From NCBI RefSeq assembly GCF_003386285.1, contig NZ_QPNC01000013.1, forward strand, positions 1 through 64,000: a DNA stretch of 64,000 nucleotides, written 5' to 3'. This DNA comes from Nocardiopsis sp. FIRDI 009. Lineage in GTDB: Bacteria; Actinomycetota; Actinomycetes; Streptosporangiales; Streptosporangiaceae. Below, piece after piece: positions 1 to 64,000 of this stretch. The notes beneath the pieces were generated by a model that was not told where the DNA came from, did no database searches, and saw only the letters and a list, made by a program, of their open reading frames with translations. The position numbers and the translations under genes were made by a program. The first letter of the stretch is position 1. Each line of letters begins with the position of its first letter.

Positions 1-105
1 GACGTCACCGTCCATCGTCGGGAACGTCACCCGCAGGTCGTCCACCCGGACGACGGGCTCGGTGGACGGGGAGGGCGCGGCGGGTTCGGGCGGAATCTGG
101 CTCAT
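1..105 (-). CDS. Peptide ABC transporter ATP-binding protein, N-terminal fragment
   Basis: The first 35 codons of a gene running off the left edge of the window, starting at ATG 105. The visible residues include VVRVDDLRVTFPTMDGDV, which matches the first beta-strands of an ABC ATPase of the Dpp/Opp (DppD/OppD) type just before the Walker A region. It lies 26 bp downstream of the DppB-like permease on the same strand, so it is probably the next gene of that transporter operon. The assignment rests on a short N-terminus plus context; the catalytic motifs are outside the window. Confidence 0.7.
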   Translation of the reverse strand, partial: MSQIPPEPAAPSPSTEPVVRVDDLRVTFPTMDGDV

Positions 106-131
106 CGGACGGCCTCTTCGTTGCTCAGGAT

Positions 132-1145
132 CTAGTCGTGGATGCGGACACGGGGGTCGATGAGCGGGTACACCAGGTCCACGACCAGGTTGGCGACCAC
201 GATGAAGAACGCCCCGACCAGGGTCACGCCCAGGATCACCGGCAGGTCGCTCTGGGTGATGGCCTGGACCGCGTACCGGCCGATGCCGTTGAGGGAGAAG
301 ACCTGTTCGGTCAGAACCGCACCGCCGAGCACCAGGCCCAGGTCGAGGCCGAAGATGGTGACGATCGGGGTCAGCGTGGGCCGCAGCGCGTGCTTGAGCA
401 CCACCCTGCGTTCACTGAGCCCCTTGGCCCGGGCGGTGCGGATGTAGTCCTCGCCGAGGCTCTCCAGCATGCCCGCGCGGGTCTGGCGCGCGTACATGGC
501 CGCGTGCAGGAACGCCAGGGTCAGCCACGGGAGGAACAGGCCGACCGCCCACGCCACCGGGTCCTGGACCAGGGGTACGTAGCGCGGGGTGGGGAACCAG
601 TCCCACGCGTGCACGGGGAAGGCCAGCGCCAGCAGGCCGGTGAAGAAGATCGGCAGGGACACCCCGGCGAGCGCCACGCCCATGGCGATCCGGTCGAAGA
701 CACTGCCCTTCCACACGGCCGAGACCACCCCCACGGCGATCCCGCCGACCAGCCAGATGACGCCCGCGCCGATCGCCAGGGAGACGGTCACCGGAAGGCG
801 GTGGACGATCTCGGTGAAGACCGGCTGGTAGGTCTGGAAGGAGTAACCCAGGCACGGCGCCGGACACTCGACGACGTCCCTGCCGAACTGGTACTCGGCA
901 CCGACGAAGATCCCCTTGACGAACTCCCAGAACTGGACGGCGATCGGCCGGTCCAGCCCCAGCCGTTCGATGGTCGCCTGGATCGCCTCCGGGGTGGGAG
1001 CGCGGCCGACGTACATGGTGGCCAGCTGCTCGGTGGTGCGGCCCGCCCAGCGGGGCACCACGTAGAAGATGGCGAACGTGACCATCGTGACCACGGCGAG
1101 CAACAGGAGACCGGCGCCCAGGCGGCGCAGGATGTAGGTCAGCAA
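132..1145 (-). CDS. ABC transporter permease, DppB/OppB type
   Basis: Inner-membrane permease of a dipeptide/oligopeptide importer. From TTG 1145 the protein is 337 aa and begins LTYILRRLGAGLLLLAVVTM, the standard DppB first transmembrane helix. A longer GTG-type start at 1247 would add an Arg/Pro-rich tail untypical of the family, so the internal start is preferred, although its ribosome-binding site is weak. About six hydrophobic segments are visible, plus the cytoplasmic loop containing EDYIRTARAKGLSERRVVLK, the EAA-like motif that contacts the ATPase. The ATPase gene follows at 105. The usual partners (substrate-binding protein and DppC) are not adjacent but lie at 6530-9446 on the same strand. 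Confidence 0.93.
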   Translation of the reverse strand: MLTYILRRLGAGLLLLAVVTMVTFAIFYVVPRWAGRTTEQLATMYVGRAPTPEAIQATIERLGLDRPIAVQFWEFVKGIFVGAEYQFGRDVVECPAPCLGYSFQTYQPVFTEIVHRLPVTVSLAIGAGVIWLVGGIAVGVVSAVWKGSVFDRIAMGVALAGVSLPIFFTGLLALAFPVHAWDWFPTPRYVPLVQDPVAWAVGLFLPWLTLAFLHAAMYARQTRAGMLESLGEDYIRTARAKGLSERRVVLKHALRPTLTPIVTIFGLDLGLVLGGAVLTEQVFSLNGIGRYAVQAITQSDLPVILGVTLVGAFFIVVANLVVDLVYPLIDPRVRIHD

Positions 1146-1413
1146 GGCGCGCTCTCTCGACGGGGACTCCGGCGGCGGGGGCGGCCACGGCGTGTGCGGC
1201 CGGGGCCGTGGTGAACGCCCTCGTCGAGGGCGTGTCCACGGGATCACGCTAGCGGAACGTGTTCACTCGATCACGGATGCGCACCGTGGTCGCGTCGGCC
1301 GGAACCCGCTGACCGATTTCGGCGCACATCTCCCGCGCCGCAGAGCTTCCTGGCATACTCGACGGTCGACACCCGCCCCCCCAACCCCCTGTTCCGGGTA
1401 GAAGGCTGACGAT

Positions 1414-3471
1414 GTGGAGCCTCTGCACCCCACCGACCCCCCGCGCATCGGCAGTTTCCGGCTGACCGCACGTCTGGGCGCCGGGGGCATGGGCCAGGTC
1501 TACCTGGCCCGTACCGCTTCGGGACGTCAGATCGTCATCAAGGTCATCCGGTCCGAGTACGCCGAAGACCCGGGTTTCCGTACCAGGTTCGCCCGCGAAG
1601 CGGACGCGGCCCGCCGGGTCGGTGGTTTCCACACGGCCCAGGTCGTGGACGCCGACCCCGAGGCGGCCGCACCGTGGATCGCCACCGCGCACATCCCCGG
1701 CCCCACACTCGGCCGGGCCGTCCGTGACGGGGGACCCATCGCCCCGCCCGCGCTGCACGTCCTGGCAGCGGGACTCACCGAGGGGCTCAAGGCCATCCAC
1801 GAGTGCGATCTGGTGCACCGCGACCTCAAACCCGGCAACATCATCCTGGCCCACGACGGGCCGCGCATCATCGACTTCGGCATCGCCCGTCCGCTGGACG
1901 CCGACAGTATGACGACGCGCGGCGCGGTGTTCGGCACCCTGCCCTACATGTCGCCCGAACAGACGGACGGCTCGCGGGTGGGCCCGGCCTCGGACGTGTT
2001 CTCCCTGGGAAGCGTGCTCGCCTACGCCGCCACCGGCACCAACCCCTTCAACGGGGCCACCATGGCCGAGACTCTGCGCCGCCTCATCAGTCCCCCACCC
2101 GACCCCGGCGAACTCGACACCGAGGTCCGGGAACTGATCACCGCCTGCTGGAACCACGATCCGGCCCAGCGCCCTACCCCGGACCAGATCCTCACCCGGT
2201 TCGAGGCACACGACCTCCACGACTCCTGGCCTCCGCCGCGCGGCTCCGACACGCCCCTCCCCGAACCGGTCAGCGGCCCACCGCCGAGGCCGGTTCCCAA
2301 GGCTCCCGAGATCCTTCCCCCACCGCCGCACAGCGATCCCCCCTCCGAGGACGCCACCGAGACCGAGCGGCTCGGGACGGCGAAGCCCACTGGGGCACAC
2401 GCGCCGCGGTCGGCTCGCGTCACGGAGGCCGCTCCGCGGTCCGTCCCCCGCGTCCGAACGATCCCGGGATGGAGCCCCCGACACCTGTCCCCGCCGATAC
2501 GGAGGCGGGCGATCGTCGCCGCGGTGATCACCGCGGTGGTCCTGGTCGGCTTCGCCCTGCGGGTCTTCTCAGAGCCCACCGTGGCAGCGACTCTCACCGG
2601 CCATGACGGAAGCGTGTACACGGCGGCGTTCAGTCCGGACGGCGAAACCCTCGCCACCGGCGGCATCGACGACACCGTCCGGCTCTGGGACACCGGCACC
2701 GGAGACAACACCGCCACCCTTACCGAGCACCGGTCAGCCGTGTGGTCCGTCGCCTTCAGCCCGGACGGCGAAACCCTCGCCACCGGAAGCGCCGACGAGA
2801 CCGTCCGGCTCTGGGACACCGCCACCGGAGACAACACCGCCACGCTCGGAGGGCACGACGGCAGTGTGCGGTCGGTGGCGTTCGGTCCCGACGGCACCCT
2901 GGCCACCGGCGGCGGTGACCGAACGGTACGGCTCTGGGACACCGCCACCGGGGAGAACACCACCACCCTCGAACTGGACAGCGCGGTCTACTCAGTGGCG
3001 TTCAGCCCCGACGGCGCCCTGCTCGCCGCCGGGAGCTGGGACGGAACGGTACGGCTCTGGGACACCGGCACCGGAGACAACACCGCCACCCTCACCGAGC
3101 ACCGGTCAGCCGTGCGGTCGATCGCCTTCAGCCCGGACGGCGAAACCCTCGCCACCGGGAGCTGGGACCGGACCGTACGGCTCTGGGACACCGAGGTCGG
3201 CCCGGGCCCGGGCCCGGGCACCGACGAGAGCCTGGCGACCTTGGACCACGAAAACGGCGTGTACTTCGTCGCCTTCGGACCTGAGGACGGCACGCTCGCC
3301 GTCGGTGGCCGCAGCGGCACCGCACACCTGTGGGACACCGAGATCACTGACACCGTCGCCACCCTGACCGGCCAGGAGTCAGCCGTGTGGTCCCTGGCGT
3401 TCAGCCCGGACGGAGGCACGCTCGCCACCGCAGATTCCGGCGGAACCGTCGTGCTCTGGGACGTCGGTTGA
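1414..3471 (+). CDS. Ser/Thr protein kinase with C-terminal WD40 propeller
   Basis: Membrane-anchored Hanks-type kinase of 685 aa. Residues 13-262 are the kinase domain: glycine loop LGAGGMGQVYLA (21-32), Lys43, catalytic HRDLKPGN with Asp137, and DFG at 154-156. A Pro-rich juxtamembrane linker follows, then one transmembrane helix at about 365-388 (IVAAVITAVVLVGFALRVF). Seven WD40 repeats (about 389-685), each built around AFSPDGETLATG and TVRLWDT, make one complete propeller predicted to be outside the cell. GTG 1414 has GAAGG about 8 bases upstream. The repeats are strongly conserved at DNA level, suggesting recent internal duplication. The ligand and phosphorylation targets cannot be told from sequence. 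Confidence 0.93.
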   Translation: MEPLHPTDPPRIGSFRLTARLGAGGMGQVYLARTASGRQIVIKVIRSEYAEDPGFRTRFAREADAARRVGGFHTAQVVDADPEAAAPWIATAHIPGPTLGRAVRDGGPIAPPALHVLAAGLTEGLKAIHECDLVHRDLKPGNIILAHDGPRIIDFGIARPLDADSMTTRGAVFGTLPYMSPEQTDGSRVGPASDVFSLGSVLAYAATGTNPFNGATMAETLRRLISPPPDPGELDTEVRELITACWNHDPAQRPTPDQILTRFEAHDLHDSWPPPRGSDTPLPEPVSGPPPRPVPKAPEILPPPPHSDPPSEDATETERLGTAKPTGAHAPRSARVTEAAPRSVPRVRTIPGWSPRHLSPPIRRRAIVAAVITAVVLVGFALRVFSEPTVAATLTGHDGSVYTAAFSPDGETLATGGIDDTVRLWDTGTGDNTATLTEHRSAVWSVAFSPDGETLATGSADETVRLWDTATGDNTATLGGHDGSVRSVAFGPDGTLATGGGDRTVRLWDTATGENTTTLELDSAVYSVAFSPDGALLAAGSWDGTVRLWDTGTGDNTATLTEHRSAVRSIAFSPDGETLATGSWDRTVRLWDTEVGPGPGPGTDESLATLDHENGVYFVAFGPEDGTLAVGGRSGTAHLWDTEITDTVATLTGQESAVWSLAFSPDGGTLATADSGGTVVLWDVG

Positions 3472-3606
3472 GGCCCCGGAACCCGAACCTCCGTCCCGGG
3501 ACCGCATCCTGGCCCGCCCCGAGGTGTGAGCGGGGTCCAGAGGGGCATGCGAGAGGTGAGGGGGTTCCTGTCAGGCGACTGACCAGGGATGGAGGAGGTG
3601 ACCGAC

Positions 3607-3822
3607 GTGGAGTGCTACGACTGTGCCCGTGAGGGGCCGACCGCCTCCGCCGTCGCGGTGTGTATGAGGTGCGGGGCCGGGGTGTGCATCGAGCACGCGC
3701 ACGAGACCCCGGTGGAGGTCCGCCGGGCCGCGAACCCGGGGCAGAGCGAGCTGCCCGATCCGGCCCGCCACATCACCTGCCCGGTCTGCTACCACGCCGA
3801 GGGGCTCGACCACGGAGGCTGA
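3607..3822 (+). CDS. DUF2180-like zinc-ribbon small protein
   Basis: A 71-aa cytoplasmic protein with Cys pairs ECYDCA, CMRCGAG and CPVCYH plus several His residues, which should bind zinc. The pattern and length match the actinobacterial DUF2180 family, whose function is unknown. An ATG exists at 3589, but a strong GGAGGAGG (3591-3598) sits 8 bases before GTG 3607, so I place the start at the GTG, giving the family-typical beginning MECYDC. It lies 135 bp after the WD40 kinase and may share its transcript. Confidence 0.75.
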   Translation: MECYDCAREGPTASAVAVCMRCGAGVCIEHAHETPVEVRRAANPGQSELPDPARHITCPVCYHAEGLDHGG

Positions 3823-3939
3823 ACCGGCGGGGTTTCCCGCCACGGAACGAGGTCGCCGCTCCACCCGGGCCACGTGTTCACGGACGAGGTGGGGCCGGTA
3901 CGGCGCCGGGACGGCGACCTCTGCGGGGAGCGGCTCCGT

Positions 3940-4872
3940 TCAGCCCGCCAGGCGCTCGCGCCACCACGCCACCGTCTCCTTCAGCGTGTCCTCCAGCGGG
4001 GTCGGGGTCACACCGAACGTGTCCTGGAAGTCGGTGGAGTCGGCTACGAACGGCCGGATGAACTGGTAGCGGACCTCCTCCAGCTCACGCAGCGTCGGGG
4101 AGAACAGACCGAGCGCCCGCACCAGCCAGCCCGGCAGGACGTCCACCCTCGCCCCGTCCAGGCCCGCGATCCTCCCGACCTCCTCGGCGATCCGGCGTGC
4201 GCTGACCGGCGGGTTGGAGGGGGCGTGCCAGGCGCGCCCGAACGAGCGTTCGTCGGTGGCCGCCACGGCCAGGGCCTCGACCACGTCATGGACATAGGTC
4301 CACGTGTGCGGTTGGTCCGCGTCGTAGACGAAGTTGGCCGCCCTGCCCTGAAGCAGGCGGGCGACGAACCGCTCGCCGAAGTACGTCTGGTCCACGCACC
4401 CCGGACCGTAGAAGTCCCCGGCTCTGACCTCGGTCACGCGAACCCGACCCGCCTCGTGCGCCGCGAGCGCGTCCCGCCACATCCGCGCCCGCGTCGCGGC
4501 TTTGGCGCTGGGCGGGTCCAGCGGGTCGGACTCGCGCATCGGACGGGTCGGCGGCGCGTAGACGTAGAGGTTGCCGAGCAGGACGTAGTCCGCACCGGTG
4601 TCCTCGGCGGCACCCAGCAGGGAGGCGGCCAGGGGCGGCCAGTGCGTGGGCCAGCGGTGGTAGGGCGGGTTCGCGCAGTTGTACAGGACGTCGGCCCCAC
4701 GGACGAGCTCGGTCAGACGCCTGCGGTCGGAGGCGTCGGCCGCGACCCTCTCGACCTCGCCGGGGCCTCGCCCGGAACGGCTGATGAGGGTGACCTCGTT
4801 CCCCCTGCGGTGCAGCGCACTGGCCAGAGGGGATCCGATCTGCCCCGCTCCGACGACGACGTGACGCGCCAT
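3940..4872 (-). CDS. NAD(P)-dependent epimerase/dehydratase (extended SDR)
   Basis: A 310-aa Rossmann oxidoreductase. The dinucleotide motif is GAGQIGSPLA at residues 8-17, and an acidic DA pair follows the third strand. The usual YxxxK active site is not clear: the aligned region reads LLGNLYVYAPP, so the protein belongs to the atypical (GDP-mannose dehydratase-like or NmrA-like) side of the extended SDRs. The substrate is unknown. It is transcribed away from a TetR gene 123 bp away; operators in the shared region suggest the TetR controls both. Confidence 0.85.
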   Translation of the reverse strand: MARHVVVGAGQIGSPLASALHRRGNEVTLISRSGRGPGEVERVAADASDRRRLTELVRGADVLYNCANPPYHRWPTHWPPLAASLLGAAEDTGADYVLLGNLYVYAPPTRPMRESDPLDPPSAKAATRARMWRDALAAHEAGRVRVTEVRAGDFYGPGCVDQTYFGERFVARLLQGRAANFVYDADQPHTWTYVHDVVEALAVAATDERSFGRAWHAPSNPPVSARRIAEEVGRIAGLDGARVDVLPGWLVRALGLFSPTLRELEEVRYQFIRPFVADSTDFQDTFGVTPTPLEDTLKETVAWWRERLAG

Positions 4873-4912
4873 AGGTGTGTCCTCCCACTACTAAGAGATC
4901 AGTGCTCTTTTC

Positions 4913-4963
4913 CAAGAGCGATGCTCTCGCTTTTGGCACACCAAGTCAAGAGCACCGCTCTTG
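4913..4963. promoter_or_regulatory. Twin TetR operators between epimerase and TetR genes
   Basis: Two copies of a 17-bp palindrome: CAAGAGCACCGCTCTTG (4947-4963, perfect 7-bp arms) and CAAGAGCGATGCTCTCG (4913-4929, one arm change). Centres are 34 bp apart. More GCTCTT half-sites flank them (around 4903 and 4976). The location between two divergent genes and the symmetry fit autoregulation by the TetR at 4996. Confidence 0.75.
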
Positions 4964-4995
4964 AATGTGATCGCCGCTCTGCTAAGCTGCGCCCC

Positions 4996-5706
4996 ATGAA
5001 GGCAAGCCAGACCGCCCGAGAACGTGCCCGCGCCGAACTGACCGACGAGATCACCCGGACCGCGCGCCGCCATCTGGCCACCGCTGGCGCCGCCGGACTC
5101 TCCCTGCGCGCCGTCGCCCGCGACCTCGGCATGGCCTCCTCCGCCGTCTACCGCTACTTCCCCGCCAAGGACGACCTGCTGACCACGCTGATCATCGACG
5201 GTTACAACGCGCTCGGCCGCGTGGTGGAGGAGGCCGACGCCACCCGCGACACCTCCGACTTCCCCGGGCGGTGGCGGTCCTCGTGCCACGCGGTGCGCGA
5301 CTGGGCGCTCGCCCACCCGCACGAGTACGCACTGCTCTTCGGCTCCCCCGTGCCCGGATACCGAGCCCCGGGGGACACCGTCGGCCCCGCCGTCCGCGAC
5401 ACCGCCGTGCTCGCCCGGATCACCGAGGACGCCCACCGGGCGGGCGCGTTGCGCACGGCGGACCGGGCGCTCCCCCAGGCCGGAGCGCTGGGCCTGTCCC
5501 CGATCGTCCGCGAGCTGTTCGGTGACTGCCCGGAGGAGGTCGTGGCCCGTGCGCTGTCCGTTTGGACGGGCCTGTACGGCTGGGTCGGCTTCGAGGTCTT
5601 CGGCCAGCTCGACGCGGTGATGGAGGACCGGGAGGCCGCCTTCCGCCAACACGTGGCGCACCTCGGCGACATGCTGGGGCTCGTCGAACGGAACGGGGTG
5701 CGCTGA
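4996..5706 (+). CDS. TetR/AcrR family transcriptional regulator
   Basis: A 236-aa repressor. The N-terminal HTH spans about residues 15-62 (LSLRAVARDLGMASSAVYRYFPAKDDLL form), followed by a helical ligand domain of the TetR_C type common in actinomycetes, with the segment WALAHPHEYALLFGSPVPGY. ATG 4996 begins right at the start of the conserved N-terminal helix; no strong ribosome-binding site is visible. It is divergent from the epimerase gene and very likely represses it and itself through the palindromes at 4913-4963. The inducer is unknown. Confidence 0.92.
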   Translation: MKASQTARERARAELTDEITRTARRHLATAGAAGLSLRAVARDLGMASSAVYRYFPAKDDLLTTLIIDGYNALGRVVEEADATRDTSDFPGRWRSSCHAVRDWALAHPHEYALLFGSPVPGYRAPGDTVGPAVRDTAVLARITEDAHRAGALRTADRALPQAGALGLSPIVRELFGDCPEEVVARALSVWTGLYGWVGFEVFGQLDAVMEDREAAFRQHVAHLGDMLGLVERNGVR

Positions 5707-5714
5707 CCCCCGCC

Positions 5715-5801
5715 ATGCGCGACTCCAGGCACCCCGACGCCCTCCACCGGGTCTTCGAGGACCGCGAGTGGCGCGCGTTCGTCACGGCCGTCGACGCCTG
5801 A
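5715..5801 (+). pseudogene. DUF397 C-terminal remnant
   Basis: A 28-codon open stretch reading MRDSRHPDALHRVFEDRE and then WRAFVTAVDA before the stop. This matches the end of DUF397 proteins (form VRDSKDPDGPVL...EWRAFLAGV), small partners of Scr1-type XRE regulators in actinomycetes. The conserved front half (the WRKSSYS part) is missing and the TetR gene ends directly upstream, so this looks like a deletion scar. The match is from memory of the family. Confidence 0.55.
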
Positions 5802-5858
5802 CACACCGCCCACGGCCACTCTTCGATCGGGGGTTGACCAGGCCAAAGAGCTGTTGTG

Positions 5859-6374
5859 TCACAGGTCAGGGAGGTCCCCCAGAACCCGCGAACCCCCCGA
5901 AGAGCCCCACAACCGCCGCAGGATGGCCGCCGCTCTGTTCGAGGCAGGCGAGCGCTCCCGGGCCGCGATCGCTCGGATGCTCGGCGTCTCCCGCCAAGCC
6001 GTCCACACGTGGCACCACGCCTGGAAGCAGGGCGGCGCTGACGCACCGGCACCCAAGCCCCACGGCGCCGACACCGTGCTCACCTCCGGCCAGGAGCGCG
6101 AACTCGTCCGCCTGATCGTCCAGGGTCCGGGTGCCCACCCGATCCCCGCGCCGGTAGCGGCGGCGGCCGGGGTGCCGCACGGAGCCAAACACCCGGTCCT
6201 TGCGGGGTGGGGTACCCGGCGGGCGGCGTTTTCGCAGTCCCGGCACGCGCCACGCCGGTACCCGTGATCCGGCGGGAACGCGTCCACCGGTTTCTCTTCG
6301 CGGCACCGGGTGCACGTCTCGGTGTCGTCGCGGCCATCGAGCAGGCCACCCGAGTACGGGAGCGCGCGGGACAT
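5859..6374 (-). pseudogene. Zinc-ribbon protein fragment running into IS debris
   Basis: From ATG 6374 (GGGGAAGG just upstream) the frame encodes CTRCREEKPVDAFPPDHGYR followed by GACRDCENAARR. This C-x2-C / C-x2-C pattern is seen at the front of many phage HNH-type and zinc-ribbon proteins. Beyond about 65 residues the frame is only the antisense of the transposase fragment, so the original 3' end is lost. The function is unknown. Region 5802-6530 holds no intact gene. Confidence 0.4.
5923..6126 (+). pseudogene. IS630-type transposase N-terminal fragment
   Basis: This stretch encodes the helix-turn-helix front of an IS630-family transposase: FEAGERSRAAIARMLGVSRQ, then AVHTWHHAWKQGGADA and the linker GQERELVRLIVQGPGAHPI. 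The DDE catalytic part is absent. The frame runs on to 6267 but changes character after about 6126, where it merges with an oppositely oriented zinc-ribbon fragment. No terminal inverted repeats could be assigned. It is a dead transposon remnant. Confidence 0.65.
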
Positions 6375-6529
6375 CGGCCTTCCCCCGTCCCCGGTGGCGT
6401 TGCTGCGCGACCTGCCGGTCCCTTGTCCCGGGGCGGGCCGGTAGCACCCTGCTTCTGCCCCATAGTCGCCCCACAAGGGGGATGAGGGGCGCTACCGGCC
6501 CGCGCTTTACCAGGTTTTCCTGCTGTTCT

Positions 6530-8335
6530 CTATTCCCTGGTCGTTCCGAGGGACATGTAGTCGTACATCGAGTAGCCCGCGTGGTAGTACACGTTGGTCA
6601 GGTTCGGCGGCCGGTACAGCACCGTCCGCTCGAACACCACCGGCAGGATCGCGGCCTGCTCCATCGCCCGCTCGTCGATCTGCCTGTAGATCTCGGCGCG
6701 CTCGGCGGGGTCCTCGATCGTGACGACCTCGTCGAACCACTCGTTGATCTGCGGGTCGTCCAGCTCGGAGATGTTGGCGTTGCCCGCGTCCCGGATGGCG
6801 TCCCCGTCCAGGATCTTGCTCATGAACCCGTACCCGCTGGCCCAGTCCGGCGCCCAGCCGTAGACGGTCAGGCCCAGGTCGTTGGCGTGCACGAAGTCCG
6901 GCGACCCCGCCTGGGTGTTGGTGTAGGTGTCCGACGGGTACTGCTTGATCTCCGCGTCGATCCCCACCCGCGCCAGCGACTGCTGCAACGCCTCGGCGGT
7001 GCTCACGTCCGAGGGCCGGTCGGCGCGGGCGCCGATGGCGGTCGAGAAGCCGTCGGGGTGGCCGCACTCCTCCAGTTTCTGCCGCGCCATGTCCAGGTCG
7101 CCCTTGTTGTCCTCGGACGGGTAGAGGTCCATCTCGGGATCGGCCCCCGGCAGGGCGGCGGGCATGATCTGGGTGGCGATGTCGCCGCCGGTGTCCCCGC
7201 CCCAGGCGCGTTGCAGGGAGTCGCGGTCGGCGGCGTAGAGCACCGCCTGGCGGCAGGCCAGGTTGTTCAGGGGCTCGACCACGGTGTTGACGTTGACGTA
7301 GCGCAGCGTGTTGGTCTGCGGGTTGTCGAGGTTGGGGCGCTCGTTCTCGTCCGTGATCAGCGTGCCCTTCATCGCGGGCCCGACCCCGGTTCCGGCCAGG
7401 TCCACGTCGAGCTCGCCGTTGACCAGGCGCTGGTCGATCTCGTTCTGGTCGACGCCGATGCGCACCTCGATCCGGTCGGGCAGGGCCCGGCGGGTCGGGT
7501 CGGTGGAGGCGTCCCACTCCTCGTTGCGGACCAGGTTGAGGGACACCCCCGGACGGTAGTCGCCGTCGAACTTGTAGGGGCCCGAGGAGATGACGTGGCT
7601 CTGGTACTGCTCACCGCGGTCGGCGTCCGGCGGGACGGGCGCCGTCTGCGGCTGGATGAGCACGTACGGGAACTCCGAGAAGCTCTTGTTGAGGTGGAAG
7701 ACGAGGGTGTGGTCGTCGGGGGTCTCGATCCCGTCGAAGCCCTCCAGCGGGTCTCCGTCACTCGCGTACGGCCCCTCGTAGTCCTCGCTGTCGGCCAGCA
7801 GGCTCTGGAAGTACTTGGGGCCGTTGGGCAGGGCCTGGGCGCCGAAGTTGCTGCGCGCGATCGCGTACTTGATGTCGCGGGCGGTGATCTCCGTGCCGTC
7901 CTCGTACCTGAGGCCCTGTTTGATGCGCACGGTCCACTCGGTGGCGTCCTCGTTGGGCTCGGGCATCGCCTCGGCCAGGTCGGGCTGGAGTTCGGTGCCC
8001 TCCTCCCCCGGCGCCTCGGTGTAGGTGAGCAGCGTGCGCGCGTAGTAGCGGGAGAAGTTCCAGCTGAACGCGTAGTAGGTGTTGCCCGGGTCGGGCGAGT
8101 CGAAGTCGGAGGAGATGGCGTAGCGCAGGGTGCCGCCGGTGGCGTCCGAGGGGTTGACGATGCTGGTCTCGCCCGCGTTGAACTCGGCGCCGGACAGCTC
8201 GCCCCCGCCGCCGCCTCCGTCGCCGCCGCAGGCGGCCAGCAGCAGGGCCGCCGCGGTCGCGACGGCCGTGGGCGCGAGTGCCCGTCGACGGCGCCTCGGG
8301 TGCTGCGCCGGGGTTCTTGTGTGGTGGGTGGTCAC
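6530..8335 (-). CDS. Peptide ABC transporter substrate-binding lipoprotein (family 5)
   Basis: Extracellular solute-binding lipoprotein of the DppA/OppA class (SBP_bac_5), 601 aa. The GTG at 8335 has AGGAGG 4 bases upstream; a longer frame to 8377 exists but lacks this site. A twin-basic-rich n-region is followed by hydrophobic ALAPTAVATAAALLLAAC, with lipobox LAAC and lipid anchoring at the Cys, then a Gly-rich linker. The mature part has the family landmarks: an extended N-lobe with ATEWTVRIKQGLRYEDGTEI and the C-lobe peptide-binding region. It delivers peptides or similar solutes to a DppB/DppC channel; DppC is just upstream (85 bp), DppB is 5.4 kb downstream. Confidence 0.93.
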   Translation of the reverse strand: MTTHHTRTPAQHPRRRRRALAPTAVATAAALLLAACGGDGGGGGGELSGAEFNAGETSIVNPSDATGGTLRYAISSDFDSPDPGNTYYAFSWNFSRYYARTLLTYTEAPGEEGTELQPDLAEAMPEPNEDATEWTVRIKQGLRYEDGTEITARDIKYAIARSNFGAQALPNGPKYFQSLLADSEDYEGPYASDGDPLEGFDGIETPDDHTLVFHLNKSFSEFPYVLIQPQTAPVPPDADRGEQYQSHVISSGPYKFDGDYRPGVSLNLVRNEEWDASTDPTRRALPDRIEVRIGVDQNEIDQRLVNGELDVDLAGTGVGPAMKGTLITDENERPNLDNPQTNTLRYVNVNTVVEPLNNLACRQAVLYAADRDSLQRAWGGDTGGDIATQIMPAALPGADPEMDLYPSEDNKGDLDMARQKLEECGHPDGFSTAIGARADRPSDVSTAEALQQSLARVGIDAEIKQYPSDTYTNTQAGSPDFVHANDLGLTVYGWAPDWASGYGFMSKILDGDAIRDAGNANISELDDPQINEWFDEVVTIEDPAERAEIYRQIDERAMEQAAILPVVFERTVLYRPPNLTNVYYHAGYSMYDYMSLGTTRE

Positions 8336-8420
8336 CTTGCCTCCTGGTCGGTTGTCTGTCGGGCTCGTCGGGAGCACGGCCCGGGGTCGGGGACGTGGGG
8401 GTGCCGGGTCCGAGGACCCG

Positions 8421-9446
8421 TCAGTCGGAGGAACGGGGGTCGAAGGCGTCGCGCAGGCCGTCGCCGAACAGGTTGAAGGCCAGGACGGTGATGAAGATGG
8501 CCAGGCCCGGCACGATGACGAAGTGCGGTGAGGTGGTGTAGAAGCGCAGCGCGTTGTCGAGCATGCCGCCCCAGGTGGGGGTGGGCGGGTTGATGCCGAC
8601 GCCGAGGAAGCTCAGGGCGGCCTCGAAGAGGATGTTGGTGGGGATGAGCAGGGTGGAGTAGACGAGGATGGGGGTGACGAGGTTGGGCAGGATCTCGCGG
8701 AAGACGATGTGGGCGCTGCCCGCCCCCAGGCTCCGGGACGCCTCCACGAACTCCCGTTCCTTCAGGGTGAGGGTCTGGCCGCGGACGATACGGCCGATGT
8801 AGGGCCAGTTGAAGAACCCGATGATGAACACCAGGACGCCGATGCGCAGGTCGTTCCCGGTCAGCCCGAAGGCGCCGTCGGGGATGACGCCGACCAGGGC
8901 GATGGCGAACAGCAGCAGGGGGAAGGCCAGGAAGATGTCCATGGCCCGGCTGATGACGGTGTCCACCCAGCCGCCGAAGTACCCGGCGGTGACGCCGAGG
9001 ACGGTGCCGATGAGCACGCACAGCGCGGTCGCCACCGTGGCGACGAGCAGTGAGGTCCGCGCCCCGTAGACGATGCGGCTGAACAGGTCGCGGCCGTTGA
9101 CGGGCTCGACGCCGAGCAGGTGGTCGGGACCGATGCCGCCCCACGGGTCGAGGCCGAGCTCGGGGTGTTCGGGGTCGAGCAGGACACCGCCGGTGAGGGG
9201 GTCGACCAGGCTCTGGTTGAACTGGTTGGGCGGGTATCCGAACCAGGCGGTGAGCAGGGGGGCGAGGAGGGCGACGAGGATGAGCACGACCACGGTGATC
9301 CCGCCCGCCATCCCGGCCTTGTCCTCGCGGAAGCGCCGCCAGGCGATCTGGCGCAGCGATCTGCTCGCCGTGTCGGTCCCCCGGGCGACGACTTCCTCGG
9401 GTTCGGCGTGCTGGGACGACTCCGGCGCGTCCAACGGCGCGGCCAT
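8421..9446 (-). CDS. ABC transporter permease, DppC/OppC type
   Basis: A 341-aa permease. An N-terminal cytoplasmic region (OppC_N type, with SLRQIAWRRFREDKAGMAGG) leads into the first membrane helix, then a large periplasmic loop and about five more helices. The ATPase-contact loop is REFVEASRSLGAGSAHIVFR. ATG 9446 is preceded by AGGTGGG; the frame extends to 9596 but that extension is Arg-rich and non-family-like. It is the first gene of a two-gene unit with the binding protein. A palindrome at 9462-9487 lies just upstream and may control it. Confidence 0.93.
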   Translation of the reverse strand: MAAPLDAPESSQHAEPEEVVARGTDTASRSLRQIAWRRFREDKAGMAGGITVVVLILVALLAPLLTAWFGYPPNQFNQSLVDPLTGGVLLDPEHPELGLDPWGGIGPDHLLGVEPVNGRDLFSRIVYGARTSLLVATVATALCVLIGTVLGVTAGYFGGWVDTVISRAMDIFLAFPLLLFAIALVGVIPDGAFGLTGNDLRIGVLVFIIGFFNWPYIGRIVRGQTLTLKEREFVEASRSLGAGSAHIVFREILPNLVTPILVYSTLLIPTNILFEAALSFLGVGINPPTPTWGGMLDNALRFYTTSPHFVIVPGLAIFITVLAFNLFGDGLRDAFDPRSSD

Positions 9447-9461
9447 GCCCACCTGACTCTC

Positions 9462-9487
9462 TGTGTGTAGTCGACTGGCTACGCACA
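9462..9487. promoter_or_regulatory. Inverted repeat upstream of dppC-like gene
   Basis: TGTGTGTAG (9462-9470) and CTACGCACA (9479-9487) form a 9-bp inverted repeat with one mismatch and an 8-bp spacer, 15 bp before the permease start. The symmetry and place suggest a repressor operator; no regulator gene is adjacent. Confidence 0.45.
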
Positions 9488-9646
9488 GCCTGCCCGAGGC
9501 GCGCGCGGGTTTTCCAGCGACCGCGCCGAGGGGAGTGTCGCGGTGGAGGTCGGCGCGGCCCGGGTGTCGTGGTGGAGAGCGCCTTCGAGCCGCCACCTTT
9601 ACGATGTAGATTCATTCAGATCGGCCGGGAGCGCGCACGGGGAGCG

Positions 9647-9680
9647 GGTCGCGCTCCGCGGGGAGCGGCGGAGCGCGACC
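9647..9680 (-). terminator. Hairpin terminator after ABC-F gene
   Basis: GGTCGCGCTCCGC (9647-9659) and GCGGAGCGCGACC (9668-9680) pair perfectly over 13 bp around an 8-nt loop, 25 bp past the ABC-F stop. No U-tract follows, as is common in actinomycete terminators. Confidence 0.7.
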
Positions 9681-9704
9681 GTGGAAGGCCGGTTCGTCAG
9701 CGGA

Positions 9705-11363
9705 TCACGCGTCCGGGTCCGCCCGCCCGTCGACCAGGCGCAGGGTCGTCCCCGCCCAGCGGCGGCGCAGCCACCGGTCGTGCGAGGCCACGACCACGGC
9801 GCCGGGCGCCGACCCCAGCGCCTCCTCCAGTTCCTCGGCCAGCGCCAGCGACAGGTGGTTGGTCGGCTCGTCCAACAACAGGGCGTCCGGGGCGCGCCCG
9901 ACCAGCAGGGCGAGCGCCAACCGCCGCCGCTGACCCACGCTCAGCTCCCCCACCGGCCGGTCCTGGTCGCGCGGGGCGACCAGCCCCAGCTCGTCCAGGC
10001 TCGGTGCGTCGGACCTGGCCCCGTGCCGTTCCTCGTACAGGGATCGCGGCGTGCGCGTCGGATCGGGGAAGACCACGTCCTGCTCCAGGAGGGCCACCGA
10101 CGCGCCGCGCCGCCACTCGACCCGGCCCGACTCCGGCCGCAGCCGCCCCGCCAGCGTGTACAGCAGCGTGGACTTGCCCGCCCCGTTGGGTCCGGTGACC
10201 AGGAGCCGACCGGTATCGGGCAGGTCGAGCCGCTCCAGGCGCAGGCGGCCCGGAACCACCAGGTCGCGGACCCGGAGCGCGGTACCGCCCCGCGCACCGG
10301 GGTTCCGGGTCAGGGCCCCGGCGAAGCGCAGCGGACGCGGCGGCCGGCGCACCTGGTCGCGCTCCAGAGCCTCCAGGCGGTTGCGGGCGTCGCGGACACG
10401 GCGCGAGACCTGCCGGTCCACCCGGCCGCCCCTGTAGTCGTAGGCCATCTTCGCGTTGTCCGTGGGGCCGCGCCCGTGCGAGACCCGGCGCGCGGTGGTG
10501 CGCACCGCCTCCCGCAGGTGCTTGAGCTCGTCCTGCTCCCACCGGTGGCGCTGCTCCCAGCGCTCCCGCTCCAGACGCTTCTCGCGCAGGTAGAAGGAGT
10601 AGGCGCCGCCGTAGCTGACGGGACCGGCCACCGCCGGGTCCAGGTCCGTCAGACCCGTGCACACGGCGTCCAGGAACACGCGGTCGTGGCTGGCCAGCAC
10701 GACCAGACCGGGCAGGGCGCGCAGGTACCCCTCCAGGAACTCCAGCGCCCGGTCGTCCAGATGGTTGGTCGGCTCGTCCAGCAGCAGCGCGCCGGGGCGG
10801 CGGATCAGCAGGGCCGCCAACCCCAGTCGACCGCGCTGACCGCCGGACATCCGGCCGACGGGACGGTCCGGGGCGATCCCGGCCAGGCCCAGTCCCGCCG
10901 TGACCACCTCCGCCCGCCGGTCGGCGTCCCACACCTGGAGGCGCTCCGCCTCGGTGAGGAGTTCACCGTACTCGCGCAGGGCCCGGTCGTCCGCGGGGTC
11001 GGCGTCCAGCGCTGCGGCGCCGGCGGCCAGGCGGCGCTCGACCGCGCGAACGGGTTCGAGGGCCTCGGCGACCACCTCGGCCAGGGTCGTGTCGGGCCCG
11101 TGCGGCAGCTCCTGGTGCAGGAAACCGGTGTCGGCCGGGCGTGACACCGTCCCGGCGTCGGGCTCCTCCACCCCGCCGAGCAGGCGCAGCAGGGTCGACT
11201 TGCCGACGCCGTTCTCCCCCACCAGGCCGAGCCGCTGGCCGGGGGCCGCGTCGAGGCACACGCCGTCGAGGACGACGCGCGTCCCGTAGGACTTGGCGAG
11301 GTCGCGTGCGGTGAGCACGGCCGAGCCGCGCGGGGGCGCGGGGGTGTTGGCGTCGAAGGTCAT
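9705..11363 (-). CDS. ABC-F family ATPase (ribosome protection / antibiotic-resistance type)
   Basis: A 552-aa soluble protein with two ABC cassettes and no membrane segment. Cassette 1 has Walker A GENGVGKST, signature MSGGQRGRLGLAA and Walker B LLLDEPTNHLDD. The interdomain linker is charged and helical (REKRLERERWEQRHRWEQDE). Cassette 2 has Walker A GPNGAGKST, a relaxed signature LSVGQRRRLALAL and LLLDEPTNHLS. ABC-F proteins act on the 70S ribosome to displace bound antibiotics or rescue stalled ribosomes. The compact form resembles antibiotic-resistance ABC-Fs of actinomycetes. A leaderless micro-ORF, a long inverted repeat and a WhiB7-like promoter lie in its roughly 200-nt leader, pointing to antibiotic-induced attenuation. 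Confidence 0.93.
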   Translation of the reverse strand: MTFDANTPAPPRGSAVLTARDLAKSYGTRVVLDGVCLDAAPGQRLGLVGENGVGKSTLLRLLGGVEEPDAGTVSRPADTGFLHQELPHGPDTTLAEVVAEALEPVRAVERRLAAGAAALDADPADDRALREYGELLTEAERLQVWDADRRAEVVTAGLGLAGIAPDRPVGRMSGGQRGRLGLAALLIRRPGALLLDEPTNHLDDRALEFLEGYLRALPGLVVLASHDRVFLDAVCTGLTDLDPAVAGPVSYGGAYSFYLREKRLERERWEQRHRWEQDELKHLREAVRTTARRVSHGRGPTDNAKMAYDYRGGRVDRQVSRRVRDARNRLEALERDQVRRPPRPLRFAGALTRNPGARGGTALRVRDLVVPGRLRLERLDLPDTGRLLVTGPNGAGKSTLLYTLAGRLRPESGRVEWRRGASVALLEQDVVFPDPTRTPRSLYEERHGARSDAPSLDELGLVAPRDQDRPVGELSVGQRRRLALALLVGRAPDALLLDEPTNHLSLALAEELEEALGSAPGAVVVASHDRWLRRRWAGTTLRLVDGRADPDA

Positions 11364-11444
11364 GGGACCACCCTTCGTCGAGGGGTGGGCCTCGATGCGC
11401 GCGGCGACGCCCGGGGACGGCCGCGAGGGACGACGGAGGTCGTC

Positions 11445-11553
11445 GACATCGAGACCGCACCACGGCTGCGGGGAACACGGGTGCGCCGGGCGGGGTCCGG
11501 CTCCAGCCCCGGAAGGGGCGAGCCCCGCGCGCCCGGCGGTCGGTCTCGATGTC
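11445..11553 (-). promoter_or_regulatory. Attenuator-like inverted repeat in ABC-F leader
   Basis: CGGTCTCGATGTC (11541-11553) and GACATCGAGACCG (11445-11457) are perfect 13-bp complements. The enclosed region can fold further, for example CGCCGGGCG with CGCCCGGCG and adjacent G4/C4 runs. In the minus-strand transcript the first arm begins at the stop codon of the MRN micro-ORF, so a ribosome stalled there would prevent pairing. That is the expected design of ribosome-mediated attenuation. The mechanism is inferred. Confidence 0.6.
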
Positions 11554-11563
11554 AGTTACGCAT
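11552..11563 (-). CDS. Putative three-residue leader peptide MRN
   Basis: ATG CGT AAC TGA on the minus strand, encoding Met-Arg-Asn. It lies 9 bases after a TAGGTT -10 box, so transcription probably starts close to the ATG and the micro-ORF would be translated leaderless. Its TGA is also the first bases of the leader hairpin arm. It fits a sensor for ribosome-targeting antibiotics ahead of the ABC-F gene, but so short an ORF cannot be proven from sequence. Confidence 0.5.
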   Translation of the reverse strand: MRN

Positions 11564-11572
11564 GTCGGGGGC

Positions 11573-11610
11573 AACCTACCCGAGGGCGGCCGGGAGGAGC
11601 AAGGGGTTTT
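11573..11610 (-). promoter_or_regulatory. ABC-F promoter, WhiB7/WblC-like
   Basis: Minus-strand -35 TTGCTC (11597-11602), 18-bp spacer, -10 TAGGTT (11573-11578). An AAAA tract (11607-11610) sits 4 bp upstream of the -35. WhiB7/WblC-dependent promoters carry an AT-rich tract just upstream of the -35, so control by that antibiotic-response regulator is plausible. Confidence 0.55.
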
Positions 11611-11643
11611 CCCGCCGCCGGGAACGGCTCCCCCGTCGGTCGG

Positions 11644-12135
11644 TCACCTCTCCCGCAGGGCGCCGTCCTCCACCACCACGCCCGCCTGCGGTCCGCCCTC
11701 ACCGCACCCCGGGCCGTTGGGCTCCAGCATCTCGGGGGTGACGGTGACCGTGTCGGTGAGGAGCTCCTCCCCGTCCTCGCCCAGGAGCGCGAGCCGTACC
11801 TCCACGGGCTCGGCCGGAAGACCCTCGACGAACGCGAAACCGTGCCTTCCCCCGGTGGGAACGGACCGCGCGCCGCACGTCCCGTCCTCGCACCCCTCGT
11901 CGACGCTCTCGGTCGACTCCGACAGCTCGACCTCGGAGCTGCGGCACCGCCCGTCCCAGCACACCTCCACCTCGGCGGACCGTACCCCCGCCGCGTCCGG
12001 GGGAGCGACCTCCAGGGCCACCCCCACCGGGACGCCGATCTCCGTGCAGGCCCGTCCCCCGCCGAGCGCCGACGCGCAGCCCGCGACCGCACCGGCCATG
12101 AGCAGCGTCCCGACCAGTCGAATTCCGGTGCGCAC
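11644..12135 (-). CDS. Small lipoprotein, unknown function
   Basis: A 163-aa protein starting at GTG 12135 with a GGAGGGGAG site upstream. The signal is RTGIRLVGTLLMAGAVAGC, with lipobox VAGC. The mature part is Cys-rich (CTEIG, CWDGRCRSSE, GCEDGTCGA, GPGCGEGG), probably disulfide-bonded outside the membrane, and beta-like. I recognise no family. The pgi terminator hairpin separates it from the upstream gene, so it probably has its own promoter. Confidence 0.72.
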   Translation of the reverse strand: MRTGIRLVGTLLMAGAVAGCASALGGGRACTEIGVPVGVALEVAPPDAAGVRSAEVEVCWDGRCRSSEVELSESTESVDEGCEDGTCGARSVPTGGRHGFAFVEGLPAEPVEVRLALLGEDGEELLTDTVTVTPEMLEPNGPGCGEGGPQAGVVVEDGALRER

Positions 12136-12172
12136 CCGCTCCCCTCCCCGGATCTCCTCGAACCCGAGCGTA

Positions 12173-12213
12173 CCGGTGCCGCCCCGGCGGACGACGCGCC
12201 GGGGCGGCACCGG
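12173..12213 (-). terminator. Strong hairpin terminator after pgi
   Basis: CCGGTGCCGCCCCGGCG (12173-12189) pairs perfectly over 17 bp with CGCCGGGGCGGCACCGG (12197-12213), loop GACGACG, just past the pgi stop codon. Confidence 0.85.
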
Positions 12214-12217
12214 ACCC

Positions 12218-13918
12218 CTAGCGGCCGCGCAGCTCCCGGTACCGCCGCACCAGGGCGGCCGTGGCGGCGTCCAGACCGGGGACCTCGGCGCCCTCGGTCA
12301 GGGCGGGCTCGACCCGCCTGGCCAGCACCTTGCCCAACTCGACCCCCCACTGGTCGAAGGAGTTGACGTTCCACACCGCGCCCTGCACGAACACCTTGTG
12401 CTCGTAGAGGGCGACCAGCTGGCCGAGCACCGACGGACTCAGCCGGTCGGCCAGGATCGTGGTCGTGGGGTGGTTGCCCGCGAACGTGCGGTGCGGGACC
12501 AGGTCGGCGGGCACCCCCTCGGCGGCGACCTCCTCGGCGGTCCGGCCGAAGGCCAGCGCCTGCCCCTGGGCGAACAGGTTGGCCATGAGCAGGTCGTGCT
12601 GGGGGACCAGCGCGTCGGGCAGACCGGGGGCGGGGTTGGCGAAACCGATGAGGTCGGCCGGCACGAACCGGGTGCCCTGGTGCAGGAGCTGGAAGTAGGC
12701 GTGCTGTCCGTTGGTGCCGGGGGTGCCCCACACGATCGGCCCGGTCTGCCAGGCGACGGGCCGACCGTCGCGCTGGACCGACTTGCCGTTGGACTCCATG
12801 TCCAGCTGCTGGAGGTAGGCGGGGAACTTCGACATGTGGTGGCTGTAGGGCAGCACCGCGTGGCTGTGGGCGTCGAAGAAGGCCCCGTACCACACGCCCA
12901 GCAGACCGAGCAGGAAGGGCAGGTTGCGGGCGGCTGGCGCGGTCGCGAAGTGCTCGTCCATGAGGTGGAATCCGGCGAGCATCTCACGGAAGGCGTCCGG
13001 CCCCAGGGCCACCATCAGGGACAGGCCGATCGCCGAGTCGTAGGAGTAGCGGCCGCCGACCCAGTCCCAGAACTCGAACATGTTGGCGGTGTCGATACCG
13101 AACCCGGCCACCGCCTCGGCGTTGGTGGAGACCGCGACGAAGTGCTTGGCGACCGCGTCGCTGTCGACGTCCACGCCCAGCCCGTCGGCCAGCCAGGCGC
13201 GCGCGGCGGTGGCGTTGGTGATCGTCTCGACGGTGGTGAAGGTCTTGGAGGCGACAATGAACAGCGTGCGGGCGGGGTCGGCGTCGACGAGCGCCTCGTG
13301 CAGGTCGGTGCCGTCCACGTTGGAGACGAAGCGGAACTCCAGTCCGCGGTCGGTGTAGGGGCGCAGCGCCTCGTAGGCCATGGCCGGCCCCAGGTCGGAG
13401 CCGCCGATGCCGATGTTGACGACGCGCCGGACGCTCTGGCCGGTGTGGCCGAGCCAGTTCCGCGAGCGCACGCGCTCGGCGAAGGCGGCCATCCGGTCCA
13501 GGACGCGGTGGACGTCGGGGACGACGTCGTGGCCGTCGGTCTCGATGACCGCCTGGCGGGGCGCGCGCAGGGCGGTGTGCAGGACGGCTCGGTCCTCGGT
13601 GAGGTTGATGTGGTCCCCGCGCAGCATGGCGTCGCGCGACTCGGCCACGCCGGTGGCGTCGGCGAGGGCGGTGAGCAGGCGCAGGGTCTCGTCGGTCACG
13701 AGGTTGCGGGAGTAGTCGACGTGCAGGTCGCCGACGTCCAGCGCGAACCGCTCCGCTCGGGCGGGATCGTCGGCGAACAGGTCGCGCAGGTGGGTGTCGC
13801 CGAACCGGGTACGGTGCTCGCCCAGGGCGGCCCACTCCCCCCGCCGGTCCAGCGGGGTGTCGGGGCGGGCCCGCTCCCCGGTGTCCACCGCGCCGTGGGG
13901 GGTCGTACTGCCAGGCAT
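12218..13918 (-). CDS. pgi: Glucose-6-phosphate isomerase
   Basis: Cytoplasmic enzyme interconverting glucose-6-phosphate and fructose-6-phosphate. The 566-aa length suits the long (about 550-aa) bacterial family. Visible signatures are [14 protein letters not shown] with the sugar-phosphate site, [55 protein letters not shown] with the catalytic-region His, and the C-terminal [14 protein letters not shown]. The start ATG 13918 is the first Met of the conserved frame. A strong terminator follows. It is a single housekeeping gene with no glycolytic neighbours here. Confidence 0.97.
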
Positions 13919-14132
13919 CCGGTCGCTCCTCGTCGTCCGTGTGATCCTTGGACCGCCACGCCGTGTTCGGTCGGCGTGCCGGGCCGCGCGTGCGGCGCCT
14001 CCTAGCCTTTCACGGCCGCGCCCGCGCCCCGACGGACGCCGTCACCACGGATCTCCGCCGGGCCACGACTGGAATCCCCCGCTCCGACCAGGCATGATCG
14101 AGATAGAGGGAGCGAGCGCGAGGGGGCCGCCG

Positions 14133-14447
14133 GTGACGGAGCAACCCGAAGACTTCACGGTGGACGGTTCAGCCGACATCGACGACGTGGACGCCGTCAT
14201 GGACGTGGGCGCGGCCGACCAGGACAGTGCCGTGGCCGAGTTCCTGCTCGACCACCCCTACGGGCACCGCATCGAGGAGATCGAGGACCACGACGTCCTG
14301 GGCATCGACGCTGAGGTCCGGCAGGAGATCCCCGACCCCGCGCTGGCGGCCGACGACGACCGCCCGGTCGCGTCCCGGCGGGAGGAGCTGTCCCGGCTGC
14401 TCAAGGCCGAGGAGTTCGCCGAGAGGGTGCGCCGGAGCCAGGAGTGA
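14133..14447 (+). CDS. Acidic small protein, unknown
   Basis: A 104-aa, strongly acidic, probably cytoplasmic protein starting at GTG 14133 (TEQPEDFTVDGSADIDDVDA). It has no Cys, no membrane helix and a charged helical end (REELSRLLKAEEFAERVRRS). The frame is open further upstream, but the higher Asp/Glu content and tidy start support the GTG. It is divergent from pgi and convergent with the P450. I recognise no family. Confidence 0.6.
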   Translation: MTEQPEDFTVDGSADIDDVDAVMDVGAADQDSAVAEFLLDHPYGHRIEEIEDHDVLGIDAEVRQEIPDPALAADDDRPVASRREELSRLLKAEEFAERVRRSQE

Positions 14448-14562
14448 GCCGGACCCCGGATGCGCTCCGGGTCCGCGCCGCGGCGGCCCCGAACCCCGGG
14501 AACGGCGGAACCACGGGGTCGTCCTCCCCCGGAACGGGCGTGCCGTGGCCGGACGCACCGCC

Positions 14563-16089
14563 CTACCCGTTCGGACGCCAGGTGGCCAGAAGCCGGTCCA
14601 GGGGGTCGGGTGTGTCGGTCTCCTGCTGGGCGAACGGCGCCTGGTAGCGCGCTCCGAGGGCGCGCGGCGCGGCGGGCCGGGGTGTGGTCGCCGGGGCGGG
14701 GCGGACGGCGGGCCCGGGCTCGGCGGCCTCGTCCTTGGGGGCCAGGGGAGCCTGGTAGCGGGCCCCCTGGGGCTTCGGTCGGCGCCTGCGGCGGATCCAG
14801 CGGGGGCGGTCGGGCGGTCCGGGCCGCTCGTCGGGGCCGGACTCGGCGCGTTCCCCGGTCGGGGTGAACCGCACCGGCAGGGCCTGCAGCCCGTGCACGG
14901 CCAGGGATCCGCGCCAGGCCAGCTCGGCGGGGTCGACGGCCAGCGCCATACCGCGCAGCCGGTCCACGACCGTGTCGATGGCCGTGCGCACGAACTCCCG
15001 GGCGAAACCGGTGGCCGGGCACCGGTGCGCCCCCGCACCCCAGGACAGGTGGGAGCGGTTGCCCGCCATGGCCATGGCGTCGTCCCCGCCGCGGGTCACC
15101 GAGGGGTCGCCGTGCGCGGAGGCGAACCCGAACAGCAGCGGTTCCCCCTGGCGGATGCGGGCCCCGGCGAAGCGGATGTCCATGGTGGAGTAGCGCCCGG
15201 CGAGCACGCTGATCGGCGAGTCGGTCCACATGACGTAGTCGATGAAGTCCTCGGGGGTGAGGGTGCCGCCCAGGTAGGCGGTCCACACGGCGGGGTCCTC
15301 CAACAGCTTGAGCAGGGCGTTGCCGATGAGGTGGGTGGTGGGCTCGTGCCCGGTCTCCCACAGCAGGGAGAGCGCCTCGACCGCCTCGTCGTCGGTGAGG
15401 CGGTGGGGGTGTCCCAGCAGGTGGGAGGCGAGGTCGTCGCCCGGATCGGCGCGTTTGCGAAAGACCAGGCCGGTGAAGTAGGCGCGGATGGCCAGCGACG
15501 CCGGTTCGGCGCGGGCGGGGTCGCCGCTCCACAGGCGGGCGGTGAGGTCGGCGAGCAGGTTTCCGTAGGCGTCGGGGAGGCCGAAGAGTTCGTTGAGCAC
15601 GAGGGCGGGCAGCGGGGCCGCGAACCGGCCGATGAGGTCGGTGCGGCCGTCGGCGGCGACCGCGGCGAGCAGGCGCACGGAGGCGCGTTCCACGACGGGG
15701 ACGAGTTGGGGTGTGCCCACCCGGGCGAGCGCGTCGACGATGGGGGTGCGCAGCCGCTGGTGCTCCTCGCCGTCGTGGGTGAGCGCGCCGGTGCGCGCGG
15801 GTGCGACGCCGGAGGCGCTCCAGGGCCGGGGGTCGGCGGAGAAGTAGGTCTGGTCGCGCAGGACCTGGAGGTTCTCCTTGTAGCCGAGGAGGAGCCAGCC
15901 GGGCACGCCGGGGCTGATCTCGACCGGGGCGAGGCCGCCGTAGTGGTTCCGGAGCCGGTCCCAGGGCAGGTCCGTCGCGGCGGGGCCGTGCAGGGCCAGC
16001 GCCCCCGCCCCTCCGATCGGGCAGCGGGCCTCCTCCGCCCGGCCGCCCGGGGTGTCGTCGCGGCCAGCGGATCCGGTTCCCTGGTGCAT
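14563..16089 (-). CDS. Orphan cytochrome P450, CYP157-like, lacking ExxR
   Basis: A 508-aa protein starting at ATG 16089 (GAGGAG 6 bases upstream). The P450 fold is recognisable: LTHDGEEHQRLRTPIVDAL (C helix), FRKRADPGDDLASHLLG, an I-helix with ETGHEPTTHL, and heme loop WGAGAHRCPATG with Cys357. The K-helix ExxR, nearly invariant in P450s, is replaced by D284-Y-V-M-W288. Streptomyces CYP157 enzymes likewise have a non-ExxR motif ending in Trp. The Gly two residues after the heme Cys is also changed to Ala. About 100 extra C-terminal residues are Pro/Arg-rich with a duplicated GARYQAP(L/F)A motif. CYP157 genes often sit in conservons; none is present here. The substrate is unknown. Confidence 0.85.
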   Translation of the reverse strand: MHQGTGSAGRDDTPGGRAEEARCPIGGAGALALHGPAATDLPWDRLRNHYGGLAPVEISPGVPGWLLLGYKENLQVLRDQTYFSADPRPWSASGVAPARTGALTHDGEEHQRLRTPIVDALARVGTPQLVPVVERASVRLLAAVAADGRTDLIGRFAAPLPALVLNELFGLPDAYGNLLADLTARLWSGDPARAEPASLAIRAYFTGLVFRKRADPGDDLASHLLGHPHRLTDDEAVEALSLLWETGHEPTTHLIGNALLKLLEDPAVWTAYLGGTLTPEDFIDYVMWTDSPISVLAGRYSTMDIRFAGARIRQGEPLLFGFASAHGDPSVTRGGDDAMAMAGNRSHLSWGAGAHRCPATGFAREFVRTAIDTVVDRLRGMALAVDPAELAWRGSLAVHGLQALPVRFTPTGERAESGPDERPGPPDRPRWIRRRRRPKPQGARYQAPLAPKDEAAEPGPAVRPAPATTPRPAAPRALGARYQAPFAQQETDTPDPLDRLLATWRPNG

Positions 16090-16278
16090 GGAGACTCCTC
16101 GGTGGCTGTGGATGCCCCGCGACGCTACGCCGCGATTGTTTCCGGCGTGATTCCGGGACGAAAGCTCCGGCTTTCCGCGGGGAACATCGGCCCTCAAGTC
16201 GGACTCCGGCGGGTGGCGTCGGCGTGTCCGGCGCCGGTGTCTTTCGGTCGCGTTTCGCGTGTGTCACGGACCGGTGGG

Positions 16279-16461
16279 GAGCACGGGCCGAAGCGCGGCG
16301 GAGGCCCGGGGCCGACACGGCTCGGGCGCCGGCAGGGTGCAGCACGACGAGGCAAGCCGCGAGCGAGGAACGAGCGGCAGGCACAGCCGAGGAGGAAGCA
16401 CCCTGCCTTCGGGGCGCCCGAGCACCGGCCGAAGCGCGGCGGAGGCCCGGGGCCGACACGG
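16279..16461. repeat. Composite element: 42-bp direct repeats around a large palindrome
   Basis: Copies at 16279-16320 and 16420-16461 differ at one base (core GGCCGAAGCGCGGCGGAGGC). Between them, CTCGGGCGCCGGCAGGGTGC (16321-16340) pairs with 16398-16422, leaving a 5-nt TTCGG bulge. The inner loop holds GCCGC...GCGGC around GAGCGAGGAACGA. It fills most of the 421-bp space between the divergent P450 and DUF2786 genes (16090-16510). No coding capacity is evident. It may be a MITE-like or REP-like element or a structured leader. Confidence 0.75.
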
Positions 16462-16510
16462 TTAGGATGGCCCGTCGGCTCCACCACCACCTCGACCTGG
16501 GAGGACCACC

Positions 16511-17812
16511 GTGGGCAAGAAGAACCGCGGACGGCGGCGCGCCTCGGCCCCCCGGACCGACGCCTGGGCCGGTCCCGCGCCCGCGGACTCGGCCGCCGAC
16601 GTGGTGGCGGGGGCCGTGGACGCGCTGGTCCTGGGTGACGACGGCGGGGGTGTGGACCTGGCCGCGGCGCGTCTGGCCGACGTCGAGGATCCGGCGTGGG
16701 CGAAGACGGCCGGGCTGGCGGTGACGGACGCCCTGACGCGGGGGCTGGCCGGGGTGTGGGCCCGTGGCTGGCGGCCCGCCGAGACGGTGCGCCAGGTCGG
16801 GCGGGAGCTCGGCCACGTGGCCGCGGCCCTGTGCGCCGACGCGGTCGCGGCCGAGCACCGCCGCCACCCTCCGGCCGCGGTGGACCCCCGGTGGAGCGCT
16901 CAGGTGCGGGATCTGGGGGCGGCCCCGGAGTGGGGCGAGGGGTACCTCGCGTACGCGGGGGGCGAGCACGGCCTGTTGCGGTTCGAGGTCGTCGAACTGG
17001 CGTTGCGGGTGTTGGCCGCGTTGCGGGTGCTGCCTCCCGTGCAGACGCTGGGACCGCCGCCGGGCGCCTTCCGGTCCGGACGCCGGACCCCGGCGCGGGC
17101 ACCGTCGTCGGTGGACCGCACCCGGTTGGAGAGGGTGCGGGCCCTGCTGGCCAAGGCCGAGTCGACGGAGTTCCCGCACGAGGCGGAGGCGTTGAGCGCC
17201 CGCGCCCAGGAGGTGATGGCCCGGCACAGTATCGACCGGGCGCTGCTGGAGGAGGAGCCCGGGGGGTCGGCCTCCGCGACGGCGGCCCGGCGGCTGCCGG
17301 TGGACGCCCCCTACGACGAGCACAAGGCCGTCCTGCTGCACGAGGTCGCCGAGGCCAACCGCTGCCGGGCGGTCTGGCACCGGGAGCTGGGGCTGTGCAC
17401 GGTGGTGGGGTTCGACGCCGACCTGGACGCGGTCGAGTTGATGTTCACGTCGCTGCTGGTGCAGGCGGAGAGCGCGGTGCGGGCCAGCGGGGCGGCGCGT
17501 GACCGGTCGGGGCGGGCCGCGGACCGGGACTTTCGGGCGTCGTTCGTCTCGGCGTTCGCGGTGCGCGTGGGTGAGCGGCTCGCGGAGTCGGCCCGGTCGG
17601 CCGCGGCGGCCGCCGCGGCCGAGACCGGCGCCGACCTGGTGCCGTTGTTCGCCGCCCGGGAGCGCGAGGTGGCGGCCGCGGTCGAGGAGGCGTTCGGGGA
17701 GCTGACCCACACGCGGGTGCGCGGCCCCCACAGCGAGGAGGGCTGGGTCGAGGGGCGGGCGGCGGCCGACGCCGCGTCCCTGGGCGGGCGCCGCCCGGTC
17801 CGGGGGCGCTGA
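16511..17812 (+). CDS. DUF2786 domain protein
   Basis: A 433-aa, Ala-rich cytoplasmic protein; GTG 16511 follows GGAGGACCACC. Residues about 203-245 (LERVRALLAKAESTEFPHEA...ALSARAQEVMARHSIDRALL) are a clear DUF2786 motif, a small helical domain of unknown role also found in phage and plasmid proteins. The N-terminal 190 residues and the helical C-terminal half (VELMFTSLLVQAESAV) have no name I can give. The upstream palindromic repeat would be in its 5' region. Confidence 0.85.
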   Translation: MGKKNRGRRRASAPRTDAWAGPAPADSAADVVAGAVDALVLGDDGGGVDLAAARLADVEDPAWAKTAGLAVTDALTRGLAGVWARGWRPAETVRQVGRELGHVAAALCADAVAAEHRRHPPAAVDPRWSAQVRDLGAAPEWGEGYLAYAGGEHGLLRFEVVELALRVLAALRVLPPVQTLGPPPGAFRSGRRTPARAPSSVDRTRLERVRALLAKAESTEFPHEAEALSARAQEVMARHSIDRALLEEEPGGSASATAARRLPVDAPYDEHKAVLLHEVAEANRCRAVWHRELGLCTVVGFDADLDAVELMFTSLLVQAESAVRASGAARDRSGRAADRDFRASFVSAFAVRVGERLAESARSAAAAAAAETGADLVPLFAAREREVAAAVEEAFGELTHTRVRGPHSEEGWVEGRAAADAASLGGRRPVRGR

Positions 17813-17963
17813 GGCTCCTGCCGGGGGTCCGGCCGGACGGCGGTGACGGACGCGCTGCCGCGCAACGCTGAGGTTTCCCCCGGGGGCCGGTCTGGCGGGA
17901 CGGGCGCCGTGCGGGCGTCCGCGGCGGTTGACGGCCTCGGGAGCGGAGGGCGGCCGGGCCGGT

Positions 17964-18440
17964 CTAGGAGACCCGGTTGGCGGTGACGACCAGGTCCCAC
18001 CGGTCCTCGGGGTCGTCGCCCTGGGCGTGGATGACGCCGGAGACCGTGTGGTCGAACGTGAAGTGGTCGAACGCGGCGGGCCGGTGCGGGCCCTCGTAGG
18101 CGGCGGCGTGGGCACCCGGTCTGAGGAAGTGGTCGATGAGGTAGGCCATCCACACGTCGGCCTCGTGGAACTTCTCCATCCCGTCCCAGTGGATCCGGGT
18201 GCCGTCCTCGGAGGGGGTCCATCCGCACCACAGGGACGGCTGCCCCTCGGGGGGAGTGCTGTACCGGCGGATGTCGGGGTCCTCGCCCTGTCCCATGAAG
18301 CCGCTGCCCTCGACGTGGTAGGGGCCGCGCTCGCGGTCCATGCGCCGGGTCCGGTTGAACTTCCTGAGGTAGGCGACCTCGTGGGGGTTGAGCGGCGGGG
18401 TGACGGTGACGTGTCCGGTGAACACGGTGCTGTAGCCCAT
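17964..18440 (-). CDS. Conserved hypothetical protein next to RNA-repair genes
   Basis: A 158-aa soluble protein starting at ATG 18440, with GGAGGAGTCC directly before it. Sequence landmarks are MGYSTVFTGHVTVTPPLNPH, EVAYLRKFNRTRRM and SLWCGWTPSEDG. It is rich in Trp, His and acidic residues and has no membrane segment. I do not recognise the family, though similar sequences occur sporadically in actinomycetes and phages. It is divergent from the RNA ligase gene with a 124-bp shared promoter region, so a functional link to RNA repair is possible but only contextual. Confidence 0.7.
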   Translation of the reverse strand: MGYSTVFTGHVTVTPPLNPHEVAYLRKFNRTRRMDRERGPYHVEGSGFMGQGEDPDIRRYSTPPEGQPSLWCGWTPSEDGTRIHWDGMEKFHEADVWMAYLIDHFLRPGAHAAAYEGPHRPAAFDHFTFDHTVSGVIHAQGDDPEDRWDLVVTANRVS

Positions 18441-18564
18441 GGACTCCTCCCTACCAACCGGTGCCGACATCGCCGGCCGGTCCGCAGGGCGCCGAGCCGT
18501 CCCCGGCCTCCGGCGCGGGAAAACCGGTGGCCCGGGGGCACGGCGTCCCGGTACAACGGGGCGC

Positions 18565-19353
18565 ATGCTGCACAAGTATCCGCGGACCCGGCACATCCGG
18601 GGGTCGCGTCTGCAACCGGGTGACGACGACCTGTCGGCCACGCCCTTCCGTGACCTGGCGGGGCGGTACCTGGTCGTCGAGGAGAAGCTCGACGGCGCCA
18701 ACGCGGGGATCGGTTTCGACGCCGGGGGACGACTGCGGTTGCAGAGCCGGGGCCACTTCCTGACCGGCGGACCGCGTGAGCGGCAGTTCGCGCCGTTCAA
18801 GGCCTGGGCGGCGACGGTCGCGCACCGGTTGTGGCCCCGCCTGGGCGACCGGTACGTGCTCTACGGCGAATGGCTGTACGCCAAGCACACCGTGTTCTAC
18901 GACGCGCTGCCGCACTTCTTCTGCGAGTTCGACGTCCTGGACACGCGGGAGGGGGTCTTCCTGTCGACGCCGCGCCGCCGGGAGCTGCTGGCGGGCGCGC
19001 CGGTGGTGTCGGTCCCGGTCCTGTACTCGGGTCCGCTGTCCGAGCTGTCCGAACTGACCCGTCTGGTGGGGCCCTCCACGTGCCGGACCCCGCGGTGGCG
19101 GTCGGCGCTGGCCGCCGCGGCGCGCGCCGCGGGGGCCGACCCCGGGCGCGCCCTGGCCGAGAGCGACGGCTCCGACCTGATGGAGGGGCTCTACGTCAAG
19201 GTCGAGGAGGGGGACCGCACCGTCGACCGGTACAAGTGGGTGCGCTCGGAGTTCGCCACCGCCGTGCTGGACTCGGGGACGCACTGGCTGGACCGTCCGC
19301 TGATCGCCAACCGCCTGGCCGACCCGGAGGTGCTCCATGCGACCGTTCGATGA
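18565..19353 (+). CDS. ATP-dependent RNA ligase
   Basis: A 262-aa nucleotidyltransferase of the RNA_ligase (Rnl2-like) family that joins RNA ends via a Lys-AMP intermediate. Motif I is EEKLDGAN with nucleophile Lys41; an SRG arginine motif follows; motif III is VLYGEWLYAKH; motif IV is DLMEGLYVKVE; motif V is RYKWVR. No extra C-terminal domain is present. ATG 18565 begins the recognisable sequence; the frame is open upstream to 18439 but without family-like sequence. The next gene overlaps it by 17 bp, so the two are translationally coupled with the end-healing enzyme. Confidence 0.88.
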   Translation: MLHKYPRTRHIRGSRLQPGDDDLSATPFRDLAGRYLVVEEKLDGANAGIGFDAGGRLRLQSRGHFLTGGPRERQFAPFKAWAATVAHRLWPRLGDRYVLYGEWLYAKHTVFYDALPHFFCEFDVLDTREGVFLSTPRRRELLAGAPVVSVPVLYSGPLSELSELTRLVGPSTCRTPRWRSALAAAARAAGADPGRALAESDGSDLMEGLYVKVEEGDRTVDRYKWVRSEFATAVLDSGTHWLDRPLIANRLADPEVLHATVR

Positions 19354-20467
19354 GCTGTGCCCGGCGCCCCCGGCCTGGTCGCTGGACTGGGCGGCGGTGC
19401 GGGAGGCTCTGCCGTGGGTGCGGGAGATGGCGGGTGTGGAGCAGGACCCGGTCCACCACGCCGAGGGCGACGTGGAGACGCACACGCGGATGGCGTGCGA
19501 GGCCCTGGCGGAGCTGCCCGAGTGGCGGGCGCGCCCGGCGCCCGAGCGGGTCCGGCTGTTCGCTGCCGTGCTCCTGCACGACGTCGGCAAGGCGGCGCGC
19601 ACCCGGCGGGACGCCGACGGCCGGGTCACCGCCCACGGGCACTCGCGCGCGGGTGAGCTCATCACGCGCCGTCTGCTGTGGGAGGGCGGAGCCACGGTGG
19701 ACTGGCGCGAGCACGTCGCCGGGCTGGTCCGCCACCACCAGGTGCCGTTCTGGGCCCTGGAGCGCCCCGACCTGCGCGCGATCGCCTTCCGGGTGAGCCT
19801 GGTCGCGCGCAACGACGACCTGGCGCTGCTGGCCACCGCCGACATCCTGGGGCGTCGCTGCGGTGACGGCGCCGAGGTGCTGGACAACATCGCCCTGTAC
19901 CGCGAGTACTGCGCCGAGCAGCGGTGCCTGGACCGCCCCCGCGACTTCCCCTCCGACCACGCGCGGTTCTGGTTCTTCCGCAAGCCGGACCGGGATCCGG
20001 ACTACGCGGCCCACGACGACACCCGGTCGACGGTGACGGTCATGTCCGGGCTGCCCGGTGCGGGCAAGGACACGTGGATCGGCGCCCACCGGGCGGGCCT
20101 GCCGGTGGTGGGTCTGGACGCGCTGCGCGCGGAGATGGGCGTACGGCCCACCGACCCGCAGCGGCGGGTGGCCGCCGCCGCGCACGAGCTGGCCCGGGAG
20201 CACCTGCGGGCGGGGCGGTCGCTGGTGTGGAACGCGACCAACCTGTCGCGTGACGTCCGCGACCGGTGCGTCGGCCTGGCCGCCGCGTACCGGGCCAGGG
20301 TCGAGATCGTGTCCCTGGAGGCGCCGCCGGGGGTCCTGCGCGCCCGGTTGGACCGGCGCGCCCGCCCGGTCCCCGCCGCGGTGGTGGAGCGCCTGGTCCG
20401 CCGGTGGGAGTACCCCGACGCCACCGAGGCGCACCGGGTCACGGCGGTCGCCTGGTCACAGCGGTGA
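19337..20467 (+). CDS. HD-Pnk: HD phosphoesterase fused to polynucleotide 5'-kinase
   Basis: A 376-aa bifunctional end-healing enzyme. Residues about 40-200 are an HD metal-dependent phosphohydrolase (HAEGDVETHT, then LLHDVGKA with His81-Asp82, HGHSRAG and VRHHQVPFW). Residues about 232-376 are a P-loop kinase: GLPGAGKDTW, then a lid/Arg region (NATNLSRDVRDR, RLDRRARPVP). This order matches HD-Pnk enzymes, in which the HD part removes 2',3'-cyclic or 3' phosphate and the kinase phosphorylates 5'-OH ends. Its gene overlaps the RNA ligase gene, so together they can heal and seal broken RNA. Confidence 0.87.
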   Translation: MRPFDELCPAPPAWSLDWAAVREALPWVREMAGVEQDPVHHAEGDVETHTRMACEALAELPEWRARPAPERVRLFAAVLLHDVGKAARTRRDADGRVTAHGHSRAGELITRRLLWEGGATVDWREHVAGLVRHHQVPFWALERPDLRAIAFRVSLVARNDDLALLATADILGRRCGDGAEVLDNIALYREYCAEQRCLDRPRDFPSDHARFWFFRKPDRDPDYAAHDDTRSTVTVMSGLPGAGKDTWIGAHRAGLPVVGLDALRAEMGVRPTDPQRRVAAAAHELAREHLRAGRSLVWNATNLSRDVRDRCVGLAAAYRARVEIVSLEAPPGVLRARLDRRARPVPAAVVERLVRRWEYPDATEAHRVTAVAWSQR

Positions 20468-20529
20468 GCGGGCACGGGGGGTGCGGCCGTGACCGGTGGG
20501 GGCCGGGGCGGGCGGCGGCGACCGGGCGG

Positions 20530-20949
20530 TCAGGTCGGCTCCGGGGCGCTTTGGGCCATCAGCCAGCGGCGGACCGCGATCTCCAGCAGGACGTGGGGGC
20601 GGCCGCTGTCCTCGACGACGTCCTCGATGTCCCAGTCGTAACGGTCGCGGAAGGCGGCCACGACGTCGGCGGGGAAGCCGTCGGTGTGCGTCGTGGCGGT
20701 GCCCTCGGCGACGACGGGCGCGTCGCCGTCCTCCAGCGCCAGCGACACCCGGGGGTCGGCGGCGAGGTTGCGCGCCTTGACCGTGCCCGGGCCGGTGCTG
20801 ACCCACCAGCGGTCCCGGACGTGGGCGAACCAGACCGGGGTCAGGTGCGGTGAGCCGTTCGGGCGCGAGGTGCACATCCAGGCGTTGCGGGCCGAGCGCA
20901 GGCGGTCGGTGAGGTGGTCGGGGGCGGGGACGGACGGGTGGGCGGTCAC
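20530..20949 (-). CDS. Split-barrel flavin/F420-type oxidoreductase (PPOX family)
   Basis: A 139-aa pyridoxamine-phosphate-oxidase-fold protein: WMCTSRPNGSPHLTPVWFAH, then WWVSTGPGTVKARNLAADPR with the cofactor-binding TxKxRN pattern, and VSLALEDGD. Members of this length bind FMN or F420 and reduce various substrates, or degrade heme. The specific reaction is unclear. ATG 20949 lies about 34 bp after an overspaced promoter containing a perfect palindrome of MerR/SoxR type, suggesting redox or toxicant-induced expression. Confidence 0.82.
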   Translation of the reverse strand: MTAHPSVPAPDHLTDRLRSARNAWMCTSRPNGSPHLTPVWFAHVRDRWWVSTGPGTVKARNLAADPRVSLALEDGDAPVVAEGTATTHTDGFPADVVAAFRDRYDWDIEDVVEDSGRPHVLLEIAVRRWLMAQSAPEPT

Positions 20950-20982
20950 GGGGCTCCCTCGGTCGTGGTCGGACGGAGGGTA

Positions 20983-21013
20983 AGTCTGTTACCTCAACCG
21001 CGGTTGAGGTCAA
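20983..21013 (-). promoter_or_regulatory. MerR/SoxR-like overspaced promoter with perfect palindrome
   Basis: ACCTCAACCGCGGTTGAGGT (20991-21010) is a perfect 20-bp palindrome. On the minus strand it lies between -35 TTGACC (21008-21013) and -10 CAGACT (20983-20988) with the 19-bp spacer typical of MerR-family targets. The half-sites CCTCAA/TTGAGG with a 6-bp core are those of SoxR boxes. The promoter points to the PPOX gene. The rest of 20950-21283 shows no gene. Confidence 0.7.
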
Positions 21014-21283
21014 TTCCGTTGCGGCGGCCCCGTGGCGGGAGGGCGTACGCCCCGGTCACCGGAGCGCCCACCGGGCCGGGACCCGGCGGTGCCGTTTCGC
21101 CCGATGGCCACGTACGGCCCCCCTTTCCCGCTACGATGAGCGCAGCCCACCCGCACCGTCAGTCACCCACCGAACACGGCGCAGGGGCGGCGGGACCACC
21201 GACGACCCCAGGGGCGCCCGCGCCGACCACCACGGCCGTCCCCACGGGCTCCGACGTCCAGGTTCCCGACGGTTGCGAGAACG

Positions 21284-22741
21284 ATGTCCGACACGTGTGC
21301 GCGCACCGGTGGACGCCCGGCCCCCGCCCCCCGCCCCCGACCGGCGCCGAGCGCGTGGGACGACCACCGCTGGCGGCGCCGCTTCGGTCTGCTGTGGACG
21401 GGCGGGGCGCTGTCCGCCCTGGGTTCGATGACCCTCACCCTGTCCGTCCCGCTGCTCGCCCTGCACCAGAGCGGCTCCCCGGCCCTGGCCGGGTGGATCG
21501 CCGCCGCCGGGATGGTGCCGCGCACCCTGTTGTACGTGCCGGTCGGGGTCGTGGTCGACCGCCACGACCCCCGCTCCGTCATGGTCGCCAGCCAGTGCGC
21601 GCGCCTGGTGTGCGTGGCGCTGCTGGTCGGCCCGGTCCTGGTCCTGGACGCGCCGGTGGCCCTGCTGGCCGCCGCGGCCACCGTCCACGGCGTGTGCGCC
21701 GCCCTGCACGCGACCGCCGCGTCGGCCGCCGTGCCGCTGCTGGTCCCCCGCGACCGGCTGCCGACCGCCGCGGCCCGCAACGAGGCCCGCACCCACGCCA
21801 CCCAGATGACCGGCCGTCCGCTCGGCGGCGCGCTGTTCGGTCTGGGCCACGGGCTGCCCGCCGTGTTCGACGCGGTGGTCTCGGCGGTGGGGCTGTGCCT
21901 GGTGGCGCGCCTGCCCCGGTTGCGCGCCGCCCCCGGGGCGGAGGCCGTCCGGCGGAAGGACGCGGCCGCCCGGGAGGGCACCGCACCGGAGCGTCGGGCG
22001 GGCGCCCTGTGCCGGGAGACGGCGGCGGGCTTCGCCCACCTGCGCCACGACCGGTTCCTTCTGCTGGCCACGGCGGTGTGCGCGGCGACCAACGCCCTGT
22101 TCCAGACGGTGTGGCTGGTCATCGTCGTCCTGGCCACCGACCGGGGGCTCTCCGCCCTCCTGCTCGGGACGGTGCTCGCCGCGACCGGGGCCGGAGGGCT
22201 GCTCGGCTCCCTCACCGCCACGGCCCTCGTCCGGCGTCTGCACCACGCCACCGTGGTCGTCCTGTGCCTGTGGGCGTGGGCCGCGGTCACCGCGCCCCTG
22301 GCCCTGGTCGGGCGGGCGGACACCGGCTGGCTGGTGGCCGCCCTCCCCCTGGCCTGGGGCGGGATCGGGTTCGTCGGCGCGCACATGAACGTCGCCGTGA
22401 CCACCTACCACACCACGCGCGTGCCGTCCGAGCTCCTGGGACGGGTCACCGGCACCGTCCGCCTCGTCACCGGCGCGGCGCTCCCCCTCGGTGTGCTGTG
22501 CGGGGGCCACCTCATGGCGGCGGTGGGCGTGCGCGCCACCGCCGCGGCGGTCACCGCGCCGCTCCTGCTGGGCGCCCTGGTCCTCACCCTGGTCCGGGCC
22601 GTCGGCTGGGGTCGGTGCGCGCCGCGCCCCTCTCCCCCACCGGGAACAGCGACTCCCCCACCCTCCGCAGGGCCGTGTCCAGCGCCTTCTGGATCCGCAG
22701 GGCGTCACCGACCTGACCCGTCCGTGTCTGGACGTGGTTGA
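21284..22741 (+). CDS. MFS transporter (MFS_3, exporter type)
   Basis: A 485-aa major facilitator with about 10-12 membrane helices starting around residue 38. The family loop between TM2 and TM3 is YVPVGVVVDRHDPRSVMVAS, and the domain repeat is recognisable near VRRLHHATVVVL. The type resembles EntS-like and macrolide-type exporters that pump small molecules out. The last about 40 residues (SPPPGTATPPPSAGPC) are Pro-rich and lie in the 158-bp convergent overlap with the next gene. The start ATG 21284 is the first Met but has only a weak ribosome site. Confidence 0.87.
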   Translation: MSDTCARTGGRPAPAPRPRPAPSAWDDHRWRRRFGLLWTGGALSALGSMTLTLSVPLLALHQSGSPALAGWIAAAGMVPRTLLYVPVGVVVDRHDPRSVMVASQCARLVCVALLVGPVLVLDAPVALLAAAATVHGVCAALHATAASAAVPLLVPRDRLPTAAARNEARTHATQMTGRPLGGALFGLGHGLPAVFDAVVSAVGLCLVARLPRLRAAPGAEAVRRKDAAAREGTAPERRAGALCRETAAGFAHLRHDRFLLLATAVCAATNALFQTVWLVIVVLATDRGLSALLLGTVLAATGAGGLLGSLTATALVRRLHHATVVVLCLWAWAAVTAPLALVGRADTGWLVAALPLAWGGIGFVGAHMNVAVTTYHTTRVPSELLGRVTGTVRLVTGAALPLGVLCGGHLMAAVGVRATAAAVTAPLLLGALVLTLVRAVGWGRCAPRPSPPPGTATPPPSAGPCPAPSGSAGRHRPDPSVSGRG

Positions 22742-23165
22742 AGGCCCGGTCGGTGGCCTCGCGCAGCTCGTCGACCGGGCCGCGCCGTCCCTCGGGGAGA
22801 ACGCCCCGCAGGCGCTCGACCGCCACGACCGCGTCCAGGCTGTCGGCGCGGGCCTGCCGCAGCAGGTCGGCCAGCTCCTCGTCACCGGGCCGGGGCGGGC
22901 CCTCGGCGCGGATGTGCGTGACCACCCGGACCGACATGCCGAGGCGGAGCACCGCCCTGCGCGCGTCGTCGAACCGCGACCGCAGCTCCTGGTCGCGGCG
23001 GCGCTCCCGGTCGAACAGGTGTCGTGTCCGCTCCACCTCCAGGGCGTGTTCGGCCCGCCAGCGCTCCGTGCGCGCGGCCCGGTGGGCGGCCAACGCTGTG
23101 GCGCCGAGTGTGCTCAGGGCCGTGACGGCTCCGGTGATGAGCGCGACCAGCACGGTGGAGTCCAT
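22584..23165 (-). CDS. Membrane-anchored coiled-coil protein, STAND partner
   Basis: A 193-aa protein: one N-terminal transmembrane helix (VLVALITGAVTALSTLGATALAA, about residues 4-27), then a long charged helical region (ERTRHLFDRERRRDQELRSR) likely to be coiled coil, and a second helical part. It starts 9 bp after the STAND NTPase stop, so the two form an operon. The 3' end overlaps the convergent MFS gene. I recognise no family; a membrane-tethered partner of the NTPase is inferred from context. Confidence 0.72.
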   Translation of the reverse strand: MDSTVLVALITGAVTALSTLGATALAAHRAARTERWRAEHALEVERTRHLFDRERRRDQELRSRFDDARRAVLRLGMSVRVVTHIRAEGPPRPGDEELADLLRQARADSLDAVVAVERLRGVLPEGRRGPVDELREATDRAFNHVQTRTGQVGDALRIQKALDTALRRVGESLFPVGERGAARTDPSRRPGPG

Positions 23166-23174
23166 CGGGTCGGG

Positions 23175-24878
23175 TCACCAGCTCCCGCGTGGGGTCAGCC
23201 CCCGGGCGGACGTCAGCTCGGCGCGGATCCGGTTCCGGGTGCGTCGGGCCTCGCTGGCCGACCGGTCGCCGACGAGGACGGCGTCCAGGAGGTCGAGGGC
23301 GGACTGGCTCTGCCCGACGCGCCACAGGGCCTGGCCGATGCCGGTGCGCAGGCTCGGGTCCCCGTGCGCGCGTCCTGCGGCGGCGCGCAGGCCGTCGAGC
23401 GCCGCGGCGCGCTGCCCCGCCTGGAGCCGGCTGCTCGACTGGGCCACGAGCAGCCGGGCCACGCCGGCGCCGTCCCCGACCGCCTCCAGCAGTTCGGCCG
23501 CCTCGGCGTAGTAGGCGGCGGCGACGGCTGGGTCCCCGCGTTCGAAGGCGAGGTCGCCCAGGAGCGAGGTGAGCAGGACGCGCTCGCGGGGGCGGGGCGG
23601 CGGGGTGGACCGCAGCGCCCGCCGGGCGTGCTCCCCCGCCAGATCGGGCTCACCCCGGGTGTGGGCCCGACGGGCGACGACGACGCGGTGGGCCGTCGTC
23701 CACGGCTCGGGGTGCTCGGTTGGGGGGCGGGCGGCCAGGTCGGCGAGGGGTCGGGCCAGACGCGGGTGGCGCAGGCGGTAGGCGGTCCCGTCGGTGTCGG
23801 GGGTGACCAGGTGGCGGTCCTGGAGGGTGTGGACCAGGCCCCGGGTGAGGTCGGGGTCGTGGGCGCCCTCCGCTCCGGGGGCCGGGGCGCCCGGCCCGCC
23901 CGGGGTCGCGGCGCGGCGCAGCCAGGCGTGGGGCAGGTCGCGGGGGACGAGGTGCTCGGCGGCGACCTCCTCCAGTACGAGGCTGAGGTGGACGGTGAGG
24001 GCGCGGTCGACGTCGTCCGCGGCGAAGGCGTCCGATCCCTCGGCGTACAGGAGCGCGCCGACGGTCTGGAGCAGGACGGGGTCGACGGTGTCGGTGAGGG
24101 CCGCGGTGGCGGCGCCGGAGGCGGACGTCCCTGGGACGGTCCGCACCTCCTCGACCAGACGCCCGGCGACGGTCAGGGGGTGCCGGACGCCGGCCGTGTC
24201 CAGGGCGCGGGCGGTGGCGCTGACCGCGGTGTCGGGGTCCAGCGGGCCGACGCGCACCTCGGTGTGGTCGGCCCCGTGCGCGGCGATCATCCGGCGCAGG
24301 TCGGCCAGGTGCTCGGTGCGCACGGTGAGCAGGAGGTGCAGCCCGGGGTGGTCGTGCAGCGCGACGAGGAGTTCGTCGACGAGCGCGGCGCGGTGCGGTC
24401 CGGGGTCGTCCGGGGTGCGCAGCAGGAGTTCGGCCTGGTCGAGGGCGGCGAAGAGGGGCAGCGGGCGGCCGTAGCGGTCGACGCGCTCGTGGTCGCGCAG
24501 GAAGTCGGTGGTGGAGGTGCCCGGCCCGTGGGTGGGGAACCCGCCCGGGTTCCAGGAGGCGAGCAGGGCGCGGGTGAAGGGGTTCTGCTCGGGGAGGACG
24601 GCGCTGGGGAAGGCCGGGTCGAGGAGCAGGTGACCCACCGGCAGGACCCGGGCGCCCCGGTCGGTGAGGGCGGGGACGGCCCCCGCGCGCAGGAGGGAGG
24701 TCTTTCCGGCCCCGGCGTCCCCGTGCAGAACGGTCAGCCGCGCCGTGGTCCACGCCTGGACGAGGGCGTCCACCGTCTCCGCCCGGCCGTGGAACAGGCG
24801 ACGGTCGCGGGCGCCGAAGGGCCGCGCGCCGACGAACGGCCCCGTGTGAGGCGTCCGAGGGGCGGAGTTTCGTGCCAT
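23175..24878 (-). CDS. STAND-class NTPase (nSTAND1-like) with helical repeats
   Basis: A 567-aa signal-transduction ATPase. From ATG 24878, residues 14-45 carry the entry motif GPFVGARPFGARDRRLFHGR. Walker A is GDAGAGKTS (53-61), Walker B-like LFAALDQAELLL, and sensor-like LLLTVRTEHLADLR. A winged-helix region follows (AFAADDVDRALTVHLSLVLE), then TPR-like repeats from about residue 430 (AYYAEAAELLEAVGDGAGVA). STAND proteins sense an elicitor and oligomerise; many act in bacterial conflict. No effector domain is visible, so the effector may be supplied by a partner. The frame is open upstream to 24977; the ATG with upstream GGAG is preferred. Confidence 0.82.
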   Translation of the reverse strand: MARNSAPRTPHTGPFVGARPFGARDRRLFHGRAETVDALVQAWTTARLTVLHGDAGAGKTSLLRAGAVPALTDRGARVLPVGHLLLDPAFPSAVLPEQNPFTRALLASWNPGGFPTHGPGTSTTDFLRDHERVDRYGRPLPLFAALDQAELLLRTPDDPGPHRAALVDELLVALHDHPGLHLLLTVRTEHLADLRRMIAAHGADHTEVRVGPLDPDTAVSATARALDTAGVRHPLTVAGRLVEEVRTVPGTSASGAATAALTDTVDPVLLQTVGALLYAEGSDAFAADDVDRALTVHLSLVLEEVAAEHLVPRDLPHAWLRRAATPGGPGAPAPGAEGAHDPDLTRGLVHTLQDRHLVTPDTDGTAYRLRHPRLARPLADLAARPPTEHPEPWTTAHRVVVARRAHTRGEPDLAGEHARRALRSTPPPRPRERVLLTSLLGDLAFERGDPAVAAAYYAEAAELLEAVGDGAGVARLLVAQSSSRLQAGQRAAALDGLRAAAGRAHGDPSLRTGIGQALWRVGQSQSALDLLDAVLVGDRSASEARRTRNRIRAELTSARGLTPRGSW

Positions 24879-25254
24879 GAAATCAGCTCCGAGCCGTGGA
24901 GAGCGGTTCCGCGGCGCCGCGGGTCGGCGGCGTTCCCGGTTCGGTGAACGGGTTCCGCTTTCATCCGTGGACGTCATTGTCCGTCGCTTTTTTCAGATTC
25001 GCGGCCCCCGCGACGACACGTGTGGGAAATGGTCGCGAAGGGACCCCTGTGCCGGAGGTGGGGCGGTCGCCCGAGGGGGTCGCCGTTCGGGTGCGCGAAC
25101 GGAGCGGACACCGCGTCGCGGGCGTCCTTCGGGGGCGGCCCTCCGGCTGCGCGGCGGCCCCTGGGCGGTGGAGGGCGGCGGGCGGGACCAGGGGCGGGGA
25201 AAGCCCGGGACGGGCCCGGTCCGAGGCGGGGCGCAGGGCCACGGCGGAGGCGTT
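24879..25254. other. Intergenic region without evident gene
   Basis: A 376-bp gap between the STAND gene (start) and fxsA (end). It contains an AT-richer patch around 24960-25020 (cgcttttttcagattcg) that probably carries the STAND promoter. The rest is very G-rich and has no convincing coding frame or hairpin terminator. Confidence 0.5.
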
Positions 25255-25437
25255 CTAGCCGTCCTCGTCCGGGTCGCTGGTGAACGCGGCGATCGCCTCC
25301 GAGGCACCCGATCCCGGCTCCAGGACCGATCGCAGCGCCCGCACGATCGCGCTCTCCCCGTACCCGTCCAGGTCGTGCAGGGTCAGGCCGCCCGCCTCCA
25401 CCAGGGCGGCCGCCCCGGGGACGTGTTCGTGTGGCAT
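25255..25437 (-). CDS. fxsA: FxSxx-type RiPP precursor peptide
   Basis: A 60-aa precursor starting at ATG 25437 with AAGGA about 10 bases upstream. The leader is acidic and helical (ALVEAGGLTLHDLDGYGESA, then IVRALRSVL). The core end reads EAIAAFTSDPDEDG: the FxSxx motif is F52-T53-S54-D55-P56, but four more residues (DEDG) follow, whereas family members usually end at the motif. FxsB-type radical SAM enzymes link the aromatic residue to the third residue to make a three-residue cyclophane, so a Phe-Ser crosslink is expected. A longer frame from 25527 (90 aa) exists but its ribosome site is poor. It is divergent from fxsT. Confidence 0.82.
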   Translation of the reverse strand: MPHEHVPGAAALVEAGGLTLHDLDGYGESAIVRALRSVLEPGSGASEAIAAFTSDPDEDG

Positions 25438-25693
25438 CGACAATGTCCTTCCGACCAGCGAGAAAGGAGAGATACGGTCACGCTCCGCGGCGTCCGCCTC
25501 CCTTTGTCGTTTCTTCGGTTGTCCCATGGAGTTTCTACCACCGGCCTGTCCTTCCCTAACATCTTCGCCTACTCTGAGTTCGTATTCGCAGTTCCCGCAC
25601 CCCGCTGACCGAAATCCTCGACTCGACACCAGGAATCTTCCAAAACTGATCCAGAATGCCTGGTGGGGACGATGTGAAACCGGAGGACATCGC

Positions 25694-28213
25694 GTGAGCG
25701 CTTCCACTCCCCACTCCCCACGCTTCCCCAAGGTCTGGGGGAGGGTCCCGCCGCAGAACAAGAACTTCACCGGCCGCGCCGAGCAGCTCCAGAACCTGTA
25801 CGACGGGCTGCGCGGCCAGGTGACGGCGGTCGTACCGCACACCCTCCACGGCTACGGCGGCGTCGGCAAGACCCTCATGGCGGTGGAGTACGCCCACCGC
25901 TACCGGGAGGAGTACGACCTGGTGTGGTGGATCATGGCCGACCAGCCCGGGCTGGTCCGCTCGGCACTGGCCCACCTGGCCCCGCACCTGGACCTGCCCG
26001 GCCCCGGACTGACCGGTGTGGAGGACGCCGCCAACGGGGTCCTCGACGCGCTGCGGCGGGGTGAGCCGTACTCGCGGTGGCTGCTGATCTTCGACAACGC
26101 CGACGAGCCCGAGGACCTAACCGACGTCATCCCGCAGGGACCCGGGCACGTGCTGGTCACCACCCGCAACCACCGCTGGGAGTCGGTGGCCAGGACCGTG
26201 TCGGTCAACGTCTTCCCCGCGCACGAGAGCGTGGAGTTCCTCAAGCGGCGCATCCCCCGGGGGATCAGTGTCGAGGACGCGGTCGAGCTGGCGGAGGCGC
26301 TCGGCCACCTCCCGCTGGCGCTGGAGCAGGCCGGGGCGCTCCAGTCCGAGACCGGGATGTCGGCGCGCGAGTACATGCGGCTGCTCTCCGAGCGCACCGG
26401 GCCCCTCCTGCGCGAGGGCAAACCCCCCGAGTACCCGGAGCCGATGACCGCCGCCTGGCAGCTGTCGGTGGCCAAGCTCCGGGAGAACCTGCCCGAGGCG
26501 ATGGAGCTGCTGCGCTGCTGCGCCTTCTTCGGTCCCGACCCGATCCCGCGCGACCTGTTCTTCCCGGTGGAGGGCGGCCAGATCCGGCCCGAGCTGGCGG
26601 AGCTGCTGGCCGACCCCATCCGGCTGAGCCGGGCGGTCGGCCAGTTGGGGCGGTACGCTCTGGTGCGGCTGGACAACGCCAACCGCACCATCCAGGTGCA
26701 CCGACTCATCCAGGCCCTGCTGCGCGAGGAGCTCGACGAGTCGATGCGGGACTCGATCCGGGCCGAGGTGTGGTCCCTGCTCAGCGCGTCCGCCCCGGAG
26801 AGCCGGACCGACCCCGCGGCGCAGTCCCGCTACCAGGAGCTGCTGCCGCACGTGGGCCCCTCCCGGGTGGCGGAGAGCACCCGCCCCGAGGTGCGCAGGT
26901 TCGCGCTGAGCATGCTCAGCTTCCTGTTCGTGGTCGGCAACTACGAGACCGCCAGCCGCTACGCGCGCGTGTTCATCGACCAGTGGGTGGCCGACTCCGG
27001 GGACGAGGACCCGCACGTGCTGGAGGCCCAGCGCCTGTACGCCAACCGGCTGCGCGACCTGGGCCGCTACCAGGAGGCCCACGACCTCAACCGCGCCATC
27101 CTGCCGAAGGTGCGCCGGACCCTGGGGCGCACCCACAGCGAGACCCTCAACGTGCTGTCGGGGCTGGGGGCCGACTACCGGGCGCGCGGGGACTTCTGGC
27201 GGGCCCGGGAGCACGACGAGGAGACCCTGCGGCTGCACGAGGAGACCCTGGGGCCCAACGAGTCCGCCACCCTGCGCGCGCTGCACAACCTGGGCATCGA
27301 CTACGCGCTGACCAGTGACTTCACCGGCGCCCAGGCACGGCACGAGCGCGCGTACATGCTGTACAAGCGGCGCAGCGCCGCCCCCGGCTCACCGGTCCTG
27401 CTGTCGTTCTGGCACGGCCTGGCCCTGTCGGTGCGCCTGGCGGGGGACTTCACCGAGGCCTGCGACCTGGGTGAGGACGCGCTGGCCTACGGGCGCGAGC
27501 AGCTGGGGGTCGAGCATCCGAGGACGCTGCGCACCCAGATGGACCTGGCGATCGCGCGCCGCATGTCCGGTGAGTTCGAGGAGGCGCTCGAACTGGCGCT
27601 GGACGTGCACTCGCGCTACCTGCGGTTGTACGGCATCGACCACCCCGAGACCCTGGCCGCGGCCATGTGCCTGACCAACATCTGGCGGATGACCGGGGAG
27701 CTGACGGGTGCGCTGGAGCTGGGTGAGGACACCGACCTGCGGTACGTGCGGGCGTACGGCCCCGAGCACCCCTACAACCACGGGTGCACGAGCAACGTCG
27801 CCCTGCTGTACCGGCTGCTGGGTGACGCGTCGCGGGCTCGGGCGATGAACGAGTCGGCGCTGGCCGCCCTGGACGGCAAGCTGGGACGGGACCACCACTA
27901 CTCGTTGGGGGTGGCGATCAACCTGGCCAGCGACCTGTCCGCGCTGGGCGAGACCAAGAACGCGGTGCGGTTGGGCCGGGGCACCCTGCGCCGGCTGCGC
28001 GCGCTGTTGGGCGACGACCACCACAACACGCTGGCGTGCGCGGCCAACCTGGCGCTCGACCTGCGGGAGGAGGGCGCCGCGGAGGAGGCCGACGCCCTGG
28101 CGGAGACCACGCACACGGCGCTGGTGCGGACGCTGGGCCGGGAGCACCACTTCACGTCGACCGCGCGGCAGGGCGGCCGGATGATCACCGACTTCGACCC
28201 GCCGCTGCTCTGA
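25694..28213 (+). CDS. fxsT: FxSxx-COOH system NB-ARC/tetratricopeptide protein
   Basis: An 839-aa protein beginning at GTG 25694, with CGGAGGA 7-8 bases before. Residues about 10-330 are an NB-ARC/STAND ATPase: entry motif PPQNKNFTGRAEQLQNLYDG, Walker A GYGGVGKT (about 54-61), Walker B WLLIFDNADEP, sensor LVTTRNHRW, and GHLPLALEQAGA. The C-terminal half is about ten tetratricopeptide repeats with the recurring form TLxxxxxLA...G. FxsT proteins accompany FxSxx RiPP loci; their exact role is unknown, perhaps sensing or delivering the peptide. It is divergent from fxsA with a 256-bp shared promoter region. Confidence 0.9.
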   Translation: MSASTPHSPRFPKVWGRVPPQNKNFTGRAEQLQNLYDGLRGQVTAVVPHTLHGYGGVGKTLMAVEYAHRYREEYDLVWWIMADQPGLVRSALAHLAPHLDLPGPGLTGVEDAANGVLDALRRGEPYSRWLLIFDNADEPEDLTDVIPQGPGHVLVTTRNHRWESVARTVSVNVFPAHESVEFLKRRIPRGISVEDAVELAEALGHLPLALEQAGALQSETGMSAREYMRLLSERTGPLLREGKPPEYPEPMTAAWQLSVAKLRENLPEAMELLRCCAFFGPDPIPRDLFFPVEGGQIRPELAELLADPIRLSRAVGQLGRYALVRLDNANRTIQVHRLIQALLREELDESMRDSIRAEVWSLLSASAPESRTDPAAQSRYQELLPHVGPSRVAESTRPEVRRFALSMLSFLFVVGNYETASRYARVFIDQWVADSGDEDPHVLEAQRLYANRLRDLGRYQEAHDLNRAILPKVRRTLGRTHSETLNVLSGLGADYRARGDFWRAREHDEETLRLHEETLGPNESATLRALHNLGIDYALTSDFTGAQARHERAYMLYKRRSAAPGSPVLLSFWHGLALSVRLAGDFTEACDLGEDALAYGREQLGVEHPRTLRTQMDLAIARRMSGEFEEALELALDVHSRYLRLYGIDHPETLAAAMCLTNIWRMTGELTGALELGEDTDLRYVRAYGPEHPYNHGCTSNVALLYRLLGDASRARAMNESALAALDGKLGRDHHYSLGVAINLASDLSALGETKNAVRLGRGTLRRLRALLGDDHHNTLACAANLALDLREEGAAEEADALAETTHTALVRTLGREHHFTSTARQGGRMITDFDPPLL

Positions 28214-28298
28214 CCGCCCGCGCGGGCGGGGTCCGGGACCCGGTCCGCGTCAGCTCCGGGGCGGGCGGGCGCGCGTGGGGCGCCGTCCTCCGGTTCGG

Positions 28299-29672
28299 TC
28301 AGCGCGGTCGGGTCCGGTCAGCGCGGTCGGCTGTGGGGGCGGCGTGTCCCGCCCCCCGCGGGGTTCCGTTGCGGGCGCGCCACCGCTCCCGGTGGCGGTG
28401 GGAGGCGGCCTCGGCCGCCTCGGCGATCCCGTCGGGCACCTCCTCGGCCAGCCAGGAGGCGAGCGTCCGTTCGGTCGCCGCCAGGAAGCGCGCTCCGTCT
28501 GGTGTGAGTCTTCCGGATCCGGCCACCGTGCGCGCGGCCCCGTGGGCGGCCGAGCGCCAGTGCGCGAAGTCGGCGTGGGCGCGCCGGGCCTCCTCTCCCC
28601 GGGCCACCAGGCGGTGGCGGCGCCAGAACCCGGCCACCCCCAGGTGGGCGTACACCCCTTGGAGGAGCCCGGACACGGGTCTGGGGTCCGGGCGCCAGGG
28701 CGCGTAGTGGGTGCTCCCGTCGTCCGGGAGGGTGAGCGGGACCAGGTCGAGCAGGGCCATGAGTTTGGCGTGCTGCACCTCGTGGGCGAAGGTGAGCGCG
28801 AACCGCACCGGGTCGGGCGGCCGGGACAGTCCCAGGGAGCCGAAGGCGTGCCGGGCGGTCGCGCTGGTGTGCGCCCCGCCGGGCGCGGTGATGGGGGTGA
28901 GCGCGACGACGGTGTCGGCCGCCTCCTCCGCGATGGTCCAGTGGTCGGTGACCAGCAGCTCCCACGCCTGGCGCAGGCTCACCCGCCACTCCCGGACCTC
29001 CCGCTCCGTCAGCCGGTGGGCGACCAGGTCGGCGCCGGGGAGGCGGTCGGGGTCCTGGTCGTCCAGGAGCAGGTCGAGGCGGCGTCCCGCGTGTTCGGCC
29101 GACATCCGGCGCAGCGCGTGCCACCCGGGGGCGTCCTGGTGCGGGTCGTCGGGGACCTCCACCCGGGCGCCGCCCCGCGACAGCAGCGCGCGACCGCCCT
29201 CCGTCTCGACCACGGCCGTGTCGCCCTCGCCCCGGCCGAGGAGGGCGCGGCCGAGGGCGGGCAGCGGCGCGGTCGGGCCGAACAGCGGCACCTCCAGGCT
29301 GGCGGTCAGGCGGGCCCGGAGGGCGGCGGTCGCCGCGAGCGCCGCCATCGTGCCGACGCGGGGCGCCTCGTCGCGGTGGCCGTCCAGCGCCAGTGCGGTG
29401 CGCCGCGCCCAGACCCCGACCGACGGGTGGCGCAGGACGGGGGCCACGGCCTCCGGTGCGGCCTCCTGTGCGGCGGCGAGCAGGTCGTAAGCGGTTCGGA
29501 GGCGGTCCGCATCGGGGTGCCGTCGGGCGAGGGCGGCGTCCAGGACCCGGCGGACCAGGAGCAGGTGTTTGGCGTACTGGGCGCGGCGGAGGGGACCGGT
29601 GGCCGCCCGGCCTCCCGCGCCGCGGGCGAGAGCGTCGAACACGGCGTCCGGGAGGGGGCCTTCGGGGGGCAT
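28299..29672 (-). CDS. HExxH-motif protein of the FxSxx locus
   Basis: A 457-aa protein of the mod_HExxH family that co-occurs with radical-SAM RiPP maturases. The metal-site motif is FAHEVQHAK at about residue 297; a following WRPDPRPVSGLLQGVYAHLG and a distal Glu-rich helix are typical. The family resembles metallopeptidases, and members have been proposed to modify or process the RiPP; the reaction is not certain here. ATG 29672 immediately follows the fxsB TGA (TGAATG), so translation is coupled. The C-terminal Arg-rich tail includes a short DNA duplication (GGTCAGCGCGGTCGG twice). Confidence 0.85.
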   Translation of the reverse strand: MPPEGPLPDAVFDALARGAGGRAATGPLRRAQYAKHLLLVRRVLDAALARRHPDADRLRTAYDLLAAAQEAAPEAVAPVLRHPSVGVWARRTALALDGHRDEAPRVGTMAALAATAALRARLTASLEVPLFGPTAPLPALGRALLGRGEGDTAVVETEGGRALLSRGGARVEVPDDPHQDAPGWHALRRMSAEHAGRRLDLLLDDQDPDRLPGADLVAHRLTEREVREWRVSLRQAWELLVTDHWTIAEEAADTVVALTPITAPGGAHTSATARHAFGSLGLSRPPDPVRFALTFAHEVQHAKLMALLDLVPLTLPDDGSTHYAPWRPDPRPVSGLLQGVYAHLGVAGFWRRHRLVARGEEARRAHADFAHWRSAAHGAARTVAGSGRLTPDGARFLAATERTLASWLAEEVPDGIAEAAEAASHRHRERWRARNGTPRGAGHAAPTADRADRTRPR

Positions 29673-30920
29673 TCAGCGTCCTTCCCGTAGGCGCGCGACG
29701 TCCGCGGCCACGGTCTGGCGGACGTGCTCGATGAGCCGGTACAGGTCCCGGCAGTACACCGAGGGGTTGCGGAATCCGGAACCGCTCCGGTACCGGTGCG
29801 GGTACAGCCCGCCGCCGCACACGCGGGCCAGGGGGCAGGCCGCGCAGGTGGGGCCCAGGGCGCGGGCCCCGATCTGGCGCGCGGCGACGGAGGGCAGGTA
29901 CAGGGCCTGGTCGAAGGCGTGGGTGAGGGTGTGCAGGGGGGTGGCGGCCGCGCCGTCGTAGGCGGACCTGAGGCTGTCGACCTGTTCGATGGAGCCGTCG
30001 GTCTCCACGACCACGAGCGCCGCCGGGGACAGGCCGACGCTCTCGGTGCGGGAGGGCCGGCCCAGGACCAGGCGGATGATCTCGTTGAACAGGCGGATGT
30101 TGGTCTCGCGCCTGGGGGCGTGGTACCAGCGGTCGAAGGCGGCGACGAGCCAGGCGCCGTAGGCGGCGCCGTCCGGGGTCCAGCCTCGCGGCGGGGTGTC
30201 CCAGTTGCCGTGCGGCAGGAGCAGGTCGACGGTGGGCGGGGCGAACTCCAGGAGCGCCTCGTAGGTGGCCACGGGGTCGGACTCCAGGTCGACGGTGGTC
30301 AGGAGTCCGCTCATCAGGTGGCGGTAGCGCGGGGAGCCGAGCAGTTCCAGCCCGGCGCGGACCTCGGCGTGGGTGCCGCGTCCGTCGAAGCGGCGGCGGT
30401 GTCGGTCGTGGTCCTCCCGAGTCCCGTCGACGCTGACGCCGACGCGCACGCCGAGGTCGTCGAACAGGTCGAGGAAGTGGGTGTCCAGCAGGACGCCGTT
30501 GGTCTGGAGGCGCAGGTCGATGTGGACGTCGGGTTCGTTGGCCTTGCGCAGGACCTGGACGGTGTGGCGCAGGTGGTCGAGTCCGACGAGGAGTGGTTCG
30601 CCGCCGTGCAGGATGACGTCGACCCGGCCGCGGCCGTGGGCGCGGGCGTGTTCGGCGATCCGCTCGGCGACCCGTTCGACGACGGGTCTGGCCATGCGCC
30701 GGGGCTGGTCGCGCCACCCCTGGTCGGCCATCTCGTACATGTAGCAGTAGTCGCAGGCGAGGTTGCACCTGCTGTGCACCTTGAGGACGAACTCGCGGAA
30801 GGGGGTCGGGCGCCATCCCCGGGCGAGCAGGTCCTCGACGTCCAGGGTCTCGGGCCATTCTCCACGGGTCCGTGTGCGTTCACGAACCCGTGTTCCTCTG
30901 TCGTCGGCGCTCCGTGCCAC
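29673..30920 (-). CDS. fxsB: Radical SAM/SPASM peptide maturase FxsB
   Basis: A 415-aa enzyme starting at GTG 30920, with AGGAGG 8 bases upstream. The radical-SAM cluster motif is CNLACDYCY (Cys52, 56, 59), which binds the [4Fe-4S] cluster that cleaves S-adenosylmethionine. HGGEPLL and SVDG motifs follow. The C-terminal region has SPASM-like Cys (PTCAACPLARVCGGGLYPHRY) for auxiliary clusters. FxsB enzymes form a C-C crosslink from an aromatic residue to the Cbeta of the residue two places on in FxSxx peptides. The substrate is most likely FxsA, encoded 4.2 kb away. Confidence 0.93.
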   Translation of the reverse strand: MARSADDRGTRVRERTRTRGEWPETLDVEDLLARGWRPTPFREFVLKVHSRCNLACDYCYMYEMADQGWRDQPRRMARPVVERVAERIAEHARAHGRGRVDVILHGGEPLLVGLDHLRHTVQVLRKANEPDVHIDLRLQTNGVLLDTHFLDLFDDLGVRVGVSVDGTREDHDRHRRRFDGRGTHAEVRAGLELLGSPRYRHLMSGLLTTVDLESDPVATYEALLEFAPPTVDLLLPHGNWDTPPRGWTPDGAAYGAWLVAAFDRWYHAPRRETNIRLFNEIIRLVLGRPSRTESVGLSPAALVVVETDGSIEQVDSLRSAYDGAAATPLHTLTHAFDQALYLPSVAARQIGARALGPTCAACPLARVCGGGLYPHRYRSGSGFRNPSVYCRDLYRLIEHVRQTVAADVARLREGR

Positions 30921-31470
30921 GCTGGTGTCCTCCTGGGGGCGAGAGCACACGTGAAATGATCAGCGAATATCGCGTTTTCTGTGATATGTACTCTCTCAGC
31001 GAGTGAGCAAACCTCATCCGCCGCCCCTCCGGGCGGCGCCGCCCGTACGCCTGTCCCCGTCAGGCCCGCGGACCCCGGCCCGGTGAGATCGTTCCTCTCC
31101 GGATTCCTTCCCCGGCCGCGGCCGCCGAACGCCGCGCCGGAGGGACATTGGCCGGTTTCGGCCACGGCGAAAAAGATTGACGCCCGCTTTCTGGCGGTGA
31201 CACCGGATTCTCCGCGGACCGCACCGGAAATTCGGTCCGGAGCCACGCCCTTTCACCGCCGCTTTCGACCGCGCCCGCCGCGAGCGGGAAAACACCCCTT
31301 CCGCGCACCGGGGACGGCGGGGCGCGGCGCGGCCGGCGGCCAGACCTCCCCCGCCCGCAGGCCGGTCGGAGCGTGGACCAAGGTCCCGATTTTCGGTGTT
31401 CCCCCACGCGCGGGCGGTCGGCGAGGTTAGCCTGATGCCGTCTGAGCGACCCACTCTCGGTGAGCACATC
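30921..31470. other. Intergenic region with fxsB promoter area
   Basis: 550 bp with no supported gene. 30950-31010 is AT-richer (cgaatatcgcgttttctgtg, atatgtactc) and should hold the fxsB promoter on the minus strand. A plus-strand frame of 149 codons at 30981-31430 has non-coding composition and is rejected. TAGCCT at 31428-31433 could be the -10 of the downstream gene. Confidence 0.5.
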
Positions 31471-33036
31471 ATGACCGAACGCATCCTGTCCGCCGTCGAC
31501 GAGTGTCTGGACTGGGCCCTGGGGCTCGACCCCCCGGTCGCCGTGGACGTCGACGCCCTCCTCTTTCTCCTGATGACCCACCGGGACGCCGGAGCCCCCG
31601 ATCCCGGTGACTGGACCACCGCCGACGTCCATGACATCGCCCGCACCGTCCGTGACTGGGACCGCGTGCCGGACAGGCTCCGGGACACGTGGTTGACCTG
31701 GTGCGACCACCTCGTCGACCGGGGCGGTCTGCTCTCCTGCGAGAGCCCGCGCAGACTGCGCGCGGCCATCGCGGCGGTCGACCTGACCCCCGGAGGGCGG
31801 GCCGCGGACCCGGTCGAACCCGCTGACGAGGCCGCCCTGCCGCTCCTGAACCGGTTGGGTGTCGGCGAGGACGGTGACCCCGACCCGCTCCCCCCGATCC
31901 TCCCCGCCGCGCCGGAGGACCTGGCGGCGGCCCGGGCGTGCCCTCCCCTGGCCGAGGCCGCACGGCTCGCCGCGTGGGTGGGCGAGGGGAGGCCGCTGGA
32001 CCCCGCCCTGCCGCACGACGCGCTGGCCCGCGAGGACACCGACTCCGCCGCCGACGCCCTCGGGGTCGCCCCGCAGGAGGTGCACCGGATCCTGCGGGTG
32101 GCCCGGGAGGCGGGGCTCCTGCGCTCGACCTACACCCGGGTCCTGCCCGGACGCGCGGCCCGCGCCTGGGCGGCGGGGGATCCGGGGGCGGCGGCCGACG
32201 CCTGGGCGGACGCCCTGTTGGCGATGACCGGGTCACGCGGCATGACGGCCTTCCTCCTGCTGACCGACCTGTTCGTGTGCGGACGCCCCCGCACCCCGGA
32301 GCAGCTGGTCGAGGTGTACGGGCCCGGGGTCGCGCTCGGCCGGTGTCCGGACGGGCCCGCCGACCACGTCCGCTCCGTCCTGGACACGCTGGTCGCCCTG
32401 GGCGCGGTCGAAAGGGTCGGCACGGGCGGCTTCCGCGTCACCAGGCTGGGCGACCACTTCGCCGTGCGGCAGCTGCGCCACTCGGGTGCCGACGTCCGGC
32501 TCACCCCCCCGTTGGAACGGATGGAGGCCGAGCACGTCCTCGCCCTCCTGGAGCGGGGGCGGCCGGTCGACACCGAGGACCTGATGGCGCGGTGGACGGC
32601 CACCCGCGACGCCCGCGACGCGGCCCGGGAGCTGCTGGACGCCTCCGCCGAACCGCGTGCCTGGCACCGCCGGAACCTGGTCGCCGCCGCCCTGGCCGAC
32701 CTGCGCGCCGACCTCACACCGGTGCTGCGCATGTACGTCCACCACCCCGTCCTCGGCGGGTGGGCGCGGCGCCTGCGCGGTACGCACACCGAACCGCCCA
32801 CGTCGCACCAGGTGGTGTGGGCCGTCCTGGACAGCTACGCGATCCTGGTCGAGTCCGGTCGGCCGCTGCCGGACCGGGACCGGGAACGGTACGCCGGGTG
32901 CGCCGAGCAGCTCACGCGCACGATGTGGCTGACGGGGCATCCGGCCGCCGAGACCGTGCTCGACCGGCTCGCCGACGGCGCCCTGGGCGAACCGCTGGCC
33001 GAGGCCGCCCGCCGGGTGCGGCCGGTCAGCTGCTGA
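31471..33036 (+). CDS. Large helical protein, unknown, winged-helix-like segments
   Basis: A 521-aa soluble protein. I chose ATG 31471 because GGTGAG lies 7 bases upstream and a TAGCCT -10 box is at 31428-31433; an upstream ATG at 31435 would start almost inside that box. Segments such as ALGVAPQEVHRILRVAREAG and VGTGGFRVTRLGDHFAVRQL look like winged-helix DNA-binding or protein-interaction modules. No catalytic motif is visible. The C-terminal part contains RADLTPVLRMYVHHPVLGGW. Not a recognised family. It does not obviously belong to the FxSxx locus. Confidence 0.72.
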   Translation: MTERILSAVDECLDWALGLDPPVAVDVDALLFLLMTHRDAGAPDPGDWTTADVHDIARTVRDWDRVPDRLRDTWLTWCDHLVDRGGLLSCESPRRLRAAIAAVDLTPGGRAADPVEPADEAALPLLNRLGVGEDGDPDPLPPILPAAPEDLAAARACPPLAEAARLAAWVGEGRPLDPALPHDALAREDTDSAADALGVAPQEVHRILRVAREAGLLRSTYTRVLPGRAARAWAAGDPGAAADAWADALLAMTGSRGMTAFLLLTDLFVCGRPRTPEQLVEVYGPGVALGRCPDGPADHVRSVLDTLVALGAVERVGTGGFRVTRLGDHFAVRQLRHSGADVRLTPPLERMEAEHVLALLERGRPVDTEDLMARWTATRDARDAARELLDASAEPRAWHRRNLVAAALADLRADLTPVLRMYVHHPVLGGWARRLRGTHTEPPTSHQVVWAVLDSYAILVESGRPLPDRDRERYAGCAEQLTRTMWLTGHPAAETVLDRLADGALGEPLAEAARRVRPVSC

Positions 33037-33044
33037 CCGGCCGC
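33018..33044. terminator. Hairpin over stop codon of preceding gene
   Basis: GCGGCCGGTCAGC and GCTGACCGGCCGC are 13-bp complements separated by one base, spanning the TGA at 33034-33036. The central pairs must open to form a loop. It lies between convergent genes, so it may terminate both. Confidence 0.5.
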
Positions 33045-33081
33045 GGACGCCCCGGGGCCCGGCGGCCCCGGCGGGCGGGGC

Positions 33082-33567
33082 TCAGTCCTTGAGCTCCAGT
33101 TCGTAGACCTGGAGGTCGACCCCGGGCACGGGTGTCCAGTCGCGTTCCGGCGCCCGGGTGAACCCGCGGGCCCGGTAGACGAACTGGGCCGCGCGCATCT
33201 GCGGCAGGGTGGACAGCACGACCCTGACCACGCCCTCCTCACGGGACCGTTCCACGAGCGCGTTGACCAGGGCGCGGCCCACGCCGAGCCCCCGCGCCTG
33301 GGGCGCCACGGCGAACGCCCGGATCTCGGCCTCGTCGGCGCTGCGGGCGACCTCGCTGTCGGGCGACCACGGTTCGTACATGATCGTCCCCAGGAGCCTC
33401 TCCCCGTCCACGGCCACCAGGACCTCCCCGGTTCCGTCCGCGCCCAGCAGCCGGAGCGTCTCGGCGTACTCGGGGCTGGCCTCCAGCAGGCCGTCGGCGA
33501 GGTAGGCGGTCACGCGCAGGTCGCTGACGGCGGTCATCTCTTCAGGCAGTACTCGACGCACGATCAT
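33082..33567 (-). CDS. GNAT family N-acetyltransferase
   Basis: A 161-aa acetyltransferase. The acetyl-CoA loop is VAPQARGLGVGRALVNALVE (Q/RxxGxG/A form), preceded by AEIRAFAV on strand beta4. The last strands are VVLSTLPQMRAAQFVYRARGF. ATG 33567 is preferred over 33576. TTGAAT followed by 7 bases precedes this ATG and could make it a leaderless start. The substrate is unknown. Confidence 0.9.
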   Translation of the reverse strand: MIVRRVLPEEMTAVSDLRVTAYLADGLLEASPEYAETLRLLGADGTGEVLVAVDGERLLGTIMYEPWSPDSEVARSADEAEIRAFAVAPQARGLGVGRALVNALVERSREEGVVRVVLSTLPQMRAAQFVYRARGFTRAPERDWTPVPGVDLQVYELELKD

Positions 33568-33674
33568 GCACGCCATTCAACAGGAAGAACCCCCGGCCGC
33601 GCGGTTCCCGGGAGTGCGGGTCGCGGGGGCTCGGGGGTCGGGTGGGGCCGGAGGACTCCGTCGGGCGCCGTCCG

Positions 33675-34532
33675 TCAGGTGCCCTCGATGGCTCCGCACT
33701 CCCACTCCTGGTCCGCCACCCTGTCCCGGGCGTTGTCCAGGTCGTAGGCGTCCTCGGGCCTGCCCTCGGGCCGTTCGCCCTCGGGGTCGGGCCACTCGTC
33801 GGGGTAGGCGGGGGTCCAGGTGGGCTGGTCCGGCAGACAGTGCGCCGGACCCACGAAGCGTGTCCAGGAGGGCCACAGCTCCCAGGTGCCGTCGCCCATG
33901 TCGTAGAAGGACACCTCGCCCAGGTGGGAGGTGACCAGGCGCACCGACACGGGTTCGCCGGGGCGGGCGACCGGGTGGACGATCGTGTACTCGGTGCGGA
34001 CCGCCAGGTAGTCCAGGCCGTTCGGGTCGCTGGCCTCCTCGGCCCACATCCGGCCGTCCACCTTGACCACGTCACCGATCGGTTCGGCCGTGCCGGGGGT
34101 GAGGTTGAAGGGGATGTCCCGGGTGTCGAGCTCCGGGTCCTCGTGTCCGAGGTTCTCCAGGTACCAGTCCAGCGACTGGGGGGTGAGCAGCGAGGTGAAC
34201 TCGCTGTTGTCCTGGCCGAAGACCGCGTCCTGGTCGAGGTAGACGGCCTCCAGCAGCTCCCGGGTGAGCTCGTGGGCCTCGCGGACGCGTGCCCGCGGAT
34301 AGGGGCCGACGGCTTCGGCCTCCTCGGGGGCGGCGAAGCCCTCGGCGTAGTCCTCGGCCTCGGTGCCGCCGAAGGGGTCGTCGCGGTCGACCTCGTCGAG
34401 GATGACGATCCCGTTCTGTTCGAGCGCGTCGTCGGCGAGGTCCTGGAGCACCTCCTCGACCGGTGTGCAGGCGGTGAGGGTCAGCGCGGCGGCCAGGGTG
34501 AGGCCCAGGGCCGCTCGGGGGAGACGTGACAT
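33675..34532 (-). CDS. Lipoprotein, unknown function
   Basis: A 285-aa exported protein starting at ATG 34532 with upstream GAGG. The signal is RLPRAALGLTLAAALTLTAC, lipobox LTAC. The acidic mature domain (about 265 aa) contains ESLDWYLENLG-like and TEYTIVHPVARPGEP segments and several Trp-rich loops (WELWPSWTRFVG). I recognise no named family. It is divergent from the damaged nuclease gene at 34673. Confidence 0.78.
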   Translation of the reverse strand: MSRLPRAALGLTLAAALTLTACTPVEEVLQDLADDALEQNGIVILDEVDRDDPFGGTEAEDYAEGFAAPEEAEAVGPYPRARVREAHELTRELLEAVYLDQDAVFGQDNSEFTSLLTPQSLDWYLENLGHEDPELDTRDIPFNLTPGTAEPIGDVVKVDGRMWAEEASDPNGLDYLAVRTEYTIVHPVARPGEPVSVRLVTSHLGEVSFYDMGDGTWELWPSWTRFVGPAHCLPDQPTWTPAYPDEWPDPEGERPEGRPEDAYDLDNARDRVADQEWECGAIEGT

Positions 34533-34672
34533 GGGGGATGCCTCAATGGACTTATGGGCGAAATGCGAATAATTACACCTTTTTACCAGCGTGAGGCGCG
34601 TCCGATCGGCGTTGTCCACAGCTCTCCGTCAAACATCCCCGAAACGTGCCACACTCGCGATCAGGAGGAGAC

Positions 34673-35722
34673 ATGACCCCCTGGCCGAACGGCACCGCCG
34701 ATCCCGCACCCGTCATCCGCGTCCACAGCGGCTCCGTGAGCGCCACGGCCCGCCGCTGCCCCACCCACCTGCGCGGCAGAACCGAGCGCGCCTTCGGCGC
34801 GGCCGCTCCCGGCAAGCGCCCCTACCTCGCGCGCTCCGCGCCGGGCCCCCTGACGGCCGTGCTGGACCTGGTCGGTGGTGACGGGGCTGTACCACCGGGA
34901 CTGCCCGGCCAAGGCCCACTTCCACGATCTCGGTCTGCCTCCCGGGCCCGACCACGGTGTGCGCGGCGGGGTCGGGGGATCCACGAGGCGGAGGAGGTCG
35001 CAGGCTCCGGGTTCCGCCACGGCGGCTCCCCGGCCCGGTCCGAGGACACCGCCGCCGTTGAGGACACCACCGCCCGACGCGAGCACACCGTCCGCTCCTG
35101 GCTGGCCGGACTCCACCGGACCGCGACGCCTGGTCGGCGGGGGGTGTCGGGCTCACCGGCCGCCCCCGCCCGGGCGGGGGCGGCGCTGCTCGAACACCAC
35201 CTGACCGTCTGCCCGTTGGAGGACGCCTCCCGCACGGGCGCGGTCCGCGTCGACCATCCGCTGACCGTCGACGACCCCGTCTTCGACGTCCTCGTCCGTT
35301 CCAGCGCCGATCTGGTGTTCCGCCGCGGCGGGTCGTGGGTGCTGCGGGATCTCGTGACGGCGGGGACCGCCACCACCGTCCCGGACACGGACCGCCTGCT
35401 CCGCGAGCGGCCGCGCGCCGCGCTGCTGCTCCTGCTGGGGACGGCGGTCGTCCCCGCGCCGGATCCTCCGCCGGTGATCGAACTGGAGGCCCTCGCCCCC
35501 GGCGGCGCCCGCGTGCGAACGGTCGACCCCGCCTCGCGGCGGAACCGTACCGTGGCACGGACGGTCGTGCGGGCGTTGGCCGCTCCCTGGCACGCGGACA
35601 CCGCCCACCTGGCCGCCCCCGGGCCGGTCTGCCGTGCCTGCCCCTACCGGCGGTGGTGTCCGGGCGCGGCGGTTTCCGCCACCGGACCGGACGGGGCGAC
35701 CGGCCCGGAGCGGGCCAGGTGA
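34673..35722 (+). pseudogene. RecB/Cas4-like PD-(D/E)XK nuclease with two compensating frameshifts
   Basis: ATG 34673 follows CAGGAGGAG. The ends look like a RecB/Cas4-type nuclease: an N-terminal Cys (ARRCPTHL) and C-terminal cluster CRACPYRRWCPG that would hold an iron-sulfur centre. In the middle, about 34877-34985, codon use in the main frame is poor (many A/T third positions). The +1 frame there is well-formed and reads VVTGLYHRDCPAKAHFHDLG; coding then returns to the first frame at IHEAEEVAGSG. So one extra base near 34876 and one lost base in the G-run at 34975-34979 are likely. The active site is degraded too: RDLVTAG where DxKT is expected. Sequencing error is the alternative for the shifts. 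Confidence 0.6.
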
Positions 35723-35949
35723 GAGGCCCTGCGCACCGGCTTCCGAGGTGAGAACCCACACCGCCGGGAGGACACCGGTACGGCTGACCGCCGGTTCCCG
35801 GGCGGCGGAACCCCCGGCCCGCCTCGCCGTCCGAAGGCCCCGGACGGCGGGCGTCGTTTCAGGAGACAGGCCCCGGCCCGGGTCCACCGGCCACCCGCCC
35901 TCGACGGGCCTTCGCGCGGCCCGCGAAGCCCTGTGGGCCGCCTCGCCAC

Positions 35950-36038
35950 ATCTTTCCATTGACAGGTTCACCCCGCACAGAGGTATCTTTCCAGTGGTAA
36001 GTTCCCTCCTCGGACGTCATCTTTCCCATGGAAAGTTC
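35950..36038 (+). promoter_or_regulatory. Three 20-bp repeats over the DoxX promoter
   Basis: ATCTTTCCATTGACAGGTTC (35950-35969), ATCTTTCCAGTGGTAAGTTC (35985-36004) and ATCTTTCCCATGGAAAGTTC (36019-36038) recur at 35 and 34 bp. Copy 3 is nearly palindromic (CTTTCCCATGGAAAG). TTGACA (35959-35964) inside copy 1 and TATCTT (35984-35989) at the edge of copy 2 form a promoter with a 19-bp spacer. A repressor binding all three would block it. The rest of 35723-36052 has no gene. Confidence 0.7.
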
Positions 36039-36052
36039 AAAAGGAGCCACCC

Positions 36053-36574
36053 GTGGAACCCCTCATCACCCTCGTCGGCGTCACCCTGGTCCTGGGGGTC
36101 GCCGGAGCCCTCGGCGTGCGTCGACTGCACCCGTGGCCGGTCGCCCTGCGCGGCGGCCTGGCGGCGATGTTCACGCTCACCGGCACGGTCCACTTCGTCG
36201 GGATGCGCGAGGAACTCGTCGCGATGGTCCCACCCGCCCTGCCCGCCCCGGAGCTGCTGGTCACCGTGACCGGCGTCCTGGAACTGGCCGGGGCCGCCGG
36301 GCTGCTGTGGTCGCGGACCGCGCCCTGGTCGGCCGCCGGCCTCACCGTTCTGCTCCTGGCGATGTTCCCCGCCAACGTCCACCTGGCGCTGTCCGGCGCC
36401 GAGCTGTCCCCGCACCAGGAGCTCGTCCCGCGCACCGCGATGCAGGCGGTGTTCCTGGCCGCGACCGTCACCGTCGTGGTCCCGTACCTGCGCCGCCGTG
36501 GCCGCGCCCGGCGATCGGCTCCCGGCACCGCCGACTCAGGCGTCGGCGGCCAGGGAGTGCGCCCAGTCCATTAG
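36053..36574 (+). CDS. DoxX-like membrane protein
   Basis: A 173-aa integral membrane protein with four helices, of the DoxX/DoxD-like type. GTG 36053 follows AAGGAG. Landmarks are GLAAMFTLTGTVHFVGMREE and LLVTVTGVLELAGAAGLLWS; the FxxxGxxHF and ELxGxxGLL patterns are typical. The family is linked to thiol and quinone stress; the substrate is not known. It is preceded by three regulatory repeats, so expression is probably tightly repressed. The C-terminus overlaps the convergent gene by 39 bp. Confidence 0.85.
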   Translation: MEPLITLVGVTLVLGVAGALGVRRLHPWPVALRGGLAAMFTLTGTVHFVGMREELVAMVPPALPAPELLVTVTGVLELAGAAGLLWSRTAPWSAAGLTVLLLAMFPANVHLALSGAELSPHQELVPRTAMQAVFLAATVTVVVPYLRRRGRARRSAPGTADSGVGGQGVRPVH

Positions 36575-38374
36575 CCGGCGGCGCCTGGCCCGCGCCGGGA
36601 GTTCCACCACCGGACAGGGGCGCCGGACGGGGTCGGTCGACGTGTCGGCCGCACCGGCGCCGCACCGGTGAGCGGTGTTCACGATGTCCCCGGTGTCCGC
36701 CCCGGAGCCGTCCCACGGCGCCGGGGCGTCCGCGTCCGCGAACATCGAGGCCGCGGCCTCCTCCAGCCCACCGTCCCCGAAACGGACGCCACCCCCGCGT
36801 ACGCACCCGGCCAGCGCCCTGCCCACGGGGCTGAGCGCGCCCTGCGCGGCCACCCCCAGCAGCTCCGCCTCGCACAGGGAGTGGACGAACGCCTCGACCA
36901 CGGCCCCGGAGTCCCCGGCGGCCGGTCGGTACCACAGCGCCGACCGGACCAGCCAGAACAGCCCGGGCGGCAGATTGCGCTCCTGGTCCTCGACGGCCCC
37001 GGCGGCCAGCAGGGGACCGGACGTGATCCCGCTCCCCAGTCCCTCGGGAAGGGCGCCCAGCGCCAGGACGAGGGCGGAGCGCAGCGCGGTCGCGCCCGGT
37101 AGGGTCTGCGTCCCGGGGACGCCCGTCTCCGGCCCGTCGGGGTTCCAGGTCGGCACCCCGGGCAGTCGCAGCCACGCCTCCAGGAGCGGAGCGACCCGTC
37201 CCGGCGGGTCGGCGCGCCGCCAGGCCGGGGCCCACTCGGCGGTGGTGATCCGGCGTCCGTCACGTACGAGCAGTCCGGCCTCGTGGGCGGTCTCCACCCA
37301 CAATCGGACCTCGGCGTCGTCCACGCCCAGCGCCCGGACGAGTCGGGCGCGGTCCCCGGCGCCGATCCCACCCACCCGGTGCAGGATCAGGGGTCGGGCC
37401 GCGACCTCCGCGACCAGTCGGTCGACCGTGTCCAGTGCCGTGCGGACCGCGGCCCGCGCCTGGTCCACCACCGCGGTCGCGTCGGTGGGCAACCCGACGG
37501 GCTCGGGCGGTGAGGGGGTGAAGGGGAGGGGGCCGCTCTCCCGGACCGTCGCGGCCACCTCGCGCGGCGGCATGGCCCTGGCGGGCCCGACCGGGACCAA
37601 GAGTCCGCGTTCGGCCAGCCAGTCGGTGTCCGGGTCACCCGAACCCTCCGGGCGGATCCGGTACCGGGACCGGCCGTCCTCCTCGAAACAGTCCGTGGCC
37701 AGGACCCGTCCCCTGGCCGCGAGCTGGCGTAACAGCGTGACGGCTCCCTCCGGTGCGGTGTCGAGCAGCACGCGCACCCGGTCGGGGTCGGTCAGGCGCG
37801 TGACGATCGCGCGCCGCACCGCGGCGGGCTCCCGGGTGGGGTCGGCGCCGAGCGCCAGAGCGACCCGGTGCAGTTCCGTGGCGGCCAGGACCTCGGTGAA
37901 GGCGGAGAGGACCCGGGGGCCCCAGCGGTGGACGCCGAACGCCTCCACCAGCCCCAGGGCGAGGTGGTAGTGGTCGTCCCCGGCGGGCCAGACCAGGGCG
38001 CGCCCCTCCAGTTCGCCGAGCGCCGCCTCGGCGGCGTGTCGCGCGGTGCCGTGCCAGGTGCCGATCCGGGCGAGGAGTTCGGCCCGGTGCAGCGGTGGGG
38101 CGGACAGCCCGTCGGTGCGGCGCGGCCTCCTGCCGGGACGCCGGGAGGCGGCCTCGGCCTTGGCGGCGACGTCCGCCGCCGCGACGAGCAGGTCGCACTG
38201 CGCGGCGGTCAGCGCGTCGAACACCCCGGTGCGGGCCACCGCGCTCGCCGCGTACGGCAACAGATCCCGCCGGGCGTCCTCCTCCACTCCCTCCACGAGC
38301 TCACCGAGGATGTCGGCGACCCGGTCGACCGGCATCGATTTGAGATGCTCGCTGAGCGCAGTGAGACGATCCAT
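36536..38374 (-). CDS. Helicase-associated-like large protein, unknown
   Basis: A 612-aa cytoplasmic protein starting at ATG 38374. TAGCGT lies 7 bases before the ATG, so the mRNA may be leaderless. Opening DRLTALSEHLKSMPVDRVAD, repeated winged-helix-like segments (LIARIGTWHGTARHAAEAAL form; VRLWVETAHEAGLLVRDG) and general layout resemble actinobacterial proteins annotated as XPB/Ssl2-like helicase-associated, but no helicase motifs are present. The C-terminal 60 residues are low in structure. The role is unknown. Confidence 0.6.
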   Translation of the reverse strand: MDRLTALSEHLKSMPVDRVADILGELVEGVEEDARRDLLPYAASAVARTGVFDALTAAQCDLLVAAADVAAKAEAASRRPGRRPRRTDGLSAPPLHRAELLARIGTWHGTARHAAEAALGELEGRALVWPAGDDHYHLALGLVEAFGVHRWGPRVLSAFTEVLAATELHRVALALGADPTREPAAVRRAIVTRLTDPDRVRVLLDTAPEGAVTLLRQLAARGRVLATDCFEEDGRSRYRIRPEGSGDPDTDWLAERGLLVPVGPARAMPPREVAATVRESGPLPFTPSPPEPVGLPTDATAVVDQARAAVRTALDTVDRLVAEVAARPLILHRVGGIGAGDRARLVRALGVDDAEVRLWVETAHEAGLLVRDGRRITTAEWAPAWRRADPPGRVAPLLEAWLRLPGVPTWNPDGPETGVPGTQTLPGATALRSALVLALGALPEGLGSGITSGPLLAAGAVEDQERNLPPGLFWLVRSALWYRPAAGDSGAVVEAFVHSLCEAELLGVAAQGALSPVGRALAGCVRGGGVRFGDGGLEEAAASMFADADAPAPWDGSGADTGDIVNTAHRCGAGAADTSTDPVRRPCPVVELPARARRRRLMDWAHSLAADA

Positions 38375-38469
38375 GTACGCAACGCTAGTACCCCGCGCCA
38401 CAGCGGAGGGCCGAACATGGGGACCGGCGCACGGGGCGCTCCGCGACCCGAACGGCTATGGTGTCCGAC

Positions 38470-38532
38470 ATGTCATGTCATGGGATGAAAAGTCGGACCC
38501 ACTCGGCGAGCACCGCGAAGGAGGCCGCGTGA
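38470..38532 (+). CDS. Possible 20-aa leader ORF coupled to SDR gene
   Basis: ATG 38470 opens 20 codons (MSCHGMKSRTHSASTAKEAA). It follows a TATGGT -10 box by 7 bases, so the transcript could start at this ATG. Its TGA (38530-38532) overlaps the GTG start of the SDR gene in a GTGA junction. Codon use is unlike the neighbouring genes (tca, tgt, cat, aaa, agt). It could regulate SDR translation. Chance cannot be excluded. Confidence 0.4.
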   Translation: MSCHGMKSRTHSASTAKEAA

Positions 38533-39266
38533 GGAGGAACGTCCTGGTCACCGGAGCCTCCAGGGGTATCGGCAGGGCGATCGCCCTGGCCTTCGCCGAG
38601 CAGGGGGACCGGGTGGTCGTGCACTGCGGGAGCCGCCGGACCGAGGCGGAGTCCACCCTGGAACGGCTGTCCGGTGAGGGGCACGTCCTCGTCCAGGCCG
38701 ACCTCGCCTCTCCCGAGGGCGCCGCCGAACTGGTGCGGCGGGCGGTGGACCGGGTGGACGGGATCGACGTCCTGGTGAACAACGCCGCGCTCAACCCGGC
38801 GCACCCGATCGCGTCGGTCTCCCTCGACGAGTGGCGGGCGGCCTGGCGTTCGGTCATGGACGTGAACGTCTTCGGCGCGGCCGACGTCAGCTACCTCGTC
38901 GCCCGGCACATGATCGACCGGGGCACGCGCGGGCACATCGTCAACGTCGGTTCCCGGGGCGCCTACCGCGGCGAGCCCGACCACCCCGCCTACGGGGCGA
39001 GCAAGGCGGCCCTGCACTCCCTGGGACAGTCGTTGGCGGTCGCGCTGGCGCCGCACGGCATCAGCGTCGCCTCGGTGGCGCCGGGCTTCGTCGAGACCGA
39101 GCGCGTGGCCGACCGCCTCACCGACGAGGTCCGCGCCGACAGCCCGTTCGGCCGCGTGGCCGACCCGCGGGAGGTCGCCAGCGCCGTACGCTACCTCGCC
39201 TCACCCGAGGCCGTGTGGAGCTCGGGCGCGGTCCTGGACGTCAACGGCGCCTCCCACCTGCGCTGA
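38529..39266 (+). CDS. Short-chain dehydrogenase/reductase
   Basis: A 245-aa classical SDR. The cofactor motif is TGASRGIG (residues 8-15), followed by NNAAL, catalytic Ser in VNVGSRGAY, and YGASK (YxxxK) with the C-terminal PGFVETE. The length and LDVNGASHLR end resemble FabG-like 3-ketoacyl or sugar reductases; the substrate is unknown. GTG 38529 has AAGGAGG upstream. It may be controlled by the short ORF that overlaps its start. Confidence 0.93.
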   Translation: MRRNVLVTGASRGIGRAIALAFAEQGDRVVVHCGSRRTEAESTLERLSGEGHVLVQADLASPEGAAELVRRAVDRVDGIDVLVNNAALNPAHPIASVSLDEWRAAWRSVMDVNVFGAADVSYLVARHMIDRGTRGHIVNVGSRGAYRGEPDHPAYGASKAALHSLGQSLAVALAPHGISVASVAPGFVETERVADRLTDEVRADSPFGRVADPREVASAVRYLASPEAVWSSGAVLDVNGASHLR

Positions 39267-39269
39267 ACC

Positions 39270-39294
39270 GGCCCCGGACCGCGGGGCCGGGGCC
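39270..39294. terminator. Hairpin between SDR and secreted-peptide genes
   Basis: GGCCCCGG (39270-39277) and CCGGGGCC (39287-39294) form an 8-bp GC stem between two convergent genes; it may serve both. Confidence 0.5.
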
Positions 39295-39339
39295 GCCCCT
39301 CGGGCACCGGACGGCGGCTGCTCCGGCGACCGCGGTCGA

Positions 39340-39564
39340 CTACCGGACCTCGCCGTCGATCCTCTTGCACTCCTGCAACGTCACGGTGTCCTTGTCGAGG
39401 GCCTCCGAGCAGGTGGCGGCGCAGATCAGCAGACCCCAGAACGTGTCGGTCGACCCGCACCGGACCTTGACCGGCTCATCCGACGTCTGGGCGTGAGCCG
39501 CCCCCGGCACCATCGCGACCATCACCGCGAGCACGACGGTCCACAGCGTTTTCCGAACGGACAT
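39340..39564 (-). CDS. Small secreted cysteine-containing peptide
   Basis: A 74-aa preprotein with a perfect ribosome site (GGAGGAGAAGGT before ATG 39564). The signal peptide RKTLWTVVLAVMVAMVPGAA ends at HA/Q, leaving about 49 residues with four Cys (VRCGSTD, LLICAATCSEA, LQECKRI), probably two disulfides. I recognise no family. Secreted small Cys peptides can be inhibitors, signals or toxins; nothing in the sequence decides. Confidence 0.75.
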   Translation of the reverse strand: MSVRKTLWTVVLAVMVAMVPGAAHAQTSDEPVKVRCGSTDTFWGLLICAATCSEALDKDTVTLQECKRIDGEVR

Positions 39565-39804
39565 ACCTTCTCCTCCGAAAGCCGACTCGGCACAACTGTC
39601 GGAGATCAGCCAATGACACGGAGTCGGTTTTGGCGCGGAGGCACACCCGGGCTACACACAATCGTGTCCCCGGCACCACCGTGAACCGTGACGAAAGGGA
39701 AGCGGTGTCCTCCCCGAACAGGCCCACGGACCACCCGCCCACGCCTGGCCCGGGACCACTGCGTAGGGTGGGCGCCGTCCACGCACACGGGGAGGGACGG
39801 CAAC

Positions 39805-40632
39805 ATGAGCCTGGTCGCCATCAGCGACCTCCACGTCCGGCACGGGGAGAACCGCGCCTTCACCGAGGCCCTGCGACCGGAGTCCGACGACGACTGGCTC
39901 CTGGTGGCCGGTGACGTCGCCGAGACCGCCGACGACATCCTGTGGGCCATGGAACTGCTGAGCAGGCGGTTCTCCACGGTGGTGTGGGTTCCCGGCAACC
40001 ACGACCTGTGGACGGTGTCCGCCGACCCCGTCCGACTGCGCGGCCTGGCTCGCTACGAGTACCTCGTGCGCGCCCTGCGCGACCTGGGCGTGCACACCCC
40101 CGAGGACCCCTACCCGGTCTGGGAGGGTCCCGACGGCCCGGTCGTGGTCGCCCCCCTGTTCCTCCTGTACGACCACACCTTCCGCCCCTCCGGAGCCCGC
40201 ACGAAGGAGGAGGCGCTGGCGGTCGCGCACGAGGCCGGGGTGGTGTGCACGGACGAGTACCTGCTGCACCCGGACCCCTACCCCGGCCGCGACGCGTGGT
40301 GCCGCGCCCGCCTGGACCGCACCCGCGCCCGCCTGGACGCCCTGCCGCCGGACATGCCCACGGTGCTGGTCAACCACTGGCCGCTGGTGCGCGAACCCAC
40401 GCGTGTCCTGCGCTACCCGGAGTTCGCGCAGTGGTGCGGCACGGAGGAGACCGCCGACTGGCACGTGCGCTACCGGGCCCGCGCCGTGGTCTACGGACAT
40501 CTGCACATCCCCCGCACCATCGTGGTGGACGGCGTGCCCCACATCGAGGTGTCCCTCGGCTACCCCCGTGAGTGGCGGCCCCGGCCCGCTCCCCCGGAGG
40601 GCCCGCGCCGGGTGCTGCCCCTCCCCGGCTGA
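39805..40632 (+). CDS. Metallophosphoesterase
   Basis: A 275-aa calcineurin-like phosphoesterase. Motifs in order: SDLHVRHGEN (DxH), VAGDVAETA (GDxxE), PGNHDLW (GNHD), LVNHWPL and YGHLHIP (GHxH), all needed to bind two metals. ATG 39805 lies after GGAGGG; TAGGGT about 40 bp upstream may be the -10. The natural substrate is unknown. Confidence 0.93.
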   Translation: MSLVAISDLHVRHGENRAFTEALRPESDDDWLLVAGDVAETADDILWAMELLSRRFSTVVWVPGNHDLWTVSADPVRLRGLARYEYLVRALRDLGVHTPEDPYPVWEGPDGPVVVAPLFLLYDHTFRPSGARTKEEALAVAHEAGVVCTDEYLLHPDPYPGRDAWCRARLDRTRARLDALPPDMPTVLVNHWPLVREPTRVLRYPEFAQWCGTEETADWHVRYRARAVVYGHLHIPRTIVVDGVPHIEVSLGYPREWRPRPAPPEGPRRVLPLPG

Positions 40633-40745
40633 CCGCCCGGGCGAGCCGTGCGGGCGGACAGGGTGCTATGAACAGGGCCGCGCCGCAGGCGTCCGTGGAG
40701 GGCGACGGGCGGGCCGAAGCCAACCGGAGGACCCGAGAAACCCCG

Positions 40746-41387
40746 CTAGGCCGGGTCGGGCCGGTGCGCGACGTGGTCCGGCACCTCCAGGCCGGGCGCG
40801 AGCGTGGGGTCGGGCTCGGGCTCGCCGAAGACCTGGCGCACCGGCAGGACGCCCGCCCAGACCGGCAGGGAGTGGTCCTCCTCCTCGTCGGCGGGCGGAC
40901 CGGTACGTACCTTGACCGATGCCTCCTCCAGCGACAGCGCCAGCACGCGTGTGGCCGCCATCTCCTTGGCGTTGGGCCGACGCGCCACGTCCCACTGGCC
41001 CGGCGCCAGCTGTTCGGTCAGCGCGCGCAGCCCCGCCGTCCGCTCGTCCTCGTCGGTGACCACGCGCGGCGTCCCGTAGATCATGGCGGAGCGGTGGTTG
41101 ACCGAGTGGTGGAACGTGGAGCGCGCCATGACGATGCCGTCGAGCAGGGTCACGGTGACACACACCTCGCCCGGGGCGCGCAGCGACCGCGCTCCGGTGG
41201 ATCCGTGCAGGTAGAGGGTGTCGCCGATGCGCCCGTACCCGGTGGGGACCACCCTGGGCGCGCCGTCCACGACCACTCCGAGGTGGCAGACCAGTCCGGC
41301 GTCCAGCAGGTCGTACAGTTCGGCGCGGTCGGTCCTGGCCTTGTGCTTGGCCCGGCCGAGCCGGGTCCGTTCGGTGGTGGAGAGCAT
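40746..41387 (-). CDS. Pyridoxamine 5'-phosphate oxidase-like FMN-binding protein
   Basis: A 213-aa split-barrel protein: LLDAGLVCHLGVVVDGAPRV, then TLYLHGSTGARSLRA and MARSTFHHSVNHRSAMIYG, the pattern of the PNPOx-like/Pyridox_oxase_2 family that binds FMN. It is encoded head-to-head with a MocR/PdxR-type regulator, 19 bp apart, so vitamin B6-linked control is plausible. TAGCGT lies 6 bases before ATG 41387, suggesting a leaderless transcript. Confidence 0.85.
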   Translation of the reverse strand: MLSTTERTRLGRAKHKARTDRAELYDLLDAGLVCHLGVVVDGAPRVVPTGYGRIGDTLYLHGSTGARSLRAPGEVCVTVTLLDGIVMARSTFHHSVNHRSAMIYGTPRVVTDEDERTAGLRALTEQLAPGQWDVARRPNAKEMAATRVLALSLEEASVKVRTGPPADEEEDHSLPVWAGVLPVRQVFGEPEPDPTLAPGLEVPDHVAHRPDPA

Positions 41388-41392
41388 GCTCC

Positions 41393-41433
41393 TACGCTAG
41401 GCAGAAGTGGATACCAAGACCATGTCCACTTCT
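41393..41433. promoter_or_regulatory. Shared bidirectional promoter and MocR operator
   Basis: TACGCT (plus, 41393-41398) and TAGCGT (minus, 41394-41399) are overlapping -10 boxes, each placed to start a leaderless mRNA. AGAAGTGGA (41403-41411) and TCCACTTCT (41425-41433) form a perfect 9-bp inverted repeat across the MocR start. AAGTGG half-sites are typical for PdxR/MocR regulators. Confidence 0.7.
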
Positions 41434-42843
41434 GACCCAAAATGGGAGACCACTGTGGCCCGGCACCTCACCGACCTGCCCATCCGTCTGGACCGCGACG
41501 CCGCCCCTCCCCTCACCGCCCAGTTGGCGGACGCGCTGCGCGCGGGCATGGCGGAGCGCCACCTCGAACCCGGCGAACGCCTGCCCTCCAGCCGTGCCCT
41601 GGCCGCGCAGCTGGGGGTCAGCCGGACCGTGGTGACCGAGGCCTACCAGCAGCTCTACGCCGAGGGCTGGCTGGAGGGACGGCACGGGTCCGGCACCTTC
41701 GTCGCCGATCACGGTCCGCTGCCCGCCGTCGATCCGCCTCCGGTGCGGCCCTCGGCTCCGCGCCTGTCCCGGCCCGAGGCCAGGCGGCGGGGGATGATCG
41801 ACCTGCGGCCCGGAGCGCCGTGGGTGTTCGACATCGACCGCGCCGCCTGGCGCCGGGCCTGGCGGCACGCGGCCGAACAGCCCTTCGACGACGACCCCGA
41901 TCCGCGCGGTCTGCCCCGCCTGCGCGCGCTGCTGGCCGAACACCTGCGCCGGGCGCGCGGCGTGCGGGTGGGGCCGGAGAACGTGCTGGTCACCCGGGGC
42001 ACCGGAAACGGCCTCGACCTGGTGGCGGCGACCCTCCTCGGCCCCGGCACGCGCGTGGGGGTGGAGAGCCCCGGTTACGCCAAGGCCCACCTCGTCCTGG
42101 GGTCGCGCGGGGCTGAGGTCGTCCCCTGCCCCGTCGACCGGGACGGGATCCTGACCGACTCTCTGCCCCGTGACCTGTCCGTCGCCTACACGACGCCCGC
42201 CCACCAGTACCCGTTGGGCGGGCGGCTGCCGATTCCGCGCCGCGAGCGGCTCCTGGCGTGGGCGCGGACGAACGGGGCGGTGGTCGTCGAGGACGACTAC
42301 GACGCCGAGTTCCGCTACGACGTCGCGCCCCTGCCCGCCCTGTACGGTCTGGACCCCGGCAGGGTGATCCTCCTGGGCACCCTGTCCAAGACGCTCTCGC
42401 CCGATCTGGGCATCGGGTGGTTGGTGGCCGAGTCCGACCTGGTGGAGCGGGTGGCCGAGGTCCGGGCACGGCTGACCGACCGCACGAGCGGCCCCGCCCA
42501 GGCGGCCACGGCCCTGCTGCTGGAACGCGGCGACCTGGACCGGCACCTGCGCCGGATGCGCCGCGAGTACGCCCGCCGCCGCGGGCTGTTGGTGGAGTAC
42601 CTGGGGCCGCGGCTGGCCGGGGACACGGCGGGACTGCACGTGCTGCTTCCGCTCCCCGCGCGCGCCGTGGCGGGGGTGGTCGGGGCCGCGGCAGAACGCG
42701 GCGTCCTGGTCGTGGACACGAGCCACGCGAGTCCCGCAGAACCCGCCGTGCACGGTCTCGTCATCGGTTACGGCTCCGCCGCCCTGTCAGAGTTGCGCCG
42801 TGCCTGCGAGGTCCTCACCGACGTGCTCGACCGCCACGCCTGA
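41407..42843 (+). CDS. MocR/PdxR-type GntR regulator with aminotransferase domain
   Basis: A 478-aa regulator. Residues about 30-95 are a GntR winged helix (ERLPSSRALAAQLGVSRTVV, YQQLYAEGWLEGRHGSGTFV). The rest is a fold-I aminotransferase-like PLP domain with VVVEDDYDAEFRYD and the PLP-Lys motif GTLSKTLSPDLGIGW. MocR proteins sense PLP and control B6 genes or other amino-acid metabolism. GTG 41407 is the likely leaderless start; ATG 41422 is possible. It probably controls the divergent PNPOx-like gene via the operator overlapping its own start. Confidence 0.93.
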   Translation: MDTKTMSTSDPKWETTVARHLTDLPIRLDRDAAPPLTAQLADALRAGMAERHLEPGERLPSSRALAAQLGVSRTVVTEAYQQLYAEGWLEGRHGSGTFVADHGPLPAVDPPPVRPSAPRLSRPEARRRGMIDLRPGAPWVFDIDRAAWRRAWRHAAEQPFDDDPDPRGLPRLRALLAEHLRRARGVRVGPENVLVTRGTGNGLDLVAATLLGPGTRVGVESPGYAKAHLVLGSRGAEVVPCPVDRDGILTDSLPRDLSVAYTTPAHQYPLGGRLPIPRRERLLAWARTNGAVVVEDDYDAEFRYDVAPLPALYGLDPGRVILLGTLSKTLSPDLGIGWLVAESDLVERVAEVRARLTDRTSGPAQAATALLLERGDLDRHLRRMRREYARRRGLLVEYLGPRLAGDTAGLHVLLPLPARAVAGVVGAAAERGVLVVDTSHASPAEPAVHGLVIGYGSAALSELRRACEVLTDVLDRHA

Positions 42844-42973
42844 GGGGGCGCTGCGCTCGGAGGTGGTCGGTGCGGGCCCGGCCCGATCGACGGAACCCAG
42901 CGTGGGGTGCTCGCCTCGCCCGGCCCCCGCTGGCACGATCGGTGTCGGTACGCCGCCGGGGGGAGGTGGTCGG

Positions 42974-44254
42974 GTGACGGACGTGATCGCGTTCGCCGTG
43001 CTGCTGCTCGGCTACGCGCTGGTCTCGGGCCGCACGCAGGGGACGTCCCTGACGGCGCCGATGGTGTTCACGACCGGTGGCCTGGTGCTCGGCGCCGGAG
43101 GGCTGGACCTGCTGGGCGTCGGCGCCACCAGCACCGTGGTCCGCGTCCTGACCGAGGCGGCCCTGACTCTCGTCCTGTTCACCGACGCCGTGCGTATCGA
43201 CCTTGGGGTGCTGCGACGCGAGTACCACCTGCCCCTCCTCCTGCTCGGGGTGGGCATGCCGGTCGGGATCGCCCTGGGCGCGGCGGCCGCCCACTGGGTC
43301 CTGCCCGGGCTCGGCCTGGCGGGTGCGGCGCTGTTGGCGTCGGTGCTCGCGCCGACCGACGCGGCCCTGGGGCAGGCGATGATCTCCGACCGGCGTCTGC
43401 CCGTCCGGATCCGGCAGAGCCTCAACGTCGAGAGCGGGCTCAACGACGGTGTCGCCCTGCCCGCCGTCATGGTGTTCGCCGCGCTCGCCGCCGCCTCGGA
43501 GGGGCTGGGCGGGTCCACGTGGTCGTGGGTGGGTTTCACCGCGGGACAGATCGGGGTGGGGGCGCTGGTCGGTGTCGCCGCGGGCGGGATCGGCGCGTGG
43601 GCGATCACCCGGGCCGACGCCGCCGGGTGGGTCAGCGCGACGCACCGGCGGTTGTTCTCGGTCGGCGTCGCCGGACTGTCCTACGCGGGCGCCGAGGTGA
43701 CGACGGGCAGCGGTTTCCTGGCCGCGTTCGTCGCGGGCCTGGTGTTCGGGGCGCTGGCCAGGCAGCAACGGGCGTTCGTGCACCAGTTCGCCGAACGCGA
43801 GGGCGAACTCCTCACCCTGATGACGTTCACCCTGTTCGGGGCCGCGGTCATCGGCCCCCGGCTCGGTGAGGTCGACACCAGGGCCCTGGTGTACGCGGTG
43901 CTGAGCCTGGCGGTGGTGCGCCCCCTCGCCGTGGCCGTGGCGACCCTCGGCGCGCGACTGCGTCCGGAGACCGTGTGCTTCCTGGGCTGGTTCGGCCCGC
44001 GCGGGCTGGCGTCGATCGTGTTCGCCCTGCTCGTGGTCGACGAGGGCGACATCGCCGAGGCGGACCGGATTCTCCTGGTCGCGGGGGTGACCGTCCTGGT
44101 CAGTGTGTACGCGCACGGGATCACGGCCGCCCCGTGGGCGCGTTCGTTCGGCCGCCGCGCGGGCCGCTACGGTCCGGAGGCGCCCGAGCACCTGGACGTC
44201 ACCGTGCACCACCACCGGTGGCACGGTCCCCGGGACCAGGACACCGACGGTTGA
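42974..44254 (+). CDS. Cation:proton antiporter (CPA1/NhaP type)
   Basis: A 426-aa membrane antiporter with 12 or so helices, exchanging Na+ or K+ for H+. Landmarks are LASVLAPTDAALGQAMISD and LNVESGLNDGVALP (ion-binding Asp pair region), and CFLGWFGPRGLASIVFALLV. GTG 42974 follows GGAGGTGG. The C-terminus ends in a His-rich stretch (DVTVHHHRWHGP). No soluble regulatory domain is present. Confidence 0.9.
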   Translation: MTDVIAFAVLLLGYALVSGRTQGTSLTAPMVFTTGGLVLGAGGLDLLGVGATSTVVRVLTEAALTLVLFTDAVRIDLGVLRREYHLPLLLLGVGMPVGIALGAAAAHWVLPGLGLAGAALLASVLAPTDAALGQAMISDRRLPVRIRQSLNVESGLNDGVALPAVMVFAALAAASEGLGGSTWSWVGFTAGQIGVGALVGVAAGGIGAWAITRADAAGWVSATHRRLFSVGVAGLSYAGAEVTTGSGFLAAFVAGLVFGALARQQRAFVHQFAEREGELLTLMTFTLFGAAVIGPRLGEVDTRALVYAVLSLAVVRPLAVAVATLGARLRPETVCFLGWFGPRGLASIVFALLVVDEGDIAEADRILLVAGVTVLVSVYAHGITAAPWARSFGRRAGRYGPEAPEHLDVTVHHHRWHGPRDQDTDG

Positions 44255-44383
44255 CCGACGCTCCTCCATCGCCCCTCCCCGGTCCGGCCCGGGGGGTGTT
44301 CCCCTCCCACCAGGGGTTGCGCTATAGGTGGTGTCCTCCCGCGTGCCGTGCCCCGCACTCCCCCGAACCCTCAGGAGAACCTC

Positions 44384-45418
44384 ATGGGCTGGAAGGACCG
44401 CCTGGCGTCAGCGTCCGACACGGCGAGGAGGACCGCCGGAACCGCTCGGGACTCGGCGTCCCGACACGCCTCCCCGATCGCCGGGCGCGGCGCGGACGTG
44501 GTCCGCGCGGCCGGGGGGCGCGGCGCCGAGGCCACCCGGAGGGCGAACGAGAGGGCGGGCGAGGCCGCTCGCAGGGCCCGGGACAGGAGCGCGGAGATGG
44601 CCGAGGCGGCTCAGGAGATCAGGGAGTCGCTGCATGAGATGGCGTGGGTGACCGACGTCCTCGACCGTCTGGAGGTGCCCTCGGAGCCGGGGGAGGAGCC
44701 GTTCCGGCTGTCGGTCGGCTCGGTCATCGAGGCGGCGTGGGAACCGCCGCGCCCGGTACGGCGCCTGCTCGGCCTGCTGGACCGGTTGGGCGCCGTCGAG
44801 GTCGGCGTGGAGGCGGTCGGTTTCGACGGCTCCGCCGTCCCCTGGAAGCGGGTCCGCCAGATCCAGGCCCGCCGCACCAGCGACATCCTCCTGACCAGCG
44901 GACTGGACATGGTCAGCGACAGTGTGACCGGGCTCCTGCCCCCGGTCCCGGGCCGGGCCTGGATCGCCGCCAAGGCCGTCGACGTGGTCTCGGTCCTCAC
45001 GCTGACGGCCGTCACCCGCGCCGAGCGCGAGGAGGGCCGGAAGGACATGGAGGAGTTCGACCGGGCGGCGGACGAGGCGGGCTTCGGCCTCCTGCCCTGC
45101 CACATCGAGTACGGCAGGCTGCTGTGGCGCACCGGTCGGCTGGACGGCGGCCCCGCGGCGGCCCTGTTCATGGCGGTCAAGCCGGAGATCCGATCGCTGG
45201 TGCGCACGGGCGCGAGGCTCAGGGGGGTTCCGCTGACCGTCGCTCCCTTCGACGACCGCCTGACCAGCATCGCGGAGCGCTCGCGCGGACTCGCCGAGGT
45301 GCGCGAGCGCGTGCTGTCGCGCCCGACGGGTCCGGAGCCGGAGCTGGTGGTGAGCGAGGAACCCGGTGGGGACCCCGGGGAGGCGCCCGGTGGGGGGCGC
45401 CCGCCGTCGCGGACGTGA
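44384..45418 (+). CDS. Helical protein with amphipathic N-terminal repeats, unknown
   Basis: A 344-aa protein starting at ATG 44384 (AGGAGAACC upstream). Residues 1-95 are Ala/Arg-rich and periodic (ARRTAGTARDSASR, ATRRANERAGEAARRARDRS), like an amphipathic helix that could lie on membranes. The remainder is globular with a hydrophobic stretch (GLDMVSDSVTGLLPPVPGRA) and acidic end. A TATAGG box lies about 60 bp upstream. No known family. Confidence 0.68.
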   Translation: MGWKDRLASASDTARRTAGTARDSASRHASPIAGRGADVVRAAGGRGAEATRRANERAGEAARRARDRSAEMAEAAQEIRESLHEMAWVTDVLDRLEVPSEPGEEPFRLSVGSVIEAAWEPPRPVRRLLGLLDRLGAVEVGVEAVGFDGSAVPWKRVRQIQARRTSDILLTSGLDMVSDSVTGLLPPVPGRAWIAAKAVDVVSVLTLTAVTRAEREEGRKDMEEFDRAADEAGFGLLPCHIEYGRLLWRTGRLDGGPAAALFMAVKPEIRSLVRTGARLRGVPLTVAPFDDRLTSIAERSRGLAEVRERVLSRPTGPEPELVVSEEPGGDPGEAPGGGRPPSRT

Positions 45419-45457
45419 ACCGGCCCGTCCGGTGTGTCCGCCCCGGCGCCCTCCCGT

Positions 45458-46054
45458 TCAGGCGGTCCGGTTCCAGGAGGTGATGACGGGGCGGCCGTGT
45501 TCGCGGCCGAGCGTGCTCACGGTCCCGGTGTCCAGCCGGAACAGCGCGCCGTCGGCGGGGGCCAGCCCCAACCAGCGCGCGGTGAGCACCCGCAGGACGT
45601 GGCCGTGCGCCACCAGTGCGACGTCGGGTCCGGTGCCGTCGCCCAGGATCAGCGACACCGCCGCCAGCACCCGGTCGGTGCGCGCCCCGACCTGTTCGAC
45701 GCTCTCCCCGTGGTGCTCAGCGTCGCCCTCGGGCACCCCGTCGGTCCACAGGTTCCAGCCCGGCCGCTCGCGCAGGATCTCGGCGGTGGTGATCCCCTCG
45801 TATCCGCCGTAGTCCCACTCCATGAGGTCCGGGTCCGGAACCGCCTCCCCCAGCCCCGCCAGCTCGGCGGTGCGCGCCGCCCGCCGGAGCGGACTGGTCA
45901 CCGCCAGGTCGATGTCGCGCCCGGCGAGGAGGGGGAGCAGGCTCTCGGCCTCCCGCTCCCCCTCCCCGGTCAGGGGAAGGTCCGTGCGCCCGGTGTGCCG
46001 CCGCGCCCGGCTCCACTCGGTCTGGCCGTGTCTGATCAGCACCAGTTCACCCAT
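45458..46054 (-). CDS. Histidine phosphatase (phosphoglycerate mutase-like)
   Basis: A 198-aa acid phosphatase fold. The catalytic RHG motif is LIRHGQTEWS (residues 6-15), then TGRTDLPLTGEG, SPLRRAARTAEL with the second Arg, the acid EWDYGGYEG and the second His in VALVAHGHVLRVL. The family includes phosphoglycerate mutases, alpha-ribazole phosphatases and sugar phosphatases; the substrate is not clear. It lies 51 bp upstream of the rhodanese gene's end. Confidence 0.92.
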   Translation of the reverse strand: MGELVLIRHGQTEWSRARRHTGRTDLPLTGEGEREAESLLPLLAGRDIDLAVTSPLRRAARTAELAGLGEAVPDPDLMEWDYGGYEGITTAEILRERPGWNLWTDGVPEGDAEHHGESVEQVGARTDRVLAAVSLILGDGTGPDVALVAHGHVLRVLTARWLGLAPADGALFRLDTGTVSTLGREHGRPVITSWNRTA

Positions 46055-46105
46055 GACACCGATCCTGCCGCACCGGGCGCGTGGACGGTCCCGTGACGCG
46101 TCGGC

Positions 46106-46432
46106 TCAGCCCTTGTCGACGGGCAGACCGGCCTCCACCCAGTCCTGGATCCCCTCGCGGTACTTGCGCACGCGGGTGTAGCCGAGCCCCTCCAGGGCGG
46201 TGGCCACGGCCTGGCTGTTCCCGCACGCGGGGTTGGAGCAGTAGACGGCGATGAGGGCGTCCTTGTCGGGCAGCACCTCGGCGGAGCGGTCGGCCACCTC
46301 GTCGGCGACCAGGGCCACGGCGCCGGGCAGGTGCTGCTGTTCGTAGTAGGTGCCGCCGAGGGCGTCCACCACGGTCACCGTCCCGGCGTCGATGTGCCTC
46401 TTGAGTTCCTCGCGGCTGATGAGTGCGGTCAT
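46106..46432 (-). CDS. Rhodanese-like sulfurtransferase
   Basis: A 108-aa single rhodanese domain: VTVVDALGGTYYEQQHLPGA, then active-site loop AVYCSNPACGNSQAVA with catalytic Cys, and GYTRVRKYREGIQDW. ATG 46432 has AGAGGA upstream. It is divergent from a TetR gene, with palindromes between them, so it is likely repressed by that TetR and induced by a reactive compound or metal. Confidence 0.92.
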   Translation of the reverse strand: MTALISREELKRHIDAGTVTVVDALGGTYYEQQHLPGAVALVADEVADRSAEVLPDKDALIAVYCSNPACGNSQAVATALEGLGYTRVRKYREGIQDWVEAGLPVDKG

Positions 46433-46447
46433 GGTTCCTCTCCTATC

Positions 46448-46510
46448 CGGACTGCGGTCCGCTTGCAGGAACGAACATAACCGGACCAGAGTCCGTTTGT
46501 CTAGTAGGCT
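46448..46510. promoter_or_regulatory. Twin CGGAC-N4-GTCCG operators and TetR promoter
   Basis: CGGACTGCGGTCCG (46448-46461) and CGGACCAGAGTCCG (46482-46495) are matching palindromes 34 bp apart. TAGGCT (46505-46510) is a -10 box placed 7 bases before the GTG of the TetR gene, implying leaderless transcription. The arrangement fits joint repression of rhodanese and TetR. Confidence 0.75.
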
Positions 46511-46517
46511 GGTCCCC

Positions 46518-47120
46518 GTGAACGACGAACTGCTTCGGGTACTGAGCCGACCACCCCGGGAGCGGGCCGACGCCGCACGCAATCGGGCCCGGGTCCTGGA
46601 CGCCGCCGCGCGCCTGTTCACGGAGGGGGGTGTGGAGGCGCTGACCGTCGACGCCGTCGCCCGCGCGGCGGAGGTCGGCAAGGGGACGGTCTTCCGCCGG
46701 TTCGGCGACAAGTCGGGTCTGGTCGCCGCCCTGCTGGACGAGCGCGAACGGCGGCTCCAGGAGCGGATCGTCTTCGGCGATCCACCCCTGGGGCCGGGCG
46801 CGCCCGCCCGGGACCGCGCGCTGGCCTTCTTCGACGCCTACCTCACCCACCTGGCCGACCACCTGGACCTGGTCCGGCTGTCGGAGACGGCCGCGCCCGG
46901 CGCCCGCTACCGGGTGGGGTCCTACGTGTTCTGGCACCGACACCTGGCGATCCTGTGCGCCGACCGTCCCGACCCCGACCACCTCGCCCACGTCATGCTC
47001 GGGATGGTCGACGCCGACCTCAACGCCGAACTGCGCGAACACGGATACAGCTGGGACCGGATCCGCGCCGGGGTCGCGGCCGCCGTCGGCGCGCTGTTCG
47101 GGCCGACGGCGGCCCCGTAG
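46518..47120 (+). CDS. TetR/AcrR family regulator
   Basis: A 200-aa repressor: HTH in LTVDAVARAAEVGKGTVFRR (about residues 39-58) and a helical ligand-binding part. GTG 46518 is the first codon after a -10 box (TAGGCT plus 7 bases), so a leaderless start is likely. It is divergent from the rhodanese gene, which it most likely controls through the CGGAC palindromes. The ligand is not predicted. Confidence 0.92.
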   Translation: MNDELLRVLSRPPRERADAARNRARVLDAAARLFTEGGVEALTVDAVARAAEVGKGTVFRRFGDKSGLVAALLDERERRLQERIVFGDPPLGPGAPARDRALAFFDAYLTHLADHLDLVRLSETAAPGARYRVGSYVFWHRHLAILCADRPDPDHLAHVMLGMVDADLNAELREHGYSWDRIRAGVAAAVGALFGPTAAP

Positions 47121-47178
47121 GCCGTCCGATTCCGTGGATCGCGGACAACAGGCGCCGAATCGTCGCTACCCTCCTCAC

Positions 47179-48375
47179 ATGACGCAACGCACCGTGACCA
47201 GTGACGTGCACGTCTCCTCCCGCCCCGCGAAGGTCCCCCAGCCCCGGTTCCACAAGCCCAACGAGGACCTGGCCGCGGCGATGGAGTGCGCGCGCTGCGC
47301 CGAACTCGGGATCAGCACCCCGCCCGGTTGGGCCAACCGCAGGAAGCCCTCGACCAAGAAGGAGCGCAAGAGGAAGCAGCTGGAGCACATCCGACGGCAG
47401 CGGGAGGCCCCCAAGAAACCGCACAAGCCCGGCCCGCTGCCGCTCAACGAACTCCAGTCCGCCTTCCTGCGCGAGGTGTGGGCGTACCTGACGCGCAAGG
47501 CGGTCGGCGACGACCCCGACAGCCGCCTGCTCGCGCTCACCTGCGCCCTGCGCGGTGCGATCAAGGGCTACGCGAACATGACGGGGCAGGACGTGCGGTC
47601 GCTGCGGATGGAGGACGCGCACGCCGCCCTGACCACGCTGATCTCGTCCGGCTGGCTCGACACCACACCCGAGCGGGCGATCAACGCCGAACCCTCCAAC
47701 ATCGCCCGGTGCGGCCTGCCCGACCTGCAGGGCAACCCGTGGGACGTCGGCAACGGCGTGCGCTCACGCGCCTCCGGCTGGGTGACCCGCAGCCTCACCC
47801 ACAAGAAGATGCGCAAGAAACCCAACCGTCTGCGCCTGGTGGCGGCCTACCTCCCCGCCCAGGCCGACAGCGACGGGCACATCCGCCTGCCGGTGGACGA
47901 GGTCGTGGCGGCGTGCGCCCTGACCGGCGGCCCCGACGAGGTCACCGAGCTGGCCGAGTGGCTGCTGCGGCTCGACTGGATCCAGGATCTGCGCGTGGCG
48001 GACGGCACCCTCCACGCGCGGCTGACCGAACTGACCATGCCGATGGCGCCCAGGCCCTTCCCTCCGCCGACCCCGCCCAGGGCCGCCCCCGCCACCACCC
48101 CCGCCGAGGTCCCCGTCCCCGACCGCGCCCGGAACCTGCTCGCCGGACGGGAGGCGCAGGTCGCCCGGTGGGTGGCGGACTACCGCGACGAGCACGGCCA
48201 CGGCCCGAGCTGGGCCATGGTCTCCGACGAGTTCGGCTGGCCGCCCCGCCAGGCCCCGGACCAGGAGGTGACCAGGGAGATCTTCCGGCTCCTGGAGGAG
48301 GGCGGCTGGCTCACGGGACTGGGCGTGCCGTTCGGGCTGCGCCCCGGCCCCGCCCACGGGGACGCGAACCCCTGA
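47179..48375 (+). CDS. DNA-binding-like protein, unknown
   Basis: A 398-aa, basic N-terminus (KPSTKKERKRKQLEHIRRQR) followed by helical modules: RVEMEDAHAAL-like segment, IRLPVDEVVAACALTGGPDE (winged-helix-like) and HGHGPSWAMVSDEFGWPPRQ. Start ATG 47179 is 6 bases after TACCCT, so probably leaderless. It contains CARCAELG but no full zinc site. It may be a chromosomal or mobile-element replication/regulation protein; that is only a resemblance. A strong terminator follows at 48398. Confidence 0.65.
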   Translation: MTQRTVTSDVHVSSRPAKVPQPRFHKPNEDLAAAMECARCAELGISTPPGWANRRKPSTKKERKRKQLEHIRRQREAPKKPHKPGPLPLNELQSAFLREVWAYLTRKAVGDDPDSRLLALTCALRGAIKGYANMTGQDVRSLRMEDAHAALTTLISSGWLDTTPERAINAEPSNIARCGLPDLQGNPWDVGNGVRSRASGWVTRSLTHKKMRKKPNRLRLVAAYLPAQADSDGHIRLPVDEVVAACALTGGPDEVTELAEWLLRLDWIQDLRVADGTLHARLTELTMPMAPRPFPPPTPPRAAPATTPAEVPVPDRARNLLAGREAQVARWVADYRDEHGHGPSWAMVSDEFGWPPRQAPDQEVTREIFRLLEEGGWLTGLGVPFGLRPGPAHGDANP

Positions 48376-48397
48376 CCCGGGTGGGCATCCCCTGACG

Positions 48398-48437
48398 CGA
48401 CGTGGGGCCGTCCGGTGTTCCGGGCGGCCCCACGTCG
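48398..48437 (+). terminator. Strong hairpin terminator
   Basis: CGACGTGGGGCCGTCCGG (48398-48415) pairs with CCGGGCGGCCCCACGTCG (48420-48437): 18 bp with one G-U wobble and a TGTT loop, directly after the preceding gene. Confidence 0.88.
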
Positions 48438-48545
48438 TCGACGGGGTCCGGGGTCCGGGGTCCGGCCCGGGCGAACCCTCCCCCGTTTCCCCGAAACCGC
48501 CCGAACCCGTGTTCGTCCCGCTACGGTGGGTCCCGAAAAGAATGC

Positions 48546-48581
48546 GAGCCCGGTCGGTGCGCCAACACCGGCTCCGGGCTC
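48546..48581 (+). other. Hairpin in 5' region of HTH gene
   Basis: GAGCCCGG-T-CGGTG (48546-48559) pairs with CACCG-GCT-CCGGGCTC (48566-48581). It lies 40 bp before the GTG at 48621 and after a TACGGT box near 48521, so it is probably in the leader RNA. Regulatory function is not shown. Confidence 0.4.
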
Positions 48582-48620
48582 TGACCATCCCTCCTGCAAG
48601 AGCCCAGGAAGGCGGCTGCC

Positions 48621-49889
48621 GTGCAGTCTACTGCCCCCTGCCCCGATGCCAAGGCCGAAACCCGGATTCCGGTCCCACCTTCCACCTGCGCGCCCGCCCC
48701 CCGCAAGCGGGACAGGGGCGTCATGAGCGAGGTCGGGTTCGTCCCCCTGTTCTGGCTGACCCAGGCCATCAACGACGGGCTGCTGCCCAACTCGCGCGCG
48801 TGCCTGGTCGCCCTGGCCATCGCGGGCGCCGTGGACCCCGACGGGCGCTGGTGCTTCCTGCACCGGGACACCATCATCCGGCGCTGCGGCGGCCACGTGA
48901 GCACCTCCACCGTCGGCCGCGCCCTGAACGACCTGGAGGAGGCCGCGCTCATCCGGCGACTGCCCCGCCACCAGGTCCGCGACTTCTTCGCCGAGGACGT
49001 GGCCTCCCGCGTCCGATCGGCCGACCGCCTCCCCGACGTCGTGGAGCTGATGATCCCCGCGTCCGCGTTCCCGGACCGGGCCCTGGCCAAGATCAACGAG
49101 GTGCGCGCCGAGACGGGCGAGGAGCCCCTCGACGCGAACTCCCGCCCCCACCCGGGGGCGGGAACGACCCGTCATCGTGAACCCCCGCCCCGTCACGTTG
49201 ACGCCCCCGACGCCTCAGATCGACCCACAGACCTTTCCGTCACCGACTCTTTTTCCCATGACTCCTCTCCGTCCGTCCGGGCACGGGAACCACAGGACGG
49301 GAGCGTGGCGGCGAAGGCCGCCGACTGCCCGACCGCGCCCCAGCTCGCGCGCATCCCCGACGCGGTCCTGCGCGACCCCCGCGCCGACCGGATCACCCTG
49401 GACCGGGCCGCGCGCAGGGTCCTGGACGAGGGGCTCACCCCCGGCGAGCTGACCATGGTGCTCGGTGACGCCACGAGCGCACGCCGCCCCTTCCCCGCGC
49501 TCATGCGGCGTCTGCGCAGCCCCGAGGACGCGCGCGCCTACCTCGACGGACGCCTCGGTCAGGGGGTCGACCGACAGCGACCGGCCCCGATCCCGGCCAT
49601 CCCCCGCCCCCGGTCCGGCGCGACGGCGCCCCCACCTCCCCCACCGCTCCCGGCGGGGGAACCGGATCCCCCCGCCGACCCTCCGGCGTTCGTCCTCGAC
49701 TCGTCCGGGAAGGCGGCGCGCACCTGCCCCGACCATCCGGGGATCCGCAACACCCCCGGCGGCACCTGCCGCGCCTGCGATCGCCCCTGCCGCACGGTGC
49801 CCGGTGAGCCCATGCCCCCGCACCCGCGCGCAACCCGGAGGCGGACACGGGCGTCACAGGGGGTGACCGCCCCGTCCCCGGTGCCGTGA
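48621..49889 (+). CDS. Winged-helix protein, replication/partition-like
   Basis: A 422-aa protein. An N-terminal helix-turn-helix reads LHRDTIIRRCGGHVSTSTVG, ALNDLEEAALIRRL, much like the HTH_36-type N-terminus of plasmid and phage replication proteins. A Pro-rich linker follows, then a helical part (RIPDAVLRDPRADRITLDRA) and a C-terminal Cys pattern CPDHPGIRNTPGGTCRACDR. GTG 48621 has AGGAAGG upstream; ATG 48723 is an alternative. It sits behind a terminator and a leader hairpin. The role is unknown. Confidence 0.68.
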   Translation: MQSTAPCPDAKAETRIPVPPSTCAPAPRKRDRGVMSEVGFVPLFWLTQAINDGLLPNSRACLVALAIAGAVDPDGRWCFLHRDTIIRRCGGHVSTSTVGRALNDLEEAALIRRLPRHQVRDFFAEDVASRVRSADRLPDVVELMIPASAFPDRALAKINEVRAETGEEPLDANSRPHPGAGTTRHREPPPRHVDAPDASDRPTDLSVTDSFSHDSSPSVRAREPQDGSVAAKAADCPTAPQLARIPDAVLRDPRADRITLDRAARRVLDEGLTPGELTMVLGDATSARRPFPALMRRLRSPEDARAYLDGRLGQGVDRQRPAPIPAIPRPRSGATAPPPPPPLPAGEPDPPADPPAFVLDSSGKAARTCPDHPGIRNTPGGTCRACDRPCRTVPGEPMPPHPRATRRRTRASQGVTAPSPVP

Positions 49890-50050
49890 GGCCCCGTGAC
49901 CTCCTCCCGGGCCACGGGCCCGTTCGTCGTTCGCCCCGTCCCTGGACGTGGGCGACCTGTGGACGATCTGCCTGCCCGTGGCCCGCGCTTCGGGGTGTGG
50001 TGTACTGGCTCGCGACCGGATCGGGCACGGACGACGGACGGGGACGAGAC

Positions 50051-51445
50051 ATGCTGTTGGGTTCCGGAACGGGCGACGGGCCCGCGGTGCGGGTCGGTGA
50101 CGAGGGCCTCGACCGTGAGGGGCTCTGGTCCGCGGCCGCGGCCGTGGCCGCCCGGATCGCCGGAGCCGACGCCGTGGCCGTGCACGGGGAGGCGTCGCTG
50201 CGGACGGTGGTCGCGGTGGTCGGCGGCCTCCTGGCGGGGGTTCCCGTGGTCCCGGTGCCCTCCGACTCCGGGATGGCCGAGCGCCGCCACATCGTGCGCG
50301 ACTCCGGTGCCGCCCTGTGGTTGGGCGAGCCGCAGGACGGCGTCGAACTGCCCGCGGTCCCCGTCGATCCGGCCGAGCGCTCCTCCACCGTGTTCCCCGA
50401 GCCCTCCCCCGAGTCCACTGGGCTGATCCTGTACACCTCGGGGACCACCGGCCCGCCCAAGGGGGTCGTGATCTCCCGGGGAGCGATGGCCGCCTGCCTG
50501 GACGGTCTCGCCGACGCCTGGTCCTGGACCCCCGACGACGTGCTGGTCCACGGCCTGCCGCTGTTCCACGTGCACGGTCTGGTCCTGGGCGTGCTGGGCG
50601 CCCTGCGGGTGGGAAGCCCGCTCGTGCACACCGTCCGACCGACCCCCGCCGCCTACGCCGCCTCCGCGAAGGAGGGCGGCACCCTGTTCTTCGGCGTCCC
50701 GACCGTGTGGTCGCGGATCGCCCGCGACCCCGACAGCGCCCGCGCCCTGGCCGGGACCCGACTGCTGGTGTCCGGCAGCGCTCCCCTCCCCGACCCGGTA
50801 GCCGACGACCTGCGCGCGCTGGTCGGCCACAGCCCGGTGGAGCGGTACGGGATGACCGAGTCGCTGATCACCGTCGCCGCCCGTGCCGACGCCCCGCGCC
50901 GCACCGGCTGGGTGGGGACGGCGCTGCCGGGTGTGGAGTCGCGGCTGCGCGGTGAGCACGGCGAGCCCGTCGCGTCGGACGGGGAGTCGATCGGGGAACT
51001 CCAGGTGCGCGGCGCCACCCTCTTCGACGGCTACCTCGGCCTGCCGGAGGCCACGGCGGCGGCGTGGACCGACGACGGCTGGTTCCGCACCGGCGACGCG
51101 GCGGTCCTGGACGGACGGGGCTGGCACCGGATCGTGGGTCGGATGTCGGTCGACATGATCAAGACCGGCGGGTACCGGGTCGGCGCGGGCGAGGTCGAGG
51201 CGGCGCTGCTCGGCCACCCCTCGGTGCGGGAGGCCGCCGTGGTGGGCGAGCCCGACGACGACCTCGGCCAGCGGATCGTCGCCTACCTGGTGGGCGACGG
51301 CGTCGAACCGGCGACGGTCATCGACTTCGTCGCCGCGCGTCTGTCCGTCCACAAACGCCCGCGCGAGGTGCGGGTGGTGGAGGCGCTGCCGCGCAACGCC
51401 ATGGGCAAGGTGCAGAAGAAGCTCCTGGTCGACGGGGGGCGTTGA
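50051..51445 (+). CDS. matB: Malonyl-CoA synthetase (MatB-like)
   Basis: A 464-aa acyl-adenylating enzyme that activates malonate (or methylmalonate) to its CoA thioester. The sequence follows Streptomyces MatB: phosphate loop YTSGTTGPPKGVVISR, then LPLFHVHGLVLGVLGALRVG, adenine motif VERYGMTESL, hinge IVGRMSVDMIKTGGYRVGAG and the C-terminal Lys NAMGKVQKK. The product supplies extender units. No malonate decarboxylase or PKS genes are near. ATG 50051 is the likely start; the frame is open further upstream without family sequence. Confidence 0.88.
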   Translation: MLLGSGTGDGPAVRVGDEGLDREGLWSAAAAVAARIAGADAVAVHGEASLRTVVAVVGGLLAGVPVVPVPSDSGMAERRHIVRDSGAALWLGEPQDGVELPAVPVDPAERSSTVFPEPSPESTGLILYTSGTTGPPKGVVISRGAMAACLDGLADAWSWTPDDVLVHGLPLFHVHGLVLGVLGALRVGSPLVHTVRPTPAAYAASAKEGGTLFFGVPTVWSRIARDPDSARALAGTRLLVSGSAPLPDPVADDLRALVGHSPVERYGMTESLITVAARADAPRRTGWVGTALPGVESRLRGEHGEPVASDGESIGELQVRGATLFDGYLGLPEATAAAWTDDGWFRTGDAAVLDGRGWHRIVGRMSVDMIKTGGYRVGAGEVEAALLGHPSVREAAVVGEPDDDLGQRIVAYLVGDGVEPATVIDFVAARLSVHKRPREVRVVEALPRNAMGKVQKKLLVDGGR

Positions 51446-51524
51446 CCCTCGCTGGGCCAGGGGAGGCGCGATCCGCCCTGTGGACAACCCGATCCGGCCG
51501 GGTCGGGGCGCGCATACTCCAAGC

Positions 51525-51859
51525 ATGCTCTCTCCTCGCGCCCGCACCCTGCTGCGCGCCGTCCTCAACGGCCTGCCCCACGACCGCCACCTGCTGACCC
51601 TGCGCACCCGACGGCGGCCCTGGTCCCGCGCAGTTTCACCGATCGGGTCTCCCACACACCGCCCGACGGGGTCGACGTCCCCATGACGCTGGTGCGCGGC
51701 TGGACGATCGCCGACCGGTGCCTGATCCCCCTCGACGAGGCGCGGATGTTCGACGCCCACTGCACCGACGCCGCCTCCGGCGAGCCCATACCGCCCGAGC
51801 GCGGTGTGGTGTACACCGACGCACCCGACGTCGATCTCACCGGCTTCCACGACCGGTGA
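51525..51859 (+). pseudogene. Frameshifted small gene, unknown
   Basis: An ATG at 51525 (after CATACT plus 6 bases, leaderless-like) opens MLSPRARTLLRAVLNGLPHD, RHLLTLRT. After 51600 codon use becomes poor in this frame, but the neighbouring frame becomes good and reads TAALVPRSFTDRVSHTPPDG, VDVPMTLVRGWTIADRCLIP to a stop at 51859. A one-base loss in the ACCC run near 51606 joins them. It is a damaged gene, or a sequencing error. No family is recognised. Confidence 0.6.
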
Positions 51860-52089
51860 GGCCGACGCCGCGCCACGGCTCACCCCACCAGGCGGTACGT
51901 GATGAGGTTCGCCGGTCCGCCCGAAGGCTCGGCGCGGACCGGGACCAATCCCGGTCGGCTCCGCCGTCAAGAGGTCCTGACCGTACCTCCTACCGGGAGC
52001 GGCTGCCGCGGGAACCGGGGTCGGGAACCTGTTGGCGGCGGCTTCGCCCCGTGTGGGTGGACGACAAACCCCTTGCCCTCACATCACAT

Positions 52090-52125
52090 CCTAAGGATAA
52101 TAGGAAAAAACCTAGGGCTATTAGG
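52090..52125. promoter_or_regulatory. Twin TetR operators CCTA-N7-TAGG
   Basis: CCTAAGGATAATAGG (52090-52104) and CCTAGGGCTATTAGG (52111-52125) are two 15-bp palindromes with centres 21 bp (two helix turns) apart, ending 6 bp before the TetR ATG. The patch is AT-rich compared with its surroundings and probably also holds the promoter. Confidence 0.78.
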
Positions 52126-52131
52126 AATGTT

Positions 52132-52701
52132 ATGCCGCGTGTGGGACTCACCCGGGACACACTGGTGTCCGCCGCCGCCGACCTCGCTGACGAGATCGGG
52201 TTCGACCACCTGACGCTCGCGGTGCTCGCGGAACGGTTCGGCGTCCGAGACGCCAGCCTGTACACGCACGTCCGGGGCCTGACCGACCTCCTGGAGAGCG
52301 TGGCCCTGCTGGCACACGACGAATGGGCCGACACCCTGGGCCGGGCGGTGGCCGGACGATCCGGCCACGCGGCCCTGACAGCCTTCGCCGACGCCTACCG
52401 GGCGTTCGCGACCGGGAATCCGGGCCGGTACGCCGCCACCCGGTACCCGGTGTCGCCCGAGAGGCTCGCCGCCTCCACCGGGGTGACGCGCATCATCGAA
52501 GCGTGTTACGCGCTACTGCGCGGCTACGACCTGGTCGAACCGGACGCCACCGACGCGGTCCGACTACTGCGCAGCACCTTCCACGGCTTCAGCGACCTGG
52601 AGGCCGTCGGCGGCTTCACCGCCGACCGCGATCTGGACGCCTCGTGGCAACGCGCGGTCAACGCACTCCACCACACCCTGACCAACTGGTCACAGATCTG
52701 A
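52132..52701 (+). CDS. TetR/AcrR family regulator
   Basis: A 189-aa repressor with HTH LTLAVLAERFGVRDASLYTH (about residues 26-45) and a TetR_C_33-like domain (WADTLGRAVAGRSGHAALTA). It precedes an alpha/beta-hydrolase gene by 19 bp, so both form an autoregulated operon under the palindromes at 52090-52125. The ligand is perhaps a hydrolase substrate. Confidence 0.92.
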   Translation: MPRVGLTRDTLVSAAADLADEIGFDHLTLAVLAERFGVRDASLYTHVRGLTDLLESVALLAHDEWADTLGRAVAGRSGHAALTAFADAYRAFATGNPGRYAATRYPVSPERLAASTGVTRIIEACYALLRGYDLVEPDATDAVRLLRSTFHGFSDLEAVGGFTADRDLDASWQRAVNALHHTLTNWSQI

Positions 52702-52720
52702 ACCCGGACAGGAACGTCTC

Positions 52721-53593
52721 GTGCCCACCAGCGCCACCCTCACCCTGAACGCCGCCACCGTGGACTACGACCGCCGTGGCCACGGTCCACCGCTGCTGCT
52801 CATCCCCGGCGGTGTGGGACACGGCGGCATGCTCGGCCAACTCGCCTCGCGCCTGGTCGACCGCTACGACGTCGTCACCATGTCCAGCCGCGTGGCCTCC
52901 ACGCAGCCCGACACCGTGTTCGGCGACCAGCACCCCGAGTCCCACGCCGAGGACGCCCTCGGCGTGATCGAGGAACTGTTCACCGAACCGCCGGTCGTGT
53001 TCGGCTTCAGCTCCGGTGCCATCACCGCCCTCGAACTGCTGACCCGCCGCCCCGGCCACGTCCGCCTCGCCATCGTCCACGAACCGCCGCTGGTCAACCT
53101 GCTGCCGGACGCCGAGCACCACCGCGCCGCGCTCGAATCAGTCCGCGCCACCGCCCGCGTCAGGGGGCTGGCCGAAGCCCAAGCGCTCATGACCGCCGCG
53201 ATGACCGCCCCCGACGGCGACACAGAGACCCCCGAACTCCGCCACACCGGCGCCTGGCTCGACGGCTACGCCGACACCGAGCCCGAACCACCCGGCCCCG
53301 CGCTGTCAGAACTCCTCACCCGCCTCGGTGAGCTTCAGCCGGTCATGCTGGAACACATCCTGGTCCCGTTCACCACCCACGAACCCGACCTGGCCGCACT
53401 GGACGCGCACTCCAGGCGGCTCGTCCCCGTGGCCGGCATCGACTCACGCGGCCAGCTGCCTTACCGGACCGCGGCCGCCCTGGCCACCCGACTCGATCTC
53501 CCCCTGACCGAACTCCCCGGAGGCCATCTCGGGCCAGTCGAACGCCCCACACAGTTCGCCGACGCGCTTAAAGCGCTCCTGGAAACACCCTGA
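52721..53593 (+). CDS. Alpha/beta-hydrolase
   Basis: A 290-aa serine hydrolase: oxyanion region LLLIPGGVGHGGML, nucleophile elbow GFSSGA, and terminal His in LPGGHLGPVERP. GTG 52721 lies 19 bp after the TetR stop. The catalytic Asp is probably in the GIDSRG or nearby segment. Such TetR-linked hydrolases often act on xenobiotics or small esters; the substrate is not known. Confidence 0.9.
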   Translation: MPTSATLTLNAATVDYDRRGHGPPLLLIPGGVGHGGMLGQLASRLVDRYDVVTMSSRVASTQPDTVFGDQHPESHAEDALGVIEELFTEPPVVFGFSSGAITALELLTRRPGHVRLAIVHEPPLVNLLPDAEHHRAALESVRATARVRGLAEAQALMTAAMTAPDGDTETPELRHTGAWLDGYADTEPEPPGPALSELLTRLGELQPVMLEHILVPFTTHEPDLAALDAHSRRLVPVAGIDSRGQLPYRTAAALATRLDLPLTELPGGHLGPVERPTQFADALKALLETP

Positions 53594-53778
53594 CCACCGG
53601 CACGGAGCGAGGCGCCCCGGACAAGGCGCCCACCAGCCCCGCCCCGGCAGGGCCAGGAGCCCTTCCGGCCAGCGGCCCGTGTCCTTCGGGCCGAAGCTCA
53701 CGTCCTGTCCGTTTCGATATGGCGAGGCGGGGGTGACCACACTCCCGTTCGGGGAGTCACAGCGCCGGACCGCCCGTG

Positions 53779-54561
53779 TCAGTCCCACCAGAAGGTCCAG
53801 ACAGGGCGGTCGACGAGGCGTTCGGCGTAGCCCCGGAGAGTGTGGGGGCTGCCGCCCTGCCAGACGTTGTCCGGGCAGAACGCGAAGTGCTCGGCGGCCA
53901 CGCGCAGCGCCCGGTCCAGGTCGGTGGGCACGGAGGCGACGCTCAGCGTCAGGGCGTCGAATCCCAGCCCCAGGACCCGCGCGCCGAAGCGGCGCTCCCA
54001 GTCGGCCACGACGGCGGCGAACGCCGCGGTGTCGTTGTCGTAGTTGAGCGGGCCGGACCATCCGCACGCGAGCAGGGCCTCCGCCCCCGAGGAGGCCCGC
54101 ACCAGGCCCAGGCGTTGCCCGGACACGTGCTCGACCAGGAGTTCGGCGCGCTCGGCGGCCGTCTCCTCGGCCGCGCCCTCCGCCAGGGACACGGCGGGAA
54201 CCGTTCCGGGCCACTTTGTGCCGAAGGGGGCGGTCTCCGGACGGGGGGCCGCCTCCTCCGTATCGGGCTCAAAGGGACTGACGTACTGTGCCCACCACCC
54301 GGCGAGGAGCTCGGCCGGATCGTGGCGGGCGAGCGGGGTGGACCGCCCGGGCGCGAACGCCTCCGTGAACCGGAGCGGGTCGCGGTCGACGTCCTCCAGC
54401 AGCAGCGGCCACCACCCCGAACGCGGGGACTCGACGAGCAGCCGGGACCACAGGCCGACCGGCGCGGGTTCGTCACTCATCCAGAAGAAGGGTTCCCCGT
54501 CGTCGGAGGCGAGCACGCGACCGGAGGGAAGCGGAACGGACAGCGACTCGTGAGGGTTCAT
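53779..54561 (-). CDS. DUF4253 domain protein
   Basis: A 260-aa cytoplasmic protein. The C-terminal about 110 residues are DUF4253: GWSGPLNYDND, VADWERRFGARVLGLGFDAL, EHFAFCPDNVWQGG and the ending RPVWTFWWD. The N-terminal part (GLWSRLLVESPRSGWWPLLL) is typical. Function unknown; it is often found near toxin-immunity genes, but none is seen here. ATG 54561 is favoured over 54570. An inverted repeat lies 40 bp upstream. Confidence 0.87.
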   Translation of the reverse strand: MNPHESLSVPLPSGRVLASDDGEPFFWMSDEPAPVGLWSRLLVESPRSGWWPLLLEDVDRDPLRFTEAFAPGRSTPLARHDPAELLAGWWAQYVSPFEPDTEEAAPRPETAPFGTKWPGTVPAVSLAEGAAEETAAERAELLVEHVSGQRLGLVRASSGAEALLACGWSGPLNYDNDTAAFAAVVADWERRFGARVLGLGFDALTLSVASVPTDLDRALRVAAEHFAFCPDNVWQGGSPHTLRGYAERLVDRPVWTFWWD

Positions 54562-54599
54562 GGCCGTCACGGTAGGGGGCCGGGCTGACGTTCCATGAC

Positions 54600-54642
54600 G
54601 TTCACCGTCAGGTCAATGGACATCACCGACCTGACGGTGAAC
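54600..54642. repeat. 15-bp perfect inverted repeat between divergent genes
   Basis: GTTCACCGTCAGGTC (54600-54614) and GACCTGACGGTGAAC (54628-54642) are perfect complements around 13 bp. TGACGTTC occurs twice immediately before (54586-54603). Located in a divergent promoter region, it may be an operator; as RNA it would form a hairpin on either strand. Confidence 0.65.
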
Positions 54643-54785
54643 GGCGCGATCGGATTCCACCGTGATCCGGCGTGGTGATGAAACCGGACGAGTCCCAGGG
54701 GTCAGTGTGTCGGGAAAACCCGAAGCGCCGAAAGCGCGGAATGCTGGTGGCCAGCGAACACCGACCGTCACCCGAGGAGGAAACA

Positions 54786-55334
54786 GTGCCCGGAATCCCC
54801 TATCTTCCCGACCACATGATCGACGCGCCGAAGGAGCCGCCACGCCTGTACCTGGGTGGTGACCGGGGCGGGTTCGAGCTGGCCAGGGTCGCCGTGGACT
54901 GGACCGACCGGGGCGGCCCCTTCGAGGAGCCCGGAGACGCGGTCACCTGGCCGCGCTCCCCCTCCGCCCCGGGGCCGGTCGTCGAGTTCGTGTTCGACAC
55001 CGCCCAGATCCCCATGCGTGTGGTGGTCTACTCCTATCCCGAGGTGGGTGCGGACGGAATCCCGGACCAGGAGAACGGCACCGAGACCCTGTGTTCCTTC
55101 GGGGATGCCTCCGGGAAGTGCTGGTATCAGGGCGGGGACGGTGACGACGTCCGCGTCGCCGTACGGGACGCGCGCCCCGGAGACCACCTGGTGATCCACG
55201 CCGCGTGGCCGGTGCTGTCAGGGGACGGAGCCCCCGGAGAGTTGGATGAGGTCTCGGCTTCCTGGCTGTGCAGGCTCAGCGGCCGCGACGGGAGGGCCGT
55301 GCGAGGTCCGGGGCATCCTCGCCCCAACCCCTGA
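54786..55334 (+). CDS. Hypothetical protein
   Basis: A 182-aa soluble protein starting at GTG 54786, with GAGGAGG 5-7 bases upstream. It is beta-rich with Trp/Gly loops (VEFVFDTAQIPMRVVVYSYP, CSFGDASGKCWYQGG) and ends with a Gly/Asp-rich tail. No family recognised. Confidence 0.68.
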   Translation: MPGIPYLPDHMIDAPKEPPRLYLGGDRGGFELARVAVDWTDRGGPFEEPGDAVTWPRSPSAPGPVVEFVFDTAQIPMRVVVYSYPEVGADGIPDQENGTETLCSFGDASGKCWYQGGDGDDVRVAVRDARPGDHLVIHAAWPVLSGDGAPGELDEVSASWLCRLSGRDGRAVRGPGHPRPNP

Positions 55335-55486
55335 CCCAGCCCTGTGGACAATCCGTCCCGCACCCGTCGGATCTCCCGTGCATGGAACGGTGACCAGCCC
55401 GGAGCGTGCCCGCACGATCCGAGGTGGGCTCCGAAAGATCTCCCCGGAGGACTTTTCTTCCAGGAGGGGATGTGGTGGCCGACTGA

Positions 55487-55855
55487 TCACCCGGCTGAGA
55501 CCTCGGCCAGGGACTCGGGGGTCGGCGCGGCGTCCCGCATGTCCTCGGGCACGGTCAGGTACCAGGCCTCCAGGGTGAGCTCGCTGAGCTCGTCTAGGTC
55601 GATCCCGTCCAGGTGGACCACCACCCAGCCGAACCCGCCCGCGGTGAACTGCACCTCGAACACCTCGGGACGTTCCGCCACGAGCGCCGCCTGCTCCAGC
55701 AGGGTCTGCTTCAACCCCACTGTGGCGGTGCGCGGCCACAGGTAGCCGAACAGCTTACCGCGCACCCGAAACGTCGTGTACTGCTCCGACTCCCCCGGCT
55801 CACAGCCCGGCAACGCCCTCACCAACCGCAGGAACCGCCCGATCTCCACACCCAT
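55487..55855 (-). CDS. MmcQ/YjbR family protein
   Basis: A 122-aa protein of the MmcQ/YjbR fold (CyaY-like): the MGVEIGRFLRLVRALPGCEP start, TTFRVRGKLFGYLWPRTA and WVVVHLDGIDLDELSEL typify the family, whose members were linked to DNA binding. ATG 55855 is favoured over 55873. Confidence 0.87.
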   Translation of the reverse strand: MGVEIGRFLRLVRALPGCEPGESEQYTTFRVRGKLFGYLWPRTATVGLKQTLLEQAALVAERPEVFEVQFTAGGFGWVVVHLDGIDLDELSELTLEAWYLTVPEDMRDAAPTPESLAEVSAG

Positions 55856-56111
55856 ACGAGCAGACAACCACACACCGACGACACATCGGTATCGGGTGAG
55901 GGCTCATGGCCGCGAGACCGGAGCCGCAGGAGCCCGGCCGCCCGCCCTCGACCGTCCGCGGGTTGGATGTCCGTCTCCTCCAGGCGCTTCCATAGCTGGT
56001 CGGGGCGGGAGACGGGGTGCCCGGCACCGTCCGGAGCGTCCGACGACGTCCGGTCGACGCGGGTGCGGACGACGCGGATCCATCTGACGTGGGCCCGCTC
56101 CCGGGGAACGG

Positions 56112-56534
56112 TCACTCCGGCAGGGCGTCGAGGTAGGCCCAGGCCCCCTCGTGGCGGGTGAACCGGCTGTGCTCGCGCAGCTCGCCCTCCCGCCCGCCCT
56201 CCCGGTACACCGCGCGGAACTCGACCGTGCCCTCGGTGTGGAAGGGGGTGCCGCCGGTGGTCCCGAGGATCTCCAGGCCGACCCAGCGGGTGCGGGGATC
56301 GAGGTCGAGGCGGTCCGGCCGGGTGTCGGGGTGCCAGCTGCGCAGGAGGTAGGTGTCGTCGCCGACCGCGAAGGCGCTGTAGCGCGAGCGCATCAGGTCC
56401 TCGGCGGTGGCGGCGGAGGCGGTCCCGGCGTGCAGGCGCCCGCAGCAGTCCTGGTAGACGGCCTCCCGCCCGCAGGGGCAGGGCTCGGCGGCGCGGGGGC
56501 GGGACGACTGGGTGCGTGGGCTGCGCTTGGACAT
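56112..56534 (-). CDS. YchJ-like (UPF0225) SEC-C motif protein
   Basis: A 140-aa protein with an N-terminal SEC-C zinc motif (PCPCGREAVYQDCCGRLHAG) and the YchJ core: DLMRSRYSAFAVGDDTYLLR, SWHPDTRP, WVGLEILG and FRAVYREGG, ending in FTRHEGAWAYLD. ATG 56534 starts the conserved frame. Role unknown. Confidence 0.93.
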   Translation of the reverse strand: MSKRSPRTQSSRPRAAEPCPCGREAVYQDCCGRLHAGTASAATAEDLMRSRYSAFAVGDDTYLLRSWHPDTRPDRLDLDPRTRWVGLEILGTTGGTPFHTEGTVEFRAVYREGGREGELREHSRFTRHEGAWAYLDALPE

Positions 56535-56663
56535 CTCCCCAGTCAAGCACGCTTCCCGGGCCGCGGAGGCGACACGCGGCGCGGGGAGCCGAACCGTACA
56601 GCTGGCCGCAACAGGCCACCGGCGAACACCCCGACGGCCGTCCGGGCTTCCTAGAGTCGGGGC

Positions 56664-56900
56664 ATGGACACCACCGAACTCACCCACCTCATCGATCGCC
56701 TCCGCGACATCCCTGACCCCGTCGAGCGCACCAGGACCGCTGCCGCCCTCATCGACGCGCTCAAAGACGCGCAGACCCGGGTCAAGGCCGTCCGCGCCGA
56801 CGCCGCCGCGGAGCTGCGGCAGGGGCGGACGCTGCGCCAGGTCGGTGAGCTGCTCGGGGTGAGCCCCGCACGCGTCGACCAGATCCTGCGCGGCAAGTAG
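56664..56900 (+). CDS. Small helix-turn-helix protein
   Basis: A 78-aa protein with a C-terminal HTH (RQGRTLRQVGELLGVSPARV, DQIL) resembling sigma-70 region 4 or DNA-binding transposon/phage regulators. TAGAGT lies 6 bases before the ATG, so transcription is probably leaderless. Divergent from YchJ gene. A terminator follows at 56925. Confidence 0.78.
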   Translation: MDTTELTHLIDRLRDIPDPVERTRTAAALIDALKDAQTRVKAVRADAAAELRQGRTLRQVGELLGVSPARVDQILRGK

Positions 56901-56924
56901 GCGCGCGAGGCTCCTGGGAGGCTC

Positions 56925-56955
56925 CTGGGAGTCCCCCTCAGCGGGGGCCTCCCAG
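56925..56955. terminator. Bidirectional hairpin
   Basis: CTGGGAG-T-CCCCC (56925-56937) pairs with GGGGG-C-CTCCCAG (56943-56955). It separates the small HTH gene (+) from the end of the MoxR operon (-). A short direct duplication of GGCTCCTGGGA precedes it. Confidence 0.75.
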
Positions 56956-57013
56956 GGCACCGGCGGGGTCCGCCCCTCCGCCCGCCCCGAACGGGCGTCG
57001 CGGGGCGGTGCCG

Positions 57014-58234
57014 TCAGCCCGGGTCACGGTCCGCGGAGGCGCCCCGGACGACCTCGCCCACGCGCACCGGCTCCACCCACGGCGGCGGGGCCGGGGCGTC
57101 GGGGCCGATGAGCGCGGCGACGAGCCGGGCCGAGACGGGTTCGTCCGGCCAGGGCGTGTGGCCGTCGGTGAGCACGACGACCACCTGCGGCCGTGCGGGC
57201 GAGGAGAGCGCCGCCCGGACACCGGCCCGCATGTCGGTGCCGCCGCCCCCGGCCAGCTCCACCTGTTCGGCGCTGGTCACCCGCGAGGCCGCCTGGACGT
57301 CGGCGTCGCAGGCCAGCACGGTCAGCCGTTCGCCGCCGACCCCGACCTGGCGCAGCACCCCGGTCACCTCGGCCAGGGCGGCGGCCAGGTCGTCCTCCCC
57401 CATGGAGCCGGAGGTGTCGATGACGACCGCGACCCGGGGCACCGGTCGCCGCAGGCTCGGCAGCACCACGCGTGGAAGGGAGGCGGAGCGGCGGGAGGGG
57501 CGGCGGTAGGTGTAGTCGGCCGCGCCGCTGGCCCAGGCGACGGCCTCGCGGACCGCGCCCGCCAGGACCGTCCGCCAGTCCACGGTCGGTTCCAGGATCC
57601 GTTCGGCCCATCGCCGCCAACCGCCGGGCACGGAGCCCCGGGACCGCTGGTGGGCGCGGATGGCCTCGGCGGTGGCGCGGCGGAGCGCGTCGGCCTCCAC
57701 CCCGGTGACGCCGCCCGCGGCGGTGCCGTCCTCCCAGTCGGCGGGATGTCCGTGGGCGCCGGATCCGCAGTCGGTGCGACGGTGGATCTGGGGCAGGCGC
57801 GGCAGGTACTCCTCGAACAGCAGCCCCTCGGGCAGGTCGAAGGCGGCGGGCAGGACCGCCCCGGAGGGTAGGTCGAGACCGTCGGCGACCAGGTCGTCGT
57901 TGATCTCGCAATCCTGGGCGATGTTGACGCGCAGCGGGTCGGCGCGGCGTGCGGCCGGGAGCCGGTCGGCCCGCCCGTGGTGGTCGCGCAGCAGGTGGGA
58001 CACCTCGTGGATCCACACCCCGGCGAGTTCGGGTACGGGGGTGGCGGCCACGAACTCCGGACGGACGTAGCACCGCCAGTGCCGGTCCACGCCCATGGTC
58101 GGCACGCGGGTGCTGGGCACCGCGGTCAGTGAGTACAGCGCCGAGGCCAGGTAGGGCCGGGCGGTGGCGGCGCGGTAGCGGGCCGCGAGCAGCTTCGTGC
58201 GGTCCAGGTCGGCGACCCGGTCGGTCGTGTCCAC
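57014..58234 (-). CDS. HExxH metallopeptidase-like protein with C-terminal VWA domain
   Basis: A 406-aa DUF2201-type protein. The N-terminal part contains WIHEVSHLLRDHH (His76-Glu-x-x-His80), a metallopeptidase-like zinc site. The C-terminal part is a VWA domain with intact MIDAS: VIDTSGSM (about residues 268-275), the GGGGTDMRAG segment and VVVLTDGHTPWPDE. Such proteins work with a MoxR AAA+ ATPase, encoded 3 bp upstream. GTG 58234 fits the operon spacing. Last gene of a five-gene unit. Proteolytic activity is not proven. Confidence 0.88.
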   Translation of the reverse strand: MDTTDRVADLDRTKLLAARYRAATARPYLASALYSLTAVPSTRVPTMGVDRHWRCYVRPEFVAATPVPELAGVWIHEVSHLLRDHHGRADRLPAARRADPLRVNIAQDCEINDDLVADGLDLPSGAVLPAAFDLPEGLLFEEYLPRLPQIHRRTDCGSGAHGHPADWEDGTAAGGVTGVEADALRRATAEAIRAHQRSRGSVPGGWRRWAERILEPTVDWRTVLAGAVREAVAWASGAADYTYRRPSRRSASLPRVVLPSLRRPVPRVAVVIDTSGSMGEDDLAAALAEVTGVLRQVGVGGERLTVLACDADVQAASRVTSAEQVELAGGGGTDMRAGVRAALSSPARPQVVVVLTDGHTPWPDEPVSARLVAALIGPDAPAPPPWVEPVRVGEVVRGASADRDPG

Positions 58235-58237
58235 GGG

Positions 58238-59413
58238 TCAGCCGCCGGTGAGCGCCCCGGACAGCCGGAGCAGGTCGAGGAAGGCGTCGATCCCCTCCGG
58301 AACCGGCCAGTCGGCGTCGCGCAGCGCCGCCAGGTCGGTGGCGGCCCGGGCGGCGACGTCCGGCGCGCCCGCGTCCACGGCCTTGGCGAGCACGGTCCAG
58401 GCCGACTCCCAGCGGCGCCGGGTCAGGTCCGACTCCACGGCCGCGACCACGGCGGTGAGGAAGGCCAGCTGCCGGTCCCCGCGTTCGGGCAGGGCGAAGG
58501 CGTCCGGGTCGGCGAGCACCCGGTCGGGGTCGGGCAGGTCGAGTTCCTCCAGGTAGGTGAGCAGCTCCAGGCCCGCGCCGTCGCCGACCGCGCCGACCAG
58601 CGCGGCGGCCAGCGCGTCCCGCCCGGTGCCGGTGGCGTGGGCGGCGGCCAGCAGCCGCAGCGCCATCTCCCAGGTGCGCGGGGACGGCCAGGCGCCGCCC
58701 CGGGCCTCGGCGTCGCCCGGCAGGTGGTGGACCAGTCCGGGGCGGGCGCTGAGGAAGCCGGAGACCGCGCCGCGGGCCCGGGCGGTCGCGGAGGGCGCGG
58801 CGGCGGGGTCGACGCGGCGGATCGGGACGGTCGGCCACACCCCGGTCATACCGCGGGCCACCACGCGGGCGTCGTGGGTCCAGTGCAGGTGGACGAACCG
58901 GTTGGCCAGCGGCGGGCTGAGGTGCCAGCCGTCGGCGGCGCTGGCGGGCGGGTTGGCCGCGGCCACGACGCGGATCGGCTCGGGCAGGGTCAGGCTGCCG
59001 ACCCGGCGTTCGAGGACGACGCGCAGCAGGGCGGCCTGGACCGCGGGCGGGGCGGAGGAGAGTTCGTCGAAGAAGACCACGCCGCGTCCGGCCCGGGACA
59101 GCCGCACCGCCCAGTCGGGCGGGGCCATGGGCACGCCGGAGGCGGCGGGGTCGTCCCCGATGACGGGGAGCCCGGAGAAGTCGGAGGGCTCGTGGACGCT
59201 GGCGATGACGGTCTCCAGCGGGACGCCGAGCCCGGCGGCGAGCTGTTCCAGCCCGGCGGACTTGCCGATGCCCGGTTCTCCCCACAGCAGGACGGGCAGG
59301 TTGGCCGTGACGGCGAGGGCCAGCGCCTCCAGTTGGACGCTGTCGGCGGGCTCGGTACGGCGGCGCGACAGCTCCCGGTTGAGGTCGTCGGCGGCGGCCA
59401 GGGGATCGGTCAC
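58238..59413 (-). CDS. MoxR-family AAA+ ATPase
   Basis: A 391-aa ATPase that, with VWA proteins, remodels or activates target proteins. Walker A is GEPGIGKS (residues 45-52), Walker B GVVFFDELSSAPPAV, sensor RVVAAANPPASAADG, and the LANRFVHLHW region with the arginine finger. GTG 59413 overlaps the upstream ankyrin gene stop in GTGA, with GGAGGA in front. Its targets may be the ankyrin and LRR proteins of the same operon. Confidence 0.9.
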   Translation of the reverse strand: MTDPLAAADDLNRELSRRRTEPADSVQLEALALAVTANLPVLLWGEPGIGKSAGLEQLAAGLGVPLETVIASVHEPSDFSGLPVIGDDPAASGVPMAPPDWAVRLSRAGRGVVFFDELSSAPPAVQAALLRVVLERRVGSLTLPEPIRVVAAANPPASAADGWHLSPPLANRFVHLHWTHDARVVARGMTGVWPTVPIRRVDPAAAPSATARARGAVSGFLSARPGLVHHLPGDAEARGGAWPSPRTWEMALRLLAAAHATGTGRDALAAALVGAVGDGAGLELLTYLEELDLPDPDRVLADPDAFALPERGDRQLAFLTAVVAAVESDLTRRRWESAWTVLAKAVDAGAPDVAARAATDLAALRDADWPVPEGIDAFLDLLRLSGALTGG

Positions 59414-61176
59414 AGTTCCTCCAGGTCGGGGTGGTCCGCCACGATCCTGTCGGCGAGCCACGACAGTTCGCGCCGCTCCCGCCAGTCGACGAGCATCGGC
59501 AGGGTGAATTCCGCGCCGTTGACCATGCCGATGACGTCGACCCGTGCGCCCGCCTCCACCAGGTCCCGGACGAGCCGCTCCGATCCGTGCTCGGCGATGG
59601 CGGTGAACAGCGGTGTGCGCTCCTCCTCGTCCAGGGCCTCGATGTCGAGCCCGGCCGCCAGCAGCCTGGGCAACAGGTCCTCGTGGTCGATCCGGTACAG
59701 CAGGTGGAGCGGGGTGCGGCCGAGCCGGTCGCACACGCACGGGTCCACCCCGGCGTCCAGGAGACGCAGGACCCCGGGGACGTCGCCGTGCTGGATCCGC
59801 CGCAGCAGGTCGCGGCGCTGGGCGCGCAGGGCCCGGGGCAGCCGTCCCCTCCCCGTCCGCCACGCCTCGCGGGCGGCGAAGCAGCCCGCGCCACGCCCGC
59901 CGAGGGCCTGGAGGGCGGCCTCGCGGTCCTCCTCCTCCCGAGTGTGCGGGAGGCGCAGTTCCCCGCCGGTGAAGGCCACCTCGTGCCACGCCCCCTGGCA
60001 GCGGATCCGCACCGGGGCGGGCGGGGTGGGCTCCGGCGGCCCCACCGGTCCGGTCGGGGCGGGGGCGGCCGGGGCGAGGGCCCCGCGCACCAGGGGGTGC
60101 AGTTCGTCGAGCGGTGTCCTTCCGTCGCGCAGCAGGTCGATGTCGGGCGACCTCTGCCAGCACACCTCAGGCAGCAGAACGGCGTCCCCGGGGGGCTGGA
60201 GGTCGTGGGGCGCGACCCGCAGCCGCGCCCGGTCCGGCCCGTCGAGGTCCACCCTGATCACGGTGCGCACGCCGTTGGGGATCCAGAACCGGTCCCCGTG
60301 GCCCGCCGCGGCCAGCCTCCGCGCCTCGGCGCCGAGCCGGACCGGGTCGAGCGGAAGGCGCCGCAGCTCCTCGACCGGGTCGACCTCGCCCTGGAGCCAC
60401 TCCTGGGTCACGGGGGCGGTGTCGACCGCCACCCCCACGGCGGCGAGGGCGGCCAGGACGTCCCCGCGTTCGTAGGTCCGGGTGACCCACTCGGTGAAGG
60501 CGGCGGGGTCGTCGCGGCCGGGGTCGGCCGAGGGCAGGTCGGCGGCCGGGCGGGGTGTGCCGTCGGGGTTGAGGAACGGCACGCGCCTCCCGTCGCCGCC
60601 CAGGCGTTCGCCCAGTTCGGCGGCGTACCGGACGTCCCACAGGTGGCGTGCGGCCGTCCAGGGGTGCTCGACGTTGCGCCAGAAGACGGCGTAGGGCCAG
60701 TCGGTGTTCAGAGCGGTCGTGAACCGGCCGCTGTGGGGGGCGGTCGCGTCGTCGAGCGTCAGCGTCAGCCGCTGCGCTCCGTGCACCGCCCAGGAGGGTG
60801 TGCCCACCACCAGGCGGGGTGCCTCCTCGGCGGTGCCGCGCGCCGACAGCACGACCGTCTGGTCGGGGACGAGCGTGGTGCGTGACCGGGCGATCCGGGG
60901 CAGGTGCCAGCGGAGCAGGTCGGGGGCCAGGTGTCGCAGATCGTCCGCCAACGCGGCGGCGAAGGCGCTCCCGTGCTCGTTGGCCACCCCGGCCAGGTCG
61001 AAGGCCACGTCCACACCCGCGGCCGCGCACGCCCCACGCCAGTCACCGGCCAGACGACGCTCCGTCGCCCGCTCGATCATCCACCCGGGTACGGCGTAGC
61101 GACGGATCGCGCGCAGCCAGGCGATCCGCTCCCGCTCCCGGGCCAGCCTCCGCGCCCGTGCCGACACGGCGTTCAT
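59410..61176 (-). CDS. Ankyrin-repeat protein A (MoxR operon)
   Basis: A 588-aa protein. Residues 1-390 are a region of unknown fold shared with the next paralog (AVPGWMIERATERRLAGDWR, FLNPDGTPRPAADLP). The C-terminal 160 residues are about four ankyrin repeats (DLLRRIQHGDVPGVLRLLDA, RLGRTPLHLLYRIDHEDLLP, RTPLFTAIAEHGSERLVRDL). ATG 61176 overlaps the paralog's stop in ATGA, with GGAGGACGG upstream. Parts of its 5' half are almost identical at DNA level with the paralog. It may be a scaffold or substrate of the MoxR/VWA machine; inferred only. Confidence 0.85.
   Translation of the reverse strand: MNAVSARARRLARERERIAWLRAIRRYAVPGWMIERATERRLAGDWRGACAAAGVDVAFDLAGVANEHGSAFAAALADDLRHLAPDLLRWHLPRIARSRTTLVPDQTVVLSARGTAEEAPRLVVGTPSWAVHGAQRLTLTLDDATAPHSGRFTTALNTDWPYAVFWRNVEHPWTAARHLWDVRYAAELGERLGGDGRRVPFLNPDGTPRPAADLPSADPGRDDPAAFTEWVTRTYERGDVLAALAAVGVAVDTAPVTQEWLQGEVDPVEELRRLPLDPVRLGAEARRLAAAGHGDRFWIPNGVRTVIRVDLDGPDRARLRVAPHDLQPPGDAVLLPEVCWQRSPDIDLLRDGRTPLDELHPLVRGALAPAAPAPTGPVGPPEPTPPAPVRIRCQGAWHEVAFTGGELRLPHTREEEDREAALQALGGRGAGCFAAREAWRTGRGRLPRALRAQRRDLLRRIQHGDVPGVLRLLDAGVDPCVCDRLGRTPLHLLYRIDHEDLLPRLLAAGLDIEALDEEERTPLFTAIAEHGSERLVRDLVEAGARVDVIGMVNGAEFTLPMLVDWRERRELSWLADRIVADHPDLEEL
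60904..61098. repeat. 195-bp tract shared with ankyrin paralog (copy 1)
   Basis: Matches 62664-62858 with one difference (60915/62675). Further shared tracts: 60481-60580 with 62241-62340 (one difference, same offset of 1760) and 60029-60093 with 61795-61859. Such near-identity inside otherwise diverged paralogs points to recent gene conversion or selection. Confidence 0.9.
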
Positions 61177-62918
61177 CCGTCCTCCAGCAGGTCGGTCCAC
61201 TCCTGTTCGGGTTCGGTGCCCCGCCCCAGCCGGAGCCGGGCTTCGAGCACGTCGGCCAGGGAGGTCTGCTCCCCGCCGTCCTCGTCCCACAGCCCGATCG
61301 CCTCGGTACGCGCGCCGGCGGCGAGGAGGGCCCGGACGAGGTCGGGCGAGCCGTACTCGTAGGCGGCGGCGAACAGCGGGGTGCGCCGGAGGCGGTCTTC
61401 GGACTCCAGGTCCAGCCCCTTCTCCAGCAGCAGCGGCAGCATCACCCCGTGGTCGAGGCGGCTCAGGTGGTGCAGCAGCGTGCGCCGCGCCCCGTCCCGG
61501 ATCCGCGGGTCCACCCCGAGTTCCACCAGCCGCAGGACGCCGGGGGTGTCGCCGTGCAGCACCCGCTCGAACAGGTCGAGCCGCTGGGCGCGCAGCGCCT
61601 TGGGCAACCAGCCTCCGCCGCTCGTCCACCGCTCCCGCACCGTGAAACAGCCCGGGCTGCCGCCGCCGAAGGCCCGGAGGGCGGCCTCGCGTTCGATCTC
61701 CTGCCGACTGTGCGGGACGCGCAGCTCCCCGTCGGCGGACACCACCTCGTGCCACACGCCCCGGCAGCGGACCCGCACCGGAGCGGGCGGCTCGGGCTCC
61801 GGCGGCCCCACCGGTCCGGTCGGGGCGGGGGCGGCCGGGGCGAGGGCCCCGCGCACCAGCGGATGGAGGTCGTCGATCCCCAGGGTGCCGTCGCGCAGGA
61901 GGTCGAGGTCGCACGAACGCCGCCAGGCGGCGTCGGGCAGGCGCACGGCGTCGCCCAGGTCGCCGCCGCGGAGCCCGACGCCGACCCCCAGGCGGGATGT
62001 CCGGCCGGAGACGTCGAGCAGCAGCGTGCCGGAGGAGAGACGGGCCCAGTAGCGGTCGCCGTACCCTCCGGCGGCGAGCCGCCGCGCCTCCGCCTCCAGG
62101 AGGTCCAGCGCCACGTGCGCCGCGGAGAGCGAGGCTGCGGGGTCGGGCCGCCACCCGCGCCCCGAGCCGGGGCGCGCCCGGTCCAGGTCCACGCCCGCCG
62201 CCGCGAGCGCGGCCCCGGCGTCACCGCGCTCCTCCAGCTGGGTGACCCACTCGGTGAACGCGGCGGGGTCGTCGCGGCCGGGGTCGGCCGAGGGCAGGTC
62301 GGCGGCCGGGCGGGGTGTGCCGTCGGGGTTGAGGAACGGCGCCCGCAGCGCGCTCCCGCCCAGGCGCTCGCGCAGCTCACCGGCGCGCCGGGCGTCCCAC
62401 AGGTGGCGGGCCTCGGTCCAGATCTGCGGGGTGGGCCCGCTCGCCTCGTACCCGTACACGGAGGGGAGGCCGTCGTCGCCCGACGAGCGCTCCCGGCTCC
62501 GGAGACGGAGGGTCATCCGCTGCGGGGCGTCCCACGCCCCGCGGGGCGTGTCCAGGGCGAGGACGGGCGCGTCGGCCGGTACCGCCGCTCCCGCGCCGGG
62601 CCGGGACAGGAGCACGGTCCGGCGGGGAGCGAGCGTGCCCCGGTCCGGTCCGTACCGTGGCGCGTGCCAGCGGACCAGGTCGGGGGCCAGGTGTCGCAGA
62701 TCGTCCGCCAACGCGGCGGCGAAGGCGCTCCCGTGCTCGTTGGCCACCCCGGCCAGGTCGAAGGCCACGTCCACACCCGCGGCCGCGCACGCCCCACGCC
62801 AGTCACCGGCCAGACGACGCTCCGTCGCCCGCTCGATCATCCACCCGGGTACGGCGTACCGGCGCACCCGCCGCGTCATGGCGGTATACGCCGCCGCGTG
62901 GCCGAGCCACCACGTCAC
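61173..62918 (-). CDS. Ankyrin-repeat protein B (MoxR operon)
   Basis: A 581-aa paralog of protein A: the same N-terminal region, a Pro/Ala linker (APAAPAPTGPVGPPEPEPPA), and C-terminal ankyrin repeats (DLFERVLHGDTPGVLRLVEL, RRTLLHHLSRLDHGVMLPLL, RRTPLFAAAYEYGSPDLVRA). GTG 62918 overlaps the LRR gene stop (GTGA), which fits the operon's style; ATG 62879 is the alternative. The middle region (residues about 110-190) differs most from protein A, so the two may recognise different partners. Confidence 0.85.
   Translation of the reverse strand: MTWWLGHAAAYTAMTRRVRRYAVPGWMIERATERRLAGDWRGACAAAGVDVAFDLAGVANEHGSAFAAALADDLRHLAPDLVRWHAPRYGPDRGTLAPRRTVLLSRPGAGAAVPADAPVLALDTPRGAWDAPQRMTLRLRSRERSSGDDGLPSVYGYEASGPTPQIWTEARHLWDARRAGELRERLGGSALRAPFLNPDGTPRPAADLPSADPGRDDPAAFTEWVTQLEERGDAGAALAAAGVDLDRARPGSGRGWRPDPAASLSAAHVALDLLEAEARRLAAGGYGDRYWARLSSGTLLLDVSGRTSRLGVGVGLRGGDLGDAVRLPDAAWRRSCDLDLLRDGTLGIDDLHPLVRGALAPAAPAPTGPVGPPEPEPPAPVRVRCRGVWHEVVSADGELRVPHSRQEIEREAALRAFGGGSPGCFTVRERWTSGGGWLPKALRAQRLDLFERVLHGDTPGVLRLVELGVDPRIRDGARRTLLHHLSRLDHGVMLPLLLEKGLDLESEDRLRRTPLFAAAYEYGSPDLVRALLAAGARTEAIGLWDEDGGEQTSLADVLEARLRLGRGTEPEQEWTDLLEDG
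62664..62858. repeat. 195-bp tract shared with ankyrin paralog (copy 2)
   Basis: Partner of 60904-61098 (offset 1760, one mismatch); encodes the N-terminal MIERATERRLAGDWRGACAA region of protein B. Confidence 0.9.
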
Positions 62919-64000
62919 CGGTACCGACTCGCGATCATCCGGACGTCGTCGTCGGCGGCGGGGGCGGCGGGGTTCAGGAACGGGGCGATGGCGCGCTTGG
63001 TCCTGCGGGGGACGCCCGGTCCGAGCCCCACGTACTCCAGACGGCTGCCGCCGGCCACCGCGGCGAGCACCCGGGAGGCTCCCCTGTGGGTGATGCCGGT
63101 GTGGCGTACCTCCAGCCGCCGCAGCGGGCTGCCGGGGACGGCGGCGGCCAGCGCGGCCAGGCCCTCGTCGCCGGTGGCGTTGGCGGGGGCGCCCAGGGTG
63201 CGTTCGGAGGGCGGGCGGCCCAGGTCGAGCGCCTCGATGCCGCCGAGCGCGTCCGCCAGGGCCAGTGCGCCGTCGGGGCCGATGCCGTTGCCGCCCAGGC
63301 CCAGCGTGACCGGACGGTCGGGGTCGACGGCGGCGGCGATCACGGTCGCGCCCGCGTCGCCCAGGTGGTTGGCGGGGGCGTACAGTTCACGCACCCGCGC
63401 CTGGCGCAGGAGGGCGGCGAGCAGCGGGGCGGTGTCGGGCCCCAGGCCGTTGCCGCCGAGGAAGATCCGGTCCAGGGGCACCGGACGGTCCCGGAGGACG
63501 TCGAGCAGGGCGCGCAGCCCGTGGGCGGTGAGGCCGGTGTTGACCAGGTCGAGGGTGCGGATCCGGTGGTTGCGGGCCAGGGCGGCGGCGAGCGCGCGCA
63601 CGCCGGTGTCCCCGATCGGGTTGCGCTTGAGCCACAGGGCGCGGACGGTGTCGTCGTCGGCCAGGCGGTCGGCGAGCGCGGTCGCCCCGTCCGCGTCGAT
63701 CCGGTTGCAGCCCAGGTAGAGGGTGTGCAGGCCGTGCCCGGGGGTGAGGGCGTCGGCGAGGGCGCGCGCGCCGGGGGTGCCGACGGCGTTGGTGCCCAGC
63801 AGCAGGTGGGCGGCGTGCGGTGAGGCGGTGGCGGCGGGGATGGCGCGGAGCGCGCCGGGCAGGCCGAGCCCCTGCTTGCACAGGTCGAGGCGGCCGTCGG
63901 ACCGCAGGGTGCCGAGGGGGAACTCCTCGTCCGCCGCCACCGGGGCGGGGTCGGCCAACCGGGCGAGCAGCGGTTCGAGCGCGGCTGGGTCGGCCGGGGG
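62915..64000 (-). CDS. Leucine-rich-repeat protein (partial at window edge)
   Basis: At least 361 residues of an LRR protein of the ribonuclease-inhibitor type: repeated LHTLYLGCNRIDADGATALA, RALWLKRNPIGDTGVRALAA, RTLDLVNTGLTAHGLRALLD. The frame is open to the window edge; a TTG at 63958 could be a start, but upstream codons (PPADPAALEPLLARL) read well, so the gene probably begins outside. It is the first visible gene of the operon, overlapping the ankyrin B start by 4 bp. It is probably a protein-binding scaffold. Confidence 0.85.
   Translation of the reverse strand, partial: PPADPAALEPLLARLADPAPVAADEEFPLGTLRSDGRLDLCKQGLGLPGALRAIPAATASPHAAHLLLGTNAVGTPGARALADALTPGHGLHTLYLGCNRIDADGATALADRLADDDTVRALWLKRNPIGDTGVRALAAALARNHRIRTLDLVNTGLTAHGLRALLDVLRDRPVPLDRIFLGGNGLGPDTAPLLAALLRQARVRELYAPANHLGDAGATVIAAAVDPDRPVTLGLGGNGIGPDGALALADALGGIEALDLGRPPSERTLGAPANATGDEGLAALAAAVPGSPLRRLEVRHTGITHRGASRVLAAVAGGSRLEYVGLGPGVPRRTKRAIAPFLNPAAPAADDDVRMIASRYR

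Follow-up and report, generated by a model that had tools for sequence, protein, structure and literature searches.

A tRNA-like RNA heads a conserved actinobacterial operon of LRR, ankyrin, MoxR and DUF2201-VWA genes

The five minus-strand genes at the end of the analysed window (positions 1–64,000 of a 157,663-base contig, C5 of genome G000; contig numbering is used past 64,000) form a single unit that recurs in many actinobacteria of the soil in the order LRR, ankyrin gene(s), MoxR, DUF2201-VWA, and that begins, 215 bp past the window end and upstream of the LRR gene, with a tRNA-like RNA (Table 1). Our best reading, which we regard as plausible while falling short of probable, is that the unit encodes an adaptor-fed MoxR/VWA-zincin machine linked to tRNA surveillance, which would serve in stress or defence. 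A sequence-only reading of the window had already singled out the five genes and was borne out in part; the tRNA-like RNA, a C-H-H-C module in the ankyrin proteins, and the tandem and orphan copies described below had escaped it.

Table 1 Elements of the unit from 5' to 3' on the minus strand (window positions, contig positions past 64,000)
Feature	Position	Strand	Description
tRNA-like RNA	contig 64215-64292 (ARAGORN tRNA call: 64216-64291)	-	First element of the unit, outside the window
LRR gene	62915-64051 (window part 62915..64000)	-	378 aa; Pfam LRR_6, E 2.6e-14
ANK1	61173..62918	-	GTG start, 581 aa; front of two domains, then the C-H-H-C module and ankyrin repeats
ANK1 front domain A, residues 16-205	62304..62873	-	Variable insert at about residues 89-165
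183-nt tract in ANK1	62676..62858	-	Identical to ANK2 60916-61098
ANK1 front domain B, residues 206-372	61803..62303	-	Variable insert at about residues 246-335
ANK1 C-H-H-C module (C385, H390, H403, C424)	61647..61766	-	Residues invariant in homologues
ANK1 ankyrin repeats, residues ~440-540	61299..61601	-	
ANK2	59410..61176	-	ATG start, 588 aa; paralogue of ANK1
ANK2 C-H-H-C module	59881..60000	-	
MoxR-type AAA+ ATPase	58238..59413	-	GTG start, 391 aa; Walker A 59258-59281; Pfam AAA_5, E 4.7e-8
DUF2201-VWA gene	57014..58234	-	GTG start, 406 aa; N-terminal zincin-like domain and C-terminal VWA
HExxH of the VWA protein, HEVSHLLRDHH	57977-58009	-	
MIDAS of the VWA protein, DTSGS	57404-57418	-	

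The sequence-only reading was exact to the base on the five minus-strand genes and their junctions, which consist of three 4-bp overlaps (GTGA, ATGA and GTGA) and one 3-bp gap; the LRR start codon (ATG at contig position 64,051) lies 51 bp outside the window. ANK1 and ANK2, correctly taken for paralogues, share ~60% protein identity. Their best Pfam ankyrin matches had E-values of 1.5e-7 and 5.3e-9, and their fronts gave no Pfam match above the cut-off. The VWA protein matched both the DUF2201_N metallopeptidase (E 2.2e-32) and the DUF2201 VWA-like domain (E 5.7e-19), with PF13203 and PF09967 scoring 113.2 and 68.9 bits in one protein, both above their cut-offs; the VWA domain occupies residues 268–388 of 406, and the N-terminal DUF2201_N was the sole other domain found.

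To place the unit in a wider context, we examined the surroundings of 78 loci, the top scorers among at least 534 encoded relatives that a scan with two ankyrin-protein patterns returned, using gene calls made by our own script. The gapless order LRR, ankyrin gene(s), MoxR, DUF2201-VWA was observed in 55 of these 78 best-scoring actinobacterial loci, which come mainly from Streptomyces and Actinomadura and further from Nonomuraea, Kitasatospora, Kibdelosporangium, Dactylosporangium, Actinoplanes, Catellatospora, Virgisporangium and others. This rules out a strain-specific assemblage and upholds the earlier proposal that a MoxR and VWA-metallopeptidase pair is linked to repeat proteins in one unit. 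By gene content, 56 loci held LRR, MoxR and VWA, six held MoxR and VWA without LRR, four LRR only, one LRR and MoxR, and 11 none of the three; in one locus (L131) the LRR gene is separated from the rest of the unit. Amongst the 62 loci with MoxR and VWA, the number of ankyrin genes directly upstream of MoxR was one in 50, two in nine, three in two and four in one. Exact 4-bp overlaps recurred at the LRR–ankyrin (31/59), ankyrin–MoxR (42/63) and MoxR–VWA (16/62) junctions.

We also surveyed genomes for the components. Sixty genomes, our own included, held VWA homologues in 10 cases and front homologues in six; DUF2201_N was present in 30 of 296 genomes of the phylum, and the front model matched 23 of 396 genomes, four of these through the C-H-H-C part alone. 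Across 150 Streptomyces genomes, some of which probably duplicate genomes of the locus set (G454 and L103 have identical RNA coordinates), the front was found in 83 and VWA in 89, with both in 81, neither in 59, the front alone in two and VWA alone in eight (fragments counted; Fisher P = 3e-30, kinship ignored). Most of the 81 genomes with both carry an ankyrin-free variant composed of a ~475-aa front, MoxR and VWA, and 15 carry the ankyrin type together with a high-scoring RNA. Front relatives occur on eight plasmids, as does the ankyrin-free variant on plasmids, and the front had no match in phage records or viral contigs. Distant DUF2201-like proteins are found in phages (69 records).

The tRNA-like RNA next to the window scored 40.3 bits against the Rfam tRNA family RF00005 (gathering cut-off 29), and a same-strand tRNA-like gene stood directly upstream of the unit in 57 of the 61 loci with LRR and MoxR, with a weak RNA-model match at the right place in one of the four misses (L128). 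It was likewise upstream in 13 of 17 stretches with a front and without MoxR, some of which are cut operon ends, in one of 20 front and MoxR loci without LRR, three of which are operons with the LRR end on a separate stretch, and in none of nine loci without a front. The RNA lies on the same strand as the gene that it precedes, at a median spacing of 100 nt. In locus L085 an RNA stands before each of three lone ankyrin genes, in L143 one precedes the LRR gene and another lies between ankyrin genes, and four relatives carry arrays (six copies in G016, four in G021, and three each in G031 and G034).

An alignment of 68 of the 84 called RNAs (62 distinct) supports a conserved fold: 99.2% of cells pair, both-sided changes occur in 12 of 19 pairs, a level reached in none of 500 shuffles, and sliding the pairing partners abolishes the covariation. 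The acceptor stem is 9 bp rather than 7 bp long, with both-sided changes in eight of its nine pairs, and the T arm is a normal 5 bp. An anticodon stem of 5–6 bp with a 7-nt loop was present in 13 of 75 rows (with two rows not parsed and one row a repeat), eight of them with U33; the copy next to the window fails the criterion of a 5-bp stem, 7-nt loop and U33, and the called anticodons vary widely amongst copies. The RNA appears not to be used in translation. Folded singly, 10 RNAs gave z-scores of −2.5 to 0.1, with one of the ten beating its shuffles by more than 2 s.d., and several minimum-energy folds were not cloverleaves.

In each of the 84 copies a −10-like box, TANNNT, ends 6–12 nt ahead of the first paired base, compared to a shuffle mean of 6.8, for a pattern picked after inspecting the sequences; a two-hexamer promoter pattern was found before none of the 84. 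Given this position of the box, transcription probably starts on the RNA stem itself, which would leave little or no leader for RNase P. Upstream regions of the LRR gene shared 8-mers in 43–46 of 82 regions, and SOS, HAIR, CIRCE, CtsR, SigR and sigma-70-type sites showed no excess over shuffles, the −10-like hexamer alone being conspicuous.

We consider it very likely that the RNA is a functional part of the system. That it might be a mere integration site or relic, unrelated to function, has some appeal, as tRNA genes are common attachment sites of islands (PMC3399842) and the surroundings of the unit are varied, with 41 of 78 loci sharing theirs with no other locus by a criterion of two shared flanking families. 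This explanation is nevertheless highly improbable, given the same-strand placement at a median of 100 nt, the covarying stem, the −10-like box in every copy, the RNA before each ankyrin gene of L085 and the arrays of 3–6 copies in four relatives.

How specific is the RNA to the system? Copies from each of the five system-bearing genomes in the genus sample went into the RNA model, so that their matches are by construction; in the 60 genomes (our own included), these five ankyrin-system genomes scored at least 80 bits and, more informatively, the other 55 all scored at most 58. At an E-value of 1e-13 the model matched 45 of the 150 Streptomyces genomes. Matches of at least 95 bits fell in 15 of them, the same 15 that hold a complete ankyrin-type front (14 in one piece and one in two), and relatives of 70–86 bits were found in 30 further genomes without a complete front, which contradicts an RNA exclusive to the system. 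We inspected 16 extra RNA copies, four of them in system-bearing genomes, and found no system genes adjoining any; five had a same-strand gene no more than 100 bp downstream and 11 did not, and the five downstream genes were, by names read from sequence, the same hydrolase-like gene three times, an SDR-like gene and an AhpD-like gene. Genome G000 itself has a second copy with a GCA loop (C4:105989). RNA relatives also occur on 10 Streptomyces plasmids, with no system gene listed in the incomplete gene table for three such stretches. Searches found no RNA with the ankyrin-free Streptomyces variant and no match in phage records or viral contigs. Since relatives also occur without system genes, the RNA class is wider than the system, and its high-scoring subclass tracks the system.

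Turning to the ankyrin proteins, we found that the front consists of two related domains, A and B, each with a variable insert (hhalign A versus B: P = 4e-6, 60 columns). It was modelled with confidence, and a PDB search with the two domains folded together found no structural match. In all 903 pairs the front-ankyrin protein was more divergent than each of the three partner proteins; median identity was 69% for ankyrins and 77% for LRR, and 41% and 36% for the two front inserts. The sequence-only reading had cast the repeat proteins as the part that recognises a target and hands it to the MoxR/VWA pair. Their linkage to that pair stands, but the repeats are conserved and the variable parts are the two front inserts; for this reason we infer that the front is a likelier recognition surface than the repeats.

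Between the front and the repeats lies the C-H-H-C module, whose cysteine, histidine, histidine and cysteine were each invariant in 135 of 135 sequences having the column (136 segments from 99 loci, chosen with a profile already containing these residues), and which would be expected to bind zinc. The module is also found without ankyrins, in proteins of ~250–300 aa adjoining MoxR-VWA in other actinobacterial lineages (L174, L175, L176 and L224, with three such proteins in a row in L176, one of them called short), and in ankyrin-free proteins with no MoxR-VWA beside them (L221, L223 and L225). Profile matches at L219, L220 and L222 had no such protein from the gene caller, and hhalign gave no support for the MoxR-VWA partner in L060 as a carrier of the module.

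The ankyrin genes occur in multiple copies and probably exchange sequence. Genome G021 holds ten between MoxR and LRR, with unrelated genes interspersed. Despite their overall divergence, ANK1 and ANK2 are identical over tracts of 183, 81 and 66 nt, the longest of which is probably the product of gene conversion, and identical runs of at least 45 nt were present in five of 20 multi-copy groups (one of which, L125, repeats G034). The system is also lost or absent in places: a decayed copy stands at the same place in genome G027 (L061), locus L266 is decayed as well, and in G021, G016 and G031 the operon is flanked by two genes, read as GH3 and ROK, that stand 2 bp apart in G000, forming an empty site there. 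No empty site was identified for the window's own locus, whose two flanking genes lie apart in the compared genomes. Fourteen genomes had loci in which the ankyrin gene has no adjoining MoxR/VWA, one of these at a contig end. Because 13 of the 14 genomes hold a VWA gene elsewhere (11 at 66–76% identity), the adaptors may act in trans; the remaining genome, that of L095, has an ankyrin gene and no VWA match at all.

MoxR homologues retained the Walker A pattern in 99 of 100 and the Walker B pattern in 100 of 100 cases, and the nearest solved relatives of MoxR by sequence were midasin (E 8.6e-10) and PspF. Of the 79 VWA proteins from front loci, 77 keep HExxH together with the histidines at +9 and +10, and all 79 keep the MIDAS pattern D.S.S. 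DUF2201-type proteins with other partners, among which are repeat-like or unknown proteins, include several that lack HExxH (L062–L065, L174–L176 and L198); the wider DUF2201 class therefore does not depend on peptidase activity.

We next asked what the surroundings imply about function. One possible, if doubtful, explanation is that the unit is a MoxR-vWA ternary system for conflict with phages or other bacteria, in which the front-ankyrin protein would sense the invader, the zincin would be the effector and the tRNA mimic would serve as decoy or tripwire against anticodon nucleases. Conflict systems of this type have been predicted, mainly in multicellular bacteria, where a MoxR-vWA pair is joined by a variable third component (PMC7159879 and PMC8195603), a likeness shared here. 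The patchy presence, the two decayed loci and the empty site in G000 fit this explanation, as do the expansion to ten copies, the identical tracts, the fast divergence of the presumed sensor, and the presence of the ankyrin-free variant and of RNA relatives on plasmids. Against it, defence-island placement found no backing in PADLOC, which gave no clear excess of defence genes in the 118 nearest compared to 97 farther neighbours (22 models matched, each in one protein and 18 of the 22 being PD-T4-6, versus one model). The window proteins, with LRR cut at the window end, formed no PADLOC system and matched its models in AAA and ankyrin stretches only (the best match, to a candidate model, had E 2.4e-7), and neither front nor RNA turned up in the phage records and viral contigs searched.

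The same neighbourhoods, with each family named from Pfam matches of one or several representatives, bear on a housekeeping role. In 17 of 60 loci an SDR gene lies 5' of LRR, spaced by −7 to +50 bp, which fits enzyme maturation as well; on the VWA side, a TerD-like gene was seen in four and a metallo-beta-lactamase-fold gene in five of 61 loci. MoxR-VWA might be a maturation or quality-control chaperone that remodels a client enzyme such as the linked SDR, with the LRR and ankyrin proteins as client adaptors and the tRNA-like element only regulating or stabilising the mRNA 5' end. The probable position of the RNA at the transcript's 5' end agrees with this, and there are precedents in NorQ-NorD, a MoxR-VWA pair for metal insertion (PMC13036017), and in a Bacillus cereus pseudo-tRNA for which a role within a larger regulatory RNA has been proposed (PMC3399842). 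Yet no client is common to the loci, since singletons make up 26 of 60 neighbours on the left and 38 of 61 on the right, and a housekeeping client would leave the variable inserts, tandem copies and gene conversion unexplained. We judge this role rather unlikely.

The adaptor-fed machine linked to tRNA surveillance, our preferred reading, would work as follows. The MoxR ring and the DUF2201 protein, with its MIDAS and zinc-peptidase domain, would form an ATP-driven remodelling or cleavage machine, and the front-ankyrin proteins would be interchangeable adaptors or sensors, docking through the conserved C-H-H-C module and ankyrins either to the LRR protein or to the machine itself, whilst the two variable inserts recognise a changing target. 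Transcription would begin at the tRNA-like RNA, in which the acceptor stem and elbow are kept and a usable anticodon arm is usually lacking; through this mimic the system would read the state of tRNAs or of tRNA-handling enzymes and then engage the machine in a stress or anti-invader response. We find the adaptor-machine logic reasonably likely, and the sensing of tRNA state open to considerable doubt. This reading as a whole draws support from the kept gene order, the co-occurrence of front and VWA, the VWA genes elsewhere in genomes with lone ankyrin genes, the conserved HExxH, MIDAS and C-H-H-C residues (the last also in non-ankyrin partners of MoxR-VWA), the faster divergence of the front-ankyrin protein, the RNA upstream on the same strand in 57 of 61 loci, its covariation, the TANNNT box in all copies, and the highest-scoring RNAs and complete ankyrin-type fronts falling in the same 15 Streptomyces genomes. 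It is weakened by RNA relatives that occur without the system, the poor folding of single copies, the lack of the two-hexamer promoter, the ankyrin-free variant without RNA, the absence of a clear defence excess, the SDR gene that often precedes LRR, the lack of HExxH in several DUF2201-type proteins with other partners, and the L095 genome without VWA.

More speculatively, and in our estimation improbably, the unit might represent an RNA–protein sensing class not previously described, in which 5'-triphosphate tRNA mimics, transcribed directly from a promoter of their own and held closed by a 9-bp stem, are bait or decoy for tRNA-attacking enzymes, and diversifying zinc-module/ankyrin sensors report to a single MoxR-VWA zinc-peptidase machine that the several sensors of a genome share in trans.

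Judged from sequence comparison, the system has the look of a novel type of RNA-linked machine for sensing or stress. Its interest lies in linking a common, poorly understood MoxR-VWA machine to a structured RNA, a link not found in the literature searched. The invariant C-H-H-C module, the variable inserts and an RNA that can be deleted apart from its promoter offer experimental handles, and with occurrence in Streptomyces, where standard genetics is available, what MoxR-VWA and their repeat partners sense or act on becomes testable.

A literature search that covered few subscription papers and little of bioRxiv returned no description of the system or the RNA, no paper joining MoxR, ankyrin, vWA and Streptomyces, and none joining DUF2201 and MoxR; neither system nor RNA is described in the available parts of PMC7159879, PMC8195603, PMC10907252, PMC12839542, PMC3399842 and PMC13036017, and the term DUF2201 is absent from the main text of PMC7159879 as available. 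Among the closest known architectures is that of the MoxR-vWA ternary conflict systems (VMAP, iSTAND, TERNS3 and others), in which, as here, a MoxR AAA+ gene adjoins a vWA gene and a variable third component (PMC7159879 and PMC8195603). The present operon likewise unites a MoxR with Walker A and B and a vWA with MIDAS. In those systems an effector is typically C-terminal to vWA, whereas DUF2201 here has an N-terminal zincin and no C-terminal effector, and the third component is the front, C-H-H-C and ankyrin protein, accompanied by an LRR protein and a tRNA-like RNA. The five proteins had no VMAP, iSTAND or beta-propeller-type Pfam match at E 1 among the models in the library, and bpMoxR scored 20.8 bits against a cut-off of 27.

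The chaperone pairs NorQ-NorD and RavA-ViaA share with the unit a MoxR ring and a VWA partner. To our knowledge, they have no repeat-protein adaptors, no RNA and no DUF2201_N. The Ro60-YrlA ribonucleoprotein joins a VWA protein with repeats to a tRNA-like noncoding RNA; in contrast, the five proteins here had no TROVE match (Pfam, E 1), the RNA matches the Rfam tRNA family, and MoxR and a zincin are present. Allo-tRNAs, with acceptor/T stems of 8/4 or 9/3, have an unusually long acceptor stem as does the RNA here, in which these stems are 9/5 and most anticodon arms are unusable; our search found no paper on allo-tRNAs in actinobacteria. The tRNA-Other of Bacillus cereus, finally, is a pseudo-tRNA that is not used in translation and is part of longer RNAs, a single case at an island edge (PMC3399842), whereas the RNA described here is a covarying family tied to one operon type.

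At 17 of the 60 loci compared, an SDR gene lies immediately 5' of the LRR gene, within the operon unit (L066, L071, L076, L082, L086 and 12 others), and the N-terminus of the SDR protein at L066 looks like a zinc ribbon, judging from a weak DZR_2 match. A decayed copy of the operon persists in a relative, genome G027 (locus L061), at the same chromosomal place as the operon of the window; in this remnant the LRR stretch continues into the tail of MoxR and the VWA gene is shortened. A search with the profile of the tRNA-like RNA family did not find the RNA at this locus.

The window's own genome carries a second tRNA-like RNA on another contig, with a canonical anticodon loop (GCA), flanked by a permease-like gene and by a pair of small genes whose sequences resemble an antitoxin/toxin pair. 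A few kb away, GH3- and ROK-like genes adjoin each other, whereas in relatives the site between them is occupied by the operon. The window itself contains a predicted tRNA-Ala of odd length, which gave no match to the tRNA-like RNA profile at E 0.1.

Features located in the window and elsewhere in its genome
Feature	Position	Strand	Source
tRNA-Ala, anticodon CGC, 93 nt	window 3673-3765	minus	ARAGORN
Genes resembling an FxSxx-COOH type peptide system	window 25694-30920		sequence
Second tRNA-like RNA, same family as the operon's	G000:C4:105989-106067 (= L246:6990-7068)		

Scattered tRNA-like RNAs in Streptomyces (L249-L265) form a wider family. Judged by eye, a TATGAT-like box lies immediately 5' of several of them, and three copies are followed, 29-49 bp downstream, by the same hydrolase-like gene.

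MoxR-VWA sets are also borne on plasmids. One of Streptomyces sp. NBC_01324 (L208) bears the ankyrin-free variant, composed of a 475-aa hypothetical protein, MoxR and VWA. Two plasmids, of Xylanimonas and Rhodococcus (L209 and L210), carry MoxR-VWA with a different partner set: after the pair come a very small gene, one for an unknown protein of 390 aa and one for a further AAA ATPase.
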